Below are positions 1 through 64,000 of a DNA stretch of 64,000 nt, piece after piece. The notes under the pieces were generated by a model. It saw only the letters and a list, made by a program, of their open reading frames with translations. It made no database searches and was not told the DNA's origin. Origin of the DNA: Acidobacteriaceae bacterium. GTDB lineage: Bacteria; Acidobacteriota; Terriglobia; Bryobacterales; Bryobacteraceae. Both the position numbers and the translations under genes were made by a program. The first letter of the stretch is position 1, and each line of letters opens with the position of its first letter. The DNA lies in the NCBI GenBank assembly GCA_019233755.1, contig JAFAMD010000043.1, positions 1-64,000 of the forward strand, read 5' to 3'.

Positions 1-105
1 GATCGCGGCGCCCAGGAATTCGAAAAACGCCGTCAGACCCGACAACAGCACACCCTCCAACGCCTCGCCGCAGCTATGGGATACCAGCTTCTGCCCGCAG
101 ACTAA
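1..105 (+). CDS. C-terminal fragment of a probable transposase (cut by window edge)
   Basis: Frame 1 is open from the first base to a TAA at 103-105 and encodes 34 residues ending in AAAMGYQLLPAD. A charged Gln/Arg-rich helix followed by a short GYxLxP tail is typical of the ends of several insertion-sequence transposases, and the following DNA carries repeated motifs that look like an IS end. The family cannot be named from 34 residues. It could also be the end of an unrelated protein. Too short for the ORF track. Confidence 0.4.
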   Translation, partial: DRGAQEFEKRRQTRQQHTLQRLAAAMGYQLLPAD

Positions 106-175
106 AACCGCTTACCTCTGCGCTAGCGGAGCAGTTTCAGGAGAGCATTCAGCTATCAGCATTTTGTGGAATGAA

Positions 176-245
176 CCCCGAAGATGAGACACGCGGCGAA
201 ACAGCCGGTTACCGTTCTGACCCGCCCCGGAAAATGAGACAGCGG
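176..245. repeat. Two imperfect direct repeats downstream of the transposase tail
   Basis: CCCCGAAGATGAGACACGCGG at 176-196 and CCCCGGAAAATGAGACAGCGG at 225-245 differ by two substitutions and a one-base gap. Repeated AAAATGAGAC-type boxes near the end of an element are known from IS21-like insertion sequences, so this may be the right end of the element whose gene ends at 105. The surrounding 106-403 stretch otherwise shows no gene. It also contains GCTGAGGGCTGA near 269, a unit that recurs in the 30.8 kb repeat. Confidence 0.4.
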
Positions 246-403
246 ATATGTTGAGGTTCGTGGTTCAGCTGAGGGCTGATTGCTGGCCTGTGACTGACCC
301 GGTTTCTCGAACGATACCTTGATCCTTCCCGCCAGTCACAGATTATTCAATCCGGCCCCAGCCGGAGGCTAAGCTGATGGCTGAAAGCTCTCGTTGTTCG
401 CGC

Positions 404-1429
404 TCAGATTACATCTACAGCGGCATTCAAGGTGCTTTCACTGACACGCTCCAAATTGTCCTCCCCAGCCGCTTTGCGAAGCCGTCCGGGAGCCACTCCC
501 ATCGTGCGCTTAAATGCATTACTGAACGCGCTTTCGGATGTGTAACCAGCCGCCTCGGCAGCTTCTGCAATCGACGCTCCTGCGCGTAAGTCACGCGCAG
601 CCAGATGCATGCGCCAACTAGTCAGATAGGTTAACGGAGGCGTTCCCATCACTTGCCGAAAATGCACCGCAAAGCCTGTACGCGACATGCCCGCTTCGTG
701 CGCAAGATCATCCAGATTCCAGAGATGCGAAGGGGCCGCGTGCATGCGTGCAAGTGCAAGGGCAAGCCGCTTATCCCCCAAGCCTTTCAGCCAGCCCCCG
801 TCGGCCGCGGGAGCGCGCGTAAGATACGCCCGAAGGGTCTGTACAAATAGAAGTTGGGCAAGCTCTGCCATTACAACTGAGCGGCCGGGCCGAACCGGGG
901 AACCCATTTCCTCCACAATATGCTCCAGCAGCCAACTGAGGTTCGCGCTCTCCGGGGCGGCGCCGCTCACGTGAATGAGCGGCGGTAAGCCGGCGAGGAG
1001 CAGAAACTGACGCCGATCCTGGATGTGGACCATGCCGCCTAACATGACGAACTCGTCGCCGTGACCAAGCCTGTAGTTGCCATCGTCGTCTTGCACAAGT
1101 GGTGTGGCGACGGCCTCTGAGATGCCGTTTGGATCACTCGCCAGAATGAGCGAGCGCGTGCCATTCATGATCAGGACGTCTCCGCGTTCAAAACGGGCGG
1201 GTTCACCCATGCCATCCATAAAGCACCAGCACGTTCCTTTGATAGCGGCACAAAGTTTGATCGCATCCATATTGGCGAAGCGCCGCGCCCAAACTCCGCC
1301 GGCTATCAGCCGGCCGGACAGACCACATCGGGCATGCACAAGCTCCAGCACATCGGAAAGCGGATCGTTCACCCTCTCTGAACCGCTGCGTTCTGAACTA
1401 TTGCGCACGAAATCCGTATTCATCAGCAT
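404..1429 (-). CDS. AraC-family transcriptional regulator with N-terminal cupin
   Basis: This 341-residue protein has an N-terminal ligand-binding half of the cupin_6/AraC-binding type (about residues 25-210) and a C-terminal AraC double helix-turn-helix. The second helix-turn-helix and the AraC signature are visible at about 290-325 (AGYTSESAFSNAFKRTMG, then APGRLRK). AraC proteins of this layout usually control a neighbouring oxidoreductase. Here the gene is divergent from a short-chain dehydrogenase with only 47 bp between the two starts, so both promoters and the operator must lie in that gap. The start is the first ATG of the frame; MNTDF two codons later is equally possible. Confidence 0.88.
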   Translation of the reverse strand: MLMNTDFVRNSSERSGSERVNDPLSDVLELVHARCGLSGRLIAGGVWARRFANMDAIKLCAAIKGTCWCFMDGMGEPARFERGDVLIMNGTRSLILASDPNGISEAVATPLVQDDDGNYRLGHGDEFVMLGGMVHIQDRRQFLLLAGLPPLIHVSGAAPESANLSWLLEHIVEEMGSPVRPGRSVVMAELAQLLFVQTLRAYLTRAPAADGGWLKGLGDKRLALALARMHAAPSHLWNLDDLAHEAGMSRTGFAVHFRQVMGTPPLTYLTSWRMHLAARDLRAGASIAEAAEAAGYTSESAFSNAFKRTMGVAPGRLRKAAGEDNLERVSESTLNAAVDVI

Positions 1430-1476
1430 TAAAAATTCTAACAGGATTCGCTAGTATGAGCTAAGAAACAGACAAT

Positions 1477-2451
1477 ATGCCCACCCCACAAGCACCCATT
1501 GGTTCGGGCTTCGGCGCTGGTACGACCGCCGCAGAAGTCATAAAAGGAATCGATTTAACCGGCAAGACCGTCATCGTCACAGGCGGCTATTCCGGTATTG
1601 GAGTTGAAACCGTCCGCGCTTTCCGGTCCGCCGGCGCGAAAGTAGTCGTGCCGGCACGTGATATAGCGGCGGCGAAGCAGAATCTCGCCGATATGGCGGA
1701 CGTGCTGCTCGAGCCGATGGACTTACTCGATCCCGCCTCGATTGATGCCTTCGCCGAGCGTTTCCTTGGCAAATACGACAAGCTTCACATCCTGGTTAAC
1801 AACGCTGGTGTGATGGCGTCCCCGCTGGCGCGCGACGCGCGCGGCTACGAGTCTCAGTTTGCCGTCAACCACCTTGGGCACTTCCAGCTCACATGCCGGC
1901 TTTGGCCAGCACTGGTGCGCGCGCACGGCGCCCGCGTGGTGGCGCTATCATCCTACGGACATCGGCGCGCGGGAGTCGACTTGCATGACCCTAATTTCGA
2001 AAAGCGCGACTATGATCCATGGGTCGCATACGGTCAATCGAAGACCGCCAACTCACTCTTTGCCGTCGCGCTAGATTCAATCGGCCAGCACCAAGGCGTG
2101 CGTGCCTTTGCCGTGCATCCCGGCGGCATCGTGACCCGCCTGATACGCCACATGTCGCAGGCTGAAATCGATTCGTACAAGATCTTCGACGAGGCCGGAA
2201 AGCCGGTCATTGATCCTGAGAACAACAAGAAAACTCCCGAACAGGGGGCGGCGACCAGCGTATGGTGTGCGACATCCCCGCGGCTCGATGGCATGGGCGG
2301 CGTCTATTGCGCCGATTGCGAAATCGCCCGCGCGCTCCCAAGCGATCAGTCAACTGAAATGCACGGTGTGCGTCCGCGGGCCATCGATCCTGTCGCCGCC
2401 GGCCGGCTTTGGCAGCTCAGTGAGCAGCTCACTGGGATGGTCCTGGACTAA
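1477..2451 (+). CDS. Short-chain dehydrogenase/reductase (SDR)
   Basis: A 324-residue Rossmann-fold oxidoreductase. Visible landmarks are the dinucleotide-binding TGGYSGIG at about residues 35-42, the NNAG motif at 108-111, a Ser pair at 158-159 and the catalytic YxxxK as YGQSK (Tyr185, Lys189). Length and the long C-terminal part resemble the retinol-dehydrogenase/WW-oxidoreductase-like branch of SDRs, which act on hydrophobic or aromatic alcohols and ketones. The actual substrate cannot be read from the sequence. It is probably the target of the divergent AraC regulator. A pair of hairpins follows the stop codon. Confidence 0.9.
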   Translation: MPTPQAPIGSGFGAGTTAAEVIKGIDLTGKTVIVTGGYSGIGVETVRAFRSAGAKVVVPARDIAAAKQNLADMADVLLEPMDLLDPASIDAFAERFLGKYDKLHILVNNAGVMASPLARDARGYESQFAVNHLGHFQLTCRLWPALVRAHGARVVALSSYGHRRAGVDLHDPNFEKRDYDPWVAYGQSKTANSLFAVALDSIGQHQGVRAFAVHPGGIVTRLIRHMSQAEIDSYKIFDEAGKPVIDPENNKKTPEQGAATSVWCATSPRLDGMGGVYCADCEIARALPSDQSTEMHGVRPRAIDPVAAGRLWQLSEQLTGMVLD

Positions 2452-2525
2452 ACTAAAGGCCGTGGACTGAAAGGCGTCAAGGCATTTGAAGAAATGCCTA
2501 TCTCTGCTCGCGCAGTAGTACCGCT

Positions 2526-2610
2526 TCTCCGCATCTCTTGCGGAGACTACAGCCTCCAATCTCTGCATCTGTCCCCATATTCTCTGCAGACTTGCGGAGA
2601 ATATGGGGAC
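2526..2610. terminator. Two consecutive hairpins between convergent genes
   Basis: Hairpin 1 has an 8-bp stem TCTCCGCA/TGCGGAGA (2526-2533 with 2539-2546, 5-nt loop). Hairpin 2 has a perfect 14-bp stem GTCCCCATATTCTC/GAGAATATGGGGAC (2571-2584 with 2597-2610, 12-nt loop). They lie between the SDR stop (2451) and the stop of the convergent acetyltransferase (2628), where a bidirectional terminator is expected. There is no clear T-run on either side, so efficiency is uncertain. Both 3' arms contain CTTGCGGAGA or close to it, which hints at a duplicated element. Confidence 0.6.
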
Positions 2611-2627
2611 CAATCTCCCCAACCGCG

Positions 2628-3656
2628 TCACGGGTTTCCCAGTGGGCTCTGTCGAAGAGATGGCGTAAGCATGCCAGGAATGCGGCCGCCGTATCGCACT
2701 ATCCTCACCCGGCGCTTAGGCACCGCAGTCGCGCCCCAGGAGAACTTAAAGTGTTCCTCGCCGCGCAGAAAATTCCACTGTTTATAGCCGTGTACATGGG
2801 CGTGGCGGAATGTCTGCGCCAGCAGTTCGCGTCCGAAACCTAGCGCCTGGTGCCGTGGATCAAAGGCGCTCATGTAACAAAAGAGGGCCGTCTCATGACG
2901 AAATGCCAGCAGCATCGCCGCGCTCCGATTCAGAAAGCGAACCGTGAACATCCTCACCGCCCCGCGCGAGGCCAGTTTTTCCGCGGCTTCCCGCGTAAAA
3001 GCCGCAGAGCCGTTGGATTCAAACATACCTCGTTCTCCAGCGGCCGCCCAGCGCTCCCCGTGCATCCTGACCAACGAATCCATAAGCTCCGCATCGGGCT
3101 CCTCGACGGCTTCGAAAGAAACCGGTCCCACCGCTTCCGCTCGCTCTCTGTAGCGCCGTAAATTGCGCCTGAGGTCCTTCGAGCGGGCCGCCAGAAAGTC
3201 TTCGAAGCTCCCCTCCAGCCGGACGACACTGCACGGCGTGTCAGCGAACGATTCGCCGAGCGCCTGCAGTGGCGAGTCCGCGCTCAAGTCCTGCCAATCG
3301 CAAATATCCCAATCCGTCGCTCGACGCAATTCCGCGCCCACGCGCTCGATGATCTCCGGAGTGTGGCACGGATCGAAGACAGGGTCGAGGTAGTCCGAGA
3401 CGCCCGAACCCAGGAGCGTAAGCTGCCGTCTTCCGCACCACTCATGGAGGAAGCACGGCACCACTCCCGCGACCTCGCTCCCGTCACGGAACACGAATGT
3501 TCGAAGGCCGCCGCTTCCGAAATGCCGCCACCATGTCAGCAGCCACTCCGGAGTTTGAAACGGAGTAGCCGGCGGGACCCGGCGCAGAAAGTTTCCCCAT
3601 TCCGCCTCGAAGTCCTGAAGTCTCGCCACGCTCTCGATCCGCTCCAGCGCGAGCAC
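2628..3656 (-). CDS. GNAT-fold N-acyltransferase of the BioF2/CelD (Acetyltransf_6) type
   Basis: The 342-residue protein matches the double-GNAT Acetyltransf_6 family: an N-terminal half beginning with a Trp-rich TPFQTPEWLLTWWRHFG segment (about residues 30-50) and a C-terminal GNAT domain with ALGFGRELLAQTFRHA and YKQWNFLRGEEHFKFSWG (about 265-315). Members are cytoplasmic acyltransferases, often linked to polysaccharide or envelope modification (CelD/FemAB-like). No polysaccharide cluster is adjacent, so the acceptor is unknown. It stands alone, following tRNA-Gln on the same strand. The last 20 residues are poorly conserved-looking and may be an extension. Confidence 0.8.
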   Translation of the reverse strand: MLALERIESVARLQDFEAEWGNFLRRVPPATPFQTPEWLLTWWRHFGSGGLRTFVFRDGSEVAGVVPCFLHEWCGRRQLTLLGSGVSDYLDPVFDPCHTPEIIERVGAELRRATDWDICDWQDLSADSPLQALGESFADTPCSVVRLEGSFEDFLAARSKDLRRNLRRYRERAEAVGPVSFEAVEEPDAELMDSLVRMHGERWAAAGERGMFESNGSAAFTREAAEKLASRGAVRMFTVRFLNRSAAMLLAFRHETALFCYMSAFDPRHQALGFGRELLAQTFRHAHVHGYKQWNFLRGEEHFKFSWGATAVPKRRVRIVRYGGRIPGMLTPSLRQSPLGNP

Positions 3657-3741
3657 ATCTTCAGCTTAGGTCGTTTTCCGAACGGGCTTCAACGCCAACA
3701 AACGATCAATGTATTGCGTGAATTTTTGAAGGAGAGGGGCT

Positions 3742-3817
3742 TGGCTCCCCGACATGGATTCGAACCACGATTAACGGCTCCAAAGGCCGCTGTCCTACCG
3801 TTAGACGATCGGGGAGC
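3742..3817 (-). tRNA. tRNA-Gln (anticodon UUG)
   Basis: Read on the minus strand the element starts GCTCCCC and ends GGGGAGC followed by an encoded CCA, giving a perfect 7-bp acceptor stem. The anticodon arm is GCGGC-CTTTGGA-GCCGT, placing TTG at positions 34-36, and the T-loop has the usual GGTTCGAATCC. With CCA it spans 76 nt. The anticodon reads CAA (and CAG by wobble). It sits 52 nt after the HTTM gene stop and could be co-transcribed or have its own promoter. Confidence 0.95.
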
Positions 3818-3869
3818 AAAAGGCGGTGAGATCCGCGCTCTTCAGTGTAGCAAGCAGGCCGGTACCGCC

Positions 3870-4823
3870 TCAGTGCGAAGAGGCCCGGCTCATGCGAGTT
3901 ACGCCCGTGGACAAAACGGCCGTGCGCTTGCGTATCCAACTCCCCGCGCGCTTCAAATCGGCGGGATCAATAAAGAGGACATAGGCCGGCAGAACGTCCC
4001 ACTGAAACATCGGAACATTCATCGCGTATTCGATGCCCAGATGAAATAAGAGGCCGAGCGCCAGCAGGGGATACCGGAACTCTTTTATCCAAATCAGCAC
4101 ACCGAGGGAGAATTCAAGAGCAAGAGTAAACCAGGTCCCCAGTTTCAGGAATATCGGTTGCTGGAGCCATCCTGGCAGCGGGAATCTCCGAAACTCCTCC
4201 AAATGGCTCACATAGTAAAGTGCCGTGCCGTTTACCCACGGAGCGCCCATCGACTTCCACCAAAATGAGACGAAATAAAGCAGGGACAGCTCGATCTGAA
4301 TCATGCGCTGAGCCCAGGGACTCCGTGGCTGGATCTCCCCACTTTCCCTCCCGGTCCGCACACGGATAAGGCGATCTATGGAGAGAGCGGCTCCGGCCGG
4401 CGCGAACATGAGGAAAAAACCAGCCACGCGCAGGAACGTATCGCCGCCGTGTGTAATAAAGAGGCTTCTTTGCTGGATGGACGCGAGGCACAGGAATACT
4501 GCCACGCTACTGACGCGGGTGAGCAAGCCTATCGTGAGCAGTACCGCGAATGCAAGGAACACCCAAAACAATGCTTCGACCCATGAATCGGCAGGCGGCA
4601 TCAGCTTGAACAAATTGATGCGCGTGCCGGGCTCCACTTTGGTCATGGTGGGAAGCGTCACCCATGCGTGTGCGCCGAACCAATTCAACCAGTCTGAGTG
4701 CAGCAGGATCAGGTTCGCTATGATAGCCAACCCGTAAAGGATCCGGAACAGCGCAATGGGAACCGGCGACTGCGGGGCGAAGAAAAATTCGTTCCACGCC
4801 TTTGACAAAACCCGCCAACTCAC
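3870..4823 (-). CDS. HTTM-domain membrane protein
   Basis: A 317-residue integral membrane protein with several hydrophobic helices and the features of the HTTM (horizontally transferred transmembrane) family, which is related to vitamin K-dependent gamma-carboxylase. Visible landmarks are an N-terminal FRILYGLAIIANLILL helix, the conserved THGGDTFLRVAGFFLMFAP segment and a helix near FVSFWWKSMGAPWVNGTALYYV. The enzymatic role of bacterial HTTM proteins is unknown. It overlaps the preceding gene by 4 nt (ATGA), so the two are translationally coupled and probably work together. Confidence 0.8.
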   Translation of the reverse strand: MSWRVLSKAWNEFFFAPQSPVPIALFRILYGLAIIANLILLHSDWLNWFGAHAWVTLPTMTKVEPGTRINLFKLMPPADSWVEALFWVFLAFAVLLTIGLLTRVSSVAVFLCLASIQQRSLFITHGGDTFLRVAGFFLMFAPAGAALSIDRLIRVRTGRESGEIQPRSPWAQRMIQIELSLLYFVSFWWKSMGAPWVNGTALYYVSHLEEFRRFPLPGWLQQPIFLKLGTWFTLALEFSLGVLIWIKEFRYPLLALGLLFHLGIEYAMNVPMFQWDVLPAYVLFIDPADLKRAGSWIRKRTAVLSTGVTRMSRASSH

Positions 4824-5371
4824 TTCAGATCCTCGGGTTTCAGCCTGTATTCGAAAAAAATGCGCGCGCGCTCGGGTTGGGGGCGATACGAGCCGTCAGG
4901 CTGAGGCACGATATCAGACCAGTATCGAACCAGCATGACGATTTCCGGAGGGTTGGAAGGATCGTTATACAAGCGCGCGAGATGGCGGGAAACATCCGGC
5001 CACACCGCCGAGTTCTTCTCATCTTGCAGATTTTCGACGAACTTCCGGTACCGTTCCTTGAAATAGCGCTGGGTAAGGCTGAGCTGCTCCATTCTGGGAA
5101 ATTTCCAGGTGTGGATACGGCCGTCCCTTGTGATGACAACGCCCTGGATATAAGCGTTTACTGACTTGGGCGCCGGAGCGAACATATCCCACGATTGAAA
5201 AAGCCCGGACCAGAGCATGTAAGGGCGAATCCATTCTCTGAACTCGGCGATCAGCACAGAGTTGGAGGGAACTGCCCAGCAAGTTATGGCAAGAATGTGA
5301 AAAAGCAAAAACGCGCTGATCGCGATCCGCGTCAGTTTCCGCCAGGCCCCCAAGTGACTCGTTAATTTCAA
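4820..5371 (-). CDS. Conserved hypothetical protein, partner of HTTM protein
   Basis: A 183-residue protein with one N-terminal membrane segment (about residues 14-36) and a polar remainder rich in Trp and aromatic residues, including the conserved-looking WSGLFQSWDMFAPAP. This WDMFAP-like motif is, to my memory, common in small proteins encoded beside HTTM genes. The stop overlaps the HTTM start, and the gene begins 16 nt after the second pseudopilin, so the five genes from the secretin down form one apparent transcription unit. Molecular function is unknown. Confidence 0.65.
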   Translation of the reverse strand: MKLTSHLGAWRKLTRIAISAFLLFHILAITCWAVPSNSVLIAEFREWIRPYMLWSGLFQSWDMFAPAPKSVNAYIQGVVITRDGRIHTWKFPRMEQLSLTQRYFKERYRKFVENLQDEKNSAVWPDVSRHLARLYNDPSNPPEIVMLVRYWSDIVPQPDGSYRPQPERARIFFEYRLKPEDLK

Positions 5372-5387
5372 GGGTCAGCTAAGAACT

Positions 5388-5867
5388 CTACCAGTTGGAG
5401 TAGGGAGTGCCGTCGAGACCGGTCTTGTCTGATCCACTCTTGACGTCGAATATCCCGGTCGGGTTATTGCTGCCCCCGACAGGAGTGTCTTCCATGATCA
5501 CGTGCCAGGTCTGGTCTGAACCGGTCATCGGATCCTGGGGCACCTGCCGGAGATAGCCTTCTGACACGAGGTCCTGCAGCGATTCGGGCGCCTTCTGCTT
5601 GTCGATCGTGTATTCGTCGATCATCGTCCGTATAGTGAAAAGGTTGTTCCGCAACACGCTTTCCTTGGCGCGAATGACCGATTTCTGATAAATCGGTAAG
5701 GCGATGGCCAGCAGGACAGAGATGATCGCCATCACGACCATCAATTCGATGAGGGTGAATCCGCGCCGGGCCCGTTTGAGGCACTCGCGCCAACCGGGGC
5801 GACCGGGCGCTATGAGTTCCTGATTCTGCCGGGCGGCACTATTCGTGCTCTGTGCGCTGTTTACCAT
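5388..5867 (-). CDS. Type II secretion/type IV pilus pseudopilin (GspG-like), second copy
   Basis: The 159-residue protein has a prepilin peptidase site after a basic leader: RRGFTLIELMVVMAIISVLLAIALP at about residues 35-60, with the +5 Glu in place. The globular part continues with Lys/Ala-rich helix and a Pro/Gly-rich end (DGTPYSNW) resembling the C-terminal loop of GspG major pseudopilins. The leader of about 35 residues is long for this class, so the true start may be internal. The start overlaps the upstream pseudopilin by 7 nt. Confidence 0.85.
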   Translation of the reverse strand: MVNSAQSTNSAARQNQELIAPGRPGWRECLKRARRGFTLIELMVVMAIISVLLAIALPIYQKSVIRAKESVLRNNLFTIRTMIDEYTIDKQKAPESLQDLVSEGYLRQVPQDPMTGSDQTWHVIMEDTPVGGSNNPTGIFDVKSGSDKTGLDGTPYSNW

Positions 5868-6382
5868 TCCGAATATGCCGTCCCGTCGCTTGCCTTATCC
5901 ATCGTCTTTGAATAGACGTCGAACACGTTCTGCCCGCCCCACGAATCGGAGGTCGGATCGTCTTGCATACTGCGTTTTCCCCAATCGTTTTCACCCGTCA
6001 TCGGGTCTTTGGGAATACGCCGCAGAAAGCGTATCTTGCCGGAGTCTCCGAGACCGCTGACCTTGTTATTCAGCTTGACCCCGGTCACCAGCGTTTCCAG
6101 CGTGGGCGGATAGCAGTAGGCGTCCGGGCTCGCCGATTGAATCTTGCCCTGATCGCACATGTCCTTATATTTGTCGATCGCGCCGCGCATATCGTGCAAG
6201 TCTTCGAGCAGCGCTTTTTCCCGCGCCCGCCGTACCTGGTACCGCGCGGTCGGCACCGCCATCGTAGTCAGAATCAGCAGAATAGTGAACGCGACGATCA
6301 ACTCCACCAGCGTCAGCCCGGACTGACGCTGGCGCCGCCGGGCTAAGGTGGTGGAACAACTACTTCGCAACATGTACCGCAA
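5861..6382 (-). CDS. Type II secretion pseudopilin (GspG-like), first copy
   Basis: A 173-residue prepilin-like protein with the leader RRQRQSG cleaved before LTLVELIVAFTILLILTTMAVP (about residues 22-45, Glu at +5). The body has RRAREKALLEDLHDMRGAIDKYKDMC, typical of the N-terminal helix of GspG, and it ends DGTAYSEW, closely like its downstream neighbour (DGTPYSNW). The two are therefore probably ancient duplicates. It lies 8 nt after the secretin gene. Processing would need a prepilin peptidase and an assembly ATPase encoded elsewhere. Confidence 0.85.
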   Translation of the reverse strand: MRYMLRSSCSTTLARRRQRQSGLTLVELIVAFTILLILTTMAVPTARYQVRRAREKALLEDLHDMRGAIDKYKDMCDQGKIQSASPDAYCYPPTLETLVTGVKLNNKVSGLGDSGKIRFLRRIPKDPMTGENDWGKRSMQDDPTSDSWGGQNVFDVYSKTMDKASDGTAYSEW

Positions 6383-6390
6383 GCTCCATT

Positions 6391-8553
6391 TTAGGGTCTC
6401 TGGGCCGCGGGGTTGCCGGGCGGAGCTGCCGGCGGCGTGTTCGCAGGCGGCGGTGCTCCCGGCTGGCTGATCGGAGGATAGCCAGGCTGCGGCCGAAGCG
6501 CCGGCGGGCCCTGCGGTTGGGACGGCTGCGGCTGGGCAGGGACGGATCGCGGCGCCGGCGCCGGACCCGAAGGCGTGTTATTGCCAGGTGCGGACGGCTT
6601 TTGAACCTCAGGTTTACGCTCCACCTTCACGACCCGATCCGTTCCCGCATAAATGCCCGGATCTGCGATCGTGCTGAGATCTGGCGACCGGATAATGTGC
6701 GGAATCATCGCAATCAGCAGTTCGTTGTCGGTGTTCGTTTTGGTCTTGGCGCCGAATACGTAACCCAGCAGCGGGATGTTGGTAAACCCTGGAAAGCCTG
6801 AGTACGTCAGGCTGTTCTCGCGGTCAGAAAGACCGCCCAGAATGCTGACCTCGCCATCCTTCATGCGAATGTCCGCCTCGTCGACCTGCTGCCCGATTTC
6901 GGGTTCGTTGACGCCGGCGATCAGGATCTGCTGGATGACGTTGGAGATTTCCACCTTGATATGCATGCTGATGTCGTCAGGGGCATTTACATGCGGTTGC
7001 AGATCGATTTGTGTGCCGACATCCACCTGCTGGAACTGCGTCGTAGCGTAAGGAATGGAGCCGGGTGTGGCCACGGCCGAGTTCAACGATCCGGAAACAT
7101 ACGGAATCTTCTGGCCGACCTTCAGCGAGCCTTTTCCGCCATCGATTACTCGCACCTGCGGCCGCTGCAGTACGTGCGTCGTTGCGTCGTTCAGCAATGC
7201 CTGAACCACTGTGCTCGGCAGGCTGGTCGAGTAATCTGCGGAGGACAGGTGCTTGAGCCGATTCAGCGGGACTAATGTCCCGCTAGAGCTCGTGCTCGTG
7301 CTTCCGGTGGTGCTGGTGCTGCTTGTAGTGCTGGTGCTGCTTGTAGTGCTGGTGGTGCTTGTCGTGCTCGTGGTTGAAGTCGTCGATGTCGTGCCGGTGG
7401 TGGAAGTGGTGCCGGTTGTGCTGGTGGTAGAAGTCGTGCTCGTGGTATTGCCCGTCGTCAGGATAGACCGGGGGGTGAATTCCAGCGGGACGCTTAATCC
7501 GCCTTGGCCCAGCAGCGCCGCGCCGATGGTGGCGGTCTTCTGCTTGCTGACTTCCATCACGATCACATCAATCAGAACCTCCGGTTTCGGCCGGTCGAGA
7601 TCGTGCAGCAGTTTCTCAATCAGCATGATCGTGTCAGGTGTGCCGCGCGCGACAATGGCGTTCTGGCTGGCCACCTGGAACAGACCCTGATTCAGTTTTG
7701 CCCCCACGCGGAGCGCGTTGTAGATTTCGGTGAACTCATTCGTCGTAAAGGCGTTTTGCACATAAAACACCTTGACGACCTCATCCTGGTACTCCTGGCG
7801 TTTGGGCTCGCTCTCCTGCGTAACGAAAATGGCGTTGTGGCTGATGGGCTTCCAGAATGTGTGTGTCACCAGGGCGATGTAGTCCAGCGCTTCCTCGAGC
7901 GTGACATTATTCAGATCCAGATTGAAATTCTTGCTAGCGACGTTTGGCGACTCGATGCCCTGCGGATCGTACAGCACGTTGATGCCGGCGAGCTTGCCCA
8001 CGCTCTCATAGAGAACACGCGCCGGCTGGTTGTTCATCTTCAAGCTGCTGATCTCGTTGTTAATGGGCTTCAGGGTGGGCGGGCCTTCGAGCGAGTTGAT
8101 CTGCTTCTCTAAGTCCCGCCTGGCCTTTTCGGCGGGCGTCAGAACAGGTGCGCCTGGATTTCGCGCCCGCTCCTTGATCATCTCGTTGGTTTCGCGAATC
8201 TCCTCCAGCGCGATCGCGGACGAAGGTTCAGCGAGGAAGGCCTTATTGAAGTGGACCAGCGCCTCTTCCAATTTCTGCTCGCTGCGCAGTGTCTTACCCT
8301 GCGTAATCTGATATTCGGAGTCTTGGTTGTGCATCCGCTGATCAGCCATGACGTAGGTTGCATCCTGCGGATCGGTTGCGAGCGCCTGATCGTAATAGTT
8401 CAGCGCGGCGTCGTAGTTTTTCGCTGCCTCGGCTTTTTGGCCTTCCTTATAAAGCTTGTCGCCCTTCCTGGTGTGGGCGTATCCGTCCCCGACCAGCATC
8501 AGGAGTGCGCAGAAAACCCCGGCCCCCTGCTGTAATCTCTTCGAAATAATCAC
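6391..8553 (-). CDS. TPR-containing secretin (GspD/PilQ superfamily)
   Basis: This 720-residue protein should form an outer-membrane secretin channel. Domains in order: signal peptide (about 1-27), TPR-like helices (about 30-115), a secretin/TonB short N-terminal domain around KPINNEISSLKMNNQPARVLYESVGKLAGI, a Secretin_N repeat (VKVFYVQNAFTTNEFTEIYNAL), a Thr/Ser-rich low-complexity stretch of about 55 residues, the secretin core (LLNDATTHVLQRPQVRVIDG; NIPLLGYVFG; ELLIAMIPHIIR) and a Pro-rich tail. The repeat and the Pro tail are additions to the usual family. It heads a minus-strand operon with two pseudopilins. No ATPase or inner-membrane platform gene lies in the window. Confidence 0.88.
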   Translation of the reverse strand: MIISKRLQQGAGVFCALLMLVGDGYAHTRKGDKLYKEGQKAEAAKNYDAALNYYDQALATDPQDATYVMADQRMHNQDSEYQITQGKTLRSEQKLEEALVHFNKAFLAEPSSAIALEEIRETNEMIKERARNPGAPVLTPAEKARRDLEKQINSLEGPPTLKPINNEISSLKMNNQPARVLYESVGKLAGINVLYDPQGIESPNVASKNFNLDLNNVTLEEALDYIALVTHTFWKPISHNAIFVTQESEPKRQEYQDEVVKVFYVQNAFTTNEFTEIYNALRVGAKLNQGLFQVASQNAIVARGTPDTIMLIEKLLHDLDRPKPEVLIDVIVMEVSKQKTATIGAALLGQGGLSVPLEFTPRSILTTGNTTSTTSTTSTTGTTSTTGTTSTTSTTSTTSTTSTTSSTSTTSSTSTTGSTSTSSSGTLVPLNRLKHLSSADYSTSLPSTVVQALLNDATTHVLQRPQVRVIDGGKGSLKVGQKIPYVSGSLNSAVATPGSIPYATTQFQQVDVGTQIDLQPHVNAPDDISMHIKVEISNVIQQILIAGVNEPEIGQQVDEADIRMKDGEVSILGGLSDRENSLTYSGFPGFTNIPLLGYVFGAKTKTNTDNELLIAMIPHIIRSPDLSTIADPGIYAGTDRVVKVERKPEVQKPSAPGNNTPSGPAPAPRSVPAQPQPSQPQGPPALRPQPGYPPISQPGAPPPANTPPAAPPGNPAAQRP
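7284..7455 (-). repeat. In-frame Thr/Ser (TST/TGT) low-complexity repeat inside the secretin gene
   Basis: The DNA is built from degenerate 3- to 9-bp steps, with near-exact 18-bp repetitions such as AGTGCTGGTGCTGCTTGT occurring back to back around 7310-7350. Translated on the minus strand it gives tracts of TST, TGT and TSS triplets. The repeat stays in frame throughout, so it is coding, not decay. Variation in copy number between strains would be expected. Confidence 0.85.
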
Positions 8554-8788
8554 CTTATCTGTATCCAGTAACCTTAAACCATCCGGCTACACTGTTCGAC
8601 CAGCCGGTAAACCAGCCATCCCAGGCCCTGCCACTCGTGATCGGCCGCTTTTGCCCCGTTTCTCTTTACACGCGGTCCCGAAACAACTCGATTTCTCTCG
8701 TAGTTGAAGAAATGACGCGCTTTCGGCTCAAGCCGTGCAGGCCTTCAGCCCTCCTGGGAGAAACTGGGTAAAGAAATCGGTTCATTCA

Positions 8789-9259
8789 TTGTCTCAGCAA
8801 AGCGAAATCAAAATCCTGAGCGACAACCGCTCGGCAGGTCACAACTATCATCTGCTCGACCGCTACGAGGCCGGCATCGTGCTTACGGGCACCGAGGTGA
8901 AGGCTGCGAAGACCGGCAAAATCCAACTCAAAGAGAGCTATGCCGAGGTAAGCGAGGGCGAAGCCTGGCTGATGAACGCCCACATCAGCGAGTACACCCA
9001 CGGCAACCTGATGAACCATGTCCCGGTTCGCAAGCGCAAACTGCTCTTGCACCGCTCCGAGATCGATAAACTGCTTGCGGAAACCCGCGAGCGGGGCCTG
9101 ACCCTGGTTGCGACCAGGATGTATTTGAAAAACGGCCGGATCAAAATAGAAATCGCTGTTGCGAAAGGAAAAAAATTCCACGACAAGCGCGAAGCCACCA
9201 AGGCTAAGGAAATGCAAGCAGAGGCCAAAGCCGCTATGGCAAGACGCGCCCGCCAGTAG
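8789..9259 (+). CDS. smpB: SsrA-binding protein SmpB
   Basis: SmpB binds tmRNA and delivers it to stalled ribosomes in trans-translation. The sequence shows the family throughout: [45 protein letters not shown], a [23 protein letters not shown] block and a basic, Arg/Ala-rich tail. I chose the TTG at 8789 because it gives 156 residues and the usual short N-terminus; the frame is open upstream to a GTG at 8735 (174 residues), which lacks a ribosome-binding site. No tmRNA gene was found nearby. pepA follows after 28 nt on the same strand. Confidence 0.9.
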
Positions 9260-9287
9260 TGACGTTTCCGGAAGGTTCTGATCGACT

Positions 9288-10811
9288 ATGCAAATCCATA
9301 TTGAGACCTCCCCAATCGAAACCGTGAGTGTGGACGCACTCGCGGTGATTTGTTTCGAGACTGAAGAAAAAAAAGAGGGCGAACGCCAGGCGCCGGCCGC
9401 AGCAGACCCGGCCATTGCGGAGCAATCCGGCTGGCTGGCCGATCTCCGGGCATCCGGCGAGTTCACCGGAAAGCTGTACGAGACGGCCACCCTTCACCGG
9501 CCAAAGGGAGTGGCAGCCAGGCGGCTGGTCGTCGCCGGAGGCGGCAAGCGCGAAAAGTTTTCGTCGGTCGAAGTGCGGCGGCTTGCCGGAACGCTGGTGC
9601 GCTCGCTGAAGGGCAAGGGCGTGCGCAGCGTTGCGCTCCTGCTGGACACCCCGAATGGCGATGAGTATGTCGCGCCGGCGGTAGAGGGCGCAATCCTCGG
9701 CGCCTGGGAGCCCGACACGTACAAAACAGATTCGAAAAAGAACGAAAACCAGGTGGAGGCGTTCAACGTGGCGGTCCCCGGCGTGGCTGCCCAGGCGCTC
9801 CAGGCTGCGGCGGAACGGGGCCGCATTGTCGGTGAAGCCCAGAACTTTGCGCGTAACCTGATCAACGAACCCGCCAATAAGCTCACTCCTGAGGAATTGG
9901 CCAACCGCGCGAAGTCGATGGCGAAGGAAGCCGGGCTGGAATCCGAAGTCCTCGATCAGCGGGCGCTTGCCGAGCTCGGCATGGGTGCGCTGCTGGGCGT
10001 GGCGCAAGGCAGCAGCAATCCGCCGGTTTTCATTGTGCTGCGCTATCGCCCCGCCGGATATCAGGGAAAAGATCATCTGGCGTTTGTCGGCAAGGGGGTT
10101 ACGTTCGATACCGGCGGCGTCTCGATTAAGCCCTCCGATGGTATGGAGAAGATGAAGTACGACATGTCCGGCGCCGCGGCCGCTATCGGTGCGATGCAGG
10201 CCATCGCGCGGCTCAAACCACCCATTCCTGTCACGGCCTATGTGCCGGCGGTTGAGAACATGGTGAGCGGCAATGCCCAGCGGCCGGGCGACATTGTCAC
10301 CACCCTGGCCGGCAAAACCGTCGAGGTTCTGAACACGGACGCTGAAGGGCGGCTGATTCTGGCGGACGCGATCACCTATGCGAATCGCAATGGCGCGACC
10401 CATATTGTAGACGCCGCGACGCTCACCGGCGCCATTACCGTTGCACTCGGACATTACAACGTGGGCGCGTTCACAAATAACGAGGAGTTCCTCGAACGCT
10501 TTCTGAAAGTGGCGAAGGCGGCCGGTGAAAAAACCTGGCAAATGCCGATGGACGAAGAGTACAAAGAGTACCTCAAATCTGCATTTGCCGACCTGCCGAA
10601 TATCGGCGGGCGTTATGCCGGGTCCATCACGGCCGCCTGGTTCCTGCGTGAATTTGCAGATCCCACTCCCTGGGTCCACCTCGATATTGCAGGGACGGCA
10701 TGGATCGACGATGGCAAGAGCTGGCTATCGAAAGGTCCCACCGGCGTGGCGGTACGATCCTTCGTGGAACTCGCCCTCGATTGGAACCGCATCCCTGGTC
10801 TCGCAGACTGA
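9288..10811 (+). CDS. pepA: Leucyl aminopeptidase (M17)
   Basis: This 507-residue cytoplasmic dizinc exopeptidase removes N-terminal residues from peptides. The catalytic half carries the M17 hallmarks: FVGKGVTFDTGGVSIKP (catalytic Lys and first metal ligands), KYDMSGAAA, the invariant NTDAEGRLIL octapeptide, and HIVDAATLTGA. The N-terminal about 180 residues form the less conserved macro-like domain, here with an unusual acidic/Lys stretch EEKKEGERQ. Length is normal for PepA. It lies close behind smpB and could share its transcript. Confidence 0.95.
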   Translation: MQIHIETSPIETVSVDALAVICFETEEKKEGERQAPAAADPAIAEQSGWLADLRASGEFTGKLYETATLHRPKGVAARRLVVAGGGKREKFSSVEVRRLAGTLVRSLKGKGVRSVALLLDTPNGDEYVAPAVEGAILGAWEPDTYKTDSKKNENQVEAFNVAVPGVAAQALQAAAERGRIVGEAQNFARNLINEPANKLTPEELANRAKSMAKEAGLESEVLDQRALAELGMGALLGVAQGSSNPPVFIVLRYRPAGYQGKDHLAFVGKGVTFDTGGVSIKPSDGMEKMKYDMSGAAAAIGAMQAIARLKPPIPVTAYVPAVENMVSGNAQRPGDIVTTLAGKTVEVLNTDAEGRLILADAITYANRNGATHIVDAATLTGAITVALGHYNVGAFTNNEEFLERFLKVAKAAGEKTWQMPMDEEYKEYLKSAFADLPNIGGRYAGSITAAWFLREFADPTPWVHLDIAGTAWIDDGKSWLSKGPTGVAVRSFVELALDWNRIPGLAD

Positions 10812-10937
10812 GCGGATAATCGCTTTCAACCCGGCGCTGTGGAAGAGTCCGGCGCCGCCGCGCCTCCTGGAAGCGGCTTCGCAGTGGGAATATACTCGAA
10901 TCTCTGAAGGTCTCTCATTCTCGGAAGGATTATCAGA

Positions 10938-12191
10938 ATGCAGCTTCGTGTTCTGGGGTTTGTGCTCGCCGGCGGCAAAGGAACCCGCCTCTTTCCGCTC
11001 ACCAAAGAGCGGGCGAAACCGGCCGTTCCATTTGGCGGCCGATACCGCATTGTCGATTTCGTCCTGAGCAATTTCATCAATTCGGGAATTTACTCGATCT
11101 ACGTTCTCATCCAGTTTAAAAGCCAATCGCTGCTGCAGCACTTGCGCGAAGGTTGGGAAGTCAGCGGGCTACTGAAGAACAATTTCATTATCCCGGTACC
11201 GGCGCAGATGCGTTCGGCCCAGGAAGACTGGTACCGCGGCACCGCCGATGCCATTCACCAGAACATCAACCTGATTGAGCAGGCAGATCCCCATGTGGTG
11301 GTAATTTTCGGCGCCGATCACATCTACCGCATGAACATCCGGCAGATGATCGAGTACCACGTGGAGAAGCGCGCCGGTGTAACGGTGGCGGCGATTCCTG
11401 TAAAGAAGGAGTACGCTACCGAATTCGGTGTTATCGAAACCACCGCGGACGGCAGCATTGTCGGTTTCCATGAGAAGAAAGCGGATGCGCCCACCATGCC
11501 GGACGATCCTACTCGCGTGTACGCGTCGATGGGCAACTACATTTTCTCGACAGATCTGCTGCTGCGCGAGTTGTACGCGGATGGCAAGCGGGAGGACAGT
11601 TCGCATGATTTCGGCAAGGATATTCTGCCGGGTCTGATCGGCCGGGCGGACATGTACGCTTACGACTTCCAGACGAATATCATTCCGGGCGACCCTATTG
11701 GCTCGCCGCAGTACTGGCGTGATGTGGGGACGCTCGATGCATATTACGAAGCAAGCATGGATCTGCGTTCCGTCTCGCCCGAACTGAACCTGTATAACCG
11801 GCAATGGCCCCTGCGTACCGCAGGTTATTTTGACGCGCCCGCTAAATTCGTCTTCGACGAGGAAGGCCGCCGCGGGATGGCAATCGATTCCATTATCGCG
11901 GGCAGCTCGATTGTGTCCGGCGGAACCGTGCGCGGGTCGGTGCTGGGCCGCAGCGTTCGCATTCACACCGGAGCTGTAGTGGAGGATTCCGTTATTTTTG
12001 ATAACTGCGACATTGGTCGCTATGCCAAGGTCCGCCGCGCGATTCTCGATAAGAATGTGAAGCTTCCGTCGGGAGCAGAGATCGGGTACGACCTCGAGGA
12101 GGATCGGAAGAAGTATCACGTGACGGAGAGCGGCATCGTTGTGGTCGAGGGTCATCAATCAACCGTGGACATCGCGATGTTGCAAGTGTAG
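10938..12191 (+). CDS. glgC: Glucose-1-phosphate adenylyltransferase
   Basis: GlgC makes ADP-glucose from ATP and glucose-1-phosphate, the first committed step of glycogen synthesis. The 417-residue protein has the nucleotidyltransferase signature VLAGGKGTRLFPLTKERAKPAVPFGG near the N-terminus, FGADHIYRMN (metal/nucleotide binding), the sugar-phosphate site EFGVIE, and a C-terminal left-handed beta-helix with hexapeptide-like repeats (about 300-400). A ribosome-binding site GGAAGGA precedes the ATG. No other glycogen gene is adjacent in the window. Confidence 0.95.
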   Translation: MQLRVLGFVLAGGKGTRLFPLTKERAKPAVPFGGRYRIVDFVLSNFINSGIYSIYVLIQFKSQSLLQHLREGWEVSGLLKNNFIIPVPAQMRSAQEDWYRGTADAIHQNINLIEQADPHVVVIFGADHIYRMNIRQMIEYHVEKRAGVTVAAIPVKKEYATEFGVIETTADGSIVGFHEKKADAPTMPDDPTRVYASMGNYIFSTDLLLRELYADGKREDSSHDFGKDILPGLIGRADMYAYDFQTNIIPGDPIGSPQYWRDVGTLDAYYEASMDLRSVSPELNLYNRQWPLRTAGYFDAPAKFVFDEEGRRGMAIDSIIAGSSIVSGGTVRGSVLGRSVRIHTGAVVEDSVIFDNCDIGRYAKVRRAILDKNVKLPSGAEIGYDLEEDRKKYHVTESGIVVVEGHQSTVDIAMLQV

Positions 12192-12222
12192 GCGTTCTAC
12201 CTCACATGCTCCACTTAGGCAG

Positions 12223-13923
12223 CTAAGCCGCGACTTTTTCCGGTTCCATGGACTTCGCCTGTACGCTCTCAATCAGCAGCGCCACTGCGACAACGACAAC
12301 ACAGCCGATCACGTTGTACCAGAGGAACGAGATCCGGGTGAATGCGGCCACGCTAAATATAGCTGCCTCCCCGGCGAGCACGCCATAGAAGGCGGCGGTT
12401 CCGCGCACCGCCTTGAAGAAAAATGCGAGGACGAAGACACCCAGCAGGCCGCCGTAGAAGAGTGAGCCGACGATATTCACCCGCTCAATGAGCGCGCCGA
12501 AGCCCCGCGCGCCGATCGCGGCAAACGCAACCGCATAGGCGGCCCAAAATATCGTGAACCCGCGGGACGCCCAAAGATAGTAGCGGTCCGAACGGTGTCG
12601 CACGAAAAAGCGGCCGAAGATGTCTACTACTGAAACCGTGGCAAGAGAATTAATCTCGCCGGATGTGGAGCCCATAGAGGCGGAGAAGATCACGCCAATG
12701 AGCAGTCCGACGAGGCCGGCGGGCAGATACCGCGTCACGAACGACAGGAAAATGTAGTTAGTATCGTCATATTTTGCATCGCCGTGCAGCTTTTGAACGA
12801 GTTGCAAGCCTTGCCTGCGCGTATCGGCAAAAGTGTGTTCCGCAGCACGGAAATTTGCCAGGGCCGCGGCCGGCGGTCTTTGCGGCAGGCGCGTTGCCGC
12901 TGCCAGTTGCAGGGCGGCCTCACGCCGCTGTTCGAAGGCCGCGTGAAACTTCGACTCCACGGTCTTCCAGCCGGCCGTCTGCGCGGCGCGTTGGGCCTCG
13001 AGCGGCTGGAACACCAAGGGCGTCGGGACGAACAGGGACAGCACGAAGACCATTGCTCCGATGAAGAGGATAAAGAGCTGCATCGGTATCTTGACGGTGG
13101 CGTTAAAGAGCAGGCTCAGGCGGCTCTGCGCAATAGATTTTCCCGTCAGGTAGCGCTGCACCTGGCTTTGATCGCAGCCGAAATAGGCCAGCGCCAGAAA
13201 ACCTCCACCGATTAGGCCGCTCCACAGGTTATAGCGGTCGCTAAGGTTCAGATGAAGGTCGACAATGTTCAGCCTTCCCGCCGCGCCGGCCAAGTGCACT
13301 GCGTCCACGAACGAAATGCTGCTGGGCAACGCATGAATCATGACAATCAGGCTGAGCACCAGCGCGACAAAAATCATGCTCATCTGCTGCACATCCGCCC
13401 ACGTCAGAGCCTTGATGCCGCCGGAGGCGGTGTACAGAACCACCAGTCCACCGATGGCCACCGTTATCAAGCGGTCCGACCAGCCGAGTACACCAGCGAG
13501 CGCAACCGCGGGTGCATATAGCCCGAGGCCTGCAGCCAGTCCACGCTGAATTAGAAAGACAACGCTGACGAGTGCGCGGGTTTTCGCATCGAAGCGCTGC
13601 TCAAGGTATTCATAGGCGGTGTAGACGCGCGCGCGATGAAAAATGGGCACAGCGGTTGCCGAGAGGATCACCATTGCGAGCGGCAGTCCGAAATAAAACT
13701 GTACGAACCGCATGCCGTCCACATAGCCTTGGCCGGTGGTGGAGATAAACGTGATCGCGCTCGCCTGAGTCGCCAGGATGGAGAGGCCCATGGCATACCA
13801 CGGCATCGTTTTGCCTGCCAGCAGATACCTGCTGACCGTGTTGCTGCCGCGCCCGCGATAAAGTCCGTAACTGACCAGTGAGGTGAGCCAGGCGAAGAGA
13901 ACGATCCAATCGATGGTTTTCAT
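12223..13923 (-). CDS. Sodium:solute symporter (SSS family)
   Basis: A 566-residue multi-pass transporter with the SSS fold: an N-terminal helix MKTIDWIVLFAWLTSLVSYGLYRG, the SRYLLAGKTMPWYAMGLSILATQASAITFI region with Ser/Thr positions expected for the Na+ site, and ASMGSTSGEINSLATVSVVDI around residues 415-440. Between two membrane segments (about 325-395) there is a charged helical insert rich in Ala, Gln and Arg that typical members lack. The substrate is unknown. Its start overlaps cutC by 4 nt, and a 49-aa membrane peptide lies just upstream, so all three look like one operon. Confidence 0.88.
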   Translation of the reverse strand: MKTIDWIVLFAWLTSLVSYGLYRGRGSNTVSRYLLAGKTMPWYAMGLSILATQASAITFISTTGQGYVDGMRFVQFYFGLPLAMVILSATAVPIFHRARVYTAYEYLEQRFDAKTRALVSVVFLIQRGLAAGLGLYAPAVALAGVLGWSDRLITVAIGGLVVLYTASGGIKALTWADVQQMSMIFVALVLSLIVMIHALPSSISFVDAVHLAGAAGRLNIVDLHLNLSDRYNLWSGLIGGGFLALAYFGCDQSQVQRYLTGKSIAQSRLSLLFNATVKIPMQLFILFIGAMVFVLSLFVPTPLVFQPLEAQRAAQTAGWKTVESKFHAAFEQRREAALQLAAATRLPQRPPAAALANFRAAEHTFADTRRQGLQLVQKLHGDAKYDDTNYIFLSFVTRYLPAGLVGLLIGVIFSASMGSTSGEINSLATVSVVDIFGRFFVRHRSDRYYLWASRGFTIFWAAYAVAFAAIGARGFGALIERVNIVGSLFYGGLLGVFVLAFFFKAVRGTAAFYGVLAGEAAIFSVAAFTRISFLWYNVIGCVVVVAVALLIESVQAKSMEPEKVAA

Positions 13924-14603
13924 GCCAGAGCGCTCTTGAGTGCCGCCACTTGATGGCGATCTACATGACCGTCTACCGTCTGAGGGACGCGCGCCGCCCG
14001 TCCAATGTGAATTTCGTACAGCCCCTGCTCTTTGCCCAATCCGGCGAGCCCGTCTTCACAAATCCCAGCACCGACCAGGATGTTTATTGCGGGCCCTGCC
14101 GCCGCCTGCAGCGCGAGCAGGCGCGCCCTGCGCTCCTGCCACGTGCCGTTTCCGCCGCTGGTCAGGATGCGATCGATCTCCGGAATAGTCTTCAACTGCT
14201 CGATTGCGAGCAGTGGATCCACGACTTCGTCGAAGGCACGATGGAAAGTAGCCCGGCACGTCGGCGCCGCCGATAGTACAGCGCGTGTCGTCTCAAGATC
14301 GAGTTCGGAATTCCCGGCGAATCCCAGCACGAGCCCGTCTACACCCATGCGTATAAACTCCGCGGCGCGCTGCTGCAGTTTGTGGAGTCCGTCCGCGCCG
14401 CCGGGTGAGAAGGATGGTTCGTCGCGGACCATGACTCGCACCGGTATGGTCACCGCTGCCAAAATGCGTTCAACTATTACCGGATCCGGCGTCAGCCCCC
14501 CAACATCCAGCGCGCGGACGAGTTCCAGTCTGTCGGCACCTCCGGCCTCAGCTTCAACAGCTTCGGCTTCGGATGTGACGATCACTTCAAGGATCTTCGG
14601 CAT
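13920..14603 (-). CDS. cutC: CutC family TIM-barrel protein
   Basis: A 227-residue CutC homologue, recognised from LEVIVTSEAEAVEAEAGGADRLEL at the N-terminus, IPVRVMVRDEPSFS, and IDRILTSGGNGTWQERRARLLAL. CutC was first linked to copper homeostasis in E. coli, but that assignment is weak and the barrel looks like an unknown enzyme. Here it is coupled to a Na+/solute symporter (ATGA overlap), which suggests a role in using an imported organic solute, not in metal tolerance. That is inference only. Confidence 0.9.
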   Translation of the reverse strand: MPKILEVIVTSEAEAVEAEAGGADRLELVRALDVGGLTPDPVIVERILAAVTIPVRVMVRDEPSFSPGGADGLHKLQQRAAEFIRMGVDGLVLGFAGNSELDLETTRAVLSAAPTCRATFHRAFDEVVDPLLAIEQLKTIPEIDRILTSGGNGTWQERRARLLALQAAAGPAINILVGAGICEDGLAGLGKEQGLYEIHIGRAARVPQTVDGHVDRHQVAALKSALA

Positions 14604-14652
14604 GCAGTTACCTGCCGCATTCTAACCTGCGCAATCGCAAAACTCTTGACGG

Positions 14653-14802
14653 TCAGTATCGGCAGACGCGGGTGATTGCGTACAATACCGCGATCAGTCC
14701 TGCCAGGTAGCAAAGCACCGCACAGTAGACGCGCTTCCATGTGCCGAGGAACGGCGGCGGCTCATCCCCCTGAACAAGCGCGTCGCTCATGCTGGAACTC
14801 AT
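14653..14802 (-). CDS. Small single-span membrane protein upstream of cutC and the symporter
   Basis: A 49-residue ORF absent from the ORF track: it starts MSSSMSDALVQGDEPPPFLGTWKR and ends in RVCRY, with one hydrophobic helix (about residues 25-44). GGAGA lies 8 nt before the ATG, and the gene is on the same strand as cutC and the SSS symporter, 49 nt ahead of cutC. The pattern of a PPxLGTWxR segment followed by one helix resembles small peptides I remember beside SSS transporters, where they might act as a subunit. The function is inferred from context. Confidence 0.72.
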   Translation of the reverse strand: MSSSMSDALVQGDEPPPFLGTWKRVYCAVLCYLAGLIAVLYAITRVCRY

Positions 14803-14983
14803 GCGTCTCTTCTCCATCAACTGGGAATCGCTGCAGTAGCGGGCATCACATGCTGCATACTATGGTGAAAATCTAACTGATTCTTCTTAAGTAAGCGGGC
14901 ACAGCACGCGCCGAACGCTCTGTACGCCCAGAATACTCGATGCCTGACGGACCCGGCGCTGAACCGCCGGTTTCATTCTCTAA

Positions 14984-16423
14984 TTGGATAAACTGAAGAC
15001 CGTGCCAACCCAGGGCTCTGCGCGCCAAGTTATCAACGTTTTAATTGTCGACGATGAAGAGTCGCAACGCGGACCTTTGGCGGCCATGATATCGGCGTGG
15101 GGATTTAACGTCGAAACCGCCGGCGATGGCCAGGAAGCTTTGGATAAGCTCTCCACTTTCTCTGCCAATGTCCTTGTCACCGATCTAATGATGCCGCGCA
15201 TGGATGGTTTCGAGCTGATGAAGCGCCTTGGAGCGGAAGGCAACATGCCGCCGTCGATCGTACTGACGGCTTTCGGCAACATTGAAACCGCCATCCAGAC
15301 GATTCACGATCTCGGCGCATTCTGGTTTCTCGAAAAGCCAATTCAACCTGCTGCCTTACGCGTATTGCTCGAGCGCGCCGCCTCGCAGAGCCAGCTTGCG
15401 GAAGAAACGGAGCGCCTACAACGCCAGCTTGCCAACACCGGCGTACTTGTCGATATGGTGGGCACCTCTCCGCAGATGCAGGAAGTCTTTAATGTGATTC
15501 AACAGGTGGCGCCGAGCAAGGCTGCTGTACTGGTGGCAGGGGAAAGCGGCACTGGCAAAGAACTGGTAGCGCGCGCCATCCACCAGCTCAGCACGCGGCG
15601 CACGGGCCCGTTTGTTGCTATTAACTGCGCTGCCATGCCGGAAACGCTCATGGAGAGCGAACTTTTCGGTCATGAAAAAGGCGCATTCACGGGAGCGCTG
15701 GAACGGCGCGCCGGCTGCTTTGAACTCGCACAGCACGGCACGCTTCTCCTCGATGAGCTGGCGGAAATGCCTTCCGGCACACAGGCCAAGCTGCTGCGCG
15801 TTCTGGAAGACTCGCGTGTGCGCCGGTTGGGCGGGAAGAGCGAAATTTCAGTGGATGTCCGTGTTATCGCGGCCACCAATCGCAATGTGGATGACGCGCT
15901 GAAAAAAGGGGATCTGCGCGAAGATCTCTATTACCGCCTGAATGTTTTCCAGATCTCACTTCCTCCTCTGCGGCAGCGCCTCAGCGACCTGCCGGTGCTC
16001 TGCGAGACTCTGATCACTCATTTGAATCGCAAGCACACGTGCAATGTCACGCACGTCACGCCGGAAGTGATGGATGCGTTCCGCAAATACACGTGGCCGG
16101 GCAATGTGCGCGAACTGCGCAATATGCTGGAACGTGCGGTGATCATGGCCGGGGAGGGCGCGATTCAGATGGCGCATCTACCCTTCGATTTCGGCGTCGC
16201 TCTCGGTTCTCGAGTTCAGGCGCACGTGTTTGAGCCGGAGTGCGTGCGACTGCCCGTCGGAACCACGGTGAGCGAAGCAGAAAAAGCGCTGATCCAACTC
16301 ACGCTGCAACATACCAGGAACAACAAGACGCGGGCGGCCGAAATCCTCGGCATCAGCCTCAAAACGCTCTTCAACAAGCTCAAAGAATACGGCGCGGCGG
16401 AAGCTGCCGATGGCGCGGCGTAA
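14984..16423 (+). CDS. Sigma-54-dependent response regulator (NtrC family)
   Basis: A 479-residue transcription activator. It has a receiver domain (acidic pair at 23-24, phosphoacceptor Asp67 in LVTDLMMPRMDG), an AAA+ domain with Walker A GESGTGKE at 186-193 and the sigma-54 contact loop GAFTGA at 233-238, and a C-terminal Fis-type helix-turn-helix ending NNKTRAAEILGISLKTLFNKL. It should activate sigma-54 promoters when phosphorylated. No histidine kinase is adjacent. The TTG at 14984 is the ORF-track start; GTG at 15002 is also possible. It lies 71 nt before gcvT, but whether it controls it is not shown. Confidence 0.93.
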   Translation: MDKLKTVPTQGSARQVINVLIVDDEESQRGPLAAMISAWGFNVETAGDGQEALDKLSTFSANVLVTDLMMPRMDGFELMKRLGAEGNMPPSIVLTAFGNIETAIQTIHDLGAFWFLEKPIQPAALRVLLERAASQSQLAEETERLQRQLANTGVLVDMVGTSPQMQEVFNVIQQVAPSKAAVLVAGESGTGKELVARAIHQLSTRRTGPFVAINCAAMPETLMESELFGHEKGAFTGALERRAGCFELAQHGTLLLDELAEMPSGTQAKLLRVLEDSRVRRLGGKSEISVDVRVIAATNRNVDDALKKGDLREDLYYRLNVFQISLPPLRQRLSDLPVLCETLITHLNRKHTCNVTHVTPEVMDAFRKYTWPGNVRELRNMLERAVIMAGEGAIQMAHLPFDFGVALGSRVQAHVFEPECVRLPVGTTVSEAEKALIQLTLQHTRNNKTRAAEILGISLKTLFNKLKEYGAAEAADGAA

Positions 16424-16494
16424 GGAGGCTTCAGTCGCCTGATTGGGGCGGAAAACCCTGCACCCGCATGTTACGCTGAGGGTTTCTCGCCTGA

Positions 16495-17604
16495 ATGACC
16501 CAAGCCATCGAACTGAAGAGGACGCCGCTCTTCGATACCCACGTCGCCTTGAAGGCCAAAATGGTCGATTTCGGCGGCTGGAACATGCCCGTGCAGTATT
16601 CGGGCATCATCGAGGAGCACAACGCCGTCCGTAATGCCGTCGGCCTGTTCGATGTTAGCCACATGGGCGAGATAGAAGTGCGCGGCCCTGAAGCTGCCAA
16701 ACTCGTCGATTTCGTCTCCACCAACAACGCCCAGAAGCTGAAAATCGGTCAGGCTCACTACTCGGCACTGCTGTACGAGAACGGCGGATTCGTCGACGAC
16801 ATTCTGGTTCACAAAGTGGCCGACGATCACTTCTTCCTCTGCGTGAACGCGTCCAATCAAGAAAAAGATTTCGAGCATATCCGCGCGCACAATCGGTTGG
16901 ACGCCGAAGTCGATTTTGCCAGTGACCGGTACGCGCAGTTGGCGATACAAGGGCCGAAGGCGCTGGCCACGCTGCAAAAACTGACTGGGACAAAGCTGAA
17001 CGAGATTAGGTACTACTGGTTCGTCGACGGTGAGGTTGCCGGCACGCCCGCACGCATCGCGCGCACCGGTTACACGGGCGAAGACGGCTTCGAGATCTAT
17101 ATCCCGCCCTCGGAAGCGGCCAGAATCTGGAACGAAGTGCTCAGCGCAGGCCAGGAGTTCGGCATCAAGCCGAGCGGCCTCGGCGCGCGCAATACGCTAC
17201 GGCTTGAAGCGAAGATGGCTCTCTATGACCATGAGCTGACCAATTCCATCAATCCCTTCGAGGCCGATCTTGCCTGGATTGTAAAAATGGATAAAGGCGA
17301 CTTCGTGGGCCGCGCAGCGCTTGAGAAGGCGCTTCAAGCCGGTATCACGCGAAAGCTAGCCGGGTTCGAAATGCTGGACCGCGGCATCGGCCGCGATGGG
17401 TATGAGGTTCGGATCGATGGAAAGCCCGCGGGTTGGGTCACAAGCGGTGGGCCTTCCCCTACGCTGAATAAGAATATCGGCCTCTGTTATCTGCCGGCTG
17501 ACAAGGCAGCCGAGATCGGACTCGGTATTCAAGTCGTAATTCGCAACGCGCCAGTGAACGCTGTCACAGTTGCCACACCGTTTTACAAGAGACCAAAGAT
17601 ATGA
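16495..17604 (+). CDS. gcvT: Glycine cleavage system T protein (aminomethyltransferase)
   Basis: GcvT transfers the methylene carbon from the aminomethyl-lipoyl H protein to tetrahydrofolate and releases ammonia. The 369-residue sequence shows the family throughout: MVDFGGWNMPVQY, GLFDVSHMGEIEV, FVDDILVHK, YTGEDGFEIY and ARNTLRLEAKMALYDHEL. It is the first gene of a four-gene gcv operon and overlaps gcvH by 4 nt (ATGA). The 71-nt leader is too short for a typical tandem glycine riboswitch. Confidence 0.97.
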   Translation: MTQAIELKRTPLFDTHVALKAKMVDFGGWNMPVQYSGIIEEHNAVRNAVGLFDVSHMGEIEVRGPEAAKLVDFVSTNNAQKLKIGQAHYSALLYENGGFVDDILVHKVADDHFFLCVNASNQEKDFEHIRAHNRLDAEVDFASDRYAQLAIQGPKALATLQKLTGTKLNEIRYYWFVDGEVAGTPARIARTGYTGEDGFEIYIPPSEAARIWNEVLSAGQEFGIKPSGLGARNTLRLEAKMALYDHELTNSINPFEADLAWIVKMDKGDFVGRAALEKALQAGITRKLAGFEMLDRGIGRDGYEVRIDGKPAGWVTSGGPSPTLNKNIGLCYLPADKAAEIGLGIQVVIRNAPVNAVTVATPFYKRPKI

Positions 17605-17987
17605 GCTATCCCGACACTTATAAATACACGAAAGAGCACGAATGGGTGCACATCGAAGGCAATCAGGCAACGGTGGGCATTACAGATCACGCTCAGAACG
17701 AGTTGGGAGACATCGTATTCGTCGATCTGCCGTTGCCCGGCACGTCCGTAACCAAGGGGCAGACCTTCGGCTCGGTGGAATCGGTGAAAGCTGTGTCGGA
17801 CATTTACGCGCCGGTCTCGGGCGAAGTTGCCGAGGCGAATGAACTCCTCTCGAAAAATCCGGAGAAGTTAAACGAAGATCCGCACGGGAATGGCTGGCTG
17901 ATTAAGGTAAAGCTGGCGTCGTCTCCCAAAGAGCTCGATGAATTGATGTCGGCGGCCGACTATCAAAAGTATGTGGGAGCGGAATAG
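17601..17987 (+). CDS. gcvH: Glycine cleavage system H protein
   Basis: The 128-residue lipoyl carrier shuttles the aminomethyl group between P, T and L proteins. The lipoylated lysine is Lys63 in the motif FGSVESVKAVSDIYAPVSG, and the N-terminal YKYTKEHEWVHIEG is characteristic. Length is standard. The start overlaps the gcvT stop, and gcvPA follows after 37 nt. Lipoylation enzymes and the L protein are not in this window. Confidence 0.97.
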   Translation: MSYPDTYKYTKEHEWVHIEGNQATVGITDHAQNELGDIVFVDLPLPGTSVTKGQTFGSVESVKAVSDIYAPVSGEVAEANELLSKNPEKLNEDPHGNGWLIKVKLASSPKELDELMSAADYQKYVGAE

Positions 17988-18024
17988 ACCGTTCTTTTTC
18001 GACCCGAAGCCAGGAATAAGTTAG

Positions 18025-19341
18025 TTGCGATACCTACCTAAGTCAGATGCCGAGCGCCGCGAGATGCTGGCCACAATCGGCCTCAACTCCGAAGAAGACC
18101 TCGTCTCTTACCTTCCCCCCGATGTGCGCTTTGACGGCCGTCTGGCAATTGAAGACGGCAAAAGCGAGTTCGAGATTGTCGATTATTTCAAACAGTTGGC
18201 AAGCCAGAACGCAAACGGCTACCCCAGCTTTCTGGGAGCGGGCGTTTACCATCATTACCGCCCGGTGTTAGTGGATGCAGTTATTTCGCGGGGCGAGTTT
18301 CTGACCTCGTATACCCCGTATCAGGCCGAAATCTCGCAGGGTACGCTCGCCAGCATTTTCGAGTTTCAGACGATGGTGTGCCAGCTCACTGGCATGGAAG
18401 TGGCCAACGCTTCCATGTACGACGGCTCGTCCGCCGTACCGGAAGCCGCCATGATGGCAGTCCGCATTACGCGTCGCGATAAAGTCCTGATCGCGCGCAC
18501 CGTTCACCCGGAATACCGTGAAGTGCTGCACACCTATACACAGCATCAAGGCATTCCCGTGGAAGAACTAGCGTACGGGAAGAATGGCCGGCTGGATCTT
18601 GACGATCTGAAAACGAAGCTGACCGATGACGTCGCAGGCGTGATTGTGCAGACGCCGAATTTCTTCGGACTTCTCGAACAACTGAACGAGATCTCGCCGC
18701 TGGTGAAGAGCAAGGGTGCCTTGCTGGTGGTGGTGTTCACTGAGGCAGTGTCGCTAGGCTTAATCGAGCCGCCCCGGCAGGCGGATATCGTTGTCGGCGA
18801 GTTGCAAAGCTTTGCCATTTCGCCCAGCTACGGCGGCCCTTACGTCGGAATTATCGCGACGCAGGAGAAATACATCCGGCAAATACCAGGAAGGCTAGTG
18901 GGCGAGACGACGGACGCCAACGGCGAACGCGCCTTCTGCCTGACGCTTGCGACTCGCGAGCAGCACATCCGCCGCGAGAAGGCGACGTCTAATATCTGCA
19001 CGAATCAGGCGCTGCTGGCCCTGATGGCTACCGTATTTATGACCGTTTACGGCAAGGAGGGGTTGCGCGAGCTCGCGGAACAGAACCTCGCGAAGGCGCA
19101 CTATCTCGCGGGTAAGCTGCCGCTGCGGTTTGACGCGCCCTTCTTCAACGAATTCGTAGTGCGCACAAACGCTAAATCTCCAGAGCAGATTAATAAAGAA
19201 CTGCTGAAGAAGAAGATCGTCGGCGGATTACCGCTGGGCCGCTTCTATCCCGAGCTGAAGGATTGCCTGCTGCTCTGTGCCACCGAAATGAGCAAGCGGC
19301 AGGACCTGGACACTGTCGCCGGCGTTTTCGTGAAGCAGTAA
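18025..19341 (+). CDS. gcvPA: Glycine decarboxylase subunit 1 (P protein, N-terminal half)
   Basis: The 438-residue non-catalytic partner of the split glycine decarboxylase. Family landmarks are [32 protein letters not shown] at about residues 72-104, [19 protein letters not shown], and [19 protein letters not shown]. It pairs with GcvPB to decarboxylate glycine using PLP. The start is a TTG (TTGCGATACC) with a weak ribosome-binding site; the N-terminus [15 protein letters not shown] fits the family. The stop codon falls inside a 16-bp tandem duplication shared with the gcvPB start. Confidence 0.96.
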
Positions 19342-19366
19342 CGGTTGAGCGCAGTAACGGTTGAGC
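19335..19366. repeat. 16-bp perfect tandem duplication across the gcvPA stop / gcvPB start
   Basis: The unit GCAGTAACGGTTGAGC occurs twice back to back (19335-19350 and 19351-19366). The first copy contains the gcvPA stop codon TAA (19339-19341). Each copy contains a TTG that is in frame with gcvPB only in the first copy (19345). The ATG at 19369 lies just after the second copy. Confidence 0.95.
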
Positions 19367-20871
19367 GAATGATTAACAAGGTTTCGAGACACATCGTTCA
19401 GAACGAGCCGCTTATTTTTGAGCAGAGCTCGCCCGGCAAGCGTGGCTATCAACTGCCGGAACTGGATGTTCCCGCGGTGGATGCGGAGCAGGCGCTGGGC
19501 GCGGGTCACGTTCGTTCTGAGATCGAAGACTTTCCGGAAGTGAGTGAGTTCGAAGCGCTGCGGCACTTCACACGCCTTTCCACCTGGAACTACGCCATCG
19601 ATCTGGGAATGTATCCTCTCGGGTCCTGCACCATGAAATACAACCCGCGCGTGAATGAACTGGTAGCGCGCACGGAGGGGCTCGCCTGGGCGCATCCTTA
19701 CCAGGCGGAAGAGCTTTCCCAAGGCGCTATGGAAGTGATCGCGGCGCTGGAGAATGCGCTCGCGGAGATCACCGGCATGGATGCCGTCACGCTGCAGCCG
19801 GCAGCCGGCGCGCACGGAGAGTTCACCGGCATTCTAATGATTCGGGCGCTGCTCGAATCGCGCGGCAACGCTCGCAAAAAGATTCTCGTTCCTGATTCGG
19901 CGCACGGCACCAACCCGGCTACCGCCATGATGGTCGGCTACACCGTCGAAAACATCAAGTCGACGGATCGCGGCGTGGTTGATCTCGAGGCCCTCGAGCG
20001 CGCCGTGAACGAGGATGTCGCCGGCCTGATGATCACTAACCCGAATACCGTCGGCGTCTTCGAAGAAAACATCCGGAAGATTTGCGGCATTCTGCACGAT
20101 AAGGGCGCGCTGGTCTACATGGATGGCGCGAACATGAACGCGTTGGTCGGCGTCGCTCGTCCGGGTGATTTCGGCATCGACGTCATGCACCTCAACCTGC
20201 ACAAGACATTTTCCACGCCGCATGGCGGGGGCGGACCCGGTGCCGGCGCGGTTGCGGCCGCAAAGGTCCTTACTCCCTATCTGCCGGGCCCGCGCCTCAA
20301 GCGGGCGGGAGACCTGTGGCAGTGGAACTACGATCTGCCGCAATCCATCGGCCGCGTTCGTGCTTTTTACGGGAACTATGGCGTGCTCATTCGGGCTCTG
20401 GCGTACATCATGGCGCATGGCGGTAACGGCCTGCGGCAGGCGACGCTCGACGCCCTGCTGAATGCGAACTATATCCGCACGCTGCTCGAGCCTTACTACG
20501 AGATGGCTTACAAGGCCCCGAGCATGCACGAATGCGTTTTCAGCGACGATCGGCAGGCGAAGAAGGGCGTCCGGACCGGCGATATCGCCAAGCGCCTGAT
20601 CGATTACGGCTTTCATCCGTACACCGTCAGCTTCCCGCTGATTGTGCGCGGCGCGATGATGATTGAGCCAACCGAGACCGAAGGCAAGCGTGAGCTCGAC
20701 GCGTTCGTCGATGCAATGATCGCAATCGCGAAAGAAGTCGAAGAAGATCCCGAACTTGTCCTGAAAGCTCCACACCTGACTCGCACGCCACGCGTGGACG
20801 AAGTGACCGCCGCTCGCAAGCCAATTGTGCGTTGGCAGCCCTCTACGAGAGCGAGTCAAGCAGCCGATTAG
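19345..20871 (+). CDS. gcvPB: Glycine decarboxylase subunit 2 (P protein, PLP-binding half)
   Basis: The 508-residue catalytic subunit of the split P protein. The PLP lysine lies in HLNLHKTFSTPHGGGGPG, preceded by the Gly/Asn-rich TLQPAAGAHGEFTG and the DSAHGTNPATA motif. The ORF-track start is the TTG at 19345 in a duplicated 16-bp unit; the ATG at 19369 (MINKVSRHIVQNEPLIFEQ) gives a better family N-terminus, and I consider it at least equally likely. The gene is the last of the gcv operon, and its end overlaps the convergent GT9 gene by 29 nt. Confidence 0.95.
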   Translation: MSAVTVERMINKVSRHIVQNEPLIFEQSSPGKRGYQLPELDVPAVDAEQALGAGHVRSEIEDFPEVSEFEALRHFTRLSTWNYAIDLGMYPLGSCTMKYNPRVNELVARTEGLAWAHPYQAEELSQGAMEVIAALENALAEITGMDAVTLQPAAGAHGEFTGILMIRALLESRGNARKKILVPDSAHGTNPATAMMVGYTVENIKSTDRGVVDLEALERAVNEDVAGLMITNPNTVGVFEENIRKICGILHDKGALVYMDGANMNALVGVARPGDFGIDVMHLNLHKTFSTPHGGGGPGAGAVAAAKVLTPYLPGPRLKRAGDLWQWNYDLPQSIGRVRAFYGNYGVLIRALAYIMAHGGNGLRQATLDALLNANYIRTLLEPYYEMAYKAPSMHECVFSDDRQAKKGVRTGDIAKRLIDYGFHPYTVSFPLIVRGAMMIEPTETEGKRELDAFVDAMIAIAKEVEEDPELVLKAPHLTRTPRVDEVTAARKPIVRWQPSTRASQAAD

Positions 20872-21658
20872 CGGCCGCGAGCACTGTTTCGACCGTTAGA
20901 TCCGTCAGCGAGCGCGAGTGAAGGACGCGCACGTTGCGGCCGCGCGGAGCCCAAACGGCCGGATTCGTCGGTCCAAACAATGCCAGCGTCGGGCACCCCG
21001 CGGCGGCAGCGAGGTGCGTAATGCCGGAATCGTTGCCAATGTAGAGCCTCGCTCCGCGTATCCAGCTTGCCAGGCTGGCCAGATCGGCAAATCGCGTCGC
21101 CCCGGGGAGTTCTTCTTCGGGACCGCAGGTCCAATCAATTTTGAGAGGCAGGCCATCGGCGAGCCGGCGATAGTTCTCGAGTGGCCAGTTTTTGCGAACG
21201 CCGCCTGAAAACGGATGGATCACGATGGAATTGCGGCACTGCGCAGGCTTCACCTCAATGTGTGGCGAAAGTCCTTGCGGCGCACCCACCTGGCTGGCAA
21301 AGAAGTCCGTTGCGTGCCCTGCATAGCCGGCCGGCGGCAGCGCTGGATGAAACTCGCACGGCACGCCCGTTTCGAAGATAGCCTGGCGGAATTCCTCGCG
21401 CTTCGCTCCATACCAGCTCACAATCGAATCGAAGCTTTTCAGGGATTCGTACAGCCGCGGAGGCATTTCGAGTCCCCCTAATCCGGCAAGATCAATACTC
21501 GTGGACGAGAGCGAACGAACTGCGCCCGCAAACTGTACCAGGGGAACTGCACTCGAGGGAAGCCAAACCTCGGTGTAATCGGCTTTGAGAGATTCAAGGG
21601 CCGGAAAGCCGAGGATACAATCGCCGATCGCGCCCGGCCGTATCAGCAGGCGCCGCAT
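20843..21658 (-). CDS. Glycosyltransferase family 9 (heptosyltransferase-like)
   Basis: A 271-residue GT9 protein: the N-terminal RRLLIRPGAIGDCILGFPALESLK carries the typical G(A)IGD donor/acceptor motif and the C-terminal half has IGNDSGITHLAAAAGCPTLALFGPTNPAVWAP. GT9 enzymes transfer ADP-heptose or related sugars to lipopolysaccharide core; with lpxD in the same window this is plausible, but the sugar is unknown. At 271 residues it is shorter than typical WaaC/WaaF (about 320-350). It ends a minus-strand run that begins with a parvulin, and its start lies 6 nt after the DsbD-alpha-like gene. Confidence 0.85.
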   Translation of the reverse strand: MRRLLIRPGAIGDCILGFPALESLKADYTEVWLPSSAVPLVQFAGAVRSLSSTSIDLAGLGGLEMPPRLYESLKSFDSIVSWYGAKREEFRQAIFETGVPCEFHPALPPAGYAGHATDFFASQVGAPQGLSPHIEVKPAQCRNSIVIHPFSGGVRKNWPLENYRRLADGLPLKIDWTCGPEEELPGATRFADLASLASWIRGARLYIGNDSGITHLAAAAGCPTLALFGPTNPAVWAPRGRNVRVLHSRSLTDLTVETVLAAANRLLDSLS

Positions 21659-21664
21659 TCGCGC

Positions 21665-22183
21665 CTACTCGATCGAGACCGGCAGCCTCACCTCGACCGA
21701 GGCAGGCCGGAAGCACATGTCGCTATTGCATGCCTGGTAACGAAGTTTGCCAGTCATAGTCGTCGAGCCCGCCGCAGCGTTTGCAGGAACTTTGAATTCG
21801 GTCCGAATGTCGAAGGAGCCGGTGAAGACCACGAGATCCTGCCCGCCTACCTTAATCTCTTCGGGCTTCGGGTATGCGGTCGACGTCGCTTCAAGCGGAC
21901 CGCCTGTCCAGGTGAGTTTCAGCGGAATCAGGTATTCGTCTTTAGGCTTGTCGCTATTGACGTGAAAACCCGGGAGGACACTTACTTTCAGCGTTTGCGT
22001 GACGGTTGCGCCGCGCTTTGCGGTAATCACGTCCGGCGGGGTGACGATGAGCTTATTCTGCTGCGCCGAGCAAAAGAGCGGCAGGAGAAGCAGGCAGCAG
22101 ATGGAGAGAAGCAGTGTTTTCTTTGGTGCCAAGCAGATTTTGAATCTCGCTGAGATAGTCATTCTTTCCGGCCAGGCCGACAT
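21665..22183 (-). CDS. Secreted DsbD-alpha-like (thiol:disulfide interchange N-terminal domain) protein
   Basis: A 172-residue protein with a signal peptide (KKTLLLSICCLLLLPLFCSA) and a single domain matching the N-terminal domain of DsbD: PPDVITAKRGATVTQTLKVSVLPGFHVNSDKP, then a C-terminal YQACNSDMCFRP with the two cysteines expected at the redox site. The membrane and thioredoxin parts of DsbD are missing, so it probably works with the adjacent TlpA-type protein in the periplasm. Its 5' end overlaps tlpA-like coding sequence by up to 131 nt. Starts at 22162 (ATG) or 22132 (TTG, MAPKKTLLLS) would shorten the overlap. Confidence 0.8.
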   Translation of the reverse strand: MSAWPERMTISARFKICLAPKKTLLLSICCLLLLPLFCSAQQNKLIVTPPDVITAKRGATVTQTLKVSVLPGFHVNSDKPKDEYLIPLKLTWTGGPLEATSTAYPKPEEIKVGGQDLVVFTGSFDIRTEFKVPANAAAGSTTMTGKLRYQACNSDMCFRPASVEVRLPVSIE

Positions 22184-22658
22184 GCGTGAAAGCGAGCCTT
22201 CCTTCCCGGTCGATCATAAAGGTTGTCGGCAGCGAATCGACGCCGCCGTAAAGCTGGCCGACGGAATCGTTCCCGAGCATCACGCGGTAATTGATCTTGT
22301 GCTCCGCCATATAAGGTTTCACGGCGGACCAGCCGTCTTCATCCATTGAAACCCCGAGAACGGCGAATCCCTGCGACTTGAACTGTTGCTCGAACTGCTC
22401 GAACCACGGAATTTCCAAACCGCACGGGCCGCACCACGTGGCCCAGAAATTCAAGAGCACAACTTTGCCTCTGTAGTCGGCAAGGTTCACCGGTTGCCCG
22501 TTCGCATCCTTCAGGGTGAAGTTCGGAGCCGGCTTGCGGCTTGCCTCCTCCACTCGGGCCGCAGCCGAAGCACCCGATTTCGAGCCGGAACAGGACGAAA
22601 AGATGCCCACCGCCGCCAGAACGGCCAATGCGGGCAGTGAGCGATAGATCGGGCGCAT
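22053..22658 (-). CDS. TlpA/ResA-type periplasmic thioredoxin, lipoprotein
   Basis: A membrane-anchored thiol-disulfide reductase: lipoprotein signal with lipobox FSSC (MRPIYRSLPALAVLAAVGIFSSC), then an AhpC/TSA-TlpA fold with the redox site LLNFWATWCGPCGLEIPWF and the cis-Pro segment SLPTTFMIDREG. I start at the ATG at 22658 (201 residues), because the longer ORF-track start at 22778 runs into the upstream gene and would bury the signal peptide. The last about 25 residues (after EIQNLLG) are atypical and overlap the next gene's signal peptide. Likely role: cytochrome c or other envelope thiol reduction. Confidence 0.88.
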   Translation of the reverse strand: MRPIYRSLPALAVLAAVGIFSSCSGSKSGASAAARVEEASRKPAPNFTLKDANGQPVNLADYRGKVVLLNFWATWCGPCGLEIPWFEQFEQQFKSQGFAVLGVSMDEDGWSAVKPYMAEHKINYRVMLGNDSVGQLYGGVDSLPTTFMIDREGRLAFTHVGLAGKNDYLSEIQNLLGTKENTASLHLLPASPAALLLGAAE

Positions 22659-22686
22659 GTACAACTCCAGTGTATCGTCCGGAGGG

Positions 22687-23343
22687 TCAGCAAGACCGGG
22701 GAGTAGCGAATGTTTTTTCGAACCACACCTCGCGGCGCTGCTGCCAGCGGCGTGCGAGTGTGAACTCGGTATGGGCATCTACTCCCGCGTAGAGCCACGC
22801 AGCGGTGTCGCAGAAACTTTCGCAAACGTAATCGCGCCAGTGGCGTTCGGCCGGCGCCAGATCCGCCAGCCTTCGAAATGCCAGTTTTCCTACGGAGGCC
22901 GACTCTCCCAGCTCACCTATCGCTCCATATTGCCTTTCTGCAGTCAACAGAGCCTCATAGAGCCGCCGCGCCGGGTTGCCGAGACGGGGCCAGACGAAGT
23001 GAAAAATCTCGTGTACCAGGATCAGCCGAAGGAGACGGGGACGGGCAAGCAGATGGGAGTCGAGGACGATGTGCCGGTCACGGATGAAACTCGCCGCGTA
23101 GATTTGCGTGCCGCGGTCAGGTGAGCCGGACAGCAGCTTCCCGCTATGAGCCGTTAACTGGGGCCCAACGGAAATGAAAATCGGGCTGCCCGCTAGCTCA
23201 GGCAGCCCGACTGTGACTTTGGCGATAGATTTGTTTAACTTAGCGCTGTCCTTGCGGCTTAGGGCCGGAAGCGCCCGACTGTCCGGTGGAAGACCCTGGC
23301 TTTTGGAGCGTCGGTACGTTCGGAGCTGGAGCGCTGGAGGCAT
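22687..23343 (-). CDS. Putative zincin-like metallopeptidase of unknown role
   Basis: A 218-residue hypothetical protein. It carries a gluzincin-like HExxH as LILVHEIFHFVWPRLGN (about residues 108-124) and, about 60 residues later, CESFCDTAAWLY, which could supply the third zinc ligand as ExxxD. No signal peptide is visible, so it may be cytoplasmic. The ORF-track start overlaps the parvulin gene by 104 nt and the first 45 codons include an intrinsic-terminator hairpin. No ATG, GTG or TTG occurs in frame between there and the conserved part, so the true start is doubtful (ATT or CTG are possible). Family membership is inference from the motifs. Confidence 0.6.
   Translation of the reverse strand: MPPALQLRTYRRSKSQGLPPDSRALPALSRKDSAKLNKSIAKVTVGLPELAGSPIFISVGPQLTAHSGKLLSGSPDRGTQIYAASFIRDRHIVLDSHLLARPRLLRLILVHEIFHFVWPRLGNPARRLYEALLTAERQYGAIGELGESASVGKLAFRRLADLAPAERHWRDYVCESFCDTAAWLYAGVDAHTEFTLARRWQQRREVWFEKTFATPRSC
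23172..23210 (-). terminator. Intrinsic terminator after the parvulin gene
   Basis: A perfect 10-bp stem TCGGGCTGCC/GGCAGCCCGA (23181-23190 with 23201-23210, 10-nt loop) lies about 30 nt past the parvulin stop. On the minus strand it is followed by TTTTCATTT, the form of a rho-independent terminator. It falls inside the 5' part of the zincin-like ORF, so read-through may regulate the downstream redox genes. Confidence 0.75.
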
Positions 23344-24283
23344 CGAAGAAGGCAGGGTCGGTTACCTGGATTTTATACTTGTCCATTTCCTGTTTCACGG
23401 CGGCTTGGTTCTTCTCAGTCTGGAGGCGCTGAACTATACCAGCCCGAGCCTGATCGAATGGCACGGTACTCCGGCTGTCAATCTTCACGATCAGGAAGGC
23501 GTTCGGCAGGCGGATAGGCTCGGAAACCTGTCCCGGCTGCAGTTTCCCGAGTGCGGTCTTCATATCGGGGGGGAGATTGGGGTCACCAATGCTGTAGGTG
23601 CCCAGGTCGCCTCCTTTGGCCGCAACCTGCTGATTATCGGATTCCGTGCGGGCGAGAGTGGAAAAGTCGCTGCCGGCCTTCAGTTTTTTCTCGACATCGT
23701 CGGCTTTTTCGCGAGCAGCCGCTTCCGTACGGCTGTTATTCGATCCGGCGGAAGCCGGCGTGCCCGGCGGATTGAAGGCGACCAGGATACCGCTGAGCTT
23801 CACCTGATCAAACTCGCTCAGGTGCCCATCGTAGTACTGCTTCGGATCTTGCGTCGGGGCGCCGGTGTTGTTGGCCAGGTTCTTTAAAAATGCCTGCGCC
23901 AGAATCTCATTGCGCGCGAACTGAAGCTGTTCCTTCAGCGGCGACTGATCGTCCAGGTGCTGTTTGGCTGCCTGATCCGCGAGCTGCCCGATCATGTAGA
24001 TCTGCTGAACCACTTGCGGAAGGTTCTTTTCCATGCGCTGCCGCTGCTCCGGCGGCAAAGCCTTAAGCAGGTCCATGGCCTGTTTCGCAGTGATTTGCTT
24101 GCCGTCAATGGTGGCAACGACGCGGTTGGGATCCTGCTGCGTGACCGCCTCGGGGCCTCTCACTTTGAGTTGGCTTCCCGCAGTCGGGCTCGCCAGGGAA
24201 GGCGCCTGGGAGGACGGGTTGGCTTGCGCGCACGCTAAGGTCGCGCAAAGGAGCGTCAGGGGGAGGAACGTACTGCTTTTCAT
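23240..24283 (-). CDS. Periplasmic peptidyl-prolyl isomerase, SurA/parvulin type
   Basis: A 347-residue secreted folding factor: a signal peptide (MKSSTFLPLTLLCATLACAQ), a SurA-like helical N-terminal region (about 55-160) and a parvulin rotamase domain (about 165-285) with SDFSTLARTESDNQQVAAKGGDLGTY and LQPGQVSEPIRLPNAFLIVKI. The C-terminal Ser/Gly/Pro-rich tail is disordered. It probably assists folding of outer-membrane or secreted proteins. It heads the minus-strand group of envelope redox genes and is divergent from the 24387 gene. Confidence 0.9.
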   Translation of the reverse strand: MKSSTFLPLTLLCATLACAQANPSSQAPSLASPTAGSQLKVRGPEAVTQQDPNRVVATIDGKQITAKQAMDLLKALPPEQRQRMEKNLPQVVQQIYMIGQLADQAAKQHLDDQSPLKEQLQFARNEILAQAFLKNLANNTGAPTQDPKQYYDGHLSEFDQVKLSGILVAFNPPGTPASAGSNNSRTEAAAREKADDVEKKLKAGSDFSTLARTESDNQQVAAKGGDLGTYSIGDPNLPPDMKTALGKLQPGQVSEPIRLPNAFLIVKIDSRSTVPFDQARAGIVQRLQTEKNQAAVKQEMDKYKIQVTDPAFFDASSAPAPNVPTLQKPGSSTGQSGASGPKPQGQR

Positions 24284-24386
24284 TAGGCTTTAGATTTCCT
24301 CCCACTCTAGCACGCGAACGGAGGCTCCGAGCACTCTGACTCTCTGTACGGGATTACCCGCATCTGTAGTCCAATGGCAGGAAGGT

Positions 24387-24797
24387 ATGGGATTTCTCGA
24401 TAATCTGGAAAACTCGCTCAAGAGTCTCGAATCACGGGAGGAGCGGGACCCCGCTGAACAGAAGCGCCGGGAAGAAGACCGCGCGAAGGTTGCCGCGGCG
24501 GCGCCCTGGGCAGAAAAGCTGAGGACTTCGGACTATACCAGGAAGCTGTTCGATGAAGCGGCGATCGCGGGTCACAAAATACGGACTAAGGTCTACATGT
24601 CGTGGTTCGAATCAACCCTGCGGCTGGAAGCCAGGGGCCGGCGGCTCGAGCTCCGGCCGACGCCGGACGGCATTATGGCGGACTTGGTCGAGCCGGACGG
24701 AGAGACCCGATCCGAGCGGGTGGATCTCGATGGCGAACCGCGGACGCTCCTGGAGAAGTGGCTGGCTCCTCGGGACAGCTCGGCTAAGGAGGGATAG
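24387..24797 (+). CDS. Hypothetical protein
   Basis: A 136-residue soluble protein that I do not recognise. The first 45 residues are strongly charged and helical (LKSLESREERDPAEQKRREEDRAKVAAAAPWAEKLR), suggesting a coiled coil. The rest contains KVYMSWFESTLRLEARGRRLELRPTPDGI, which reads like a beta-rich domain. The ORF ends 5 nt before the DUF4126 gene, which has a GGAGG ribosome-binding site inside its end, so the two are probably co-transcribed. Confidence 0.7.
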   Translation: MGFLDNLENSLKSLESREERDPAEQKRREEDRAKVAAAAPWAEKLRTSDYTRKLFDEAAIAGHKIRTKVYMSWFESTLRLEARGRRLELRPTPDGIMADLVEPDGETRSERVDLDGEPRTLLEKWLAPRDSSAKEG

Positions 24798-24802
24798 AAC
24801 AA

Positions 24803-25294
24803 ATGACTGACGCGCAGGTGTACGCAGGGGCGGCAGCCATGGGAGCGGTAGCGGGTATGCGGTCTTTCTCCGCACCTGCCATGGTGAGCCAGGCGGCGAA
24901 GGCCGGTCGGATAGCCGTCAGCCATTCAAAGCTTGGATTCCTGCAAAGTCCGAAGGCTGCGCTCGCCATGAGTGCGCTAGCCGTCGGCGAAGCCATTGCG
25001 GATAAGCTTCCGTTCATGCCGAATCGGACCCAGGCGCCTGGCCTTCTCGCGCGAGCCGTCACCGGCGGCATCAGCGGTGCGGCTATCTCGTCTGCCAGGA
25101 AGAAATCGCCCTGGATTGGTGCGGTTGCCGGTGCCGTCGGCGCAATTGCCGCTGCCTACGCCTTTTACCATCTTCGCCGTGCGGCGAAGGAAAAGCTGCA
25201 CATCCCCGATACGGTTACGGCCCTTCTGGAAGACGCGATCGTCGCCGGGGGCGGCACGTTTGTGCTTTCGACGCTTCGTCCCGAGAGCGCGTAA
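24803..25294 (+). CDS. DUF4126 family membrane protein
   Basis: A 163-residue protein with Ala/Gly-rich hydrophobic stretches, matching DUF4126 by its N-terminal GAVAGMRSFSAPAMVS and the central ALAVGEAIADKLPFMPNRT. Members are small predicted membrane proteins of unknown function. AAGGAGGG ends 11 nt ahead of the ATG. It follows the 24387 gene in an apparent two-gene operon. Confidence 0.82.
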   Translation: MTDAQVYAGAAAMGAVAGMRSFSAPAMVSQAAKAGRIAVSHSKLGFLQSPKAALAMSALAVGEAIADKLPFMPNRTQAPGLLARAVTGGISGAAISSARKKSPWIGAVAGAVGAIAAAYAFYHLRRAAKEKLHIPDTVTALLEDAIVAGGGTFVLSTLRPESA

Positions 25295-25394
25295 CCCTAA
25301 TTACGGGCGTAAACCAAAATAGGAATTTTCTGTTTTATCTGACCGTAACAGACGGGCCATCAGACCGCAACGGAACTTAACTCAATCTGAGTAC

Positions 25395-26405
25395 ATGAAA
25401 TGGAGCAGGACTCCGGTTGGGTACGCGGTTGCGCGACTATCCTTGAGGCTCGGCGCAGCGTTGCTTGCGCTCACCTCAGCCATGCCTGCGCAGGCAGCGA
25501 GCGCAGAGCCAATCCGCCAATTCTTTTCGCGATCTTATAACGCCACCGCGTACATCAGCATTTTCTCGGTACCAATTTTCAGCCGAAGCGGCGTGGGCTC
25601 AGGCTCCGCGACGGCCGAAAGCGAGAATTTAGGCGATGAGCGCTTGCTGAACTTGCGATTCATGGCCGGCTCCGATCCCCAACGCGCACACGGCCTGAAC
25701 CGGCTCGGGTTGATTGAGGAGAGCGTTCGCGAAAGAGGCCATTCCGTTCTCCACGCAGACTACTTCGGGCTCATGACCTCCAGCGGCGAAGAGTCACTCG
25801 AACAAGCCAAAACAGCACTTAACGCTGACTCGGAAGCCATGGTTTCCTACGTGGCAACCAGGGCGTCCTTAAATGGCATTTCCAGCCAGTACACGCTGGG
25901 CTATTTCCGGCTCTCGTCGCAGTACAAGCTCTCCAACATCGAACAACTCATTGAACAGGTGCAATCCGAATTCAGTTCCCCGGTTGGACACACAGTTCAC
26001 AAAAAGTCAGATCAGCACGCGAGCACATTCTTGTACTCACTCACGGAGGCGATGCAGTCCGGCCAATCTTCACTCGACCAGCAATTCCTCTATAACGGCA
26101 CAATTTTCACTCTGCACACAGAAAAGCGGCCCGATAGAAAAGCCGCGGAGGAGTTTCGCAAAGCTGGCCTGACGGATACAGCCGGCGAAGTGCAGCAACT
26201 GAGCGGAAAAATCCGTAACGAAAAAACAGGAAGCGAAACGATCTTTCGTTTGTGGTTCGACGCATCATCGGCCAACCTGCTGCCGCTGCGCTTCGAATTC
26301 CGCCCGAAAGCATATTTGAAGCTGGTGTTCGAGGCAGAGCCGCAGGCAGTTATGCATACTGCCCCGACCTTCGATTTCAGCAGACTCGAGGAGCCCAAAC
26401 CGTGA
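25395..26405 (+). CDS. Secreted protein of unknown function
   Basis: The 336-residue protein starts with a signal peptide ending near PAQAASA (about residue 36). The mature part has no recognised motif; repeated beta-like segments (NATAYISIFSVPIFSRSGVGSGSATAESE; LWFDASSANLLPLRFEFRPKAYLKLVFEAE) resemble soluble periplasmic DUF proteins that bind lipid or polysaccharide, but this is a guess. The stop codon overlaps the start of the next gene (GTGA), so the two are coupled. Codon use is less GC-rich than the neighbours by eye. Confidence 0.75.
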   Translation: MKWSRTPVGYAVARLSLRLGAALLALTSAMPAQAASAEPIRQFFSRSYNATAYISIFSVPIFSRSGVGSGSATAESENLGDERLLNLRFMAGSDPQRAHGLNRLGLIEESVRERGHSVLHADYFGLMTSSGEESLEQAKTALNADSEAMVSYVATRASLNGISSQYTLGYFRLSSQYKLSNIEQLIEQVQSEFSSPVGHTVHKKSDQHASTFLYSLTEAMQSGQSSLDQQFLYNGTIFTLHTEKRPDRKAAEEFRKAGLTDTAGEVQQLSGKIRNEKTGSETIFRLWFDASSANLLPLRFEFRPKAYLKLVFEAEPQAVMHTAPTFDFSRLEEPKP

Positions 26406-26956
26406 CGGTTTTCGACGTTATCCGCCGGTTGCGAGACGAGCCGTTCGAATGCCTCGTTCGCAGGTGGAATTGGAAATCGGCGGTCTTCAGTTCCATCATC
26501 CGGGCCACCATCTTCTTCTGCATGAACTTGAAGGCCGGAAAGCATGCCGCGGCGGCAGCCATGCTGACGGAACTGAGCTATCGGCTGGTGACGTCCGGTT
26601 TCTACGGGGCACTCACGCAGGCATTCTCCGATGCAGAGCCGCCATGGGCGGCGGCCCTCACCGTGATGTTTCTGTTACCGCTATGCCAGCATTCGATCGA
26701 GTTAACCGTTCATCTGCTGCGCGGAACGCCCAGGCTCTTGCCGAGCATGATCGCTTCCGTCATCTTCACTGGGATATCGACGCTGTTTAACCTATACGCG
26801 ATGCGCCGTGGCGTGCTGGTGGTCGGCGACGGTGCGCGCCCGGTTGGAACCGATCTCCGGGCCATTCCTGCTACCGTCGCGGGCTTCTTAGCTGCCGGTC
26901 CGCTCGCGCTTTTTCGGTGGATCGCGCCGCCAGGAATAAACCAGGAAGCTTCCTGA
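26402..26956 (+). CDS. Small membrane protein coupled to the secreted protein
   Basis: A 184-residue protein with about three hydrophobic segments (FSSIIRATIFFCMNL, AALTVMFLLPLCQHSIEL, LLPSMIASVIFTGISTLFNL) plus a C-terminal one. I start at GTG 26402, which overlaps the previous stop, instead of the ORF-track ATG at 26252 that lies within the preceding gene. No family is recognised. Coupling suggests that it and the secreted protein form one functional pair. Confidence 0.68.
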   Translation: MTVFDVIRRLRDEPFECLVRRWNWKSAVFSSIIRATIFFCMNLKAGKHAAAAAMLTELSYRLVTSGFYGALTQAFSDAEPPWAAALTVMFLLPLCQHSIELTVHLLRGTPRLLPSMIASVIFTGISTLFNLYAMRRGVLVVGDGARPVGTDLRAIPATVAGFLAAGPLALFRWIAPPGINQEAS

Positions 26957-26970
26957 AGCGAAGCCGGAGG

Positions 26971-28257
26971 TTACTCCGGCTTGCGCTTGCGGGGACGGCG
27001 GGCGGTTCCCGCTCCGGCGGCGGCCCGCTTGCGAGGTGCTGCCTTCTTCGGCTTCGGCGGCGGCGGATTCGGCTCGAAGATCGTCGGCTGCCCCTCCACA
27101 ATCGGCTGCGGCTCGTCCTCTTCTTCCTCAGGGATCGATTCCTGCGCCGGTTCGGGAAGCGCGGGCGGGTAGAACTCGGCGCCCAGGTGGACAATGATGC
27201 CCCGTTCTTCATCAGGCTCGGTGCGCACCACGGTCTTATCCTGTGCGTAGTTCAGGAATTCAGAGAACTGCTGGAAGCCGAACTTCTGCAGGTTGAAGAC
27301 TGGATGCTCCGCCAGCGTCCACTGTTCAAGTTCTTCCGCCGTGGCCCCTTCTTCGAGCTCCATGCGGTGCGTTTCGAGCACATCGCGCAGCAGCGGCAGC
27401 GCTTCTTCAGGACGCGGGGCCGCTTTCTCCGCTGTGTGACCGCCGCGGCGCTCAATGATGTAGCGCCCACCCGAGCCGCTAACGTTAATGAAATCAGCCT
27501 TCTTCAGTTTGTCGACGAAATCCGAGAAACTGCCTGCCCCATAGGCTCGCTCGCTGAAGGCGGGATCCAGTTGCAGCATCGTGCTCTTCAGCAAGCCGAG
27601 CTGCGGCTGGACGGCACGCCGCTCCAGCACCTGCAGCGCACGTTCCACCAGCGGCATGGCCTGCGTCAGATCGAGCGGCACAGGGCGCGGGCCACGCTCC
27701 TTCTTATCCTTGCGATCCCGCTCGGGGCGATCGCCACGGTCGGGCCGGTCGCGGCGATCCGGCATGGGCGTCGGCACAATCCGGTCGCCATCTTCGAGCA
27801 GCGATTCATAGCTGACGAATTCATGGCAGTTCTGCTGCAGAATGGTGCTGGTAAACGCCTTGCCGCCCACCACGAAGACGGTTTTGCCATATTCCTTCAG
27901 CTTGTTGACAAGCGGGATAAAGTCGCTGTCTCCGCTGACAATCGCGAACGCGTTCACGTGCGCATGGGTGAAGGCCATTTCGAGGGCGTCCAGCGCCAGA
28001 TTGATATCCGCGCCGTTTTTGTCCCCACGAGGCGAAGGGATGCGCTGCACCATCTGCACCGCATTTTCCGCCATCTGCCGCGTAGCGCCTTCCTGGCGCC
28101 CCCAATTGGCGTAGGCGAACTTCGCCACAATATCGCCGCGTTCTTTCAACGCGCCGAGTGCGAGCGACACATCGAATTCACGCCGCAGGGTCGACTTTAC
28201 GCCAATCTCAATGTTGTCGTAGTCGACGAACACGGCAATGTTCAGTCTGTCTTGCAT
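26971..28257 (-). CDS. NYN-domain putative ribonuclease with two LOTUS/OST-HTH domains
   Basis: Start chosen at ATG 28257 (AGGAA ribosome-binding site), giving 428 residues. The N-terminal NYN (PIN-like) domain at about 5-155 keeps the acidic residues of the nuclease site: FVDYDN (Asp12, Asp14), GADINLALD (Asp84) and VSGDSDF (Asp110, Asp112). A charged Arg/Asp linker (165-190) leads to an OST-HTH/LOTUS domain (about 197-268) and a second LOTUS-like domain (about 283-357), then a Pro/Lys/Arg-rich tail. Such proteins are thought to cleave or bind RNA, but bacterial targets are unknown. Adjacent genes give no hint. Confidence 0.85.
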   Translation of the reverse strand: MQDRLNIAVFVDYDNIEIGVKSTLRREFDVSLALGALKERGDIVAKFAYANWGRQEGATRQMAENAVQMVQRIPSPRGDKNGADINLALDALEMAFTHAHVNAFAIVSGDSDFIPLVNKLKEYGKTVFVVGGKAFTSTILQQNCHEFVSYESLLEDGDRIVPTPMPDRRDRPDRGDRPERDRKDKKERGPRPVPLDLTQAMPLVERALQVLERRAVQPQLGLLKSTMLQLDPAFSERAYGAGSFSDFVDKLKKADFINVSGSGGRYIIERRGGHTAEKAAPRPEEALPLLRDVLETHRMELEEGATAEELEQWTLAEHPVFNLQKFGFQQFSEFLNYAQDKTVVRTEPDEERGIIVHLGAEFYPPALPEPAQESIPEEEEDEPQPIVEGQPTIFEPNPPPPKPKKAAPRKRAAAGAGTARRPRKRKPE

Positions 28258-28330
28258 TAAGTTCCTTTTCCGTCCGCTGCGCCACGCTCTAAAGGAGGGC
28301 GTTGCGGACCGTTTTGAGCCGAGACTTCGC

Positions 28331-28732
28331 TCAGGCTGGTTGTTTGACCGACTCGCGAATGAAATGAATAATCTTTTCAAGCGACGCACCGGGCTGGAAG
28401 ACTTCCGCTACCCCGAGCTTCTTGAGATCCGCTGCATCTTCGTCCGGAATGATTCCGCCGACGACGACCAGCACATCGGTCATCTCCTTTTCGCGCAGCA
28501 GCTCCATGACGCGCGGCACAATCGCGTTGTGCGCGCCCGAAAGGATCGACAGTCCAATCACCTGAACGTCTTCCTGAAGAGCTGCATTGACTATCATTTC
28601 CGGCGTCTGCCGGAGACCGGTGTAAATCACTTCCATACCGGCGTCGCGCAGGGCACGTGCAATAACCTTGGCGCCGCGGTCGTGTCCATCGAGGCCAGGT
28701 TTGGCGACGAGCACACGGATGGGAGCGTTCAT
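28331..28732 (-). CDS. Stand-alone cobalamin-binding protein (methylmalonyl-CoA mutase small-domain type)
   Basis: A 133-residue B12-binding domain: [30 protein letters not shown] has the DxHxxG motif, with His17 as lower axial cobalt ligand, followed by SILSGAHN and [15 protein letters not shown]. It corresponds to the C-terminal domain of MCM-type mutases encoded as a separate subunit. The catalytic subunit is not in the window. The divergent gene 54 nt away encodes an adenosyltransferase making the cofactor, which supports a B12-mutase role. Confidence 0.92.
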
Positions 28733-28786
28733 ACTGGCACTGTCCAGATTATAGAACGCGGTCTACAGTTAAGGAGGGAAGAGCGC

Positions 28787-29419
28787 ATGAGTGAGCAGAC
28801 TTTCAACGAGCCGCGAATCGCCCTGAATCGCATTTACACGCGTGCCGGGGACAGCGGCGAGACCCGCCTTGTAGGCGGCCAGCGCGTCGCGAAAGACGAC
28901 CTCCGGATTGATTCCTACGGCACCGTCGATGAGTTGAATTCGTTCATCGGGCTGGCGCGCTCCACCGCGGAACAACTCTCCTCCGAGGTGCCGCGCTTAA
29001 ATCAGTTTGCCGCCACCTTAAAGCGAATCCAGCATGAGCTGTTCAATCTCGGATCGATTCTGGCGACCCTGCCCGAAGACGTGCATCCCAAGCAGCCGCG
29101 TATCACCAGCGCAGAGATCAGCCGACTGGAACACGAGATAGATCAGGCCAATGAAGAGCTTCCTGCCCTGCGCTCCTTCGTGCTGCCCGGCGGCAGTCGG
29201 CTCGATACCGAACTGCATGTCTGCCGAACCGTGTGCCGGCGGGCGGAGCGGTTGCTGGTCCGCCTGGCGCGGCAACAGAACGCGCCCGCCGAGTCGGTGC
29301 AGTATCTCAATCGATTGAGCGATGCGCTGTTTGTCTGGAGCCGCTGGGTCAACCATGTGCTTGGCGCCGTCGAGACGCTTTGGGAGCCGAATGCCGCGGC
29401 CAGCGGGAGCGCAGACTAG
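28787..29419 (+). CDS. Cob(I)yrinic acid a,c-diamide adenosyltransferase (PduO/MMAB type)
   Basis: A 210-residue enzyme that transfers the adenosyl group of ATP to cob(I)alamin. Landmarks: IYTRAGDSGETRLVGGQRVAKDD at about residues 16-38 (ATP site), SYGTVDELNSFIG, CRRAERLLVRL and LNRLSDALFVWSRW. The start is the ATG at 28787 with an AAGGAGGG site; the longer ORF-track frame upstream runs over the divergent gene. It supplies adenosylcobalamin to mutases such as the one whose B12 subunit is divergent here. The MFS gene follows with no gap. Confidence 0.93.
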   Translation: MSEQTFNEPRIALNRIYTRAGDSGETRLVGGQRVAKDDLRIDSYGTVDELNSFIGLARSTAEQLSSEVPRLNQFAATLKRIQHELFNLGSILATLPEDVHPKQPRITSAEISRLEHEIDQANEELPALRSFVLPGGSRLDTELHVCRTVCRRAERLLVRLARQQNAPAESVQYLNRLSDALFVWSRWVNHVLGAVETLWEPNAAASGSAD

Positions 29420-30631
29420 TTGGCCACCCAATCCCCATCAGCCGCAAAAGCATCGGATCACTGGTCGGCATTGACGGCCGGCTTCCTTGGCTGGACGCTT
29501 GACGCCTTCGATTTCTTCCTGGTCATCTTTTGCCTTACAGCCATAGGCAAGGAGTTCCACAAATCCGATGCCGCGGTCAGCGTCTCGATTGCCCTGACCC
29601 TCGCGTTTCGCCCTGTGGGCGCGTTTCTCTTCGGGCTCATGGCAGACCGGTACGGGCGCCGGCTGCCGCTGATGATCGATCTCATTTTCTACTCCGTGGT
29701 GGAGGTCGCCACCGGATTCGCGCCGAACTTCACGACATTTCTCATCCTGCGGGCGCTGTTCGGCATCGGCATGGGCGGTGAGTGGGGCGTTGGGGCGTCC
29801 CTAGCCATGGAAAAGGTGCCGGCGCGCTGGCGCGGTGTGCTTTCCGGGGTCCTGCAACAGGGCTACGCGCTGGGAAACTTGTTGGCCGCTCTTTGCTACC
29901 TGTTCCTCTTCGAGCGTTGGGGCTGGCGTCCGCTGTTTTTCCTTGGAGGCCTGCCGGCGCTGCTGGCACTGTTTGTTCGCTCCCGCGTCAAGGAGTCCGA
30001 AGTCTGGCAGGAATCGCGCGAAACGAGTTGGTCGCAACTGGGGCGCAGCCTCGTCCGGAACTGGAAGCTGTTCCTCTATTTAGTGCTGCTGATGACTGGT
30101 ATGAATCTCGCCTCCCACGGAACGCAGGACATGTACCCCACCTTCCTGCAGCGGTTCTGGCATTTCGGCCCCAAGGAACGCTCCTTGATTTCAGCCATCT
30201 CGATGATCGGAGCCATTGCCGGGGGAATTGTCGTCGGGCTCATTTCAGACCGCATCGGCCGCCGGCGAGCCATTGTTCTGTCGCTAGTCGGCGCGATTCT
30301 GCTCGCGCCGCTGTGGGCCTATGCCCCGCAGGCTGGTCTGCTCATGCTGGGTGCCTTCTTCATTCAGTTCTTTGTGCAAGGGGCCTGGGGCGTCATTCCG
30401 GCGCATCTCAGCGAGCTTTCGCCGAACCAGATCCGCGGCTTCCTGCCCGGCTTCGCATATCAATGCGGTGTGCTGCTGGCCGGGTCTGTCGGCACGCTCG
30501 AAGCCATTTTCGCCGAGCACATGAGCTACGCGACCGCTATGGCCGCGACTGCCGCAAGCGTATTTGCGATCACTGCCGTTCTCGCCGGCCTGGGGAAGGA
30601 GCACCGCGGCCGGGATTTTCGAGTGGTGTAA
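29420..30631 (+). CDS. MFS transporter (sialate/lactate SHS-like)
   Basis: A 403-residue 12-helix major facilitator. The N-terminal GFLGWTLDAFDFFLVIFCLTAIG, the loop GLMADRYGRRLPLMIDL between helices 2 and 3, and ISDRIGRRRAIVLSL in the second half are MFS signatures, and the opening is like the SHS/NanT carriers for monocarboxylates or sialic acid. TTG is the start and directly abuts the preceding stop codon. Coupling to a B12 adenosyltransferase may point to a carboxylate feeding a B12-dependent route, which is speculative. Confidence 0.9.
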   Translation: MATQSPSAAKASDHWSALTAGFLGWTLDAFDFFLVIFCLTAIGKEFHKSDAAVSVSIALTLAFRPVGAFLFGLMADRYGRRLPLMIDLIFYSVVEVATGFAPNFTTFLILRALFGIGMGGEWGVGASLAMEKVPARWRGVLSGVLQQGYALGNLLAALCYLFLFERWGWRPLFFLGGLPALLALFVRSRVKESEVWQESRETSWSQLGRSLVRNWKLFLYLVLLMTGMNLASHGTQDMYPTFLQRFWHFGPKERSLISAISMIGAIAGGIVVGLISDRIGRRRAIVLSLVGAILLAPLWAYAPQAGLLMLGAFFIQFFVQGAWGVIPAHLSELSPNQIRGFLPGFAYQCGVLLAGSVGTLEAIFAEHMSYATAMAATAASVFAITAVLAGLGKEHRGRDFRVV

Positions 30632-30985
30632 GCCGCGTGAGCGGCTCGCTAGGTTCTTGGCCAGCTTGTCTGAAAACTTCTCCTTTGGGCCAGAGCTCTG
30701 GTGATAGCTTTTGGCCTTCAGCGTTCAGCTATGAGCTCGGTACTGGCCGGCGGATAGGTATCAGAATAGTCCACGCGCCTAGGTAACACCCTTTGGCCAG
30801 ATGGCCTGGAGAGAGAAGAAGAACGATGAAAAAAGCTGAGGGCTGACCGCCGACGGCTGACCGCTGAGGGCTGACCGCTGAGGGCTGACCGCCGACGGCT
30901 GAAAGGTCTCGGCGGCAAGCGCACAGCGCCCTTGTTGCCCGCTGCACGCGCTCGAAAATCGATTTCAAGTATCCTTGGCCAGCGT
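30632..30985. other. Intergenic stretch of 354 nt
   Basis: Between the MFS stop and the stop of the convergent YdcF gene. No ORF is convincing on either strand. The only clear structure is the 14-bp tandem repeat at 30835-30902. The rest looks like decayed intergenic DNA with scattered CAGCTATGAGC-like words. Confidence 0.6.
30835..30902. repeat. 14-bp tandem repeat with two alternating unit types
   Basis: Five consecutive units in the order A-B-A-A-B, where A is GCTGAGGGCTGACC and B is GCCGACGGCTGACC (the last unit shortened). The period of 14 is not a multiple of 3, so it is not coding. The words CTGA/CTGAC repeat inside each unit. The same GCTGAGGGCTGA word occurs near position 269, so this may be a dispersed genomic repeat. 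Confidence 0.9.
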
Positions 30986-31576
30986 CTAGATATTGATGCC
31001 GGCCTGCCAGAGAGCAAACCCGAGCGCCTGCCGGAAGTAGAGCCACCGCAGTTGCCGTGGACTCAATGACCCGCTGGCCGGCCGCGGCGAGCCGTAGACT
31101 TGAATATCTTGCGCCTGCAGCAGACGCTTCACCCGGTAGATGTGATAGCCATCGCTGACCACGATGCAGGAGTGCAGGCCCATGCGATGCATCGTCTCTG
31201 CCGCAGCACCCAGGCTCTCCGCCGTCGTGGCGCCCTCCGGGTCGGCAATGATGGCTTCCGAACGAACGCCATGTTCTGTCAGGTACGCGCGGCCAACTTC
31301 ACCTTCCGTGAACTCCGGGTCGCCGCCCGCGCCGCCGGTTGTCATGATGTAAGGAGCAAGCCCCTTCAGGTAGAGCAGGAGCGCGTGGTTCAGGCGGGCC
31401 CTCAACACGGGCGAGGGCTTTCCACGATACTCGGCGGCACCGAGTACAACGATGACGTCTGCCGGCCGGGCTTCGTCTATGGTCGATTGTTTTTCGATCT
31501 GTTCGGCGACGTAGAACAGGTAGCCTAATAGCAGAATCAGGAGCAGGCCAAGGGTGCCTGCCAGTGCGCGCTTCAT
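30986..31576 (-). CDS. YdcF/SanA-like DUF218 membrane protein
   Basis: Start chosen at ATG 31576 (MKRALAGTLGLLLILLLGYLFYVAEQIE), giving 196 residues with one N-terminal membrane helix; the ORF-track frame extends over the opposing TrmH gene. The DUF218 domain is seen as ADVIVVLGAAEYRGKPSPVLRARLNHALLLY, TTGGAGG, TTAESLGAAAETM and VVSDGYHIYRV. Family members (SanA, ElyC) affect envelope integrity, with unknown enzymology. The 5' ends of this gene and the methyltransferase are only 15 nt apart, so they share a divergent promoter region. Confidence 0.85.
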   Translation of the reverse strand: MKRALAGTLGLLLILLLGYLFYVAEQIEKQSTIDEARPADVIVVLGAAEYRGKPSPVLRARLNHALLLYLKGLAPYIMTTGGAGGDPEFTEGEVGRAYLTEHGVRSEAIIADPEGATTAESLGAAAETMHRMGLHSCIVVSDGYHIYRVKRLLQAQDIQVYGSPRPASGSLSPRQLRWLYFRQALGFALWQAGINI

Positions 31577-31591
31577 GCAGGTTTCATTTCG

Positions 31592-32407
31592 TTGAAACTT
31601 AGTGTACGCCGATGCGCACTTCGAGATACGGTGCAGCTCACAAGTACAAGAAATTCGCTCTTGCAGAAAATCCGCAAGGCCGCCCAGACCGGCCGTCCGA
31701 CAGAGGAAGGCTGGATCATCGCCGAGGGTCCGCATCTGCTCGCCGAAGCGCTGCGCGGCAAGTGGGCGATTGAAAAGATCTTTGCTACCCCGGAGGCCAT
31801 GGAGCGGCATCGGAAACTGCTGCTGCGTCCCGACGCGGAGATCATTGAAGTATCGGCTCGCGCCTTCGCCTCCACGGCGGAGACCCAAACTGGCCAGGGA
31901 ATCCTCGCCGCCTTGCTACCGCCAACCTGGTCATGGGAAGACATCGCTTCCGGCGAGAGCCTGCTGGTGATACTCGACGGCGTGCAGGATACAGGCAACG
32001 CCGGAACGATTGCCAGATCCGCCGAGGCCTTCGGTGCGACCGGTCTTGTTTTTCTTGAAGGCTGCGCGCGCGTTTCAAACGGCAAGCTGCTGCGAGCCTC
32101 CGCCGGGTCTATTTTCCGGTTACCATTTCTCGAAGGCGTCCCGAGGGCGGATGCGGTGGGGTGGTTGCGTTTGTCGCAGATGAAGATTTTCGGCCTTTCC
32201 GCCGATGGCGGGCTCTCGCTTCTGAACACCGATTTCCGGGGTCGCTGCGCGCTGCTGACCGGCGCTGAGGGAACGGGCCTTTCAGCGGAAATCGCAGCCG
32301 TCGCGCAGGCCGTGACCATTCCAACCGCCACGGTCGAGTCGCTGAATGCGGCCGTCGCCTGTTCCGTTGCCCTGTTTGAAGCCGCGCGGCAGAGAAGGAT
32401 GGTATGA
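31592..32407 (+). CDS. SpoU/TrmH-family RNA 2'-O-methyltransferase
   Basis: A 271-residue methyltransferase with an N-terminal substrate-binding domain (EGWIIAEGPHLLAEAL) and a SPOUT knot: VILDGVQDTGNAGTIARSAEAFGATGLVFLEG (motif 1), LLTGAEGTGLS (motif 2) and VTIPTATVESLNAAVACSVALFEA (motif 3). It methylates ribose in rRNA or tRNA; which nucleotide is unknown. The ORF-track start is TTG 31592; GTG at 31631 is an alternative that would drop a poorly conserved N-terminus. It overlaps rarA by 4 nt. Confidence 0.92.
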   Translation: MKLSVRRCALRDTVQLTSTRNSLLQKIRKAAQTGRPTEEGWIIAEGPHLLAEALRGKWAIEKIFATPEAMERHRKLLLRPDAEIIEVSARAFASTAETQTGQGILAALLPPTWSWEDIASGESLLVILDGVQDTGNAGTIARSAEAFGATGLVFLEGCARVSNGKLLRASAGSIFRLPFLEGVPRADAVGWLRLSQMKIFGLSADGGLSLLNTDFRGRCALLTGAEGTGLSAEIAAVAQAVTIPTATVESLNAAVACSVALFEAARQRRMV

Positions 32408-33771
32408 GCCTGTTTGATGCATCTCCTCTTCCGGCAGAACGGAGCGAAGATCTTGCCGGCCGGCCGCTCGCGGACCGCATGCGGCCGCGAACGTTGGACG
32501 AGTATGTCGGTCAGGAGCACATTCTTGGCCCGGGCAAGCCGCTGCGCGCGCAGATTGAAAGCGGGCACCTGACGTCGCTGATCCTCTGGGGACCTCCGGG
32601 TTCGGGGAAAACCACCCTCGCCTGGCTCATCGCGGAGCGCAGCCGGGCCGATTTTGTTCCTTTCAGCGCCGTGCTGAGCGGTATCAAAGAGATCAAGGCG
32701 GTGATGGCGGATGCCGAGCGCACCCGGCGCCTCGGGCGCAAAACCGTTCTGTTCATTGATGAAATTCACCGCTTCAATAAGGCCCAGCAGGACGCGTTCC
32801 TGCCTTATGTCGAGCGCGGAGATGTCGTACTGATCGGGGCCACAACCGAGAATCCGTCGTTCGAGGTCGTCTCCGCGCTGCTGTCCCGCACCCGGGTTTA
32901 TACCCTCCGTGCGCTCGAGACCGTTGAAATTGTGGGCATCCTGCGGCGTACGCTTGAGACTCCGGTGCGCGGGTTAGGCCAGCGTGGGCTCAAGATTTCC
33001 TCCGAATTGCTCGATGAGATTGCTGTCGGTTCCAGCGGAGACGCGCGGACAGCCCTGAATACCTTGGAAATCGCTGCAGAACTCGCGAAAAACGGAGAAA
33101 TAGACCAGCAATCGGTTGCCGATGCGCTTCAGAGGAAAGTGCTGCTGTACGACAAATCAGGGGAAGAGCACTTCAACCTTATTTCGGCGCTGCACAAATC
33201 CGTTCGATCCAGTGACCCCGATGGGGCGCTCTATTGGCTCGGGCGGATGATGGTGGCCGGGGAAGACCGGCTTTACCTGGCAAGGCGCTTGGTGCGCATG
33301 GCCATTGAAGATATCGGGCTGGCAGATCCACGGGCCGTGGAGCAGGCAATCGCTTGCATGCAAACCGTGCATTTTCTTGGAGTTCCGGAAGGAGATCAGG
33401 CTTTGGCGCAGCTTGCCATCTATCTCGCGATTGCCCCGAAATCCGATGCTGCTTACCGTGCTCTAAACAACGTAAACGAGACGATCGAAAAGACGGTGGC
33501 CGAGCCAGTGCCCCTCCATCTCCGCAACGCTCCCACCAAGCTGATGAAAGAAATGGGGTATTCACGAGGCTACAAACACGCACATAAAGAAAAAGACGCT
33601 GTCACCGATATGCAATGCCTGCCTCCCTCCTTGGCAGGCACTGTTTTTTACGAGCCGACCGATCGGGGACTCGAGCAGAAGATTCGCGAACGGCTGGAGT
33701 GGCTGAGGAAAAAACGAAATCCGGAAAATTACCCGGATTCGCCGAATCAGGAAGCAAATGTGAAAGAGTAG
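32404..33771 (+). CDS. rarA: Replication-associated recombination protein A (MgsA/WRNIP1 family)
   Basis: A 455-residue AAA+ ATPase that acts at stalled replication forks. Visible are RPRTLDEYVGQEHILG, Walker A LILWGPPGSGKTTLAWLI, Walker B VLFIDEIHRFNKAQQDAFLP, sensor LIGATTENPSFEV, and the RarA-specific C-terminal GVPEGDQALAQLAIYLAIAPKSDAAY and RNAPTKLMKEMGYSRGYKHAH. Length is normal. It is coupled to the methyltransferase by an ATGA overlap. Confidence 0.95.
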   Translation: MSLFDASPLPAERSEDLAGRPLADRMRPRTLDEYVGQEHILGPGKPLRAQIESGHLTSLILWGPPGSGKTTLAWLIAERSRADFVPFSAVLSGIKEIKAVMADAERTRRLGRKTVLFIDEIHRFNKAQQDAFLPYVERGDVVLIGATTENPSFEVVSALLSRTRVYTLRALETVEIVGILRRTLETPVRGLGQRGLKISSELLDEIAVGSSGDARTALNTLEIAAELAKNGEIDQQSVADALQRKVLLYDKSGEEHFNLISALHKSVRSSDPDGALYWLGRMMVAGEDRLYLARRLVRMAIEDIGLADPRAVEQAIACMQTVHFLGVPEGDQALAQLAIYLAIAPKSDAAYRALNNVNETIEKTVAEPVPLHLRNAPTKLMKEMGYSRGYKHAHKEKDAVTDMQCLPPSLAGTVFYEPTDRGLEQKIRERLEWLRKKRNPENYPDSPNQEANVKE

Positions 33772-33821
33772 TGCGAAGTTTTACCAGACTGTGTATTCTT
33801 TAAGAAACGGAGTTGTAACTA

Positions 33822-34193
33822 GTGACCGAAACTATGCTGACCGTCAGTAGGCCCTTTGACACTCCGGATGGTGCTGTCACCGAACGGCGGAGGTCCAGCC
33901 GATTCCCCATTGAGCGCGAACTGCGCTACAAAACGCTAAATCATCGGGCTGAGCCGCTCGTTGGAACCGGCAAAACCCTAAACATCAGCAGTTCGGGTGT
34001 GCTGTTCACCACGGAGCATGACCTTCCTGTCGGTACGCGGCTGGAAGTTTCGATCAGTTGGCCTGCCCAGCTCAACGATCGTTGCCTCCTCAATCTGGTG
34101 GCCCGCGGACGAGTGACGCGGAACGCCAAAGGACAATTGGCTCTCCAGATCCAGCAGTACGAATTCAGAACCCAAAGCCGCCCGGGCAAGTAA
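33822..34193 (+). CDS. PilZ-domain protein
   Basis: A 123-residue single PilZ domain. The c-di-GMP motifs are visible: RRRSSRFPIERELRY (RxxxR) and NISSSGVLF (N/DxSxxG). Such stand-alone domains act as c-di-GMP effectors on motility, polysaccharide or secretion machinery; in Acidobacteria they are often very divergent. GTG start; a second possible start is the ATG four codons later. The gene stands alone between rarA and the SNF2 helicase. Confidence 0.87.
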   Translation: MTETMLTVSRPFDTPDGAVTERRRSSRFPIERELRYKTLNHRAEPLVGTGKTLNISSSGVLFTTEHDLPVGTRLEVSISWPAQLNDRCLLNLVARGRVTRNAKGQLALQIQQYEFRTQSRPGK

Positions 34194-34210
34194 CATATCC
34201 CTGCGACGAG

Positions 34211-34263
34211 GAACACTCGAATCGAGTGTTCATTCGTAGCTATGTTCATTCGTGTGCATTCGT
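34211..34263. promoter_or_regulatory. Palindrome plus ATTCGT repeats upstream of the SNF2 helicase gene
   Basis: GAACACTCGA-A-TCGAGTGTTC is a perfect 10-bp inverted repeat with a 1-nt centre (34211-34231). It runs directly into three copies of CATTCGT (34231-, 34247-, 34257-). On the other strand the copies read ACGAATG. Related CATTCGTG words are common in intergenic DNA of several phyla to my memory. The palindrome could be an operator or a hairpin; nothing more can be shown. Confidence 0.55.
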
Positions 34264-34310
34264 GGCTCCTGAAGGGAGGATATTCTGTATCCTTCCAGGG
34301 AGATCTTGTA

Positions 34311-36644
34311 ATGCTATTCGAAGAACAAATTTCAGAACGCCGTCTGCGCGCAGCGAAAGCCATTGCAAGGATCCTGGCCAGACCCGACGGCGACTTATAC
34401 GGTGATTACAGCATTAAGTCCACCAGCGGAAAGACATACCGCGTGGCGCTGCGAGGAGCAAACCTGTTTGAGAACTTCTGCTCCTGTCCCGACTTCGCCG
34501 TCAACACGCTGGGAACCTGTAAACACATCGAAGCGCTGCTGACGCGGCTGCGGAAGAAATACCGCTCGTCGCTCGATAGGAAACAGTATGAGCGCACTCG
34601 CGCTTCGCTTTCTTTGCATTACGGTGATGAGTTGCAAGTCCGGCTTCGTTTGCCTGCCGCTCCGTCAAAGGCGCTGCTTCGCATTGCGGAGGCGTATTGC
34701 GACAGCGAAGGAGTGCTGAGGCCCAGGCATTTCAAGCATGTCGAGCAGATTCTGGATGAGTTGCGGAGAGTGGACGACAAAGCTGTAGTCTACAGCGACG
34801 TTCTGGAGTTTTTGAATCGGGAGAACGAAAACAGGGAGGGGCTCACCACCGAGCGGAAACTGCTCGCCCGGCTTCAAAGGGGCAGGAATCCGCTGGATGG
34901 CCTCCTGAAAGTGCCGCTGTATCCGTACCAGGCACACGGAGCGATCTTCGCAGCCTGCCGCGGCCGCGTGATTCTGGCCGACGACATGGGCCTGGGGAAG
35001 ACCATTCAAACAATCGCCGCCGCCGAACTGCTGCGCCGCAAACGCGCCATCCAGCGAGTCCTGGTGGTGGCGCCGGCCTCCGTGAAATATCAATGGAAAA
35101 GCGAAATCGAAAAGTTTTCTGATCTTTCGGCACAAGTGATCGACGGGCTGCTGCCGGTGAGGAGAAAGCTTTACGCGGCGCCAGCATTCTTCAATCTCAG
35201 CAGCTATGAGGTTGTGCTGAAAGACATCGAGTACATGCACGCCATGCAACCGGACCTCATCGTTCTGGATGAAGCCCAGCGCATTCGAAATTGGACAACG
35301 GCCACGGCCCGGACCATCAAGCAGCTGAAAAGCCGTTACGTCATTGTGCTGACGGGCACGCCGCTCGAGAACAAGCTCGAAGAGCTCTTTTCGATCGTCG
35401 AGTTCGTCGATGGACGGCGCTTGGGGCCGGCCTTTCGCTTCCTGAAGGAACACCGGATGGAGGATGAGAAGGGAAAGCTGCTCGGCTATCGCGGGCTCGA
35501 CCGCATCCACCAGCAACTGGAACCGATCCTGCTCCGGCGCACGCGCCAGCAAGTGCTCCCCGAACTGCCGGCGCGCACCGACCAGATTTTCCGCGTACCG
35601 ATGACGAAGCAACAGGAGGAACCCTACCTGGAGCAGCGCGATATCCTCGCCCAGCTTCTCCGGAAGTGGGAGCGGCAAGGCTGGCTCTCCGAGATAGATC
35701 TGCGGCGGGTTACGTGCTGCATCCAAAACATGCGAATGCTGTGCAACTCGACATTCCTGTTTGACAAAGAAACACACTATTCGCCGAAGCTGAAGGAGTT
35801 CCGCGAGATCATCCAGGAGTTGGTGACGGCCGAAGATCGCAAGGTAGTCGTTTTCAGCGAGTACGAACGGATGACCTACCTTGCCGGCGAGGAACTCAAA
35901 AAGCTCGGCATCGATTTCGTATCGCTTCACGGACGCGTTCCATCCCGGCAGCGCGGCGGCCTGGTGGAGCGCTTCCGCGACGATGCCACTTGCAAGGTTT
36001 TCCTGTCGACGGATGCCGGCGGCGTAGGATTGAACCTGCAGACAGCCTCCGCTGTGCTGAATTTTGAGCCGCCCTGGAATCCCGCACGCCTGGAGCAGCG
36101 AATTGGCCGGGTGCATCGCCTGGGCCAGGGCCGCCCCGTGCAGGTGATCCACTTTTTAACGGAAGACAGTATCGAAGAGCACGTCTGGGAAACTCTGCGG
36201 CTCAAGAAGTCGCTATTTTCCGGTGTGTTCGACTCCACCGCCAGCGAGATCGATTTCGCGGCATTGAACCGGAAGAGCGTTCTTCAGGAAGTAAAAGAGA
36301 TCTTCTCCGAGCAACCATCGCGTCCCAAGCCGGACGGTCAAGCCATGCCACAGCCGCCCGAGCCCGCGGCCGCAGTTACCGAAGGCGGAGGCCCAACGGT
36401 CTCATCCCAGGCGCATGTTGCCGATGTTCAGCGAGCCGCCGCTGGTCTGGTTGCGGCTGGCGTGCGGTTCCTGGAATCGATCACTTCGATGGCCGTTCAA
36501 AGCTCATCGCAATCCTCCGCTCCAGAGCTGTTTCGAGCGATCATGGGCAGCTTCGCGGCGACGGATCAGGCCACCTCAGAACGAATTGGCCGGGCAGCTG
36601 CAACATTGCTTGCCATGCTTTCGAAACCATCGGGACAGGTATAG
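34311..36644 (+). CDS. SNF2-family helicase with N-terminal SWIM zinc finger
   Basis: Start chosen at ATG 34311, where GGGAGATC precedes it, giving 777 residues. A SWIM finger lies at about 57-72 (CSCPDF...GTCKHI). The SNF2 ATPase follows: ADDMGLGKTIQTIAAAE (motif I), VLDEAQRIRN (DEAQ box, II), LTGTPLENKLEE (III), then the helicase C domain with STDAGGVGLNLQTASAVLNFEPPWNPARLEQRIGRVHRLGQ. The final about 130 residues are Pro/Ala-rich and unlike the family. It remodels or translocates on DNA; partners are unknown. It differs from HepA/RapA in having the SWIM finger. Confidence 0.92.
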   Translation: MLFEEQISERRLRAAKAIARILARPDGDLYGDYSIKSTSGKTYRVALRGANLFENFCSCPDFAVNTLGTCKHIEALLTRLRKKYRSSLDRKQYERTRASLSLHYGDELQVRLRLPAAPSKALLRIAEAYCDSEGVLRPRHFKHVEQILDELRRVDDKAVVYSDVLEFLNRENENREGLTTERKLLARLQRGRNPLDGLLKVPLYPYQAHGAIFAACRGRVILADDMGLGKTIQTIAAAELLRRKRAIQRVLVVAPASVKYQWKSEIEKFSDLSAQVIDGLLPVRRKLYAAPAFFNLSSYEVVLKDIEYMHAMQPDLIVLDEAQRIRNWTTATARTIKQLKSRYVIVLTGTPLENKLEELFSIVEFVDGRRLGPAFRFLKEHRMEDEKGKLLGYRGLDRIHQQLEPILLRRTRQQVLPELPARTDQIFRVPMTKQQEEPYLEQRDILAQLLRKWERQGWLSEIDLRRVTCCIQNMRMLCNSTFLFDKETHYSPKLKEFREIIQELVTAEDRKVVVFSEYERMTYLAGEELKKLGIDFVSLHGRVPSRQRGGLVERFRDDATCKVFLSTDAGGVGLNLQTASAVLNFEPPWNPARLEQRIGRVHRLGQGRPVQVIHFLTEDSIEEHVWETLRLKKSLFSGVFDSTASEIDFAALNRKSVLQEVKEIFSEQPSRPKPDGQAMPQPPEPAAAVTEGGGPTVSSQAHVADVQRAAAGLVAAGVRFLESITSMAVQSSSQSSAPELFRAIMGSFAATDQATSERIGRAAATLLAMLSKPSGQV

Positions 36645-36790
36645 TGAAAGTGGGTTTCGAGCGGCGTGCGTTCGACTCCGATCGGTGGAACCGATTTAAG
36701 CGAGTCGCTAAGCCGTTGTCCTGAATCAAACAGGAGTAGGCATCAGCCTGCAAATCATTCAAAAAATCTACAGGAGAAGTTTTTCCAACG

Positions 36791-37330
36791 ATGCTTGGAG
36801 TAGGTCATAAGTTTCCCCGATTCTCTTTGCTTTCCACAGTCAGCACTGACAAGAAGGCTGCGTTCAAACAGATCACTGACCAGGATTATTCGGGGAAGTG
36901 GAAAGTATACTTTTTCTGGCCCAAGGATTTTACCTTTGTCTGCCCAACGGAAATCGCCGCTTTCGCGAAGCTGAACAACGAATTCCAGGATCGCGATACG
37001 CAGCTCTTTGGCGGCAGCACGGACTCTGAATATGTGCACCTCGCCTGGCGGGAAAACCACCCGGACCTGACGAACCTGCCCTTCCCGATGCTGGCCGATG
37101 TCAAGCGCGAACTCTGCACGGCGCTGGGCATTCTGGATCCCGTCGAAGGCGTAGCACAGCGCGCGACTTTTGTCGTGGATCCGGATAACGTGATTCGCTT
37201 TGTTTCAGTGAACGATCTGTCGGTAGGCCGCAACCCCAGCGAGGTCCTGCGAGTGGTTGACGCACTGCAGACAGACGAGCTCTGCCCGTGCAACTGGCAG
37301 AAGGGCGAAGAGACGCTCACGGCAGCGTAA
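36791..37330 (+). CDS. AhpC-type peroxiredoxin
   Basis: A 179-residue peroxiredoxin that reduces H2O2 and alkyl hydroperoxides. The peroxidatic cysteine is Cys51 in WPKDFTFVCPTEI, and a CPC pair (Cys165, Cys167 in ELCPCNWQKGEE) provides the resolving cysteine, as in AhpC proteins reduced by AhpD. The gene downstream by 5 nt is ahpD, so the two form the classic pair. An AGGAGA site lies 15 nt ahead of the ATG, a little far. Confidence 0.93.
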   Translation: MLGVGHKFPRFSLLSTVSTDKKAAFKQITDQDYSGKWKVYFFWPKDFTFVCPTEIAAFAKLNNEFQDRDTQLFGGSTDSEYVHLAWRENHPDLTNLPFPMLADVKRELCTALGILDPVEGVAQRATFVVDPDNVIRFVSVNDLSVGRNPSEVLRVVDALQTDELCPCNWQKGEETLTAA

Positions 37331-37335
37331 CGGCA

Positions 37336-37881
37336 ATGGCATTGAGCATTGAGCAACTGCAGGAATCGCTTCCTGCGTACGCCAAAGATCTGAAGCTGAA
37401 TCTGTCCTCCGTCTTGCGGCAGAGTGAATTGACGACTTCGCAGACCTGGGGCGCTGCGGTCGCATCTGCCATGGCTGCGGGCAACATGGCGGTTTACGAA
37501 ACCATCTTCGCCGCCGCGCAGGCGCAACTCAGCCCGGAAGCGCTGGAGGCGGCCAAAGCAGCGGCCGCAATCATGGGCATGAATAACGTCTACTACCGTT
37601 TTCAGCATCTGGTGGAGAACGAGAAATACAAGACGATTCCCGCCCGGCTCCGAATGAATGTCATACGTACGCACGGAACCGATCCCGTAGACTTCGAACT
37701 TTGGTCGCTGGCGGTTTCGGCCGTCAATGGCTGCGGCCAATGCATCGTGGCACATGAGCGCGGAGTGCGCGAAAAAGGCGTCAGCGAGGAAGCGGTTGCG
37801 GCAGTGATCCGCATCGCTTCCGTGATTCATGCCGTCGCGGCGGTAGTTCAGCTAGAAGGAGTCTCCGCAGCGGCTGCCTAG
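37336..37881 (+). CDS. ahpD: Alkylhydroperoxidase AhpD
   Basis: A 181-residue all-helical AhpD. The redox site is CGQC with Cys133 and Cys136 followed by His140 (NGCGQCIVAHE), and Glu residues at the expected proton-relay position are present. AhpD regenerates the neighbouring AhpC using lipoyl-bearing proteins. I start at ATG 37336, not the ORF-track start at 37288 inside the peroxiredoxin gene. It ends 4 nt into the convergent dapA-like gene. Confidence 0.93.
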   Translation: MALSIEQLQESLPAYAKDLKLNLSSVLRQSELTTSQTWGAAVASAMAAGNMAVYETIFAAAQAQLSPEALEAAKAAAAIMGMNNVYYRFQHLVENEKYKTIPARLRMNVIRTHGTDPVDFELWSLAVSAVNGCGQCIVAHERGVREKGVSEEAVAAVIRIASVIHAVAAVVQLEGVSAAAA

Positions 37882-38762
37882 CTGCGGAGATCCGCAAAAG
37901 CTTCTTCAATTTCGGCCTTCGCTTCCGGCGAAGGCGGAATGAACGGGAGACGCGGCGGGCCGCCGTAGTAGCCGTTCAAATCCATCGCATACTTCAAACC
38001 GGCAATCCCATATTTGCTCGCAATCAACTGCGCCGCCGGAGCGATGCGTTCCTGCCAGTCGTGCCCGGCTTCGTGTTCACGAGTTCGGAACGCCTCCCAA
38101 ATCGTGATACAAGCATAGGGCAGGGGATTGGCAATAGCGAGAATCGCTCCGCTGGCGCCGATACGCAACGCTTCCCAGAAGTTGATGCCCGCACCGGACA
38201 AAGTCTGAAAACCAGGCTTCACCAGGCGCACCACTTCGTTCATCTTCTCCAGATTGCCCGAGCTGTCTTTCATGCCGATAATGTTCGGATGGTGCGAGAG
38301 CTCCGCGATGGTCTGGTCCGGCAGATCGTAGCCGGTGACCTGGGGGATGTTATAGATCAGCACAGGCAGTTTCGAGCGGTCCGCTACTGCGCGAAAGAAG
38401 AGCGCCTGGGTTTCCGGCCGGTGCATCTGCCTGCGGTAATAGAAGGGCGTCAGCACGAGCGCGGCATGATAGCCGAGATCGGCCGCACGGTTGGCATTCT
38501 GGACGGTCTCGTGAACGCTCTCCGCACCAACGCCCGCAATGAGCGTCTTGCCTTCCGCGCTGGCTTCCTTCACCCACGCCATGAGCTGAAAGCGCTCCTC
38601 TACGCTAAGCAGCGGCGTTTCACCCGTGGAACCGCCGACGACGTAACCGCTGAGCCCCACCTGATTCAGCTTTTCGATGTTGTGAAAAACTTTGACCTTG
38701 TAAAGATTGCCTTCGTGGTCAAAGGAGCTGGTGAGTGCGGGGAAGATTCCTTGCAGTTTCAT
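37878..38762 (-). CDS. Dihydrodipicolinate synthase-family aldolase
   Basis: A 294-residue Schiff-base class I aldolase with the DapA fold: GGSTGETPLLSVEE (substrate carboxylate loop), Tyr137 in YNIP and the Schiff-base Lys165 in IIGMKDSSGN. DapA itself makes dihydrodipicolinate; the close family includes 4-hydroxy-2-oxoglutarate, KDG and N-acetylneuraminate aldolases. The C-terminus (LNGYYGGPPRLPFIPPSPEAKAEIEEAFADL) is that of the generic family, and no lysine genes are near, so the exact reaction is undecided. It lies after an Fo-ATPase terminator and may have its own promoter. Confidence 0.85.
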   Translation of the reverse strand: MKLQGIFPALTSSFDHEGNLYKVKVFHNIEKLNQVGLSGYVVGGSTGETPLLSVEERFQLMAWVKEASAEGKTLIAGVGAESVHETVQNANRAADLGYHAALVLTPFYYRRQMHRPETQALFFRAVADRSKLPVLIYNIPQVTGYDLPDQTIAELSHHPNIIGMKDSSGNLEKMNEVVRLVKPGFQTLSGAGINFWEALRIGASGAILAIANPLPYACITIWEAFRTREHEAGHDWQERIAPAAQLIASKYGIAGLKYAMDLNGYYGGPPRLPFIPPSPEAKAEIEEAFADLRS

Positions 38763-38782
38763 GAGTTCGAACGGAAAGAGAA

Positions 38783-38815
38783 CAGGCCTGCCGGCACGAT
38801 GCGCCGGCAGGCCTG
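38783..38815 (-). terminator. Strong hairpin terminating the Fo-ATPase operon
   Basis: A perfect 13-bp stem CAGGCCTGCCGGC/GCCGGCAGGCCTG with a 7-nt loop. On the minus strand it is followed by TTCTCTTTCC, a moderately U-rich tail. It lies 21 nt after the atpE stop and just before the aldolase start, so it ends the atp transcript. Confidence 0.8.
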
Positions 38816-38835
38816 CTGCGTTTCAAAGATTTATA

Positions 38836-39141
38836 TTACTTGGCAATGAAGGTGATGACGAGCGTGTACAGCGCCAGCGACTCGATCAGAACCAGACCAA
38901 GAATAAGAGCGACGCGAATGGCAGCGATCGCTCCAGGATTGCGTGCCATGGCTTCAGCGGCCGATGCCGTTGCACGACCCTGGCCCAGCCCGCAAAGGCC
39001 GGATGCGATACCCATCGCAATATAAGCTGCTGCCAGGCGGGTTGCATCGGAAGGACCGGCACCGGCGGCCGTTCCCTGCGCGAGCATGGGGCTCGCCAGA
39101 GCCAACAGGCTGAGGACGAGCAAGAAAAGTTTGTTCTTCAT
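38836..39141 (-). CDS. atpE: ATP synthase Fo subunit c
   Basis: The 101-residue c subunit forms the rotor ring. Two hydrophobic helices (about 35-60 and 73-100) flank a polar ARNPGA loop; the ion-carrying Glu87 lies in LVLIESLALY and Gln54 in GLGQG. There is also an N-terminal hydrophobic leader (MKNKLFLLVLSLLALASPMLA), as in c subunits that carry a signal-like presequence. Gln54, Glu87, Ser88 and Tyr92 match the arrangement of Na+-binding c rings (see findings). Last gene of the atp run. Confidence 0.95.
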   Translation of the reverse strand: MKNKLFLLVLSLLALASPMLAQGTAAGAGPSDATRLAAAYIAMGIASGLCGLGQGRATASAAEAMARNPGAIAAIRVALILGLVLIESLALYTLVITFIAK

Positions 39142-39226
39142 TGTTTCTCCTAGTAAGTTGCTCCCAGGAGGTGGTTCGACACCGTGCGTTGGGACGCCGG
39201 GCGCTCACACTGGAAGCGGATGATGC

Positions 39227-39958
39227 CTAATGCTCGTGCGAAACGGCTCCGCCGACGTAAACCATTGCGAGCAGCATGAAAATGTAAGCCTGAAGTAATG
39301 AAACGAAGGTATGCAGGCCGATGAATATAACGGGAACAACTACCTTGGTCAGCTGAAGAAAAGTCAGATACACCTGCTCGCCGGCGAACATGTTCGCAAA
39401 AAGACGAACGGTGAGCGAGAGCGGGCGGGCGAGATGACTGATGATCTCGATGGGCAGCATCAGCGGGGCAAGAAGCAGCATCGGGCCAATGAAATGCTTG
39501 AGATAGCCGAGCCCGTGCTCCCTGAATCCGGTCCCGTTATAAAACAAAAACGTCGTTGCGGCCAGCCCAAGCGGCACCATGACATACATGGTGGGCGAAT
39601 CAAAGCCCGGAATGATCCCGATGAGGTTCATGCACAGGATGAACAGGAAGATGGTCCCGAAAAAGGCAATATATTGCGGGCCGAGGTGGCCGACCACTTC
39701 TTCCGCCGACGCATGAACGAAATCGTAGATGACTTCCAGAACGTGCTGGAGCTTGCCCGGGCGATCGACCGAAAGACGGCCCCGCAGGTAGGCGAACAAC
39801 ACGACTATGAACAGCACGACGACGATTTCGCAGACCATCCAGTCGCTCCATGGATAGCGCGGGTCGTGTCTTTGACCCAGCAGGTCAAGGACCGCATTTG
39901 CAGGCGCTGCCAAATAGTCATTGAAGAGCCTGGTAACCCAAAGTTCGTGGTGTGTCAT
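39227..39958 (-). CDS. atpB: ATP synthase Fo subunit a
   Basis: The 243-residue stator channel subunit. The essential Arg lies in LSLTVRLFANMFAGEQVYLTFLQ, preceded by helices IFLFILCMNLIGIIPGF and FIGPMLLLAPLMLPIEII, and a C-terminal helix FVSLLQAYIFMLLAMVYVGGAV. It follows atpI with a 4-nt overlap and precedes atpE by 85 nt. The b subunits and F1 genes are elsewhere, a split operon as in several phyla. Confidence 0.95.
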   Translation of the reverse strand: MTHHELWVTRLFNDYLAAPANAVLDLLGQRHDPRYPWSDWMVCEIVVVLFIVVLFAYLRGRLSVDRPGKLQHVLEVIYDFVHASAEEVVGHLGPQYIAFFGTIFLFILCMNLIGIIPGFDSPTMYVMVPLGLAATTFLFYNGTGFREHGLGYLKHFIGPMLLLAPLMLPIEIISHLARPLSLTVRLFANMFAGEQVYLTFLQLTKVVVPVIFIGLHTFVSLLQAYIFMLLAMVYVGGAVSHEH

Positions 39959-40353
39959 TCAGTGCGTGATCGGCTGCTGAGTAAGCTGCGAAACAGTTCG
40001 TACGTTATGGATGTCAGGACGGCGGCGGTACTCGCGAGAAGTCCCAATATGACCGCTAAAGGATTGACACCTAAAGTTTTGATAGTAGCATACGCGACAA
40101 AAAACAGAATGAAATAGCGGATGACAAAGGCACCCGCCTTCCAGGTTTTCTTCGGTTCGTCGCCAGGGGCGATGGAATGGCTGATGCGCTCGAAGATCCA
40201 CAAATTGCCAAACGAACTCAGGGCGCCAATGGCAAACCCCGCCGCCGAGAGAGTCCCCTGAACCACGAAATAGGAAACAACCCCCACAAGGCCAAAGAGG
40301 CCGGTAAGCCAGTAAAGGCGGCGGATGGTTTGCGGAGCATCAAAATCGGTCAT
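39955..40353 (-). CDS. atpI: ATP synthase subunit I-like protein
   Basis: A 132-residue membrane protein with four hydrophobic segments (GLFGLVGVVSYFVV, AAGFAIGALSSFGNL, AFVIRYFILFFVAYATIK, LAVILGLLASTAAVL), the usual pattern of AtpI. AtpI helps assemble the c ring. It lies between the AtpZ-like gene and atpB with overlapping start/stop codons on both sides. Assignment rests on position and topology, as sequence conservation of this family is weak. Confidence 0.82.
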   Translation of the reverse strand: MTDFDAPQTIRRLYWLTGLFGLVGVVSYFVVQGTLSAAGFAIGALSSFGNLWIFERISHSIAPGDEPKKTWKAGAFVIRYFILFFVAYATIKTLGVNPLAVILGLLASTAAVLTSITYELFRSLLSSRSRTE

Positions 40354-40643
40354 CGGCTGGGCGGGCGCGGCTTCATTTCGCGGGACAGTTCACGGACGAT
40401 CTGATAGATGCCGGCGGCCATCCCGAGTAGGATACCTAACGCCTTGAGGATGGGGGCATGCAGCCAGTGATCCGCCAGCGACCCGAGAATATAACCGGCA
40501 AAGACGGAGGCGGGCAAGGTGAGCGCCAGAGACAGGTACTTGCCGAGGAAAATCAGCGACTTATCCGGCCTGGACGATTTTGCCAAACGAACTTTCCCGG
40601 AGAACTCCAAGTTAGCAATTGGGTTCGTTTTTGCAACCGGCAT
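40350..40643 (-). CDS. AtpZ/AtpI-like Fo-associated membrane protein
   Basis: A 97-residue protein with two hydrophobic helices (YLSLALTLPASVFAGYILGSLA and ALGILLGMAAGIYQIVREL) and a polar N-terminus, matching the short AtpZ family often placed first in Fo operons, possibly supporting ion traffic or assembly. The start overlaps the end of ubiX by 32 nt, and its stop overlaps atpI. A later start within the polar region is possible. Confidence 0.8.
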   Translation of the reverse strand: MPVAKTNPIANLEFSGKVRLAKSSRPDKSLIFLGKYLSLALTLPASVFAGYILGSLADHWLHAPILKALGILLGMAAGIYQIVRELSREMKPRPPSR

Positions 40644-41199
40644 CGAAACCTGACCAGCGGTTGAGACCGGCCGCGTCGAGCCCGAACTGGTCGAGCACCC
40701 GGCCGACGATGTGGCTGACCATGTCCTCGACCGACTGCGGCTGGTTATAGAAGGCCGGCACCGGCGGGAAGATCACAGCGCCCATGCGGGTGAGCGCAAG
40801 CATGTTCTCCAGATGGATCTCGCTGAACGGGCTCTCGCGGGCCAGCAGCACGAGTTTGCGCCGTTCCTTCAGAACAACGTCGGCGGCCCGGCAGATCAGC
40901 GTTTCGCCGTAGCCGTGGCGGATGGCAGCGAGCGTCTTCATGCTGCACGGGGCGACGATCATGCCGTCCGTTTTGAAGGAGCCGCTGGAGACGGGGGCCG
41001 CCTGGTTGTCCTGGTGATGCAAAAATGAAGCCAATTTCTCGACCTGCGCGACCGGGTATCGCGTCTCGCTCGAGATCGTCGTACGGGCCCAGCGGCTCAG
41101 GATGAGGTGAGTCTCCACGCCGAGCTCGTGCAGAGTTTCGAGCGTGCGTATACCGAAGATGGCGCCCGAGGCTCCAGTGATTCCCAAAACAATTCGCAT
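40612..41199 (-). CDS. ubiX: Flavin prenyltransferase UbiX
   Basis: The 195-residue enzyme attaches dimethylallyl to FMN, producing the prenylated flavin used by UbiD decarboxylases. Signature: VLGITGASGAIFGIRTLETL at the N-terminus, MIVAPCSMKTLAAIRHGYGETLICRAADV, LVLLARESPFSEIHLENMLAL and IFPPVPAFYNQPQSVEDMV. UbiD is not in the window. Its tail overlaps the AtpZ-like gene, so ubiX is part of the atp transcript, which is an unusual location. The last about 12 residues are extra to the family. Confidence 0.95.
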   Translation of the reverse strand: MRIVLGITGASGAIFGIRTLETLHELGVETHLILSRWARTTISSETRYPVAQVEKLASFLHHQDNQAAPVSSGSFKTDGMIVAPCSMKTLAAIRHGYGETLICRAADVVLKERRKLVLLARESPFSEIHLENMLALTRMGAVIFPPVPAFYNQPQSVEDMVSHIVGRVLDQFGLDAAGLNRWSGFDAGCKNEPNC

Positions 41200-41259
41200 C
41201 GATTCTAATGATGCGATATCTCCTGCGCAACTTTCCCGAGACGCGCAGGCGCATTGTGG

Positions 41260-41631
41260 TCATCGAATGTTTTCGAGATAGCTCACAATCTGCCATCGTT
41301 GCGGTTCAGGCAGATGCGCAAAAGACGGCATGCCGCGATGGAGCGATCCGTTACGCAACACCCAAAACAAAGCCCCTGGGGGCGCGTGGCGAACGTCAGG
41401 CGTGACAAGCGGCGGCGCCTTGCCAATACCATGCGCATCTTTCCCATGGCAGGCAGCGCATTCCCGGGAAAACAGTTTCGATCCGGCCAGCACGGCGGCT
41501 TCGTTGCCCTGATAGGGATTGGCGAGCTGCACAAATTTAGCAGGCGCCCGCTGCACGAGGCTGCCCTTGGGTTCGCCGCAAACAATCAGGGACAGAAATG
41601 AGAGCCAGAACCCAATCAGCACGATCTTCAC
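41260..41631 (-). CDS. Small secreted monohaem cytochrome c
   Basis: A 123-residue protein with a signal peptide (MKIVLIGFWLSFLSLIVCG) and one haem-binding CAACH motif in LFSRECAACHGKDAHGIGKAP, then a distal Met region in LHRGMPSFAHLPEPQRWQIVSYL. It matches class I cytochrome c/c6-like electron carriers of the periplasm. It overlaps the upstream outer-membrane protein gene by 4 nt and precedes ubiX, within a run leading into the Fo genes. Redox partner unknown. Confidence 0.88.
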   Translation of the reverse strand: MKIVLIGFWLSFLSLIVCGEPKGSLVQRAPAKFVQLANPYQGNEAAVLAGSKLFSRECAACHGKDAHGIGKAPPLVTPDVRHAPPGALFWVLRNGSLHRGMPSFAHLPEPQRWQIVSYLENIR

Positions 41632-42542
41632 TGGTTGCCTCCATGAGTATGGAAAATCTTGCTGGCAGCCCGGCCAAACTGAGCGATCTCGTAAGTAACA
41701 CCGAATCGCAACAAGAAAGGAAGGCTGCTCGACGTTACGCCAAAGCCGGGAGAGATTCTAAGAACGGTGCCGTTCGCCAACGTCCACGCGATAGTAGGAG
41801 CGACATACTGAGATGTGTCGCGCACGCCGAAATCGGCGTGCGTCCCCAGCCCCCCGTAAGCCTCCACACCCATCTGAAAATTCTCGCGGCAAAAATTGCA
41901 TCGGTCCGGTCTCGCGGTCAGCGCAAGCGGACGGCTGACACCGACCGCATAACCGAATTCGTACGGCGCATGGCTTAGGTTCTTTTCGGCGATAAAGTTT
42001 TCGGCCAGAGTCCAGCCTTTGAAGTAGCTGCTCAGGATCAGCTTCGTCTCGATCTCGTGCAGAGTTTCACGCCGCGCCTCGTCATTCGGAACACTCAGGT
42101 CGGCTGCGCTATCGTGCCCGACAATCTCCAACAGGGCCTTGTCGGCTGCGTTGATATCCTCGTACTCGACATAGAGGACGGGATTAATCCAGTGCTCCCC
42201 CGGCACGACCCGAAAGCGGTTTTCCCATCGATAGCCGGTGAAAATTGTGCTCTGGCCAGCGGTACTTTGCCCATCGAGGTACACCTCAGTCGTCCACCAG
42301 CCTTTGACGCCGTATTCAAACTCGGCAGCGGCGCCCAGGAAGCGATCTGCAATGCCGGGCATGCCAGTGGCTGCCTTGCTCGATAACTCCAGATTCCCCG
42401 GCTCTTCCATCTGGTGAGTGTAGGTGACGAAGAATGGATCCTCCGCCCGGGAAGAAGCTGCAAACAGCATGAAAAGCGCTGCCAGTGGGGGCAGGGATCT
42501 GTAAGATTTCAGTCTCGTCTTTCCTGGTGTCCGATTGAACAC
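41628..42542 (-). CDS. Predicted outer-membrane beta-barrel protein
   Basis: A 304-residue protein with a signal peptide (LAALFMLFAASSRA) and alternating aromatic/hydrophobic strands (GVKGWWTTEVYLDGQS, TGYRWENRFRV, FGYAVGVSRPLAL, GVEAYGGLGTHADFG, LLRFGVTYEIAQFG), typical of beta-barrels of the MetA-pathway-of-phenol/transporter type. A CNFCRENF segment contributes two cysteines. It is coupled to the cytochrome c gene by an ATGA overlap, suggesting a joint role in redox or solute handling, which cannot be specified. Confidence 0.7.
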   Translation of the reverse strand: MFNRTPGKTRLKSYRSLPPLAALFMLFAASSRAEDPFFVTYTHQMEEPGNLELSSKAATGMPGIADRFLGAAAEFEYGVKGWWTTEVYLDGQSTAGQSTIFTGYRWENRFRVVPGEHWINPVLYVEYEDINAADKALLEIVGHDSAADLSVPNDEARRETLHEIETKLILSSYFKGWTLAENFIAEKNLSHAPYEFGYAVGVSRPLALTARPDRCNFCRENFQMGVEAYGGLGTHADFGVRDTSQYVAPTIAWTLANGTVLRISPGFGVTSSSLPFLLRFGVTYEIAQFGRAASKIFHTHGGNQ

Positions 42543-42930
42543 ACGTCTCCTCTGTGCCTCGAAACCAAACGAATCGCGACTACAATGGAGAGGTCGCGAG
42601 CCGCATGGTTCACGGCGTCTTGAGAGTGCTCTCGGGACTCGGCCAAAAGTGATCCGGGCGCACTCTCTTCTAATCTCGTTTCGGCCCCAACCCTCTGACG
42701 AAAAATCCGGGGCTCAGCAACAACGGTTTCGACCATGACGACGGCTCCGAATTCCTTAGCAGGTTAGGAGCAAATGCGCCCTCAATCCACAGGTTTTTCA
42801 ATAACCGCGTCCTGATCCAACCCGAATAGTACCATAACGGACTGAACCAGTCTGATATCGATTTTGCGGGTTCGGATTGGTGTTCCTCGCTTATGGTGCA
42901 GCTCGTGTGGCAACTTGGGAAGCGGAGCTC
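42543..42930. other. Intergenic stretch of 388 nt with a small inverted repeat
   Basis: Divergent region between the outer-membrane protein gene and the Dph6-like gene, so it should hold two promoters. TCGCGAC (42574-42580) pairs with GTCGCGA (42593-42599) across a 12-nt spacer and could be an operator near the minus-strand start. No other structure or gene was seen; the ORF-track frames here look random. Confidence 0.5.
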
Positions 42931-43608
42931 ATGGAGTTGGAAAAGAAGACGCGCGCCGCTCTTTCGTGGAGCAGCGGAAAGGACAGCGCCTGGGCGCTGA
43001 AGTTGTTGAGAGAGACGCCTGACGTAGAGATAGCTGCGCTGATAACGACATTCAACTGCAATGCCGGCCGGGTGGCGATGCACGCCGTTCGGCGGGAGCT
43101 GGTGCATGCTCAGGCAGATAGGGCCGGGCTGCGGTTATGGCCGGTAGAGCTTCCCTGGCCATGTTCCAACGCGATTTACGAGGACCTGATGCGCGAAGTG
43201 TGCCAGCGTGCGGTCGCGGAAGGCGTGACCGCGATTGCGTTCGGGGATCTGTTTCTCGAGGACATTCGCGCATACCGAGAGAAACAACTGCAGGGCACAG
43301 GGCTGGAGCCGCTGTTTCCGGTTTGGCATCTACCGACCCGGCAGCTCGCGGAAGACATGATCCGGGAGCGCGTAAAAGCCAAAGTGACCTGCATTGATCC
43401 GAAAAAGCTGGACCGGTCATTCGCGGGGCGGGAGTTCGACACCGCATTCATCGAAGGCCTGCCACAAGGCATCGATCCCTGCGGCGAGTACGGTGAATTT
43501 CACACTTTCGTTTATGAGGCGCCGGTGTTCTCCCGTCCGATGGAAGTGGAGACCGGCGACATTGTGGAACGCGACGGGTTTGTTTTTGCGGACGTAAAAG
43601 CGCTTTAG
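42931..43608 (+). CDS. Dph6-like adenine nucleotide alpha hydrolase (diphthine-ammonia ligase family)
   Basis: A 225-residue ATP-pyrophosphatase: the P-loop ALSWSSGKDSAWALKLL, the IAFGDLFLEDIRAYREKQL segment and the C-terminal FDTAFIEGLPQGIDPCGEYGEFHTFVY are characteristic of the Dph6/YbdK-like family (DUF71). In eukaryotes Dph6 amidates diphthine on EF2; bacteria lack that pathway, so the substrate is unknown. Start ATG 42931 with GGAG 4 nt upstream; the ORF-track start lies further up. It stands between the divergent OM gene and the permease pseudogene. Confidence 0.88.
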   Translation: MELEKKTRAALSWSSGKDSAWALKLLRETPDVEIAALITTFNCNAGRVAMHAVRRELVHAQADRAGLRLWPVELPWPCSNAIYEDLMREVCQRAVAEGVTAIAFGDLFLEDIRAYREKQLQGTGLEPLFPVWHLPTRQLAEDMIRERVKAKVTCIDPKKLDRSFAGREFDTAFIEGLPQGIDPCGEYGEFHTFVYEAPVFSRPMEVETGDIVERDGFVFADVKAL

Positions 43609-43617
43609 CGAGGCTGC

Positions 43618-43995
43618 TTATTCCTGGCGCAGCGCCACAAGGGGATCGATGTGCGTCGACGTGCGGGCGGGCAGATAACAGGCGAGCAGCGCGAGCGCGG
43701 CAAGCAACAGAGGCGCCCCCACCAGCAGCATACGGCCGTAGGTGACGGCAGCTTCTGAGTCAAATACCTGGCGTCGCTTTCCCAAAGCGGTGACCGAGAG
43801 AGATGATGCTGCGCCGCCACCCCGGACGAGGCGCTGTGGCGGAATGATAACCAAGCAATTGCGCGAACAAGTTAGAGGCTTGAGCAACACCGCTGGTGCC
43901 ATGTTGGCTGCTGGGTTGCTCCCACCCCGAGCGATGATAGCCATGGAGCAGGCGAACGCTAGGTTTTTTGTGCACGAACGGATACGAGGCGTCAA
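43618..43995 (-). pseudogene. Internally deleted FtsX/MacB-type permease (ADOP-like)
   Basis: A normal member of this family is about 800 residues. Here only about 125 codons remain. The N-terminal part reads AIIARGGSNPAANMAPAVLLKPL, close to the family AxALGIGANTAIFSVVNAVLLRPL, and the last 41 codons are the C-terminal helix and ending (LLVGAPLLLAALALLACYLPARTSTHIDPLVALRQE). Everything between is missing, and the junction contains a 32-nt stretch identical to the hydrolase gene at 46201. The ADOP (acidobacterial duplicated orphan permease) family is abundant in Acidobacteria. The frame is still open, but the protein cannot be a working transporter. Confidence 0.72.
43795..43826. repeat. 32-nt exact duplicate of 46201-46232
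   Basis: CGAGAGAGATGATGCTGCGC and the following 12 nt (CGCCACCCCGGA) match 46201-46232 exactly, in the same orientation. At 46201 it is part of the alpha/beta hydrolase coding sequence (REMMLRRHPG). Here it lies at the deletion junction of the permease pseudogene. Confidence 0.93.
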
Positions 43996-44269
43996 CAGGA
44001 GTAGACAGAGGCAAGATTTCGGCGCTCGATGGCATTCGCGGTATCGCGATTTACGGCGTTGAGCAACCGTTACTTAAGCTAAGAGATTGGCATTTTCACG
44101 GGCGCTTACAGCATTCTCCTGAACCGGTTTTAACTACGTAATAAGTAATAACGAAAAACTTGCGGTTCTGTCGCAACGGTCTGTATCGGACATCTGCCAG
44201 CGTGCCAGAGGCGAGCGCGTAGTTCCTTGCCAACGAGCCCGGCCGTTGAATTGCTCAGGCTAACCGCGC
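43996..44269. other. Short AT-richer region before the unknown membrane protein
   Basis: About 270 nt upstream of the 44270 gene. It is visibly AT-richer than the surroundings (for instance around 44130-44160, ACTACGTAATAAGTAATAAC). It probably holds the promoter of 44270 and the remains of the permease N-terminal coding region. No gene was identified. Confidence 0.4.
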
Positions 44270-45601
44270 ATGACCATCTCGGAGGGGCTTCAAGCCGAAA
44301 CGGTGTGTACAGACGAGAGCAGGACGTCAAAGCCCATTGAGGGTAATCGGGCTGGGCTTAGCTGGCAATGGCGAGTTGTCGCGTTCTGCGCTGCTGTCGC
44401 GATCATCATCTCGCGGCAGCCGGATGCCATGTTTCACGCGCAATTTGTTGCCGAAGATGGTGTGGAATGGTTTGCCAACGCCTACAACCACGGCTGGTTC
44501 GGCCCGCTCTTATGGCCGCACTCCGGATACTTGCAGACCCTTCCCCGTTTGGCGGCAGGGCTAGCGCTGCTAGTTCCTGTCAAATCAGCACCGCTGGTGA
44601 TGAATCTTGTCGGGCTCGTCATTCAGGCTTTGCCCGTACCGCTGCTTCTATCGGGACGGTTCTCCAAATGGGGGTCTCTCCGATTCCGTTCGGCTCTCGC
44701 AATTAGTTATCTAGTGATGCCGAACTGTTCGGAGATCAATGTGACTGTCACCGAAGCCCAGTGGCACTTATCTTTGCTCGCATGCCTGCTGGTGGTCGCT
44801 AACACGCCCAGCAACAACTTGGAGCGTTGGGTCGATGCCGTGATCCTCATTCTCTGTGGGTTGACTGGACCGTTTTCTATTTTTCTTTTGCCGATCAGTT
44901 GCGCCATGTTGTACTGGACGCAAGAGCGGAAACGATGGCTTCCCGTTGTGATTTTGGCGTGTGCGGCAACGATGGAAGGGATTTCGCTTTTTTTCCATGC
45001 TGCGAATTCCCGGAGCCACTTACCTTTGGGAGCGAGTCTCGGCTCCCTGTCAAAGCTGCTCGCGGGACAGGTCTACCTTGCAACTCTCGTCGGACACAAC
45101 ACCCTCGCTCTGCAGCTTGATGCTCGGACGCTCGCCTGTATCTCGGCGATAGCAACAGTCGTCGTTATTTGGGCGTTCGTTCGGTCGCCAATCGAGGTGC
45201 GCCTTTTCGCGGTTTTTTCCGCTATGATCCTATTCGCCTCACTTCGCAGCCCTGGTCTCCCCGAACACCTCACGCCCCTCGAAAAGACTCTGACGGGTTG
45301 GCGCATCATGGCAGGTGCAGTCGGCGTGCGGTACTGGTTCTTTCCGACACTCCTCTGCACATGGATGATCGTGACCCTGTTAACCGGTCCCAAGCGAAAC
45401 AAGGCGACGGAGCTCCTCGGTGGCGCGCTTACGTGCCTCATGTTGTATGGAGTTATCAGGGACTTTCGCCACCCAGCCAACAAAGACCTTTGCTTCGCGC
45501 AATACGCGGAAAAACTCGCGCACTCTCAAACCGGAGACGAGGTCGTTATTCCCGAAAATCCGAACCCGCAAGAATGGACCGTGCGCTTGAAGAAGCGGTG
45601 A
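44270..45601 (+). CDS. Polytopic membrane protein of unknown function
   Basis: A 443-residue protein with about ten hydrophobic segments and a loop after the first one with QFVAEDGVEWFANAYNHGWFG, an arrangement seen in GT-C-like or oligosaccharide-handling membrane proteins where an acidic pair sits in the first periplasmic loop. No family can be named. The end is polar (VVIPENPNPQEWTVRLKKR). By eye the codon use is less GC-rich than the flanks, suggesting acquisition. A clear intrinsic terminator follows at 45697. Confidence 0.7.
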   Translation: MTISEGLQAETVCTDESRTSKPIEGNRAGLSWQWRVVAFCAAVAIIISRQPDAMFHAQFVAEDGVEWFANAYNHGWFGPLLWPHSGYLQTLPRLAAGLALLVPVKSAPLVMNLVGLVIQALPVPLLLSGRFSKWGSLRFRSALAISYLVMPNCSEINVTVTEAQWHLSLLACLLVVANTPSNNLERWVDAVILILCGLTGPFSIFLLPISCAMLYWTQERKRWLPVVILACAATMEGISLFFHAANSRSHLPLGASLGSLSKLLAGQVYLATLVGHNTLALQLDARTLACISAIATVVVIWAFVRSPIEVRLFAVFSAMILFASLRSPGLPEHLTPLEKTLTGWRIMAGAVGVRYWFFPTLLCTWMIVTLLTGPKRNKATELLGGALTCLMLYGVIRDFRHPANKDLCFAQYAEKLAHSQTGDEVVIPENPNPQEWTVRLKKR

Positions 45602-45696
45602 CCACCAGGGAGGCCTGGGGACGGACTGCGGAACGGAGACAGCGCCAGACCGTTGCGCGAGTAAGTGATAAAATTTCAAAAGATACGCAACTTACT

Positions 45697-45732
45697 GCCG
45701 CCCACGCTAAGAACGTGGGCGGCTTTGTTTTT
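45697..45732 (+). terminator. Rho-independent terminator
   Basis: A perfect 10-bp stem GCCGCCCACG/CGTGGGCGGC with loop CTAAGAA, followed by TTTGTTTTT. It ends the transcript of the 44270 membrane protein and lies 27 nt ahead of the hydrolase start. Confidence 0.92.
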
Positions 45733-45758
45733 GGTCACTAAACAGAGGAGCGAATCCA

Positions 45759-46514
45759 ATGACAACTGAACTTTCGGGCGGCAGGATCGAGACGATCAAC
45801 GGCATACAGCTTTATTACGAAATTCATGGAAGTGGTGAACCGCTGCTTATGCTGCACGGTTTCGGGGGTTCCAGCCAGGATTGGGCAGTGTTGCCGGCCG
45901 AATGGAGATCGCCGTTCCAACTCGTTATCCCCGATATGCGGGGTCATGGCCGATCGACGAGTCTTTCCAAGAAATTCCGCCATGAGGACGCGGCGGCAGA
46001 TATGTTCGCTCTGCTTGATCATCTGGGTATCACCACCTTCAAAGCAGTTGGCGTGAGCGGTGGAGGGAATGTTCTCCTGCATCTTGCAACCAAGCAGCCC
46101 GACCGAATCAAAGCGATGGTGCTGGTGAGCGCGACGAGCTACTTCCCTGCCCAGGCACGACCCATCATGCGCCAATATCCTGACAGCATGAATGCGCAAA
46201 CGAGAGAGATGATGCTGCGCCGCCACCCCGGAGGAGAGGCGCAGCTTGACGCGCTATTAGCAAGCACCAGATCCTTTGCCGATAGCTACGATGATATGAA
46301 CTTTACACCGCCTTACCTCTCGACCATTACGGCGCGAACGCTGATCGTACAGGGCGATCGCGACCCGCTCTACCCGGTCGAGATTTCCGTCGAAATGGCA
46401 AAAGCAATTCCGCAATCGAGTCTGTGGATCATCCCCAATGGCGGACACGGCCCGATTAGTGGTGAGAGATGGCCCGAATTCCTGAAGACGGCCTCCACGT
46501 TTCTGATGGGATAG
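45759..46514 (+). CDS. Alpha/beta hydrolase
   Basis: A 251-residue hydrolase. Oxyanion region LMLHGFGGSSQDW, nucleophile Ser in GVSGGGNVLLHLA (GxSxG), acid in IVQGDRDPLYPVE and catalytic His in NGGHGPI, complete and in order. The closest types are bacterial esterases/haloperoxidase-like enzymes; substrate unknown. A stretch of 32 nt of this gene (46201-46232) is duplicated in the permease pseudogene. A GGAG site precedes the ATG. Confidence 0.9.
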   Translation: MTTELSGGRIETINGIQLYYEIHGSGEPLLMLHGFGGSSQDWAVLPAEWRSPFQLVIPDMRGHGRSTSLSKKFRHEDAAADMFALLDHLGITTFKAVGVSGGGNVLLHLATKQPDRIKAMVLVSATSYFPAQARPIMRQYPDSMNAQTREMMLRRHPGGEAQLDALLASTRSFADSYDDMNFTPPYLSTITARTLIVQGDRDPLYPVEISVEMAKAIPQSSLWIIPNGGHGPISGERWPEFLKTASTFLMG

Positions 46515-46536
46515 TTTTGTGCGAACAGCTTGGGCT

Positions 46537-47409
46537 CTACTTGACGTCCATTGTCTTCTTCAGCCAGGCGATCATTTCCGGTTTCCAATGTTGCATTCCA
46601 GGCTCGCGCCAGCGTGACATGCCGTGTCCACCGTCCTCGATTGTGATCAGCTCGCAACTGGACCCGACGCCGCGGATCGCTTCACAAAACGTGGTGGACT
46701 GCTCATACGCGACCTGATCATCCTTCGTTCCGTGTATGCAGAGAAAGGGCGGCATGCCTTTGTGAACGGCGGCGATAGGGGCGACCGCATACAACTTGGC
46801 AAGACCGGCCTCGTCAAGTTCTTCGACGCCGAAAAAATGAATCCCTCCGCCATTCGAAGCGTGGCGGTTGATAGTAACCATGTCAAAACGTTCCGGGTGA
46901 GCGCGACGGAGCTCGGCTAACTTTCCGTAATCCGATGGCCCATAGAAATCGACGACTGCTGCAACTGCGGTGTCCGCCGGAGCGTGAGTCCCGGCGTAGT
47001 TCACGAGTAAGCCACCCGCGGATTCGCCGATAATCGCGATCTTCGAGACATCGACGTGGTAAGTCGCGGCATTCGCTTTCACCCAAGCGATGCTGTCGTT
47101 AATGTCTTCCATTGCTTGAGGGAATTGAGCGTCGGGAGCTAGTCGATAGTCGACACTGAACCAGGCGAAGCCAGCGCTGGACAGCGGCTCAAACAGAGGC
47201 TTAACATTCGTACTTTTGCTTCCGCCGTCAAAGCCTCCTCCATGGACGAGAATCGCCGCCGGGAACGGGCCTGGTCCGTCAGGGATGTGGAGATCGAGAA
47301 GTAAAGCCTTGCTTCCGCGACGGGCGTATTCGACATCTTTTTGATCGAGAGCGAACCCGGACAGCGCCGTGACGGCTGTTATCACGACAAAAAGAATGGA
47401 CTTCCGCAT
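46537..47409 (-). CDS. Secreted alpha/beta hydrolase (BD-FAE/HSL-like esterase)
   Basis: Start chosen at ATG 47409 for the signal peptide MRKSILFVVITAVTALSGFA; 290 residues. The oxyanion HGGG motif (ILVHGGGFDGG), nucleophile Ser in IIGESAGG, acid in HGTKDDQVAYEQ and His in EDGGHGMS make a complete triad. It resembles bifunctional feruloyl and acetyl-xylan esterases that remove acyl groups from plant polysaccharides. A damaged copy of its 5' part lies at 50264-50391. It sits downstream of the kinase and binding protein genes on the same strand. Confidence 0.88.
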   Translation of the reverse strand: MRKSILFVVITAVTALSGFALDQKDVEYARRGSKALLLDLHIPDGPGPFPAAILVHGGGFDGGSKSTNVKPLFEPLSSAGFAWFSVDYRLAPDAQFPQAMEDINDSIAWVKANAATYHVDVSKIAIIGESAGGLLVNYAGTHAPADTAVAAVVDFYGPSDYGKLAELRRAHPERFDMVTINRHASNGGGIHFFGVEELDEAGLAKLYAVAPIAAVHKGMPPFLCIHGTKDDQVAYEQSTTFCEAIRGVGSSCELITIEDGGHGMSRWREPGMQHWKPEMIAWLKKTMDVK

Positions 47410-47454
47410 CGATCGGGATTGTATCAGCGTCGGTGACAGAACTCGAATCACGTC

Positions 47455-48813
47455 TCATCCCACTTTCTTTCCGAATAGCCGAAATCGAGATCGGCGTGGC
47501 AACGTGGAGTAAGCGATTGAACCTGCGAGGCTCAACTCGATCTCCGTACCGGAACCGGCGCGGCTCCAAATGGTCAACTCTGCGCCGACTTGTCGGGCCC
47601 GTTCCTGTATTCCAGAGAGGCCGTAATGTCCTGGGCGACCCTGTTCCAGAATCTCGGCTGGAATGCCTTCGCCATCATCTCGAATACGCAGACGGAACAC
47701 CCGCTCTCCGTAGCTAATTTCAGCTTCAATATGGCGGGCATGGGCGTGTTTGAAGGCATTGCGCAAGACCTCACGAGAAATGCGGTAAAACTCGTCCCTT
47801 ATGATTGGGTGCAAGTCCCTTGGCAAACCTTCCACCACCAGACCGAAGGCCGCGTCATTGTCTCGAGACAGTTCATTCCCCACCGCGTTCACCGCTTCGG
47901 AAAATTCATTCGTAACCGTTGTAGACGACCGCAACTCATAAACAGCACTTCTACCCTCGGCAATCGCCTGGTCAGCACGTTCGAGGGTTTTTTCAAGTTG
48001 TTCCTTGGCCTTTCCCTCCGGCAGTTGATTGCTTACGACTTCAAGATGGAGCATCAACGCCTGAAAGCTCTGCAAGAGCGTGTCGTGCAAGTCCCGGGCG
48101 AGACGGGTGCGCTCTGCCACCCGCTCCTCCAAACGCAGTTCAATAAAGCGCCGGGCGATAGACCATCCGAAGAAGGCGGCGATGAAAAATGTGGAAAGCG
48201 CTGTTGCCGGCACAATCACGAGGATCCTGCGTTGGACGCTGCTCATTTCCGCTACGCCCCGCGCTAGTTCCTCGCTGGCTTGCTGATTAATGCTGTTGAC
48301 CAGAATGGCAGTCTGAGTTTCGATTGGGTTCAGTTCGTTGCCCACCCGAGGCTGGATCCTCCCCCAGTCGCCCGATTTCGCCAGGTCGAGAATAGCCTCG
48401 ATCTCTGACGTCAGCGTGACGTCGATAGTATCCAGGGTTGGTAAGAAAGAGGCATCTACAACGGTTCCGGACGGCAGGTTGGCGATGGCAGCCCTGGTTT
48501 GTTGAGTCTGTTCCTGGAGAGTTCTACGCAATGATTCAGCTTCTGTTACGAGACGGTGTAAATCCATCGACCGCGCAAGGTCATCCAATCGGCGATGGAA
48601 TGAAAGAAGGTTCGCCTGAAGCCGCAAAACCGCAATGAGCTGCTGATTCGCACCTGTGAGACGATCGGTTTCATTGCGAGTTATATGAAATTGCGAGACG
48701 ACGAGCGCATTTCCACCTAAAATCAACACGATTAAGGTGGCAAAAGTCAGCGTTAACCGAGGACCGAAGTTGAAAGAGCTAGTGCCTGCCCTCCCCATCC
48801 CAGCTCCCTTCAA
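47455..48813 (-). CDS. Orphan sensor histidine kinase (NarL-type, HisKA_3)
   Basis: A 452-residue kinase with two membrane helices (about 20-42 and 196-220), a periplasmic helical sensor of about 150 residues, a short linker and a HisKA_3 dimerisation domain with His243 in RLARDLHDTLLQSFQALMLHLE, then an HATPase domain (REVLRNAFKHAHARHIE, LRIRDDGEGIP, GLSGIQERARQVGAELTIWS). No response regulator is adjacent. The only upstream gene on the strand encodes a periplasmic binding protein, which may be its ligand sensor. Confidence 0.9.
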   Translation of the reverse strand: MKGAGMGRAGTSSFNFGPRLTLTFATLIVLILGGNALVVSQFHITRNETDRLTGANQQLIAVLRLQANLLSFHRRLDDLARSMDLHRLVTEAESLRRTLQEQTQQTRAAIANLPSGTVVDASFLPTLDTIDVTLTSEIEAILDLAKSGDWGRIQPRVGNELNPIETQTAILVNSINQQASEELARGVAEMSSVQRRILVIVPATALSTFFIAAFFGWSIARRFIELRLEERVAERTRLARDLHDTLLQSFQALMLHLEVVSNQLPEGKAKEQLEKTLERADQAIAEGRSAVYELRSSTTVTNEFSEAVNAVGNELSRDNDAAFGLVVEGLPRDLHPIIRDEFYRISREVLRNAFKHAHARHIEAEISYGERVFRLRIRDDGEGIPAEILEQGRPGHYGLSGIQERARQVGAELTIWSRAGSGTEIELSLAGSIAYSTLPRRSRFRLFGKKVG

Positions 48814-48893
48814 GAAATTTCCGCGATTATACTCTTACCTGCACGCGCTAACGCCGGTGAATGCACGCGACGGTGTTGGGCCTCGCAAGCAAC

Positions 48894-50237
48894 CTACTTC
48901 CGTGTTTCAGGCGGCCCGGTACGGAACCCGGTTATCGCGACCAATTGCTTTTCAAGGTCCGCCGCAGCTTCCGGCGCCCGTTTCTGCCCAGTCAGCACCG
49001 CATGCACAGCCGCCGCGTAGTCTGCACTAACTTGCTTATACCGGGCTCCGGCCTCAACGGAGGGCCTACTGACCAAATCCATCCCGTGTTGAATCGGTTT
49101 CTGAAACTCACTGTGCAGGTCAGAGACTGAGGGCAGGTTAGCGATTTCGAACCGCCCGGGAGAGGCACTTTTCCTGTTCTCGTTCGATTGGATTTGCGCT
49201 CGCACCAGGAATCGAACGAACTCGATCGCTTCGCTACGATGGGCCGAATACAGGGAAACTGACAAGCCGGAACCGCCTAATGTACCAGCCGATCCTCCAG
49301 GGCCGCCAGGAATGCTCGTAAAGCCCGTCTCCACGATTGGGTTGAGGTTTCGCCAATAAACCCGCGGAGATCGCCCGGCACGAGTGATCGTCGTCCCGAG
49401 CCAGACTCGGTTAAATGCCGCTTTTCCCGACCCAAAAACATTCATCGAATCAATTTCCCGATAGGCAACCACACTTGGCGGCGATATCGAACCGATCCAG
49501 CGTTTGGCCCGTTCCCATGCCCGAATCGCCGCCGGATTATTCACGCTGATCGTACGGTCGCTTTCGATGATTCTGCCTCCTCCTTCCGCGATCTGCCATT
49601 CCAGGGCATTGCATGTCAATGCCTCAGCCGATACCCCTTGCCACACGTAGCCCCAAAAATCTTTACTGCCCTTCGCGCGCTCACCCGACTGAATCCGCTT
49701 GGCCATGCTCTCCAACTCCTCCCAGGTCCTGGGAGGATGGTCATAGCCGTATTTGAGCAAAAGATCGCTTCGATATTCCAAAGCGCCGACATTAACTTGA
49801 TAAGGGATGGCCACCAGCTTTCCGTTAACTGTGTAGAAAGGCAGCAATTGCGGCTCGAGCGAGGAGATTTCCGTGGCCGAGTACGGTGCTAAGTCGATCA
49901 GATCGGATTCGAGTGTCCCGGACCAGATCAAATCGATACCCAGGAGATCGATACCGGAGGGACCTGCTTTTAAGAGCTTGCGCCAGAGGTCTAATTGATC
50001 GAAAGTGCCCTCAGGGATCGGCATTTCCCGAATGAGAATTCCGGTTCGCTGTGTGAATTGTTGCGATAGTGCAGACCTCTTCGATATCTCCTCAGGCTCG
50101 AACCGCCAACCGTGAGGGTAGCGCAAGGTCACTGGCTCTCGTGCTGAGTGTTGGCAAGAAACCAGCAGCATGGATAACAAAAATGTCCATGCAGTCCGCC
50201 ATGCGGCGCGCGGTACGCCGGGCAAGGTCCTATTCAT
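48894..50237 (-). CDS. Extracellular solute-binding lipoprotein (family 1, sugar-type)
   Basis: The 447-residue protein has a lipoprotein signal (TFLLSMLLVSC) and a solute-binding fold of the maltose-type family: LIWSGTLESDLIDLAPYS, LVAIPYQVNVGALEYRSDLL, and the Trp-rich hinge RTWEELESMAKRIQSGE. Such proteins usually feed an ABC importer, but no permease or ATPase gene is near. The kinase gene is 80 nt downstream, so it may act as a ligand-sensing partner. Confidence 0.88.
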   Translation of the reverse strand: MNRTLPGVPRAAWRTAWTFLLSMLLVSCQHSAREPVTLRYPHGWRFEPEEISKRSALSQQFTQRTGILIREMPIPEGTFDQLDLWRKLLKAGPSGIDLLGIDLIWSGTLESDLIDLAPYSATEISSLEPQLLPFYTVNGKLVAIPYQVNVGALEYRSDLLLKYGYDHPPRTWEELESMAKRIQSGERAKGSKDFWGYVWQGVSAEALTCNALEWQIAEGGGRIIESDRTISVNNPAAIRAWERAKRWIGSISPPSVVAYREIDSMNVFGSGKAAFNRVWLGTTITRAGRSPRVYWRNLNPIVETGFTSIPGGPGGSAGTLGGSGLSVSLYSAHRSEAIEFVRFLVRAQIQSNENRKSASPGRFEIANLPSVSDLHSEFQKPIQHGMDLVSRPSVEAGARYKQVSADYAAAVHAVLTGQKRAPEAAADLEKQLVAITGFRTGPPETRK

Positions 50238-50263
50238 CGCTGGATTCTCGAGGGAAGATCGGG

Positions 50264-50391
50264 CGGCTCAAACAGAGGCTTAACATTCGTACTTTTGTTT
50301 CCCCCGTTAAAGCCTTCTCCATTGACGAGAATTGCTGCCGGGAGCGGGCCCGAAAAACGGACTTCCGCATCGCCCGGGATTGTATCAGCGC
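50264..50391 (-). pseudogene. Deleted partial copy of the esterase gene (47185-47430)
   Basis: Reads 50264-50350 align with 47185-47271 (about eight mismatches in 87 nt, by eye), and 50351-50390 align with the region of the esterase start, 47386-47430; about 115 nt of the original are missing. Translated, GPLPAAILVNGEGFNGGNKSTNVKPLFEP is directly comparable with GPFPAAILVHGGGFDGGSKSTNVKPLFEP in the esterase. The HGGG oxyanion motif is lost (NGEG). It is a dead remnant. Confidence 0.9.
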
Positions 50392-50429
50392 CAGGATCAG
50401 GATTGCCGCGTGCATGGTATCCCGGTTCC

Positions 50430-51113
50430 ATGCAGAAAGAAGCCGTTCGTCAATGGTACGACCAGATGTGGAACCTGTGGGACGAATCAGTCTTCGAGCA
50501 GATTCTCGACCGGGAGATCGAATTGCGTGGCTCTTTGGGTCAAGTTCACCACGGTTATACCGGAGTTGCCGAATACATGCGCTTCGTGCGAACCGCATTT
50601 CGTGATTTCAGAAACCAGATTGAAGATCTGGTGGAAGAACAGAACCGCGTTTTCGCGCGACTCACTTACACCGGAACCCATAATGGCGAGCTGTTCGGGA
50701 TTCCGCCCACGGGACGGAGGGTGGAGTACGCAGGTGCTGCCTTGTTTACATTCCGAGATGAGCGAATCGTGAAAGTGTGGGTGCTGGGAGACGTTGATCA
50801 TCTGAAGCGGCAGCTATCTGACTCTCCATCCAGACCGAAGACCGTATATATGGTCGTGGAGCACTTCAAGAAAAAAGATGCCGCGGCGGTGTATCGCCGA
50901 TTTCGGGATTGCGGCCGCATGACGCCTGAGGGACTGATATACGTATCGAGTTGGGTCGATGAAAAACTCGAGCGATGCTATCAACTTATGGAAACCCATG
51001 ACCGGAAGCTGCTCGATGAGTGGATGGCCAGGTGGAACGATCTTGTCGATTTCGAAGTGCACCCAGTTATCACCTCGAAAGAGGCCGCGGGAAAAATCGC
51101 ACCGCAGCCGTAG
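50430..51113 (+). CDS. SnoaL-like protein fused to DUF3303
   Basis: The 227-residue protein has an N-terminal SnoaL/NTF2-like cone (about 1-125) with the opening QKEAVRQWYDQMWNLWDESVFEQIL and a TYTGTHNGELFGIPPTGRRVEY loop typical of ester cyclases, and a C-terminal DUF3303 domain (about 135-215) with YMVVEHFKKKDAAAVYRRFRD and ISSWVDE-like IYVSSWVDEKLERCYQLMET. The fusion is unusual. Function is unknown: SnoaL folds bind small hydrophobic molecules and DUF3303 resembles antibiotic-monooxygenase-like barrels. Start ATG 50430; the ORF-track frame begins inside the pseudogene. Confidence 0.78.
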   Translation: MQKEAVRQWYDQMWNLWDESVFEQILDREIELRGSLGQVHHGYTGVAEYMRFVRTAFRDFRNQIEDLVEEQNRVFARLTYTGTHNGELFGIPPTGRRVEYAGAALFTFRDERIVKVWVLGDVDHLKRQLSDSPSRPKTVYMVVEHFKKKDAAAVYRRFRDCGRMTPEGLIYVSSWVDEKLERCYQLMETHDRKLLDEWMARWNDLVDFEVHPVITSKEAAGKIAPQP

Positions 51114-51126
51114 CGGATCTGATCCT

Positions 51127-52167
51127 TCAGCTCTTTTCCGTCTGCAGTTGTTTCTCCAGCTCGGCGACGCGGCGTTCCAACGCACGGATGGTGCGGAGCA
51201 TCTCCGGAAGACGTGTATAAGCGGCGGATGCGCGGAGCCAATCCCTGGAATCGAATGCGGGAGAACCGCTGACCACCGTGCCGGCGGGCACATCGTGGCC
51301 GACGCCGGATTGCGCCCATACAATGGCGTTTTTGTGAATGGTCAGGTGGCCGGAGGAACCCGTCTGGCCCGCCATGATCACATTTTCTTCGAGCACCGTG
51401 CTGCCGGCCAGGCCGGTTTGACCGCAGATGATATTGTCCTCGCCGACGACGCAGGCGTGGCCAATCTGGCAGAGACTGTCGATCTTTGCACCACGCCGGA
51501 TGCGCGTTTCGCCGAGCGTCGCACGGTCGATGGACGTTAGTGTCTGCACTTCGACGTCATCTTCGAGAACCGTGATGCCGGACTGCACAATCTTGTGCTG
51601 GCGGCCATCGTCCCCCTTCGCAAAGCCAAAACCGTCGCCGCCTATGACCACTCCGTTGTGCAGGGTAACGCGGTTGCCGATGCGGCAATATTCGCGCACG
51701 GAGACATGGGAATGCGCCGTGAAATCATCGCCAACGGTGCAGCCTTGGTAAATCACGGCGTGGGGATGAAGCACGGCATTGGCGCCAATGACCGCGTCTT
51801 CACCGACGACGGCATAAGCGCCTATGGAAGGGTTGGGGCCGATGGTAGCGGTGGCCGCGATCGATGCCGTAGGATGAATTCCCGGCGCAGGCTTGGGCGG
51901 TTGATAGAAGAGGGCGAGAGCGCGGGCGAAATCGTGATACGGATTGCCGGAGACAAGGGTAGCGATATTTTCGATGGGCTCGGCCGCAATGATCGCGGCG
52001 GCGCGAGTCGCTTTCGCTTTCGGCGCGTACTTCATGTTGGCGAGAAACGTGATCTCGCCGGGGCCGGCTTTCTCGATGGTCGAGACGCCGGTGATCGGCG
52101 CCTCAGAATCACCGGTCAGCCCGCACCCCAGAAGGTTCGCAAGCTGCCCGAGCGTAAAGGTGGGCAT
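51127..52167 (-). CDS. lpxD: UDP-3-O-acylglucosamine N-acyltransferase
   Basis: LpxD adds the second acyl chain in lipid A synthesis. The 346-residue protein has the N-terminal LpxD uridine-binding domain (ending PAPGIHPTASIAATATIGPN) and a left-handed beta-helix of hexapeptide repeats (about 100-290). The catalytic His region is seen as VVIGGDGFGFAKGDDGRQHKI. The C-terminal helix is a coiled coil (LPEMLRTIRALERRVAELEKQL). It proves a Gram-negative-type outer membrane. It is isolated from other lpx genes here. Confidence 0.95.
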   Translation of the reverse strand: MPTFTLGQLANLLGCGLTGDSEAPITGVSTIEKAGPGEITFLANMKYAPKAKATRAAAIIAAEPIENIATLVSGNPYHDFARALALFYQPPKPAPGIHPTASIAATATIGPNPSIGAYAVVGEDAVIGANAVLHPHAVIYQGCTVGDDFTAHSHVSVREYCRIGNRVTLHNGVVIGGDGFGFAKGDDGRQHKIVQSGITVLEDDVEVQTLTSIDRATLGETRIRRGAKIDSLCQIGHACVVGEDNIICGQTGLAGSTVLEENVIMAGQTGSSGHLTIHKNAIVWAQSGVGHDVPAGTVVSGSPAFDSRDWLRASAAYTRLPEMLRTIRALERRVAELEKQLQTEKS

Positions 52168-52182
52168 GGTAACTGCTCCGAT

Positions 52183-53064
52183 TCAGCTCTCCGCAACGAT
52201 CGGGTTGCGCAATTCGCCGATACCGGCGATTTTAACCGTCACTTCTTCACCCGGATGGAGATAGCGCGGCGGCTTACGCGCGAACCCGACACCGGCGGGT
52301 GTGCCCGTGGAGACGATGTCGCCCGGTTCCAGCGTGAAGACACTCGACAGGAACGCAATCAGGTCAGGGATCTTGAAGATCAGCTCGCGAGTGTTGGAAT
52401 CCTGCATGATTTCGGGCTCGGCGCCGGGGCTTTTTAGCTCGAGCTGAATGTCGAGCTCGTGAGGATCCGCAATTTCATCGGCCGAGACGATCCACGGGCC
52501 CATCGGAGCGAAGGTATCGAAGGTTTTGCCCATGAGCCATTGGGTCGTCGCCCTCTGATAATCGCGAGCGCTTACGTCGTTGACGATGGTGTAGCCGAAG
52601 ACATGTTGGGCCCAGTCCTGGGCGGCAATGTGACGGCCGCCGCGGCCAATGACGAATGCGAACTCGCCCTCATAATCGGGCGCCTTAGAGACCTTAGGCA
52701 GCACGATATTGTCGCCAGGCGCAATCACGGCGGTTGCAAACTTGTTGAAGATGGTCGGAACCTTGGGAATTTCGGCGCCGGTTTCCTTGGCGTGGTCGAG
52801 ATAGTTGAGGCCTACGCAGATCAGTTTGCGCGGGCGTGGAATGGGGGCCAGCAGTTTCACGCTACTTAACGCGTGCGTGGAACCCTCGGGGGGAGCGGCG
52901 AGCAGCTTTTCGGCTTTAGCGCGGCCCTCTGGACCGAATTCGATAAACTCTACAAGCGACTGGCAGCCCGCAGACGACAGATCGACGACGGCATCAGTGC
53001 CGGAAAGGACGCCGGGCCGACGGGCACCCGCGAACTCGAACGTGACGAAGCGCATGCTTGTCAT
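52183..53064 (-). CDS. Fumarylacetoacetate hydrolase-family protein
   Basis: The 293-residue FAH-fold enzyme has NYLDHAKETG, the metal site in DYEGEFAFVIGRGG, NDVSARDYQ, and GDIVSTGTPAGVGFARKPPRYLHPGEEVTVKI. Members cleave or decarboxylate 2,4-diketo and fumarylpyruvate-type acids in aromatic breakdown. The N-terminal domain of true fumarylacetoacetase is absent, so it is the generic subfamily. A start at 53055 (MRFVTFEFAG) is equally likely and gives the family N-terminus. It lies 15 nt from the lpxD start; no pathway partners are near. Confidence 0.9.
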   Translation of the reverse strand: MTSMRFVTFEFAGARRPGVLSGTDAVVDLSSAGCQSLVEFIEFGPEGRAKAEKLLAAPPEGSTHALSSVKLLAPIPRPRKLICVGLNYLDHAKETGAEIPKVPTIFNKFATAVIAPGDNIVLPKVSKAPDYEGEFAFVIGRGGRHIAAQDWAQHVFGYTIVNDVSARDYQRATTQWLMGKTFDTFAPMGPWIVSADEIADPHELDIQLELKSPGAEPEIMQDSNTRELIFKIPDLIAFLSSVFTLEPGDIVSTGTPAGVGFARKPPRYLHPGEEVTVKIAGIGELRNPIVAES

Positions 53065-53160
53065 CTTAGATCGGTCGGTTTTGGAGTCTGAAACCGGCGC
53101 GGGCTGCTGACATGTTGGTGGTACGATAATTTTGCAACTTGCCGGAAGGAGGCAATAGAA

Positions 53161-53541
53161 GTGCCCTTTCGTACTATGCTTTGTTTCTTCGCTGCGGTGG
53201 GCATACTTACTGCAGGGGACAAGAAAGATTTTCTCAACCCGAACCCGGGTGGAGTTCAGAAAGCTCCGGGTAACAAAACGGCGCCGTTTGACGGGCGCGT
53301 GGACGTAACTCGGCTACTGAGCAACCTACCTTCTAATCAATCCGCAAAGCTGCCGTCGGCCAAGAAGGAGTGCTCCATCCCATTGCGTTGGGGGAAGGTC
53401 GACATTGAGCCGGGTCCGGGTATCAAATCTGTTCCGCATCCGGAGCAGTTCGACGGCATGTATGCGCCGAATCCGGCGCCGTCCTGCCTGAGTGCAGAGA
53501 ACGAAATGCCGGGGCCGTCAAAAGAGAAACTGTCGAAGTAG
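53161..53541 (+). CDS. Short secreted protein of unknown function
   Basis: A 126-residue protein with an N-terminal hydrophobic leader (MPFRTMLCFFAAVGILTAG) and a Pro/Lys-rich mature part with two cysteines (KKECSIPL, APSCLSAE). No family is recognised. GTG start with a strong AAGGAGG site. It stands alone between the FAH gene and the convergent LOG-like gene. Small secreted Cys-containing proteins of this kind are frequent in Acidobacteria, but nothing can be said about function. Confidence 0.65.
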   Translation: MPFRTMLCFFAAVGILTAGDKKDFLNPNPGGVQKAPGNKTAPFDGRVDVTRLLSNLPSNQSAKLPSAKKECSIPLRWGKVDIEPGPGIKSVPHPEQFDGMYAPNPAPSCLSAENEMPGPSKEKLSK

Positions 53542-53558
53542 CAGTCGCGGCAGGCCGC

Positions 53559-54485
53559 TCAGGACGTGCGCGTCCGGGCGATTTCCGGCGCCTCTTCCAC
53601 CGGAAGCTGGAGCGCCTTTTCCGGTTCGAGATAGTAGCGGGTCAGCCCCTCCCTCAAAATGTCCAGCGCCTCCTGCGGAGTGTCGGCAAAGCGGAAGAGA
53701 TTCATGTCAGAGTCCGCGATCATGCCGTACTTGACCAAAGCCTCGAAGTTAATTATTTCGTTCCAGAAACCGGATCCGTAGAGAACGATCAGGATCTTGC
53801 TTTCGAGCTTCTCCGTTTGGGCAAGTGTCAAGATCTCCGATAACTCGTCGAGTGTGCCAAAGCCCCCGGGAAATACGACCAGCGCCTTGGCCAGATACGC
53901 AAACCAGAATTTGCGCATGAAGAAGTAATGGAACTCGAAAGAGAGCTCCGGAGTGATGTATGAATTCGGGCGCTGTTCGAACGGAAGACCGATATTCAGC
54001 CCGATGCTCTTGCCGCCGGCCTCAGTCGCGCCGCGATTGGCCGCCTCCATAATGCCCGGGCCTCCGCCGGAGCAGACCACAAAGCGGCGTGGTGATTCAT
54101 TGCAGGGATTCGAAGCCGTGGAGAGGGAACCAGACCATTCCGTGACGAGCCGGGCCAGTTCGCGAGCCTCGTCGTAGTAACGGCCAAGCGGACCGTTCTC
54201 CTGGATACGCGCCGAGCCGAAGAACACAATGGTGTCCTGAATTTTCTCTTCCTGAAAGTGCGCCAGCGGCCACAGGTACTCCGAAAGGATACGGAGCGGG
54301 CGCGAGTCGGCACTCTGGAGGAAGGCTTCCTCACGGTAAGCGACCGGGCGGCGGATCGATAAGTTCGCGCCGTCGGCCAATGTTTCGCGATCTTCGGGGA
54401 CAGCCAAGTTCCGATTGTCGCACCGCAGGCGGCAACACAGGGTTTGCCTCGAACCCCTGGCGCTTTTCGCGACAGATTTTTTCAA
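53559..54485 (-). CDS. LOG/TIGR00730-family nucleotide phosphoribohydrolase-like protein
   Basis: A 308-residue protein with the Rossmann-fold signature of the LOG family: IVFFGSARIQENGPLGRYYDEARELA, VCSGGGPGIMEAANRGATEAGG, and the PGGxGTxxE motif in VVFPGGFGTLDEL. Long bacterial LOG proteins cleave AMP or cytokinin monophosphates. The first about 60 residues (MKKSVAKSARGSRQTLCCRLRC) are atypical, so the real start may be internal. It is divergent from the DUF1059 gene with only 23 nt between starts. Confidence 0.88.
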   Translation of the reverse strand: MKKSVAKSARGSRQTLCCRLRCDNRNLAVPEDRETLADGANLSIRRPVAYREEAFLQSADSRPLRILSEYLWPLAHFQEEKIQDTIVFFGSARIQENGPLGRYYDEARELARLVTEWSGSLSTASNPCNESPRRFVVCSGGGPGIMEAANRGATEAGGKSIGLNIGLPFEQRPNSYITPELSFEFHYFFMRKFWFAYLAKALVVFPGGFGTLDELSEILTLAQTEKLESKILIVLYGSGFWNEIINFEALVKYGMIADSDMNLFRFADTPQEALDILREGLTRYYLEPEKALQLPVEEAPEIARTRTS

Positions 54486-54508
54486 TATAATTGCCGGGCG
54501 GGGTGCAT

Positions 54509-54763
54509 ATGTCGAAGGTTGTCAAGTGCCGCGAAGTCGGTGTGGATTGTGATTTCGAAGCGCGCGGGGAGACCGAGCAGGAAGTGCTGCAGAAGTGTGC
54601 CGAGCACGCTAAGAATGACCACGGCATGAACGAGATCCCGCCGGAGCTGGCAGCAAAAGTGAAATCCGCGATTCACGATGAATTGCGGCGCCTGGAAGAC
54701 GCCTGCGGATTCGCGGACATCGGCGCCACTGTAAACGCCACCGGCCCAACACCCCATTGCTAA
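54509..54763 (+). CDS. DUF1059 family protein
   Basis: An 84-residue soluble protein matching DUF1059: KVVKCREVGVDCDFEARGETEQEVLQKCAEHAKNDHGM, with three cysteines that may bind a metal or form a redox site. Start ATG 54509 (MSKVVKC), six codons after the ORF-track start. The function of the family is unknown. The acyl-CoA synthetase starts 10 nt downstream, so the two should be co-transcribed. Confidence 0.85.
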   Translation: MSKVVKCREVGVDCDFEARGETEQEVLQKCAEHAKNDHGMNEIPPELAAKVKSAIHDELRRLEDACGFADIGATVNATGPTPHC

Positions 54764-54773
54764 AATTCGGGCA

Positions 54774-56588
54774 ATGCCCGGTCGCACAGTATTCACGGTC
54801 CTGGAACAAACCGCAGCGCAATACGGCGACGCGATGGCGCTATACCAACCCGTTGGAAGCAAAGCCGGAAAGGGATACCGGACGTATTCCTGGAACGACT
54901 GGCTGCGGAATTCCCGCGAGATCGCGCTGGGGTTGCGTTCGCTCGGGCTTGTGAAAGGAGATATCGCCGGCATCCTTTCCGAAACGCGCGCCGAGTTCTA
55001 CCTGACAGACCTGGGGATCATGGGCGCGGGCGGCGTAGCAGCAGCGCTGTATACGGCCTATCCGATGCCGGAGCTCGCGAAAAGCCTCCAGTCGTCGGAG
55101 CCGCGCTTTCTGTTCGTCGAAGACGCGAAAACCCTGGCATCCTTGACTGAGGCGGTGGAAGCGGCCGGGCAGCAAATGCCGGAGCACGTCATCCTGATGA
55201 CAGGCGAAAAGGAAGGGACCCTTTCCCGCGAAACACTGCAAGGTCGCGGGCGCGAACTGCTTGAACGTGATGCGGGCGTAGCGGCGCGCATGGCCGAGGA
55301 ACTTTCCCCGGACGATTCCGCTATTCTTTACCTCACCTCCGGCGCTACCGGCGAACCGAAAATGGGGATAACGAGCCACGCGGCGATCCTGGCGAACCTG
55401 GATGCCGCGCCGGTCGTGCTGCCGATCGGACCTGAGGACTCGACGGTCGTTTTCCTGCCTTCAGCCCACATCGCGCAGAGGATTGTGCTGGAACTGGTTC
55501 CCATGCGTATGGGCATGCCGGTATGGTTTTCCGAAAGCCTGGCACGGCTGCCCGCGGAGCTGAAGTCAATCCGCCCCACGATTTTCCTGGCCCCGCCCCG
55601 CGTTTGGGAGCGGATGTACGCGACCATCCAGAACGAGCTAAAGAAGCGCCCGGCTTTTGCGCGAAAGCTGTTCTATGGCGCGCTGGGGCTGGGCTACGAG
55701 GCCTCGCAATATCGTGCCGAGGGCAAGCCGCTGCCCGCGTGGATGTCGCGCATGCTGAAGATTGCGAATAAGCTGGTGTTCTCAAAGGTTAGGGAGCGGC
55801 TGGGCGGACGCCTTCGGGTGGCGGCATCCGGCGCGGCGCCGCTGGGCAAGGATCTGGCCTCGTTCTTCGCCGCCGTCGGTATGCCCCTGATTGAGGGCTA
55901 TGGTCTGACCGAAGCCGGAGTGATCAGCTTCAATCCTATTGAGCGGCCGAAACCGGGGAGCATCGGCACCCTGCTGCCCGGAGCGGAAGCGCGTCTGGCG
56001 GACGACGGCGAGCTGCAACTTCGCGCGCCCACGCTGTTCAAGGGCTACTACAAAGACCCAGAGGCGACCCGCTCCGTCATGACGGAAGACGGGTGGTTTG
56101 CAACCGGCGATCTGGCAGAAGTGGACAGCGACGGCTATTGGTACATCACGGGACGCAAGAAAGAACTGATCGTCTCTTCGAACGGAAAGAAAATTTATCC
56201 GGCACGCATCGAGACCCTCTTCAAGATGGAGCCGGTAATCAATCAAGTGGTGCTGATTGGCGATAAGAAGCCGTACGTGACGGCGCTGCTGACGCTCAAC
56301 GTGCCCCATCTGCGCCATCTCGAAGGCATGGAGGGTGTGGATTCGAAACCGCTTTCTGAAATTGTCAACGCCGAACCGGTAGCACGGGCGGTCGAAGACG
56401 CGGTTTCCCGGGTGAACAAGCAGCTTGCCGATTTCGAGCGCATCCGCCGCTTCAAAGTACTGGATCGAGAGTTTTCAATTGAGGATGGAGAGCTGACGCC
56501 GACGATGAAGATCCGGCGAGGACGGGTGCTGGAAAATCATCGCGAGTTAGTGAGCGAGCTTTACTTAGGGCGAGAAGAGAGCGCGTGA
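54774..56588 (+). CDS. Long-chain acyl-CoA synthetase (AMP-forming)
   Basis: A 604-residue adenylating enzyme that activates fatty acids to acyl-CoA. Core motifs: LYLTSGATGEPKMGITSHAAIL (P-loop), EGYGLTEAGVISFNP, and DGWFATGDLAEVDSDGYWYITGRKKELIVSSNGKKI (motif with the catalytic Asp and hinge), plus the C-terminal lid TPTMKIRRGRVLE with the adenylation lysine. It resembles FadD15-like long-chain synthetases of Actinobacteria/Acidobacteria. DUF1059 precedes it by 10 nt; the small antisense ORF at 56452 overlaps its 3' end. Confidence 0.93.
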   Translation: MPGRTVFTVLEQTAAQYGDAMALYQPVGSKAGKGYRTYSWNDWLRNSREIALGLRSLGLVKGDIAGILSETRAEFYLTDLGIMGAGGVAAALYTAYPMPELAKSLQSSEPRFLFVEDAKTLASLTEAVEAAGQQMPEHVILMTGEKEGTLSRETLQGRGRELLERDAGVAARMAEELSPDDSAILYLTSGATGEPKMGITSHAAILANLDAAPVVLPIGPEDSTVVFLPSAHIAQRIVLELVPMRMGMPVWFSESLARLPAELKSIRPTIFLAPPRVWERMYATIQNELKKRPAFARKLFYGALGLGYEASQYRAEGKPLPAWMSRMLKIANKLVFSKVRERLGGRLRVAASGAAPLGKDLASFFAAVGMPLIEGYGLTEAGVISFNPIERPKPGSIGTLLPGAEARLADDGELQLRAPTLFKGYYKDPEATRSVMTEDGWFATGDLAEVDSDGYWYITGRKKELIVSSNGKKIYPARIETLFKMEPVINQVVLIGDKKPYVTALLTLNVPHLRHLEGMEGVDSKPLSEIVNAEPVARAVEDAVSRVNKQLADFERIRRFKVLDREFSIEDGELTPTMKIRRGRVLENHRELVSELYLGREESA

Positions 56589-56754
56589 AATTATAGTCTT
56601 GCAGCGGTCCGTAGGCGGATACACCTGCGGATTCGGGCGCCTGCCGCTGGTCCCGTTCCTGGTCGAAACGGTGCACCTCCCGTCGCGCCTCGCACACGCC
56701 CTTGATCAAGAGTGCCACCATCACGGCAAATAAGGAAACTACAGCGAAGATCAT
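56452..56754 (-). CDS. Possible small single-span membrane protein antisense to the synthetase tail
   Basis: A 100-residue ORF whose N-terminal segment MIFAVVSLFAVMVALLIKGVCEA is a membrane helix followed by a charged linker. GGAGG lies 5 nt before the ATG at 56754 (the ORF-track start is 56772). The C-terminal part overlaps the last 137 nt of the acyl-CoA synthetase in antisense, and its second half looks arbitrary. It is divergent from manA. Real, but possibly only the first half is functional. Confidence 0.45.
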   Translation of the reverse strand: MIFAVVSLFAVMVALLIKGVCEARREVHRFDQERDQRQAPESAGVSAYGPLQDYNFTRSLLALSKARSLTRDDFPAPVLAGSSSSASALHPQLKTLDPVL

Positions 56755-56809
56755 ATATGCCTCCGGCAGCATTCTGCGACTTGAACAATACTTTCTGGAG
56801 CGAACCGCT

Positions 56810-57778
56810 TTGATTTCTCACAAAATCGACGTACAAACCGATCTGAATCAACCACTACAGCTTCTCCCGATCTTTCGCGAGCGAGTCTGGGGCCGTGAGG
56901 ACCTCAGGCCTTTCTTCACGCAAATGCCGCCAAACCAGCGCATCGGCGAAGTTTGGTTCACCTTTAGGGAAAACGCAACGTCAGCGGATGTTACGCTCGG
57001 CGAACTTCTCGCGCGGCGGCCCGAGATCCTGGGCAGGGGCGCCGATCCGGAATATCCGGGCGTTTGCCCACTGCTCGTAAAGCTGCTTTTCACGACAGAA
57101 CGGCTTTCGGTGCAGGTTCACCCGGACGATGAATACGCGCGGCAGTACCATGACAGCTTGGGGAAAACCGAGGCCTGGTACGTCGTTGATGCGCAGCCGC
57201 CCGGCGAAGTCGCCGTCGGGTTCCGCGAAACGATTACGCCGGAGCGTTTAAAGGAAACGGCGCAATCGGGCGAGATCGAAACCCTTCTGGATTGGCGTAA
57301 AGTGCGGCCCGGCGACGCGATTTTCACCCCGGCCGGCACGGTGCACGCGATCGGGGCCGGGTTGACGATCTGCGAAATTCAGGAGAACTCCGACATTACC
57401 TACCGGCTCTACGATTATGGGCGCCCGCGCGAGTTGCACCTCGAGCATGGAGTCAAAGTGTCGCATCTCGGCCCGCACAACTTCGATGCCGCGCCGGTAA
57501 AGCTGGCCGATGGCCGCGATGAACTGGTTGCGTGCGAATATTTCCGCATCGAGCGGCTGCGGCCGAAGAATGAAGTGCACATCGACCGCGGCACGCCCTA
57601 TTACCTACTCCTGATTTGCCTGAAAGGTTCGGGGACGATTGCAGGCGAGCCCTTTGCTGCTGGACAGTGCTGGATGGTTCCATCGCACCATACCGAGCTG
57701 ATCTTGAATGGCCCGGGTTCCGAATGGATCGCGACCTACAAGGCTGCCGAACCGCTGGCCGGCTTGCACATCAAGTAG
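56810..57778 (+). CDS. manA: Mannose-6-phosphate isomerase, class I
   Basis: The enzyme interconverts mannose-6-P and fructose-6-P with zinc. Motifs: RVWGREDLRPF, LLFTTERLSVQVHPDDEYA (Zn ligands Gln/His), KTEAWYVVDAQP (Glu ligand), FTPAGTVHAIGAGLTICEIQENSDITYRLYDYGR. I start at TTG 56810 (MISHKIDVQTDL, 322 residues) with GGAG 9 nt upstream; the ORF-track start at 56702 would add 36 residues not found in the family. Provides mannose units for polysaccharide; no polysaccharide genes are adjacent. Confidence 0.92.
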   Translation: MISHKIDVQTDLNQPLQLLPIFRERVWGREDLRPFFTQMPPNQRIGEVWFTFRENATSADVTLGELLARRPEILGRGADPEYPGVCPLLVKLLFTTERLSVQVHPDDEYARQYHDSLGKTEAWYVVDAQPPGEVAVGFRETITPERLKETAQSGEIETLLDWRKVRPGDAIFTPAGTVHAIGAGLTICEIQENSDITYRLYDYGRPRELHLEHGVKVSHLGPHNFDAAPVKLADGRDELVACEYFRIERLRPKNEVHIDRGTPYYLLLICLKGSGTIAGEPFAAGQCWMVPSHHTELILNGPGSEWIATYKAAEPLAGLHIK

Positions 57779-57791
57779 CCCAAGTCAGCGA

Positions 57792-58676
57792 CTATTTCGT
57801 GAAAGCCCCGCGGATTAAAAGCGCGATTTTGGCAGGTTTCGAGACGCGGATGTGCCGGCTGAGCACGGCATAGTTCGCGTTCTCGACTTTCCCTAGCAGC
57901 CTCTGATAGATCGCTCTTAATGCCCACAAAGAACGGCGGCTCTTCGGCTCGATCAAGTCCATCAACGGAGCCGATTCGTCATAGTAAGCCCGCGCGCGGC
58001 CGGCCTCAAAGCGCATCAACGCGCGGAATTTGTCGTCTTCCTTGCCCGACCGCAGTTGCTCGGGAGGTACACCAAAGCGCTCGAGATCTTCGAGCGGCAG
58101 ATAGATGCGGCCCATGCCGGCATCCTCGCGGACATCGCGCAGGATGTTTGTTAGCTGGAAGGCGATGCCGCATTTTTCCGCGAGCAGCAGCGCACGCGGG
58201 GAGCGGAAACGGAAGATATGAATGATGGTCAGGCCGACAACCGAGGCAACGTGGTAGCAGTAGCGGTACAGCTCATCGAACGTTCGTACTTCACGGGGCT
58301 CGACATCTGAAAGGATGCCGTCGATCATTTCGTGAAAGTAGCGGTGCGGAATGGAGTAGCGTTGAACCGTATCGAAGAACGCCGGCCAGATCGGATGTCC
58401 CTCTGTCCTGCCCTGCAGTGCGTGATCGAGAGCGATGCGCCAGAGTGTGATGCTCTGCTGAAGGGCCGCCTTGTCCGTGGTCGCAGGATCGTCACTCAGA
58501 TCGTCACACTCGCGCATGAACGCGTAAATGGCGCACATGGCATCGCGCTGCGGCTTTTCAAGAAGCAGAAAGGAGTAATAGAAGTTCTTCGCGCGGGCCT
58601 TCGCGATCTTCCGGCAGTATTGGTACGATTCTTCGATCGCCTGGGGGGTTAGAACGGCAACAGTCGCGGAAGACAT
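57792..58676 (-). CDS. hpnD: Presqualene diphosphate synthase HpnD
   Basis: This 294-residue squalene/phytoene synthase-fold protein joins two farnesyl diphosphates to presqualene diphosphate. The Asp-rich motifs are DDLSDD (about residue 57) and QLTNILRDVREDAGMGRIYLP (about 175-195). In the HpnCDE route HpnC then forms hydroxysqualene and HpnE reduces it to squalene. It overlaps hpnC by 28 nt and ends the hopanoid run. It could also be a phytoene/squalene synthase in isolation; the neighbours decide for HpnD. Confidence 0.9.
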   Translation of the reverse strand: MSSATVAVLTPQAIEESYQYCRKIAKARAKNFYYSFLLLEKPQRDAMCAIYAFMRECDDLSDDPATTDKAALQQSITLWRIALDHALQGRTEGHPIWPAFFDTVQRYSIPHRYFHEMIDGILSDVEPREVRTFDELYRYCYHVASVVGLTIIHIFRFRSPRALLLAEKCGIAFQLTNILRDVREDAGMGRIYLPLEDLERFGVPPEQLRSGKEDDKFRALMRFEAGRARAYYDESAPLMDLIEPKSRRSLWALRAIYQRLLGKVENANYAVLSRHIRVSKPAKIALLIRGAFTK

Positions 58677-59563
58677 TGAATGAGAATTCCTACTCGCTCC
58701 GCTTTCGAGATATGCGGACGCCGCGCAAGTACATTGTAGTTCTGCAGACGGATTTTCTTGAGGATTTGCATGCCTCCGCGGCTAAAGAGATCGAGGTCAA
58801 GGGAAAGCCGGCGGTTCACCATTTTGACAAGCGGCAACCCCTTCTGAAAGAGGTCTTCGGCTACGCCTACTGCCTCGACCATCAGACTCTGGAACTGCGG
58901 GTTGAACTCATGCGCGAATAGCTGTTCCACCGTGTAACCGTGCTTCTCAAGCAGGTTGAGAGGCAGATAGACGCGATCCTTCTGCAAGTCGACGGTCACA
59001 TCCTGCCAGAAATTGGCAAGTTGCAGAGCGGTGCAGGTGAAATCAGAGAGGCGCTGCCGTTCGGCGTCGCGATAGCCGCAGAGATAGAGCACCAGGTGGC
59101 CCACCGGATTGGCGGAGTTGACGCAATAGCCAAAGACGTCATCGAAGGTCCGGTAGCGTGTCACGGTCTGGTCCTGCTCGAACGCGCGAATGAGACGATC
59201 GAACGGTTCGATTGGAATCGCGTGCCGCTGAACGGTGCCTTTCAGGGCAACGAATACCGGATGCGAAGCCTGGCCGTGGTACATAGCTTCCAGTTCTGAG
59301 CGCCACCAGGCGAGCAGACGCAGACTTTCGCGCGGGTCGCCGATTTCATCGCCCAGATCATCGGCCCAGCGGCAGAATGCGTAAACGTTGTAGAAATCCT
59401 GGTGCAGTTCTTTCGGCAGCAGGAAACTGACGACCTGAAAATTCTCGTAATGGTGCGTGGCCAGCCAGCGCGTGTATTCGAGAGCTTCTTCCCGGGAATA
59501 GGCCGTGCTGTCCGGCACAACGGTTTCCAGGTAGTCTTTAGGCTGTAGATGCGCAACTGGCAC
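58649..59563 (-). CDS. hpnC: Hydroxysqualene synthase HpnC
   Basis: The 304-residue HpnC converts presqualene diphosphate to hydroxysqualene. Its N-terminus (TRWLATHHYENFQVVSFLLP) and the Asp motifs RWADDLGDEIGDP and ALQLANFWQDVTVDLQKDRVYLP match the HpnC branch. It is one of three steps from farnesyl diphosphate to squalene; the last enzyme, HpnE, was not found in the window. hpnD follows with a 28-nt overlap; the dehydrogenase upstream is 26 nt away. Confidence 0.9.
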   Translation of the reverse strand: MPVAHLQPKDYLETVVPDSTAYSREEALEYTRWLATHHYENFQVVSFLLPKELHQDFYNVYAFCRWADDLGDEIGDPRESLRLLAWWRSELEAMYHGQASHPVFVALKGTVQRHAIPIEPFDRLIRAFEQDQTVTRYRTFDDVFGYCVNSANPVGHLVLYLCGYRDAERQRLSDFTCTALQLANFWQDVTVDLQKDRVYLPLNLLEKHGYTVEQLFAHEFNPQFQSLMVEAVGVAEDLFQKGLPLVKMVNRRLSLDLDLFSRGGMQILKKIRLQNYNVLARRPHISKAERVGILIQCLPRLLPF

Positions 59564-59589
59564 GGCTGCTCTTATCTTACGAATAGATC

Positions 59590-60660
59590 TTAGGGAATTA
59601 TCGCGGTCTTGATCTGTCCGTTGCGCTTGTGAGAGAGGTCGTGCAGCACACGCGGCAGTTCGCTGAGCGGTTCTTCGTGATTGACGAAGTGACCGGCCCG
59701 AACCGTGCCGTCTGCCACCAGATCGAGCGAGCGGCGAATATGCTCCGGGGTGTGGTGAAAACTCGCCTTGCAGGTGATTTCAGAGTAGTGCAGCAGCGCC
59801 GTGTCGAGCGCGACCTTCGTTCCGCTGGCGCACCCGCCGAAAAAGTTGATGACGCCGCCTTTGCGAACCAGCCGCGTAGAAAGCTCCCATGCTTCGGGAA
59901 CCCCGACGGCTTCAATCACCACGTCGGCGCCGCGCCCGTCTGTGCGCGCTTTCATTTCCGAGATCACTGCCGCGTCGGTGTTCAGCGCGACCTTCCCGCT
60001 CAGCAGAATGCCTTCGCTTGCACCCAGGAGCAAAGCCTGATCGATCTGTTCGAGCCTTCGCGCGAGAGCCAGCACCCGCGCGCCATAAGCATAGCGGGCG
60101 AGCCGGACAAACATGAGACCGATGGGTCCGAGACCGAGCACCGCAACCGTGTCACCGGGCCCGACACCGCTTTCGTCAAGCCCCCGTAGTGCACACGCGA
60201 GCGGCTCCACCAGCGCAGCGTCTTTGTAATCTACGTCGTCTGGAATAACGTACGTGTTCTTCCGAACGATGCGCTCCGGAAGGCGAATGTATTCGGCGTA
60301 GGCGCCGTTATTGAAGAGCAGATTTTCGCATAAATTCTGCTGGCCGCGCCGGCAATAGAAACATTCGTCGCAAGGGGCCGAGTTGGCGGCCACCACGCGC
60401 TGGCCAACCGCAAACTTGCTTACACCCTCGCCCGACGCGACAACGTCGCCGGCCAGTTCATGACCGAAAAGCGCGGGCGGGCGGATCATCTTGGCATGAT
60501 AGCCGCGCCGGAAGACCTTCAGGTCTGTACCGCAAGTGAGCGCGGTGCGTACGCGCACCAGCAATTCGCCCGCACCAATGGCGGGCACAGGCACCGTTTC
60601 GAGCCGTACATCCTCTTTCCCATATAGAACGACGGCCTGCATAGTGGAGGGCGGTGCCAT
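59590..60660 (-). CDS. Zinc-dependent MDR alcohol dehydrogenase (hopanoid cluster) 1
   Basis: The 356-residue medium-chain dehydrogenase has the catalytic zinc Cys in RTALTCGTDLKVF, GHELAGDVVASGEGV, a structural zinc Cys set in PCDECFYCRRGQQNLC and the NAD(P) motif VAVLGLGPIGLM. It is a complete enzyme with all expected ligands. It shares a TAATG junction with the second dehydrogenase and sits between hpnG and hpnC, so it probably acts on a hopanoid or its side chain. The sequence alone cannot give the substrate. Confidence 0.88.
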   Translation of the reverse strand: MAPPSTMQAVVLYGKEDVRLETVPVPAIGAGELLVRVRTALTCGTDLKVFRRGYHAKMIRPPALFGHELAGDVVASGEGVSKFAVGQRVVAANSAPCDECFYCRRGQQNLCENLLFNNGAYAEYIRLPERIVRKNTYVIPDDVDYKDAALVEPLACALRGLDESGVGPGDTVAVLGLGPIGLMFVRLARYAYGARVLALARRLEQIDQALLLGASEGILLSGKVALNTDAAVISEMKARTDGRGADVVIEAVGVPEAWELSTRLVRKGGVINFFGGCASGTKVALDTALLHYSEITCKASFHHTPEHIRRSLDLVADGTVRAGHFVNHEEPLSELPRVLHDLSHKRNGQIKTAIIP

Positions 60661-61778
60661 TAGCTGTGCTCCTGTGGGTGAACGACTACCTTGAGCGATC
60701 GCTCGCCCGGCCGCTGCGCGATGGCAATGCCGCGGGTGATATCGCCGAGCGACACCCGGTCTGAGATAAGTTCTTCGAGCGGCAGCTCGCCGCTGAATAC
60801 GACACGCGCAGATTCGGACTGCAGATCTACATCCGCGCTGTAGGAACCGAAGAGCATGCGCTCGCCGACGCAGACATCGGCACCGGAAAATTCAATCCGT
60901 TCGGTTGCCGAGGTCTGGGCGAACAGCAGAATTTTCGCTCCCGGGCGCGAAATGCGCAGCGCCTGTTCCACCAGCCCCTTCGCGCTGGTAGCAAGAATGA
61001 CGGCATCGGCGCCGCGCCCATCCGTCGCGGTTTTCACAGACTCTTCGAACTCTGTCAAGCGGGGATCGAATGCCGCCGCGCCAAAGCGTTCGGACAGGTT
61101 CCGGCGAAACTCAATCGTGTCGGTTGCCAGAACAGCGGCCCCTGCGCGCTTCACCAACATGGTGAAAATGAGGCCGATGGGGCCCTGCCCCAGAACAGCC
61201 ACTACGTCACCGCGCTGAGGCGCGAGCAATTCGACGCCTTTCAAGATGGTGTTGACGGGCTCGACCCAGCAGGCCTGGTCGAAAGAGATGCCGTCGGGAA
61301 TCTTCTCCACCCCGCGCTCCACAATCCAGTCCATGGCGCGTACGTATTGAGAGAAGCCACCCCCCGCGGGCTCAAACGCGGAGGTGACACCGACTCTCTT
61401 ATACACCGGGCATTGCGCGTACAACCGCCGGCGGCAATAGAAGCAGTCCCCGCACGGAATGTGATGGAAAACGATCACCCGCTCTCCGGGTTGATACTTG
61501 CTGACGCCTGCGCCCACAGCCGCTACTACACCCGCGGTTTCATGCCCGTAAATGCGCGGCCCCGGAAGCAGATTGTACTCAATCTTCTTCAGATCGGTGT
61601 GGCAGATGCCGCAACTCTCCACACGAATCAGGATCTCGCCGCGGCCAATGCGGGGAGTCGGGACGGATTCCACCGAGATGCGGCTTTCGCCGGTATACAC
61701 GGCGGCCCGCATGGTTTCAGGAATCGGCTGTTCCAGGCTCATTGATCTTAGATACTGTACTGATTCGGCAACTGACAA
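60660..61778 (-). CDS. Zinc-dependent MDR alcohol dehydrogenase (hopanoid cluster) 2
   Basis: A 372-residue dehydrogenase of the same superfamily: catalytic zinc site ESCGICHTDLKKIEYNLLPGPRIYGHETAG, structural zinc site PCGDCFYCRRRLYAQC and coenzyme motif VAVLGQGPIGLIFTM. The start overlaps the hpnG stop by 62 nt; a GGGGGAG site precedes TTG 61778, but the ATG at 61712 (MRAAVYTGE) would give the normal family N-terminus. It is related to, but clearly distinct from, the first dehydrogenase, so the two may form a heteromer or do successive steps. Confidence 0.88.
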   Translation of the reverse strand: MSVAESVQYLRSMSLEQPIPETMRAAVYTGESRISVESVPTPRIGRGEILIRVESCGICHTDLKKIEYNLLPGPRIYGHETAGVVAAVGAGVSKYQPGERVIVFHHIPCGDCFYCRRRLYAQCPVYKRVGVTSAFEPAGGGFSQYVRAMDWIVERGVEKIPDGISFDQACWVEPVNTILKGVELLAPQRGDVVAVLGQGPIGLIFTMLVKRAGAAVLATDTIEFRRNLSERFGAAAFDPRLTEFEESVKTATDGRGADAVILATSAKGLVEQALRISRPGAKILLFAQTSATERIEFSGADVCVGERMLFGSYSADVDLQSESARVVFSGELPLEELISDRVSLGDITRGIAIAQRPGERSLKVVVHPQEHS

Positions 61779-62481
61779 GAAACTCCCCCAAAGCTTTTGC
61801 GGCGTCCGCCGTGCGGCTCTTCAACCGGAACAGAGCCGGTACGATGTTCGGATGCGTAAGGGCGTGCACCACAATTTTCCCACGGGCGATACGGCCCTCA
61901 GGCGTCCGCATAGCGTTCAGGTCGAACGGAAACGATTCGTCGGCGCGGTCTGATACTACTTTGATGCAGGCAAACGGCAGGCCGGCACGCTTTGTTCGCG
62001 CGGCCACGCCGGATGATTCCATGTCGACCGCCAGGGCCCCCGAGCCGCGAAGCTGCTCTTTGGCAGCCGCGCTGTTTGCGATTTCGTTCTGCGAAAGAAC
62101 CACTCCTGCGACAAAATCGCGGTGGGCCAGCACTTCGGCGCACTCGAGCCGCTCGTTTGTCGCGCGATCCAATACCTCGGTGCCGATCACGATTTGCGAT
62201 TCCGTCAGATCTGAGCTGAGCGCTCCGCAGTAGCCCGTACTCACCACCGCTTCCAATCGCGAGGAGGAGAGCTCCGCCACCATGCCGGCCCGGATGGCTA
62301 TTTCGACAACGTGGGCCGCCAGCTTGGGGCCCGCGCCATTGGCGGCAAGCAGCATGCGACGGCCTTCCAGGATGCCCTCATAGGCGTAATCGACCGGCCA
62401 CTTCAGTTTTCGCAAGCCGGTGAGCATTTCCGCGAAAGGCGTGAGTTCCGATGCTTCCGATGCAACGTAGAGGATCGCCAT
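61717..62481 (-). CDS. hpnG: Hopanoid-associated phosphorylase/nucleosidase HpnG
   Basis: HpnG removes adenine from adenosylhopane to give phosphoribosyl/ribosylhopane. The 254-residue protein is a purine nucleoside phosphorylase fold: VVSTGYCGALSSDLTESQIVIG, SGALAVDMESSGVAARTKRAGLPFACIKVVSDRADE, with the catalytic Asp/Glu of the MTA/SAH nucleosidase family. Its place between hpnA and two dehydrogenases supports the side-chain role. hpnH (adenosylhopane synthase) is not in the window. The start follows hpnA by 3 nt. Confidence 0.9.
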   Translation of the reverse strand: MAILYVASEASELTPFAEMLTGLRKLKWPVDYAYEGILEGRRMLLAANGAGPKLAAHVVEIAIRAGMVAELSSSRLEAVVSTGYCGALSSDLTESQIVIGTEVLDRATNERLECAEVLAHRDFVAGVVLSQNEIANSAAAKEQLRGSGALAVDMESSGVAARTKRAGLPFACIKVVSDRADESFPFDLNAMRTPEGRIARGKIVVHALTHPNIVPALFRLKSRTADAAKALGEFLVSCRISTVSKINEPGTADS

Positions 62482-62484
62482 AGG

Positions 62485-63459
62485 CTAGCAGTATCCGTTG
62501 GTACGAAACCAATCGATGGCACGCTCGAGTGCGGCGTCCACGGGTCCAGGGGCGAACCCGAGGTCGCAGGCGGCTTTGGCATGACTGGCAAACATTTTCT
62601 TCCGCGCCATTTTGACTGCTTCGAGCGGTGCAATCGGCTCCTTGCCGGTGACGTCGGCCCAGGCGGTGGTCACCACGCCGGCGGCATACGCGATCCCGTA
62701 AGGGATTTTCGTCCGCGGCGCGGGTTTTCCCGCAAGTGCTGCCATACGCGCCAGAATCTGCTCGAGTGTCAGGTTCTCGCAGCCGAGGATGTAGCGTTCC
62801 CCGGGACGGCCTTTTTCCGCTGCCAGCAGATGCCCTAGCGCCGTATCGCGCACATCGACGAGATTCAACCCGGTGTCGACAAAGGCCGGCAGCTTGTTGC
62901 GCAAGAAATCGACGATGATTTTGCCGGTGGGCGTCGGTTTCCAATCGTGATCTCCGATGGGCGCGGTCGGGTTCACGATAATCACCGGGAGCCCGGCGCG
63001 GGCTTTTTCGAGCGCGACCTGTTCTGCCAGCCACTTCGAGCGCTTATAATGGCCGGCCATGTCTTCAATGGACACTGGGGTGGTCTCTTCGCCGGGACGA
63101 TCTTTCGGGATCCCGATGCAGCCCACGGTGCTGGTGTAGACAATGCGGTCAACGCCGGCCCCGGCGGCAGCAGCGAGCAGATGCCGCGTGCCCTCGACAT
63201 TCGAGTCGTACAGGTCTTGCGGGTTCTTTGACCAGAGGCGGTAATCGGCCGCAACATGAAAAACCTGCTGGCAGCCTTCGATGGCATGGGCTAGCGAGGC
63301 GGGGTCGCGGAGATCGCCGGTGACGCGCTCCACATCGAGCTCGCGGATGTGGCTGGACGGGCGGCAAAGCGCCCGCACGTGATGACCGCGCTCAAGCAGG
63401 AGACGGGCAACGTGCCAGCCCAGAAAGCCGCTGGCGCCGGTGACAAGGATACGCGCCAA
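62485..63459 (-). CDS. hpnA: Hopanoid-associated sugar epimerase HpnA
   Basis: A 324-residue NAD-dependent epimerase/dehydratase (extended SDR): ILVTGASGFLGWHVARLLLERGH (nucleotide-binding), IVYTSTVGCIG, YKRSKWLAEQ (YxxxK) and VIIVNPTAPIGDHDWKPTPTG. HpnA is regularly encoded in hopanoid clusters; its substrate is not firmly established. It is 6 nt after the squalene-hopene cyclase gene and 3 nt before hpnG. Confidence 0.92.
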   Translation of the reverse strand: MARILVTGASGFLGWHVARLLLERGHHVRALCRPSSHIRELDVERVTGDLRDPASLAHAIEGCQQVFHVAADYRLWSKNPQDLYDSNVEGTRHLLAAAAGAGVDRIVYTSTVGCIGIPKDRPGEETTPVSIEDMAGHYKRSKWLAEQVALEKARAGLPVIIVNPTAPIGDHDWKPTPTGKIIVDFLRNKLPAFVDTGLNLVDVRDTALGHLLAAEKGRPGERYILGCENLTLEQILARMAALAGKPAPRTKIPYGIAYAAGVVTTAWADVTGKEPIAPLEAVKMARKKMFASHAKAACDLGFAPGPVDAALERAIDWFRTNGYC

Positions 63460-63465
63460 TGCGCC

Positions 63466-64000
63466 TCAGAATGCGCCCACGCCGGTTTCCTGGCGAGCGG
63501 GAGCGGTGGCTTTCCGGTAGTTAGTTAAAGCAAGCAGCGGGAAAGTGTTGCGGTAGTCGGTATAAGCCAGATAAAAGACCCGGGGAAATCCCGTGCCGGT
63601 CGAGTAATCTTCGTCCCAGTTACCGTCCGGGCGCTGCGTGCGAACCAGGTATTCGACACCATTGTAAAGACTTTCGCTCCGGATATCCCCACCCGCCAGC
63701 AGCGCGAGGATCGCCCAAGCAGTCTGCGATGGCGTACTCGGGTTCGAGATGAAGCGATTATCGTCGTAGCTGGCGCAGCTTTCGCCCCAACCGCCATCGC
63801 GATTCTGATAAGCGCGAATGAATTCGAGAGCCTGCTGGATGCTCGGCTCATTTTCGCTCACCCCGGCGGCGCGCAAGCCGCGCAAAGCGAGGAACGTGCC
63901 GTAAATGTAATTGACACCCCAGCGGCCGTACCAGCTACCATCAGCTTCCTGGGTTCGCAGAAGATACTCCACCCCTCGCTTGATAACCGGATGATTCTGC
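63466..64000 (-). CDS. shc: Squalene-hopene cyclase, C-terminal part (cut by window edge)
   Basis: The open frame runs from the window end to the stop at 63466, 177 codons. It shows the last part of the cyclase: QEADGSWYGRWGVNYIYGTFLALRGL, AYQNRDGGWGESCASYDD (a QW motif), NPSTPSQTAWAILALLAGG, RTQRPDGNWDEDYSTGTGFPRVFYLAYTDYRNTFPLLAL. The catalytic DxDD part lies beyond the window. It makes hopene from squalene; the upstream continuation should carry further hopanoid genes. The ORF-track start at 63972 is an internal GTG, not the true start. Confidence 0.95.
   Translation of the reverse strand, partial: QNHPVIKRGVEYLLRTQEADGSWYGRWGVNYIYGTFLALRGLRAAGVSENEPSIQQALEFIRAYQNRDGGWGESCASYDDNRFISNPSTPSQTAWAILALLAGGDIRSESLYNGVEYLVRTQRPDGNWDEDYSTGTGFPRVFYLAYTDYRNTFPLLALTNYRKATAPARQETGVGAF

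Follow-up and report, generated by a model that had tools for sequence, protein, structure and literature searches.

The hopanoid gene clusters of Acidobacteria were described by Sinninghe Damste et al. in 2017 (PMC5462960), and the text of that survey gives a cluster C with the order hpnA-hpnG-ug1 and a cluster A with the order ug2-hpnC-hpnD-hpnE. There, ug2 is described as a Zn alcohol dehydrogenase some 350 amino acids long, found in subdivisions 1 and 3 and linked to squalene synthesis, the family of ug1 is not named, and the function of both genes is left open. The same text proposes hpnA for the formation of bacteriohopanetetrol (BHT) from ribosylhopane, a step whose enzyme was still unassigned as of 2025 (PMC12583986), in agreement with the initial annotation of the locus studied here, which knew of no firmly established enzyme for it. 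Derivatives of BHT rank among the major membrane lipids of bacteria and persist for long as molecular fossils.

Several described enzymes share their fold and zinc sites with the two zinc-dependent medium-chain dehydrogenases (MDR1 and MDR2) of this locus. The best-scoring characterised NCBIfam models include scyllo-inosose 3-dehydrogenase (IolM, NF041097) and L-threonine 3-dehydrogenase (TIGR00692); the two proteins score 166.8 and 143.5 bits against the former (cut-off 450) and 148.0 and 127.6 bits against the latter (cut-off 458), and are members of neither. The NADP(H)-dependent ketose reductase (PDB 1e3j) and the sorbitol and xylitol dehydrogenases have the fold (TM 0.79-0.89) and zinc ligands in common with the pair, and with MDR2 also an arginine-containing NADP-type loop, but these enzymes are 22-28% identical to the pair and act on free sugars, not on a lipid-bound chain. 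The closest solved chain to both MDR1 and MDR2 is a putative zinc-binding dehydrogenase from Sinorhizobium meliloti (PDB 4ej6/4ejm, 27-33% identity), which was deposited without an assigned function.

The hopanoid operon and its two dehydrogenases

The window (the whole stretch of 64,000 nucleotides that was analysed) carries at its right end, on the minus strand, the genes shc-hpnA-hpnG-MDR1-MDR2-hpnC-hpnD, with shc running off the end. Two tandem zinc dehydrogenases in a hopanoid operon, tightly coupled and placed between side-chain and squalene-forming genes, had been reported in the initial annotation, and closer inspection bore out this layout. MDR1 (60660..61778, TTG start, 372 amino acids, predicted NAD(H) type) and MDR2 (59590..60660, ATG start, 356 amino acids, predicted NADP(H) type) are ORFs at exactly these positions. 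They meet in a TAATG junction (...CAGCTAATGGCACC...), where one base is common to the TAA stop and the ATG start, and the start of MDR1 at 61778 overlaps the end of hpnG at 61717 by 62 nt. A ribosome-binding-like motif (GGGGGAG) lies 5' of the TTG start; with an alternative ATG start at 61742 the overlap would shrink to 26 nt.

Upstream on the same strand are hpnG (61717..62481), adenosylhopane phosphorylase/nucleosidase-like, for which TIGR03468 is the best of all models (123.7 bits; the cut-off of 187.1 bits is reached by no HpnG in 198 acidobacterial genomes), hpnA (62485..63459), a hopanoid-associated SDR "sugar epimerase" (TIGR03466, 467.6 bits, cut-off 367.65), and the C-terminal part of the squalene-hopene cyclase gene shc (63466..63999; TIGR01507, 230.8 bits for the fragment). 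Downstream, also on the minus strand, are hpnC (58649..59563), the hydroxysqualene-forming synthase (TIGR03464, 339.2 bits, cut-off 250.45), and hpnD (57792..58676), the presqualene diphosphate synthase, for which TIGR03465 is the best model at 256.0 bits, below its cut-off of 278.6. The entire shc gene (649 amino acids) extends past the window on the contig, where the full operon reads ispH-shc-hpnA-hpnG-MDR1-MDR2-hpnC-hpnD with ispH as its first gene; the complete ORF and ispH were seen in L048. hpnH is found about 3.5 kb past the window end on the opposite strand. Loss of hpnE as a reason for the MDR genes was ruled out, as a full-score HpnE (475 bits) is encoded on a separate contig of the same genome.

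In the window and in its relatives, MDR1 occupies the position of ug1, directly after hpnG, and MDR2 that of ug2, directly before hpnC, a match made by position and by the description in the survey text (PMC5462960). The association of the two genes with hopanoid genes is mostly published there; new beyond that text are the tandem origin of the pair, its link to HpnI, a family (f28) with the pair and no hpnG, the cofactor types and the sharp group of MDR1 orthologues. Judged by MDR1, the nearest named relatives among the best 80 matches are Bryobacterales (subdivision 3, 62-75% identity), and chance is excluded as an explanation of the arrangement, given its recurrence among 80 related records.

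Zinc sites and predicted cofactors

The Pfam domains ADH_N (PF08240) and ADH_zinc_N (PF00107) were recognised in both proteins, with scores far over the gathering thresholds. In MDR1, the catalytic-type ligands (C56, H79, E80 and E173) and the structural ligands (C109, C112, C115 and C123) are invariant in 15 orthologues, as are those of MDR2 (C43, H67, E68 and E152, with C97, C100, C103 and C111) in 14-15 diverse orthologues, and nearly all zinc ligands are kept in a set of distant homologues (A6). The Rossmann GxGxxG motif is present as GQGPIG in MDR1 and as GLGPIG in MDR2. Both enzymes are thus complete, as had been stated initially; the accompanying suggestion that one member is a regulator fails, and a dead enzyme is likewise ruled out, since all catalytic ligands are intact in both.

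In MDR enzymes, NAD(H) use goes with an acidic residue where beta-2 ends, and NADP(H) use with a basic residue and no acid. MDR1 orthologues have Asp or Glu at this position; in MDR2 orthologues the acid is absent and Lys, Arg or His stands nearby. This suggests that MDR1 is of the NAD(H) type and MDR2 of the NADP(H) type. The AlphaFold models (pLDDT 92.3 for MDR1 and 92.0 for MDR2) matched MDR structures in Foldseek with a probability of 1.00, including polyol, butanediol and threonine dehydrogenases, and ketose reductase and sorbitol and xylitol dehydrogenases are among the nearest solved structures. Judged from sequence and modelled fold, MDR1 and MDR2 look like active polyol-type dehydrogenases. 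Their substrate cannot be read from homology because neither protein reached the cut-off of any characterised NCBIfam model.

Distribution across acidobacterial genomes

MDR1 orthologues were detected in 31 of the 198 acidobacterial genomes surveyed (E <= 7e-100) and form a sharp group, the next match reaching only 4e-62. hpnH is present in 51 genomes, and MDR1 was found in 30 of these versus 1 of the 147 genomes without hpnH; the sole exception, G107, has shc and hpnA. A location mainly away from hopanoid genes, which the initial annotation had named as evidence against its proposal, was not what we found: 30 of the 31 MDR1 orthologues adjoin hpnA or hpnA-hpnG, and only in G064 is the MDR pair on another contig. 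Hardly any MDR1 or MDR2 orthologues occur outside hopanoid producers and hopanoid operons. The tie of the pair to hpnG itself is loose: f28 has the pair and lacks this gene, and in many genomes with hpnG there is no MDR pair in the operon.

Among the Bryobacterales-type records (the best 80 matches of one genome scan, all acidobacterial by content), hpnG was recognised directly upstream of MDR1 in 69. MDR2 is the next gene downstream in every record whose contig extends that far; in L202, L239 and L254 it was found by tblastn (60-62% identity). The contig of G007 ends shortly after ug3, before the MDR1 site, and is uninformative on the absence of MDR1. The acidobacterial hopanoid operon is also present in two records titled Bordetella parapertussis and Acidimicrobiia (L213 and L261), which probably are MAGs under a wrong label.

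Most f2 genomes have the two genes apart, MDR1 remaining with hpnA-hpnG and MDR2 heading hpnC-hpnD-hpnE. MDR2 stands directly before hpnC in most clusters, even where it is separated from MDR1, and this position would fit a part in squalene synthesis in place of the side chain, which is how ug2 is read in the 2017 survey (PMC5462960). We consider such a part highly improbable, since squalene formation by HpnC, HpnD and HpnE is biochemically complete without an MDR enzyme (Pan et al. 2015, as cited in PMC5462960), the strong HpnE (475 bits) is encoded elsewhere in the genome, and squalene synthesis has no evident step for a carbonyl-type zinc dehydrogenase.

Association with HpnI and proposed function

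Among genomes with hpnH, MDR1 was identified in 30 of the 37 with HpnI versus none of the 14 without it, and close MDR2 homologues in 35 of 37 versus 0 of 14. HpnI is the enzyme that glycosylates BHT, its substrate. At the family level, MDR1 is present in 5 of 7 versus 0 of 6 families (P = 0.021) and MDR2 in 6 of 7 versus 0 of 6 (P = 0.005), with the HpnI proxy and thresholds picked after the data were seen and the families not fully independent; the test falls to P = 0.10 when pairs of any type are counted. The same pattern of MDR1 and HpnI could arise by vertical inheritance of two pathway versions. Directly observed are the gene content, the operon-like arrangement, the intact motifs for catalysis and cofactor, their conservation and the co-occurrence with HpnI.

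The initial annotation had proposed the pair for the reduction of ribosylhopane, which is plausible and partly supported, with HpnI giving better support than hpnG. Near-confinement to the operon and the tracking of HpnI speak for this proposal; the loose tie to hpnG, the relatives of the pair in five genomes that have neither shc nor hpnH and the lack of the pair in G028 speak against it.

We propose that MDR1 and MDR2 would be two active zinc-dependent polyol-type dehydrogenases; their co-transcription with the hopanoid genes, substrate, direction and cofactor are what we infer here. After HpnH attaches adenosine, the pair would carry out redox reactions on the sugar-derived C35 side chain, and its likeliest job would be to reduce the C-1' aldehyde of ring-opened ribosylhopane to BHT, which HpnI would then glycosylate. 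MDR2 (predicted NADPH type) would be the better candidate for the reduction, and MDR1 (predicted NAD type) may act on the same polyol, for example by oxidising or epimerising one hydroxyl, or serve as an alternative reductase. Known polyol MDR enzymes act mostly on ketones and not on the aldehyde of an aldose, which counts against the reductase reading. A role of the pair in redox chemistry of the hopanoid side chain is probable. Such a role, with ribosylhopane reduction as the likeliest reaction, is the overall best explanation, and we see its chances as evenly balanced; that one member is the ribosylhopane reductase has a little under an even chance. Tentatively, and with the balance leaning against it, Terriglobia-type acidobacteria could make BHT via a dedicated two-dehydrogenase module derived from a tandem MDR pair of ancient origin. 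Of its two enzymes, one would be the ribosylhopane reductase and the other would determine the side chain's oxidation state or stereochemistry, and other hopanoid producers would use unrelated enzymes. With two ranked candidates with predicted cofactors, orthologues in cultured acidobacteria and the exceptions f28 and G028, the question is directly testable.

Origin of the tandem pair

Type-1 and type-2 relatives form two clades with mirrored branches (Mantel r 0.83, P 0.0002), and the tandem pair is therefore old. The pair lies away from hopanoid genes in f31, f46, f65 and G064. Strict MDR1 orthologues occur in only 1 of the 147 genomes without hpnH, which has shc; the wider pair family extends to five genomes that lack both shc and hpnH (G053, G075, G093, G125 and G168). 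G125 has a close MDR2 orthologue (54% identity) in a hopanoid-free genome, and MDR2 only. In f33 (L132, L133 and L148, from three hopanoid-free genomes), a tandem MDR pair is encoded between dxs and nadK (NAD kinase). Because the pair is old and also found outside hopanoid loci, its operon form seems to have been recruited, and the substrate of the ancestral pair may have been something other than a hopanoid.

The pair might instead have a general function in the phylum, such as sugar-alcohol or NAD/NADP redox housekeeping, and have been drawn into the hopanoid operon with no action on hopanoids; this would agree with a tandem pair that predates the operon association and with copies such as those of f33. 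We judge it decidedly unlikely: the operon-type clade is limited to hopanoid genomes save for the MDR2 of G125, MDR1 and MDR2 keep hopanoid neighbours even if split, and the hopanoid-free copies, mostly ~30-44% identical to the operon type, could act on other substrates.

Clusters lacking hpnG or the dehydrogenase pair

The operon of family f28 reads hpnA-MDR1-MDR2-hpnD (or hpnC-hpnD), with no space for hpnG, and hpnA-MDR1-MDR2 without hpnG was found in L115, L117, L118, L119, L121, L122, L124 and L125. We found no recognisable hpnG in f28, where the five nucleosidases scanned fit MTA/SAH nucleosidase or futalosine hydrolase at least as well as HpnG. Because f28 has HpnI, its members probably make BHT, and HpnG may be replaced by another nucleosidase. 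The f28 organisms may apply another nucleosidase to adenosylhopane or end at adenosylhopane.

G028 encodes shc-hpnH-hpnA-hpnG-hpnI-hpnJ, but its best match to the type-1 and type-2 proteins (E about 1e-36) is not a close one. Possession of the pair is thus not universal, nor does it accompany BHT throughout the phylum if hpnI and hpnJ mean that BHT is made in G028; in that case another enzyme would perform the reduction there, which does not deny the activity to the MDR enzymes of this locus. In G091 and G117 both types are present, unlinked and adjoining neither hpnG nor hpnH.

Clusters without the pair, such as G028, G087, G113 and f46, have hpnA adjoining shc-hpnH-hpnG, and hpnA is also the gene suggested for the ribosylhopane step in PMC5462960. 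HpnA, an SDR encoded beside hpnG, might then reduce ribosylhopane, and the MDR pair would alter the side chain otherwise, for example by oxidation and re-reduction of a hydroxyl to give a stereoisomer of BHT or a polyol with additional functional groups; adjacent NAD-type and NADP-type dehydrogenases would suit such an oxidise-then-reduce pair. We regard this as unlikely, since Burkholderia cenocepacia can make BHT without hpnA and some BHT producers lack the gene (evidence cited in PMC5462960), and we found no BHT stereoisomer data bearing on it. Ribosylhopane reduction by the MDR pair stays our preferred reading.

Another oxidoreductase filling the slot in clusters without the pair is no general rule, as none is there in G028, G057, G087 and G144. 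In f46 (L152:7746-8801 and L156:11295-12197), an F420-type LLM oxidoreductase (TIGR03560, over the cut-off for L156) is encoded directly after hpnG and is followed by a PLP-dependent decarboxylase-like gene. The MEP pathway in acidobacteria is described in the 2017 survey (PMC5462960). Mevalonate-pathway genes adjoin shc-hpnH clusters, namely type-2 IPP isomerase and mevalonate kinase in L150 (G057), HMG-CoA reductase in L158 (G144) and, by eye, a similar-looking ORF in L157 (G113).
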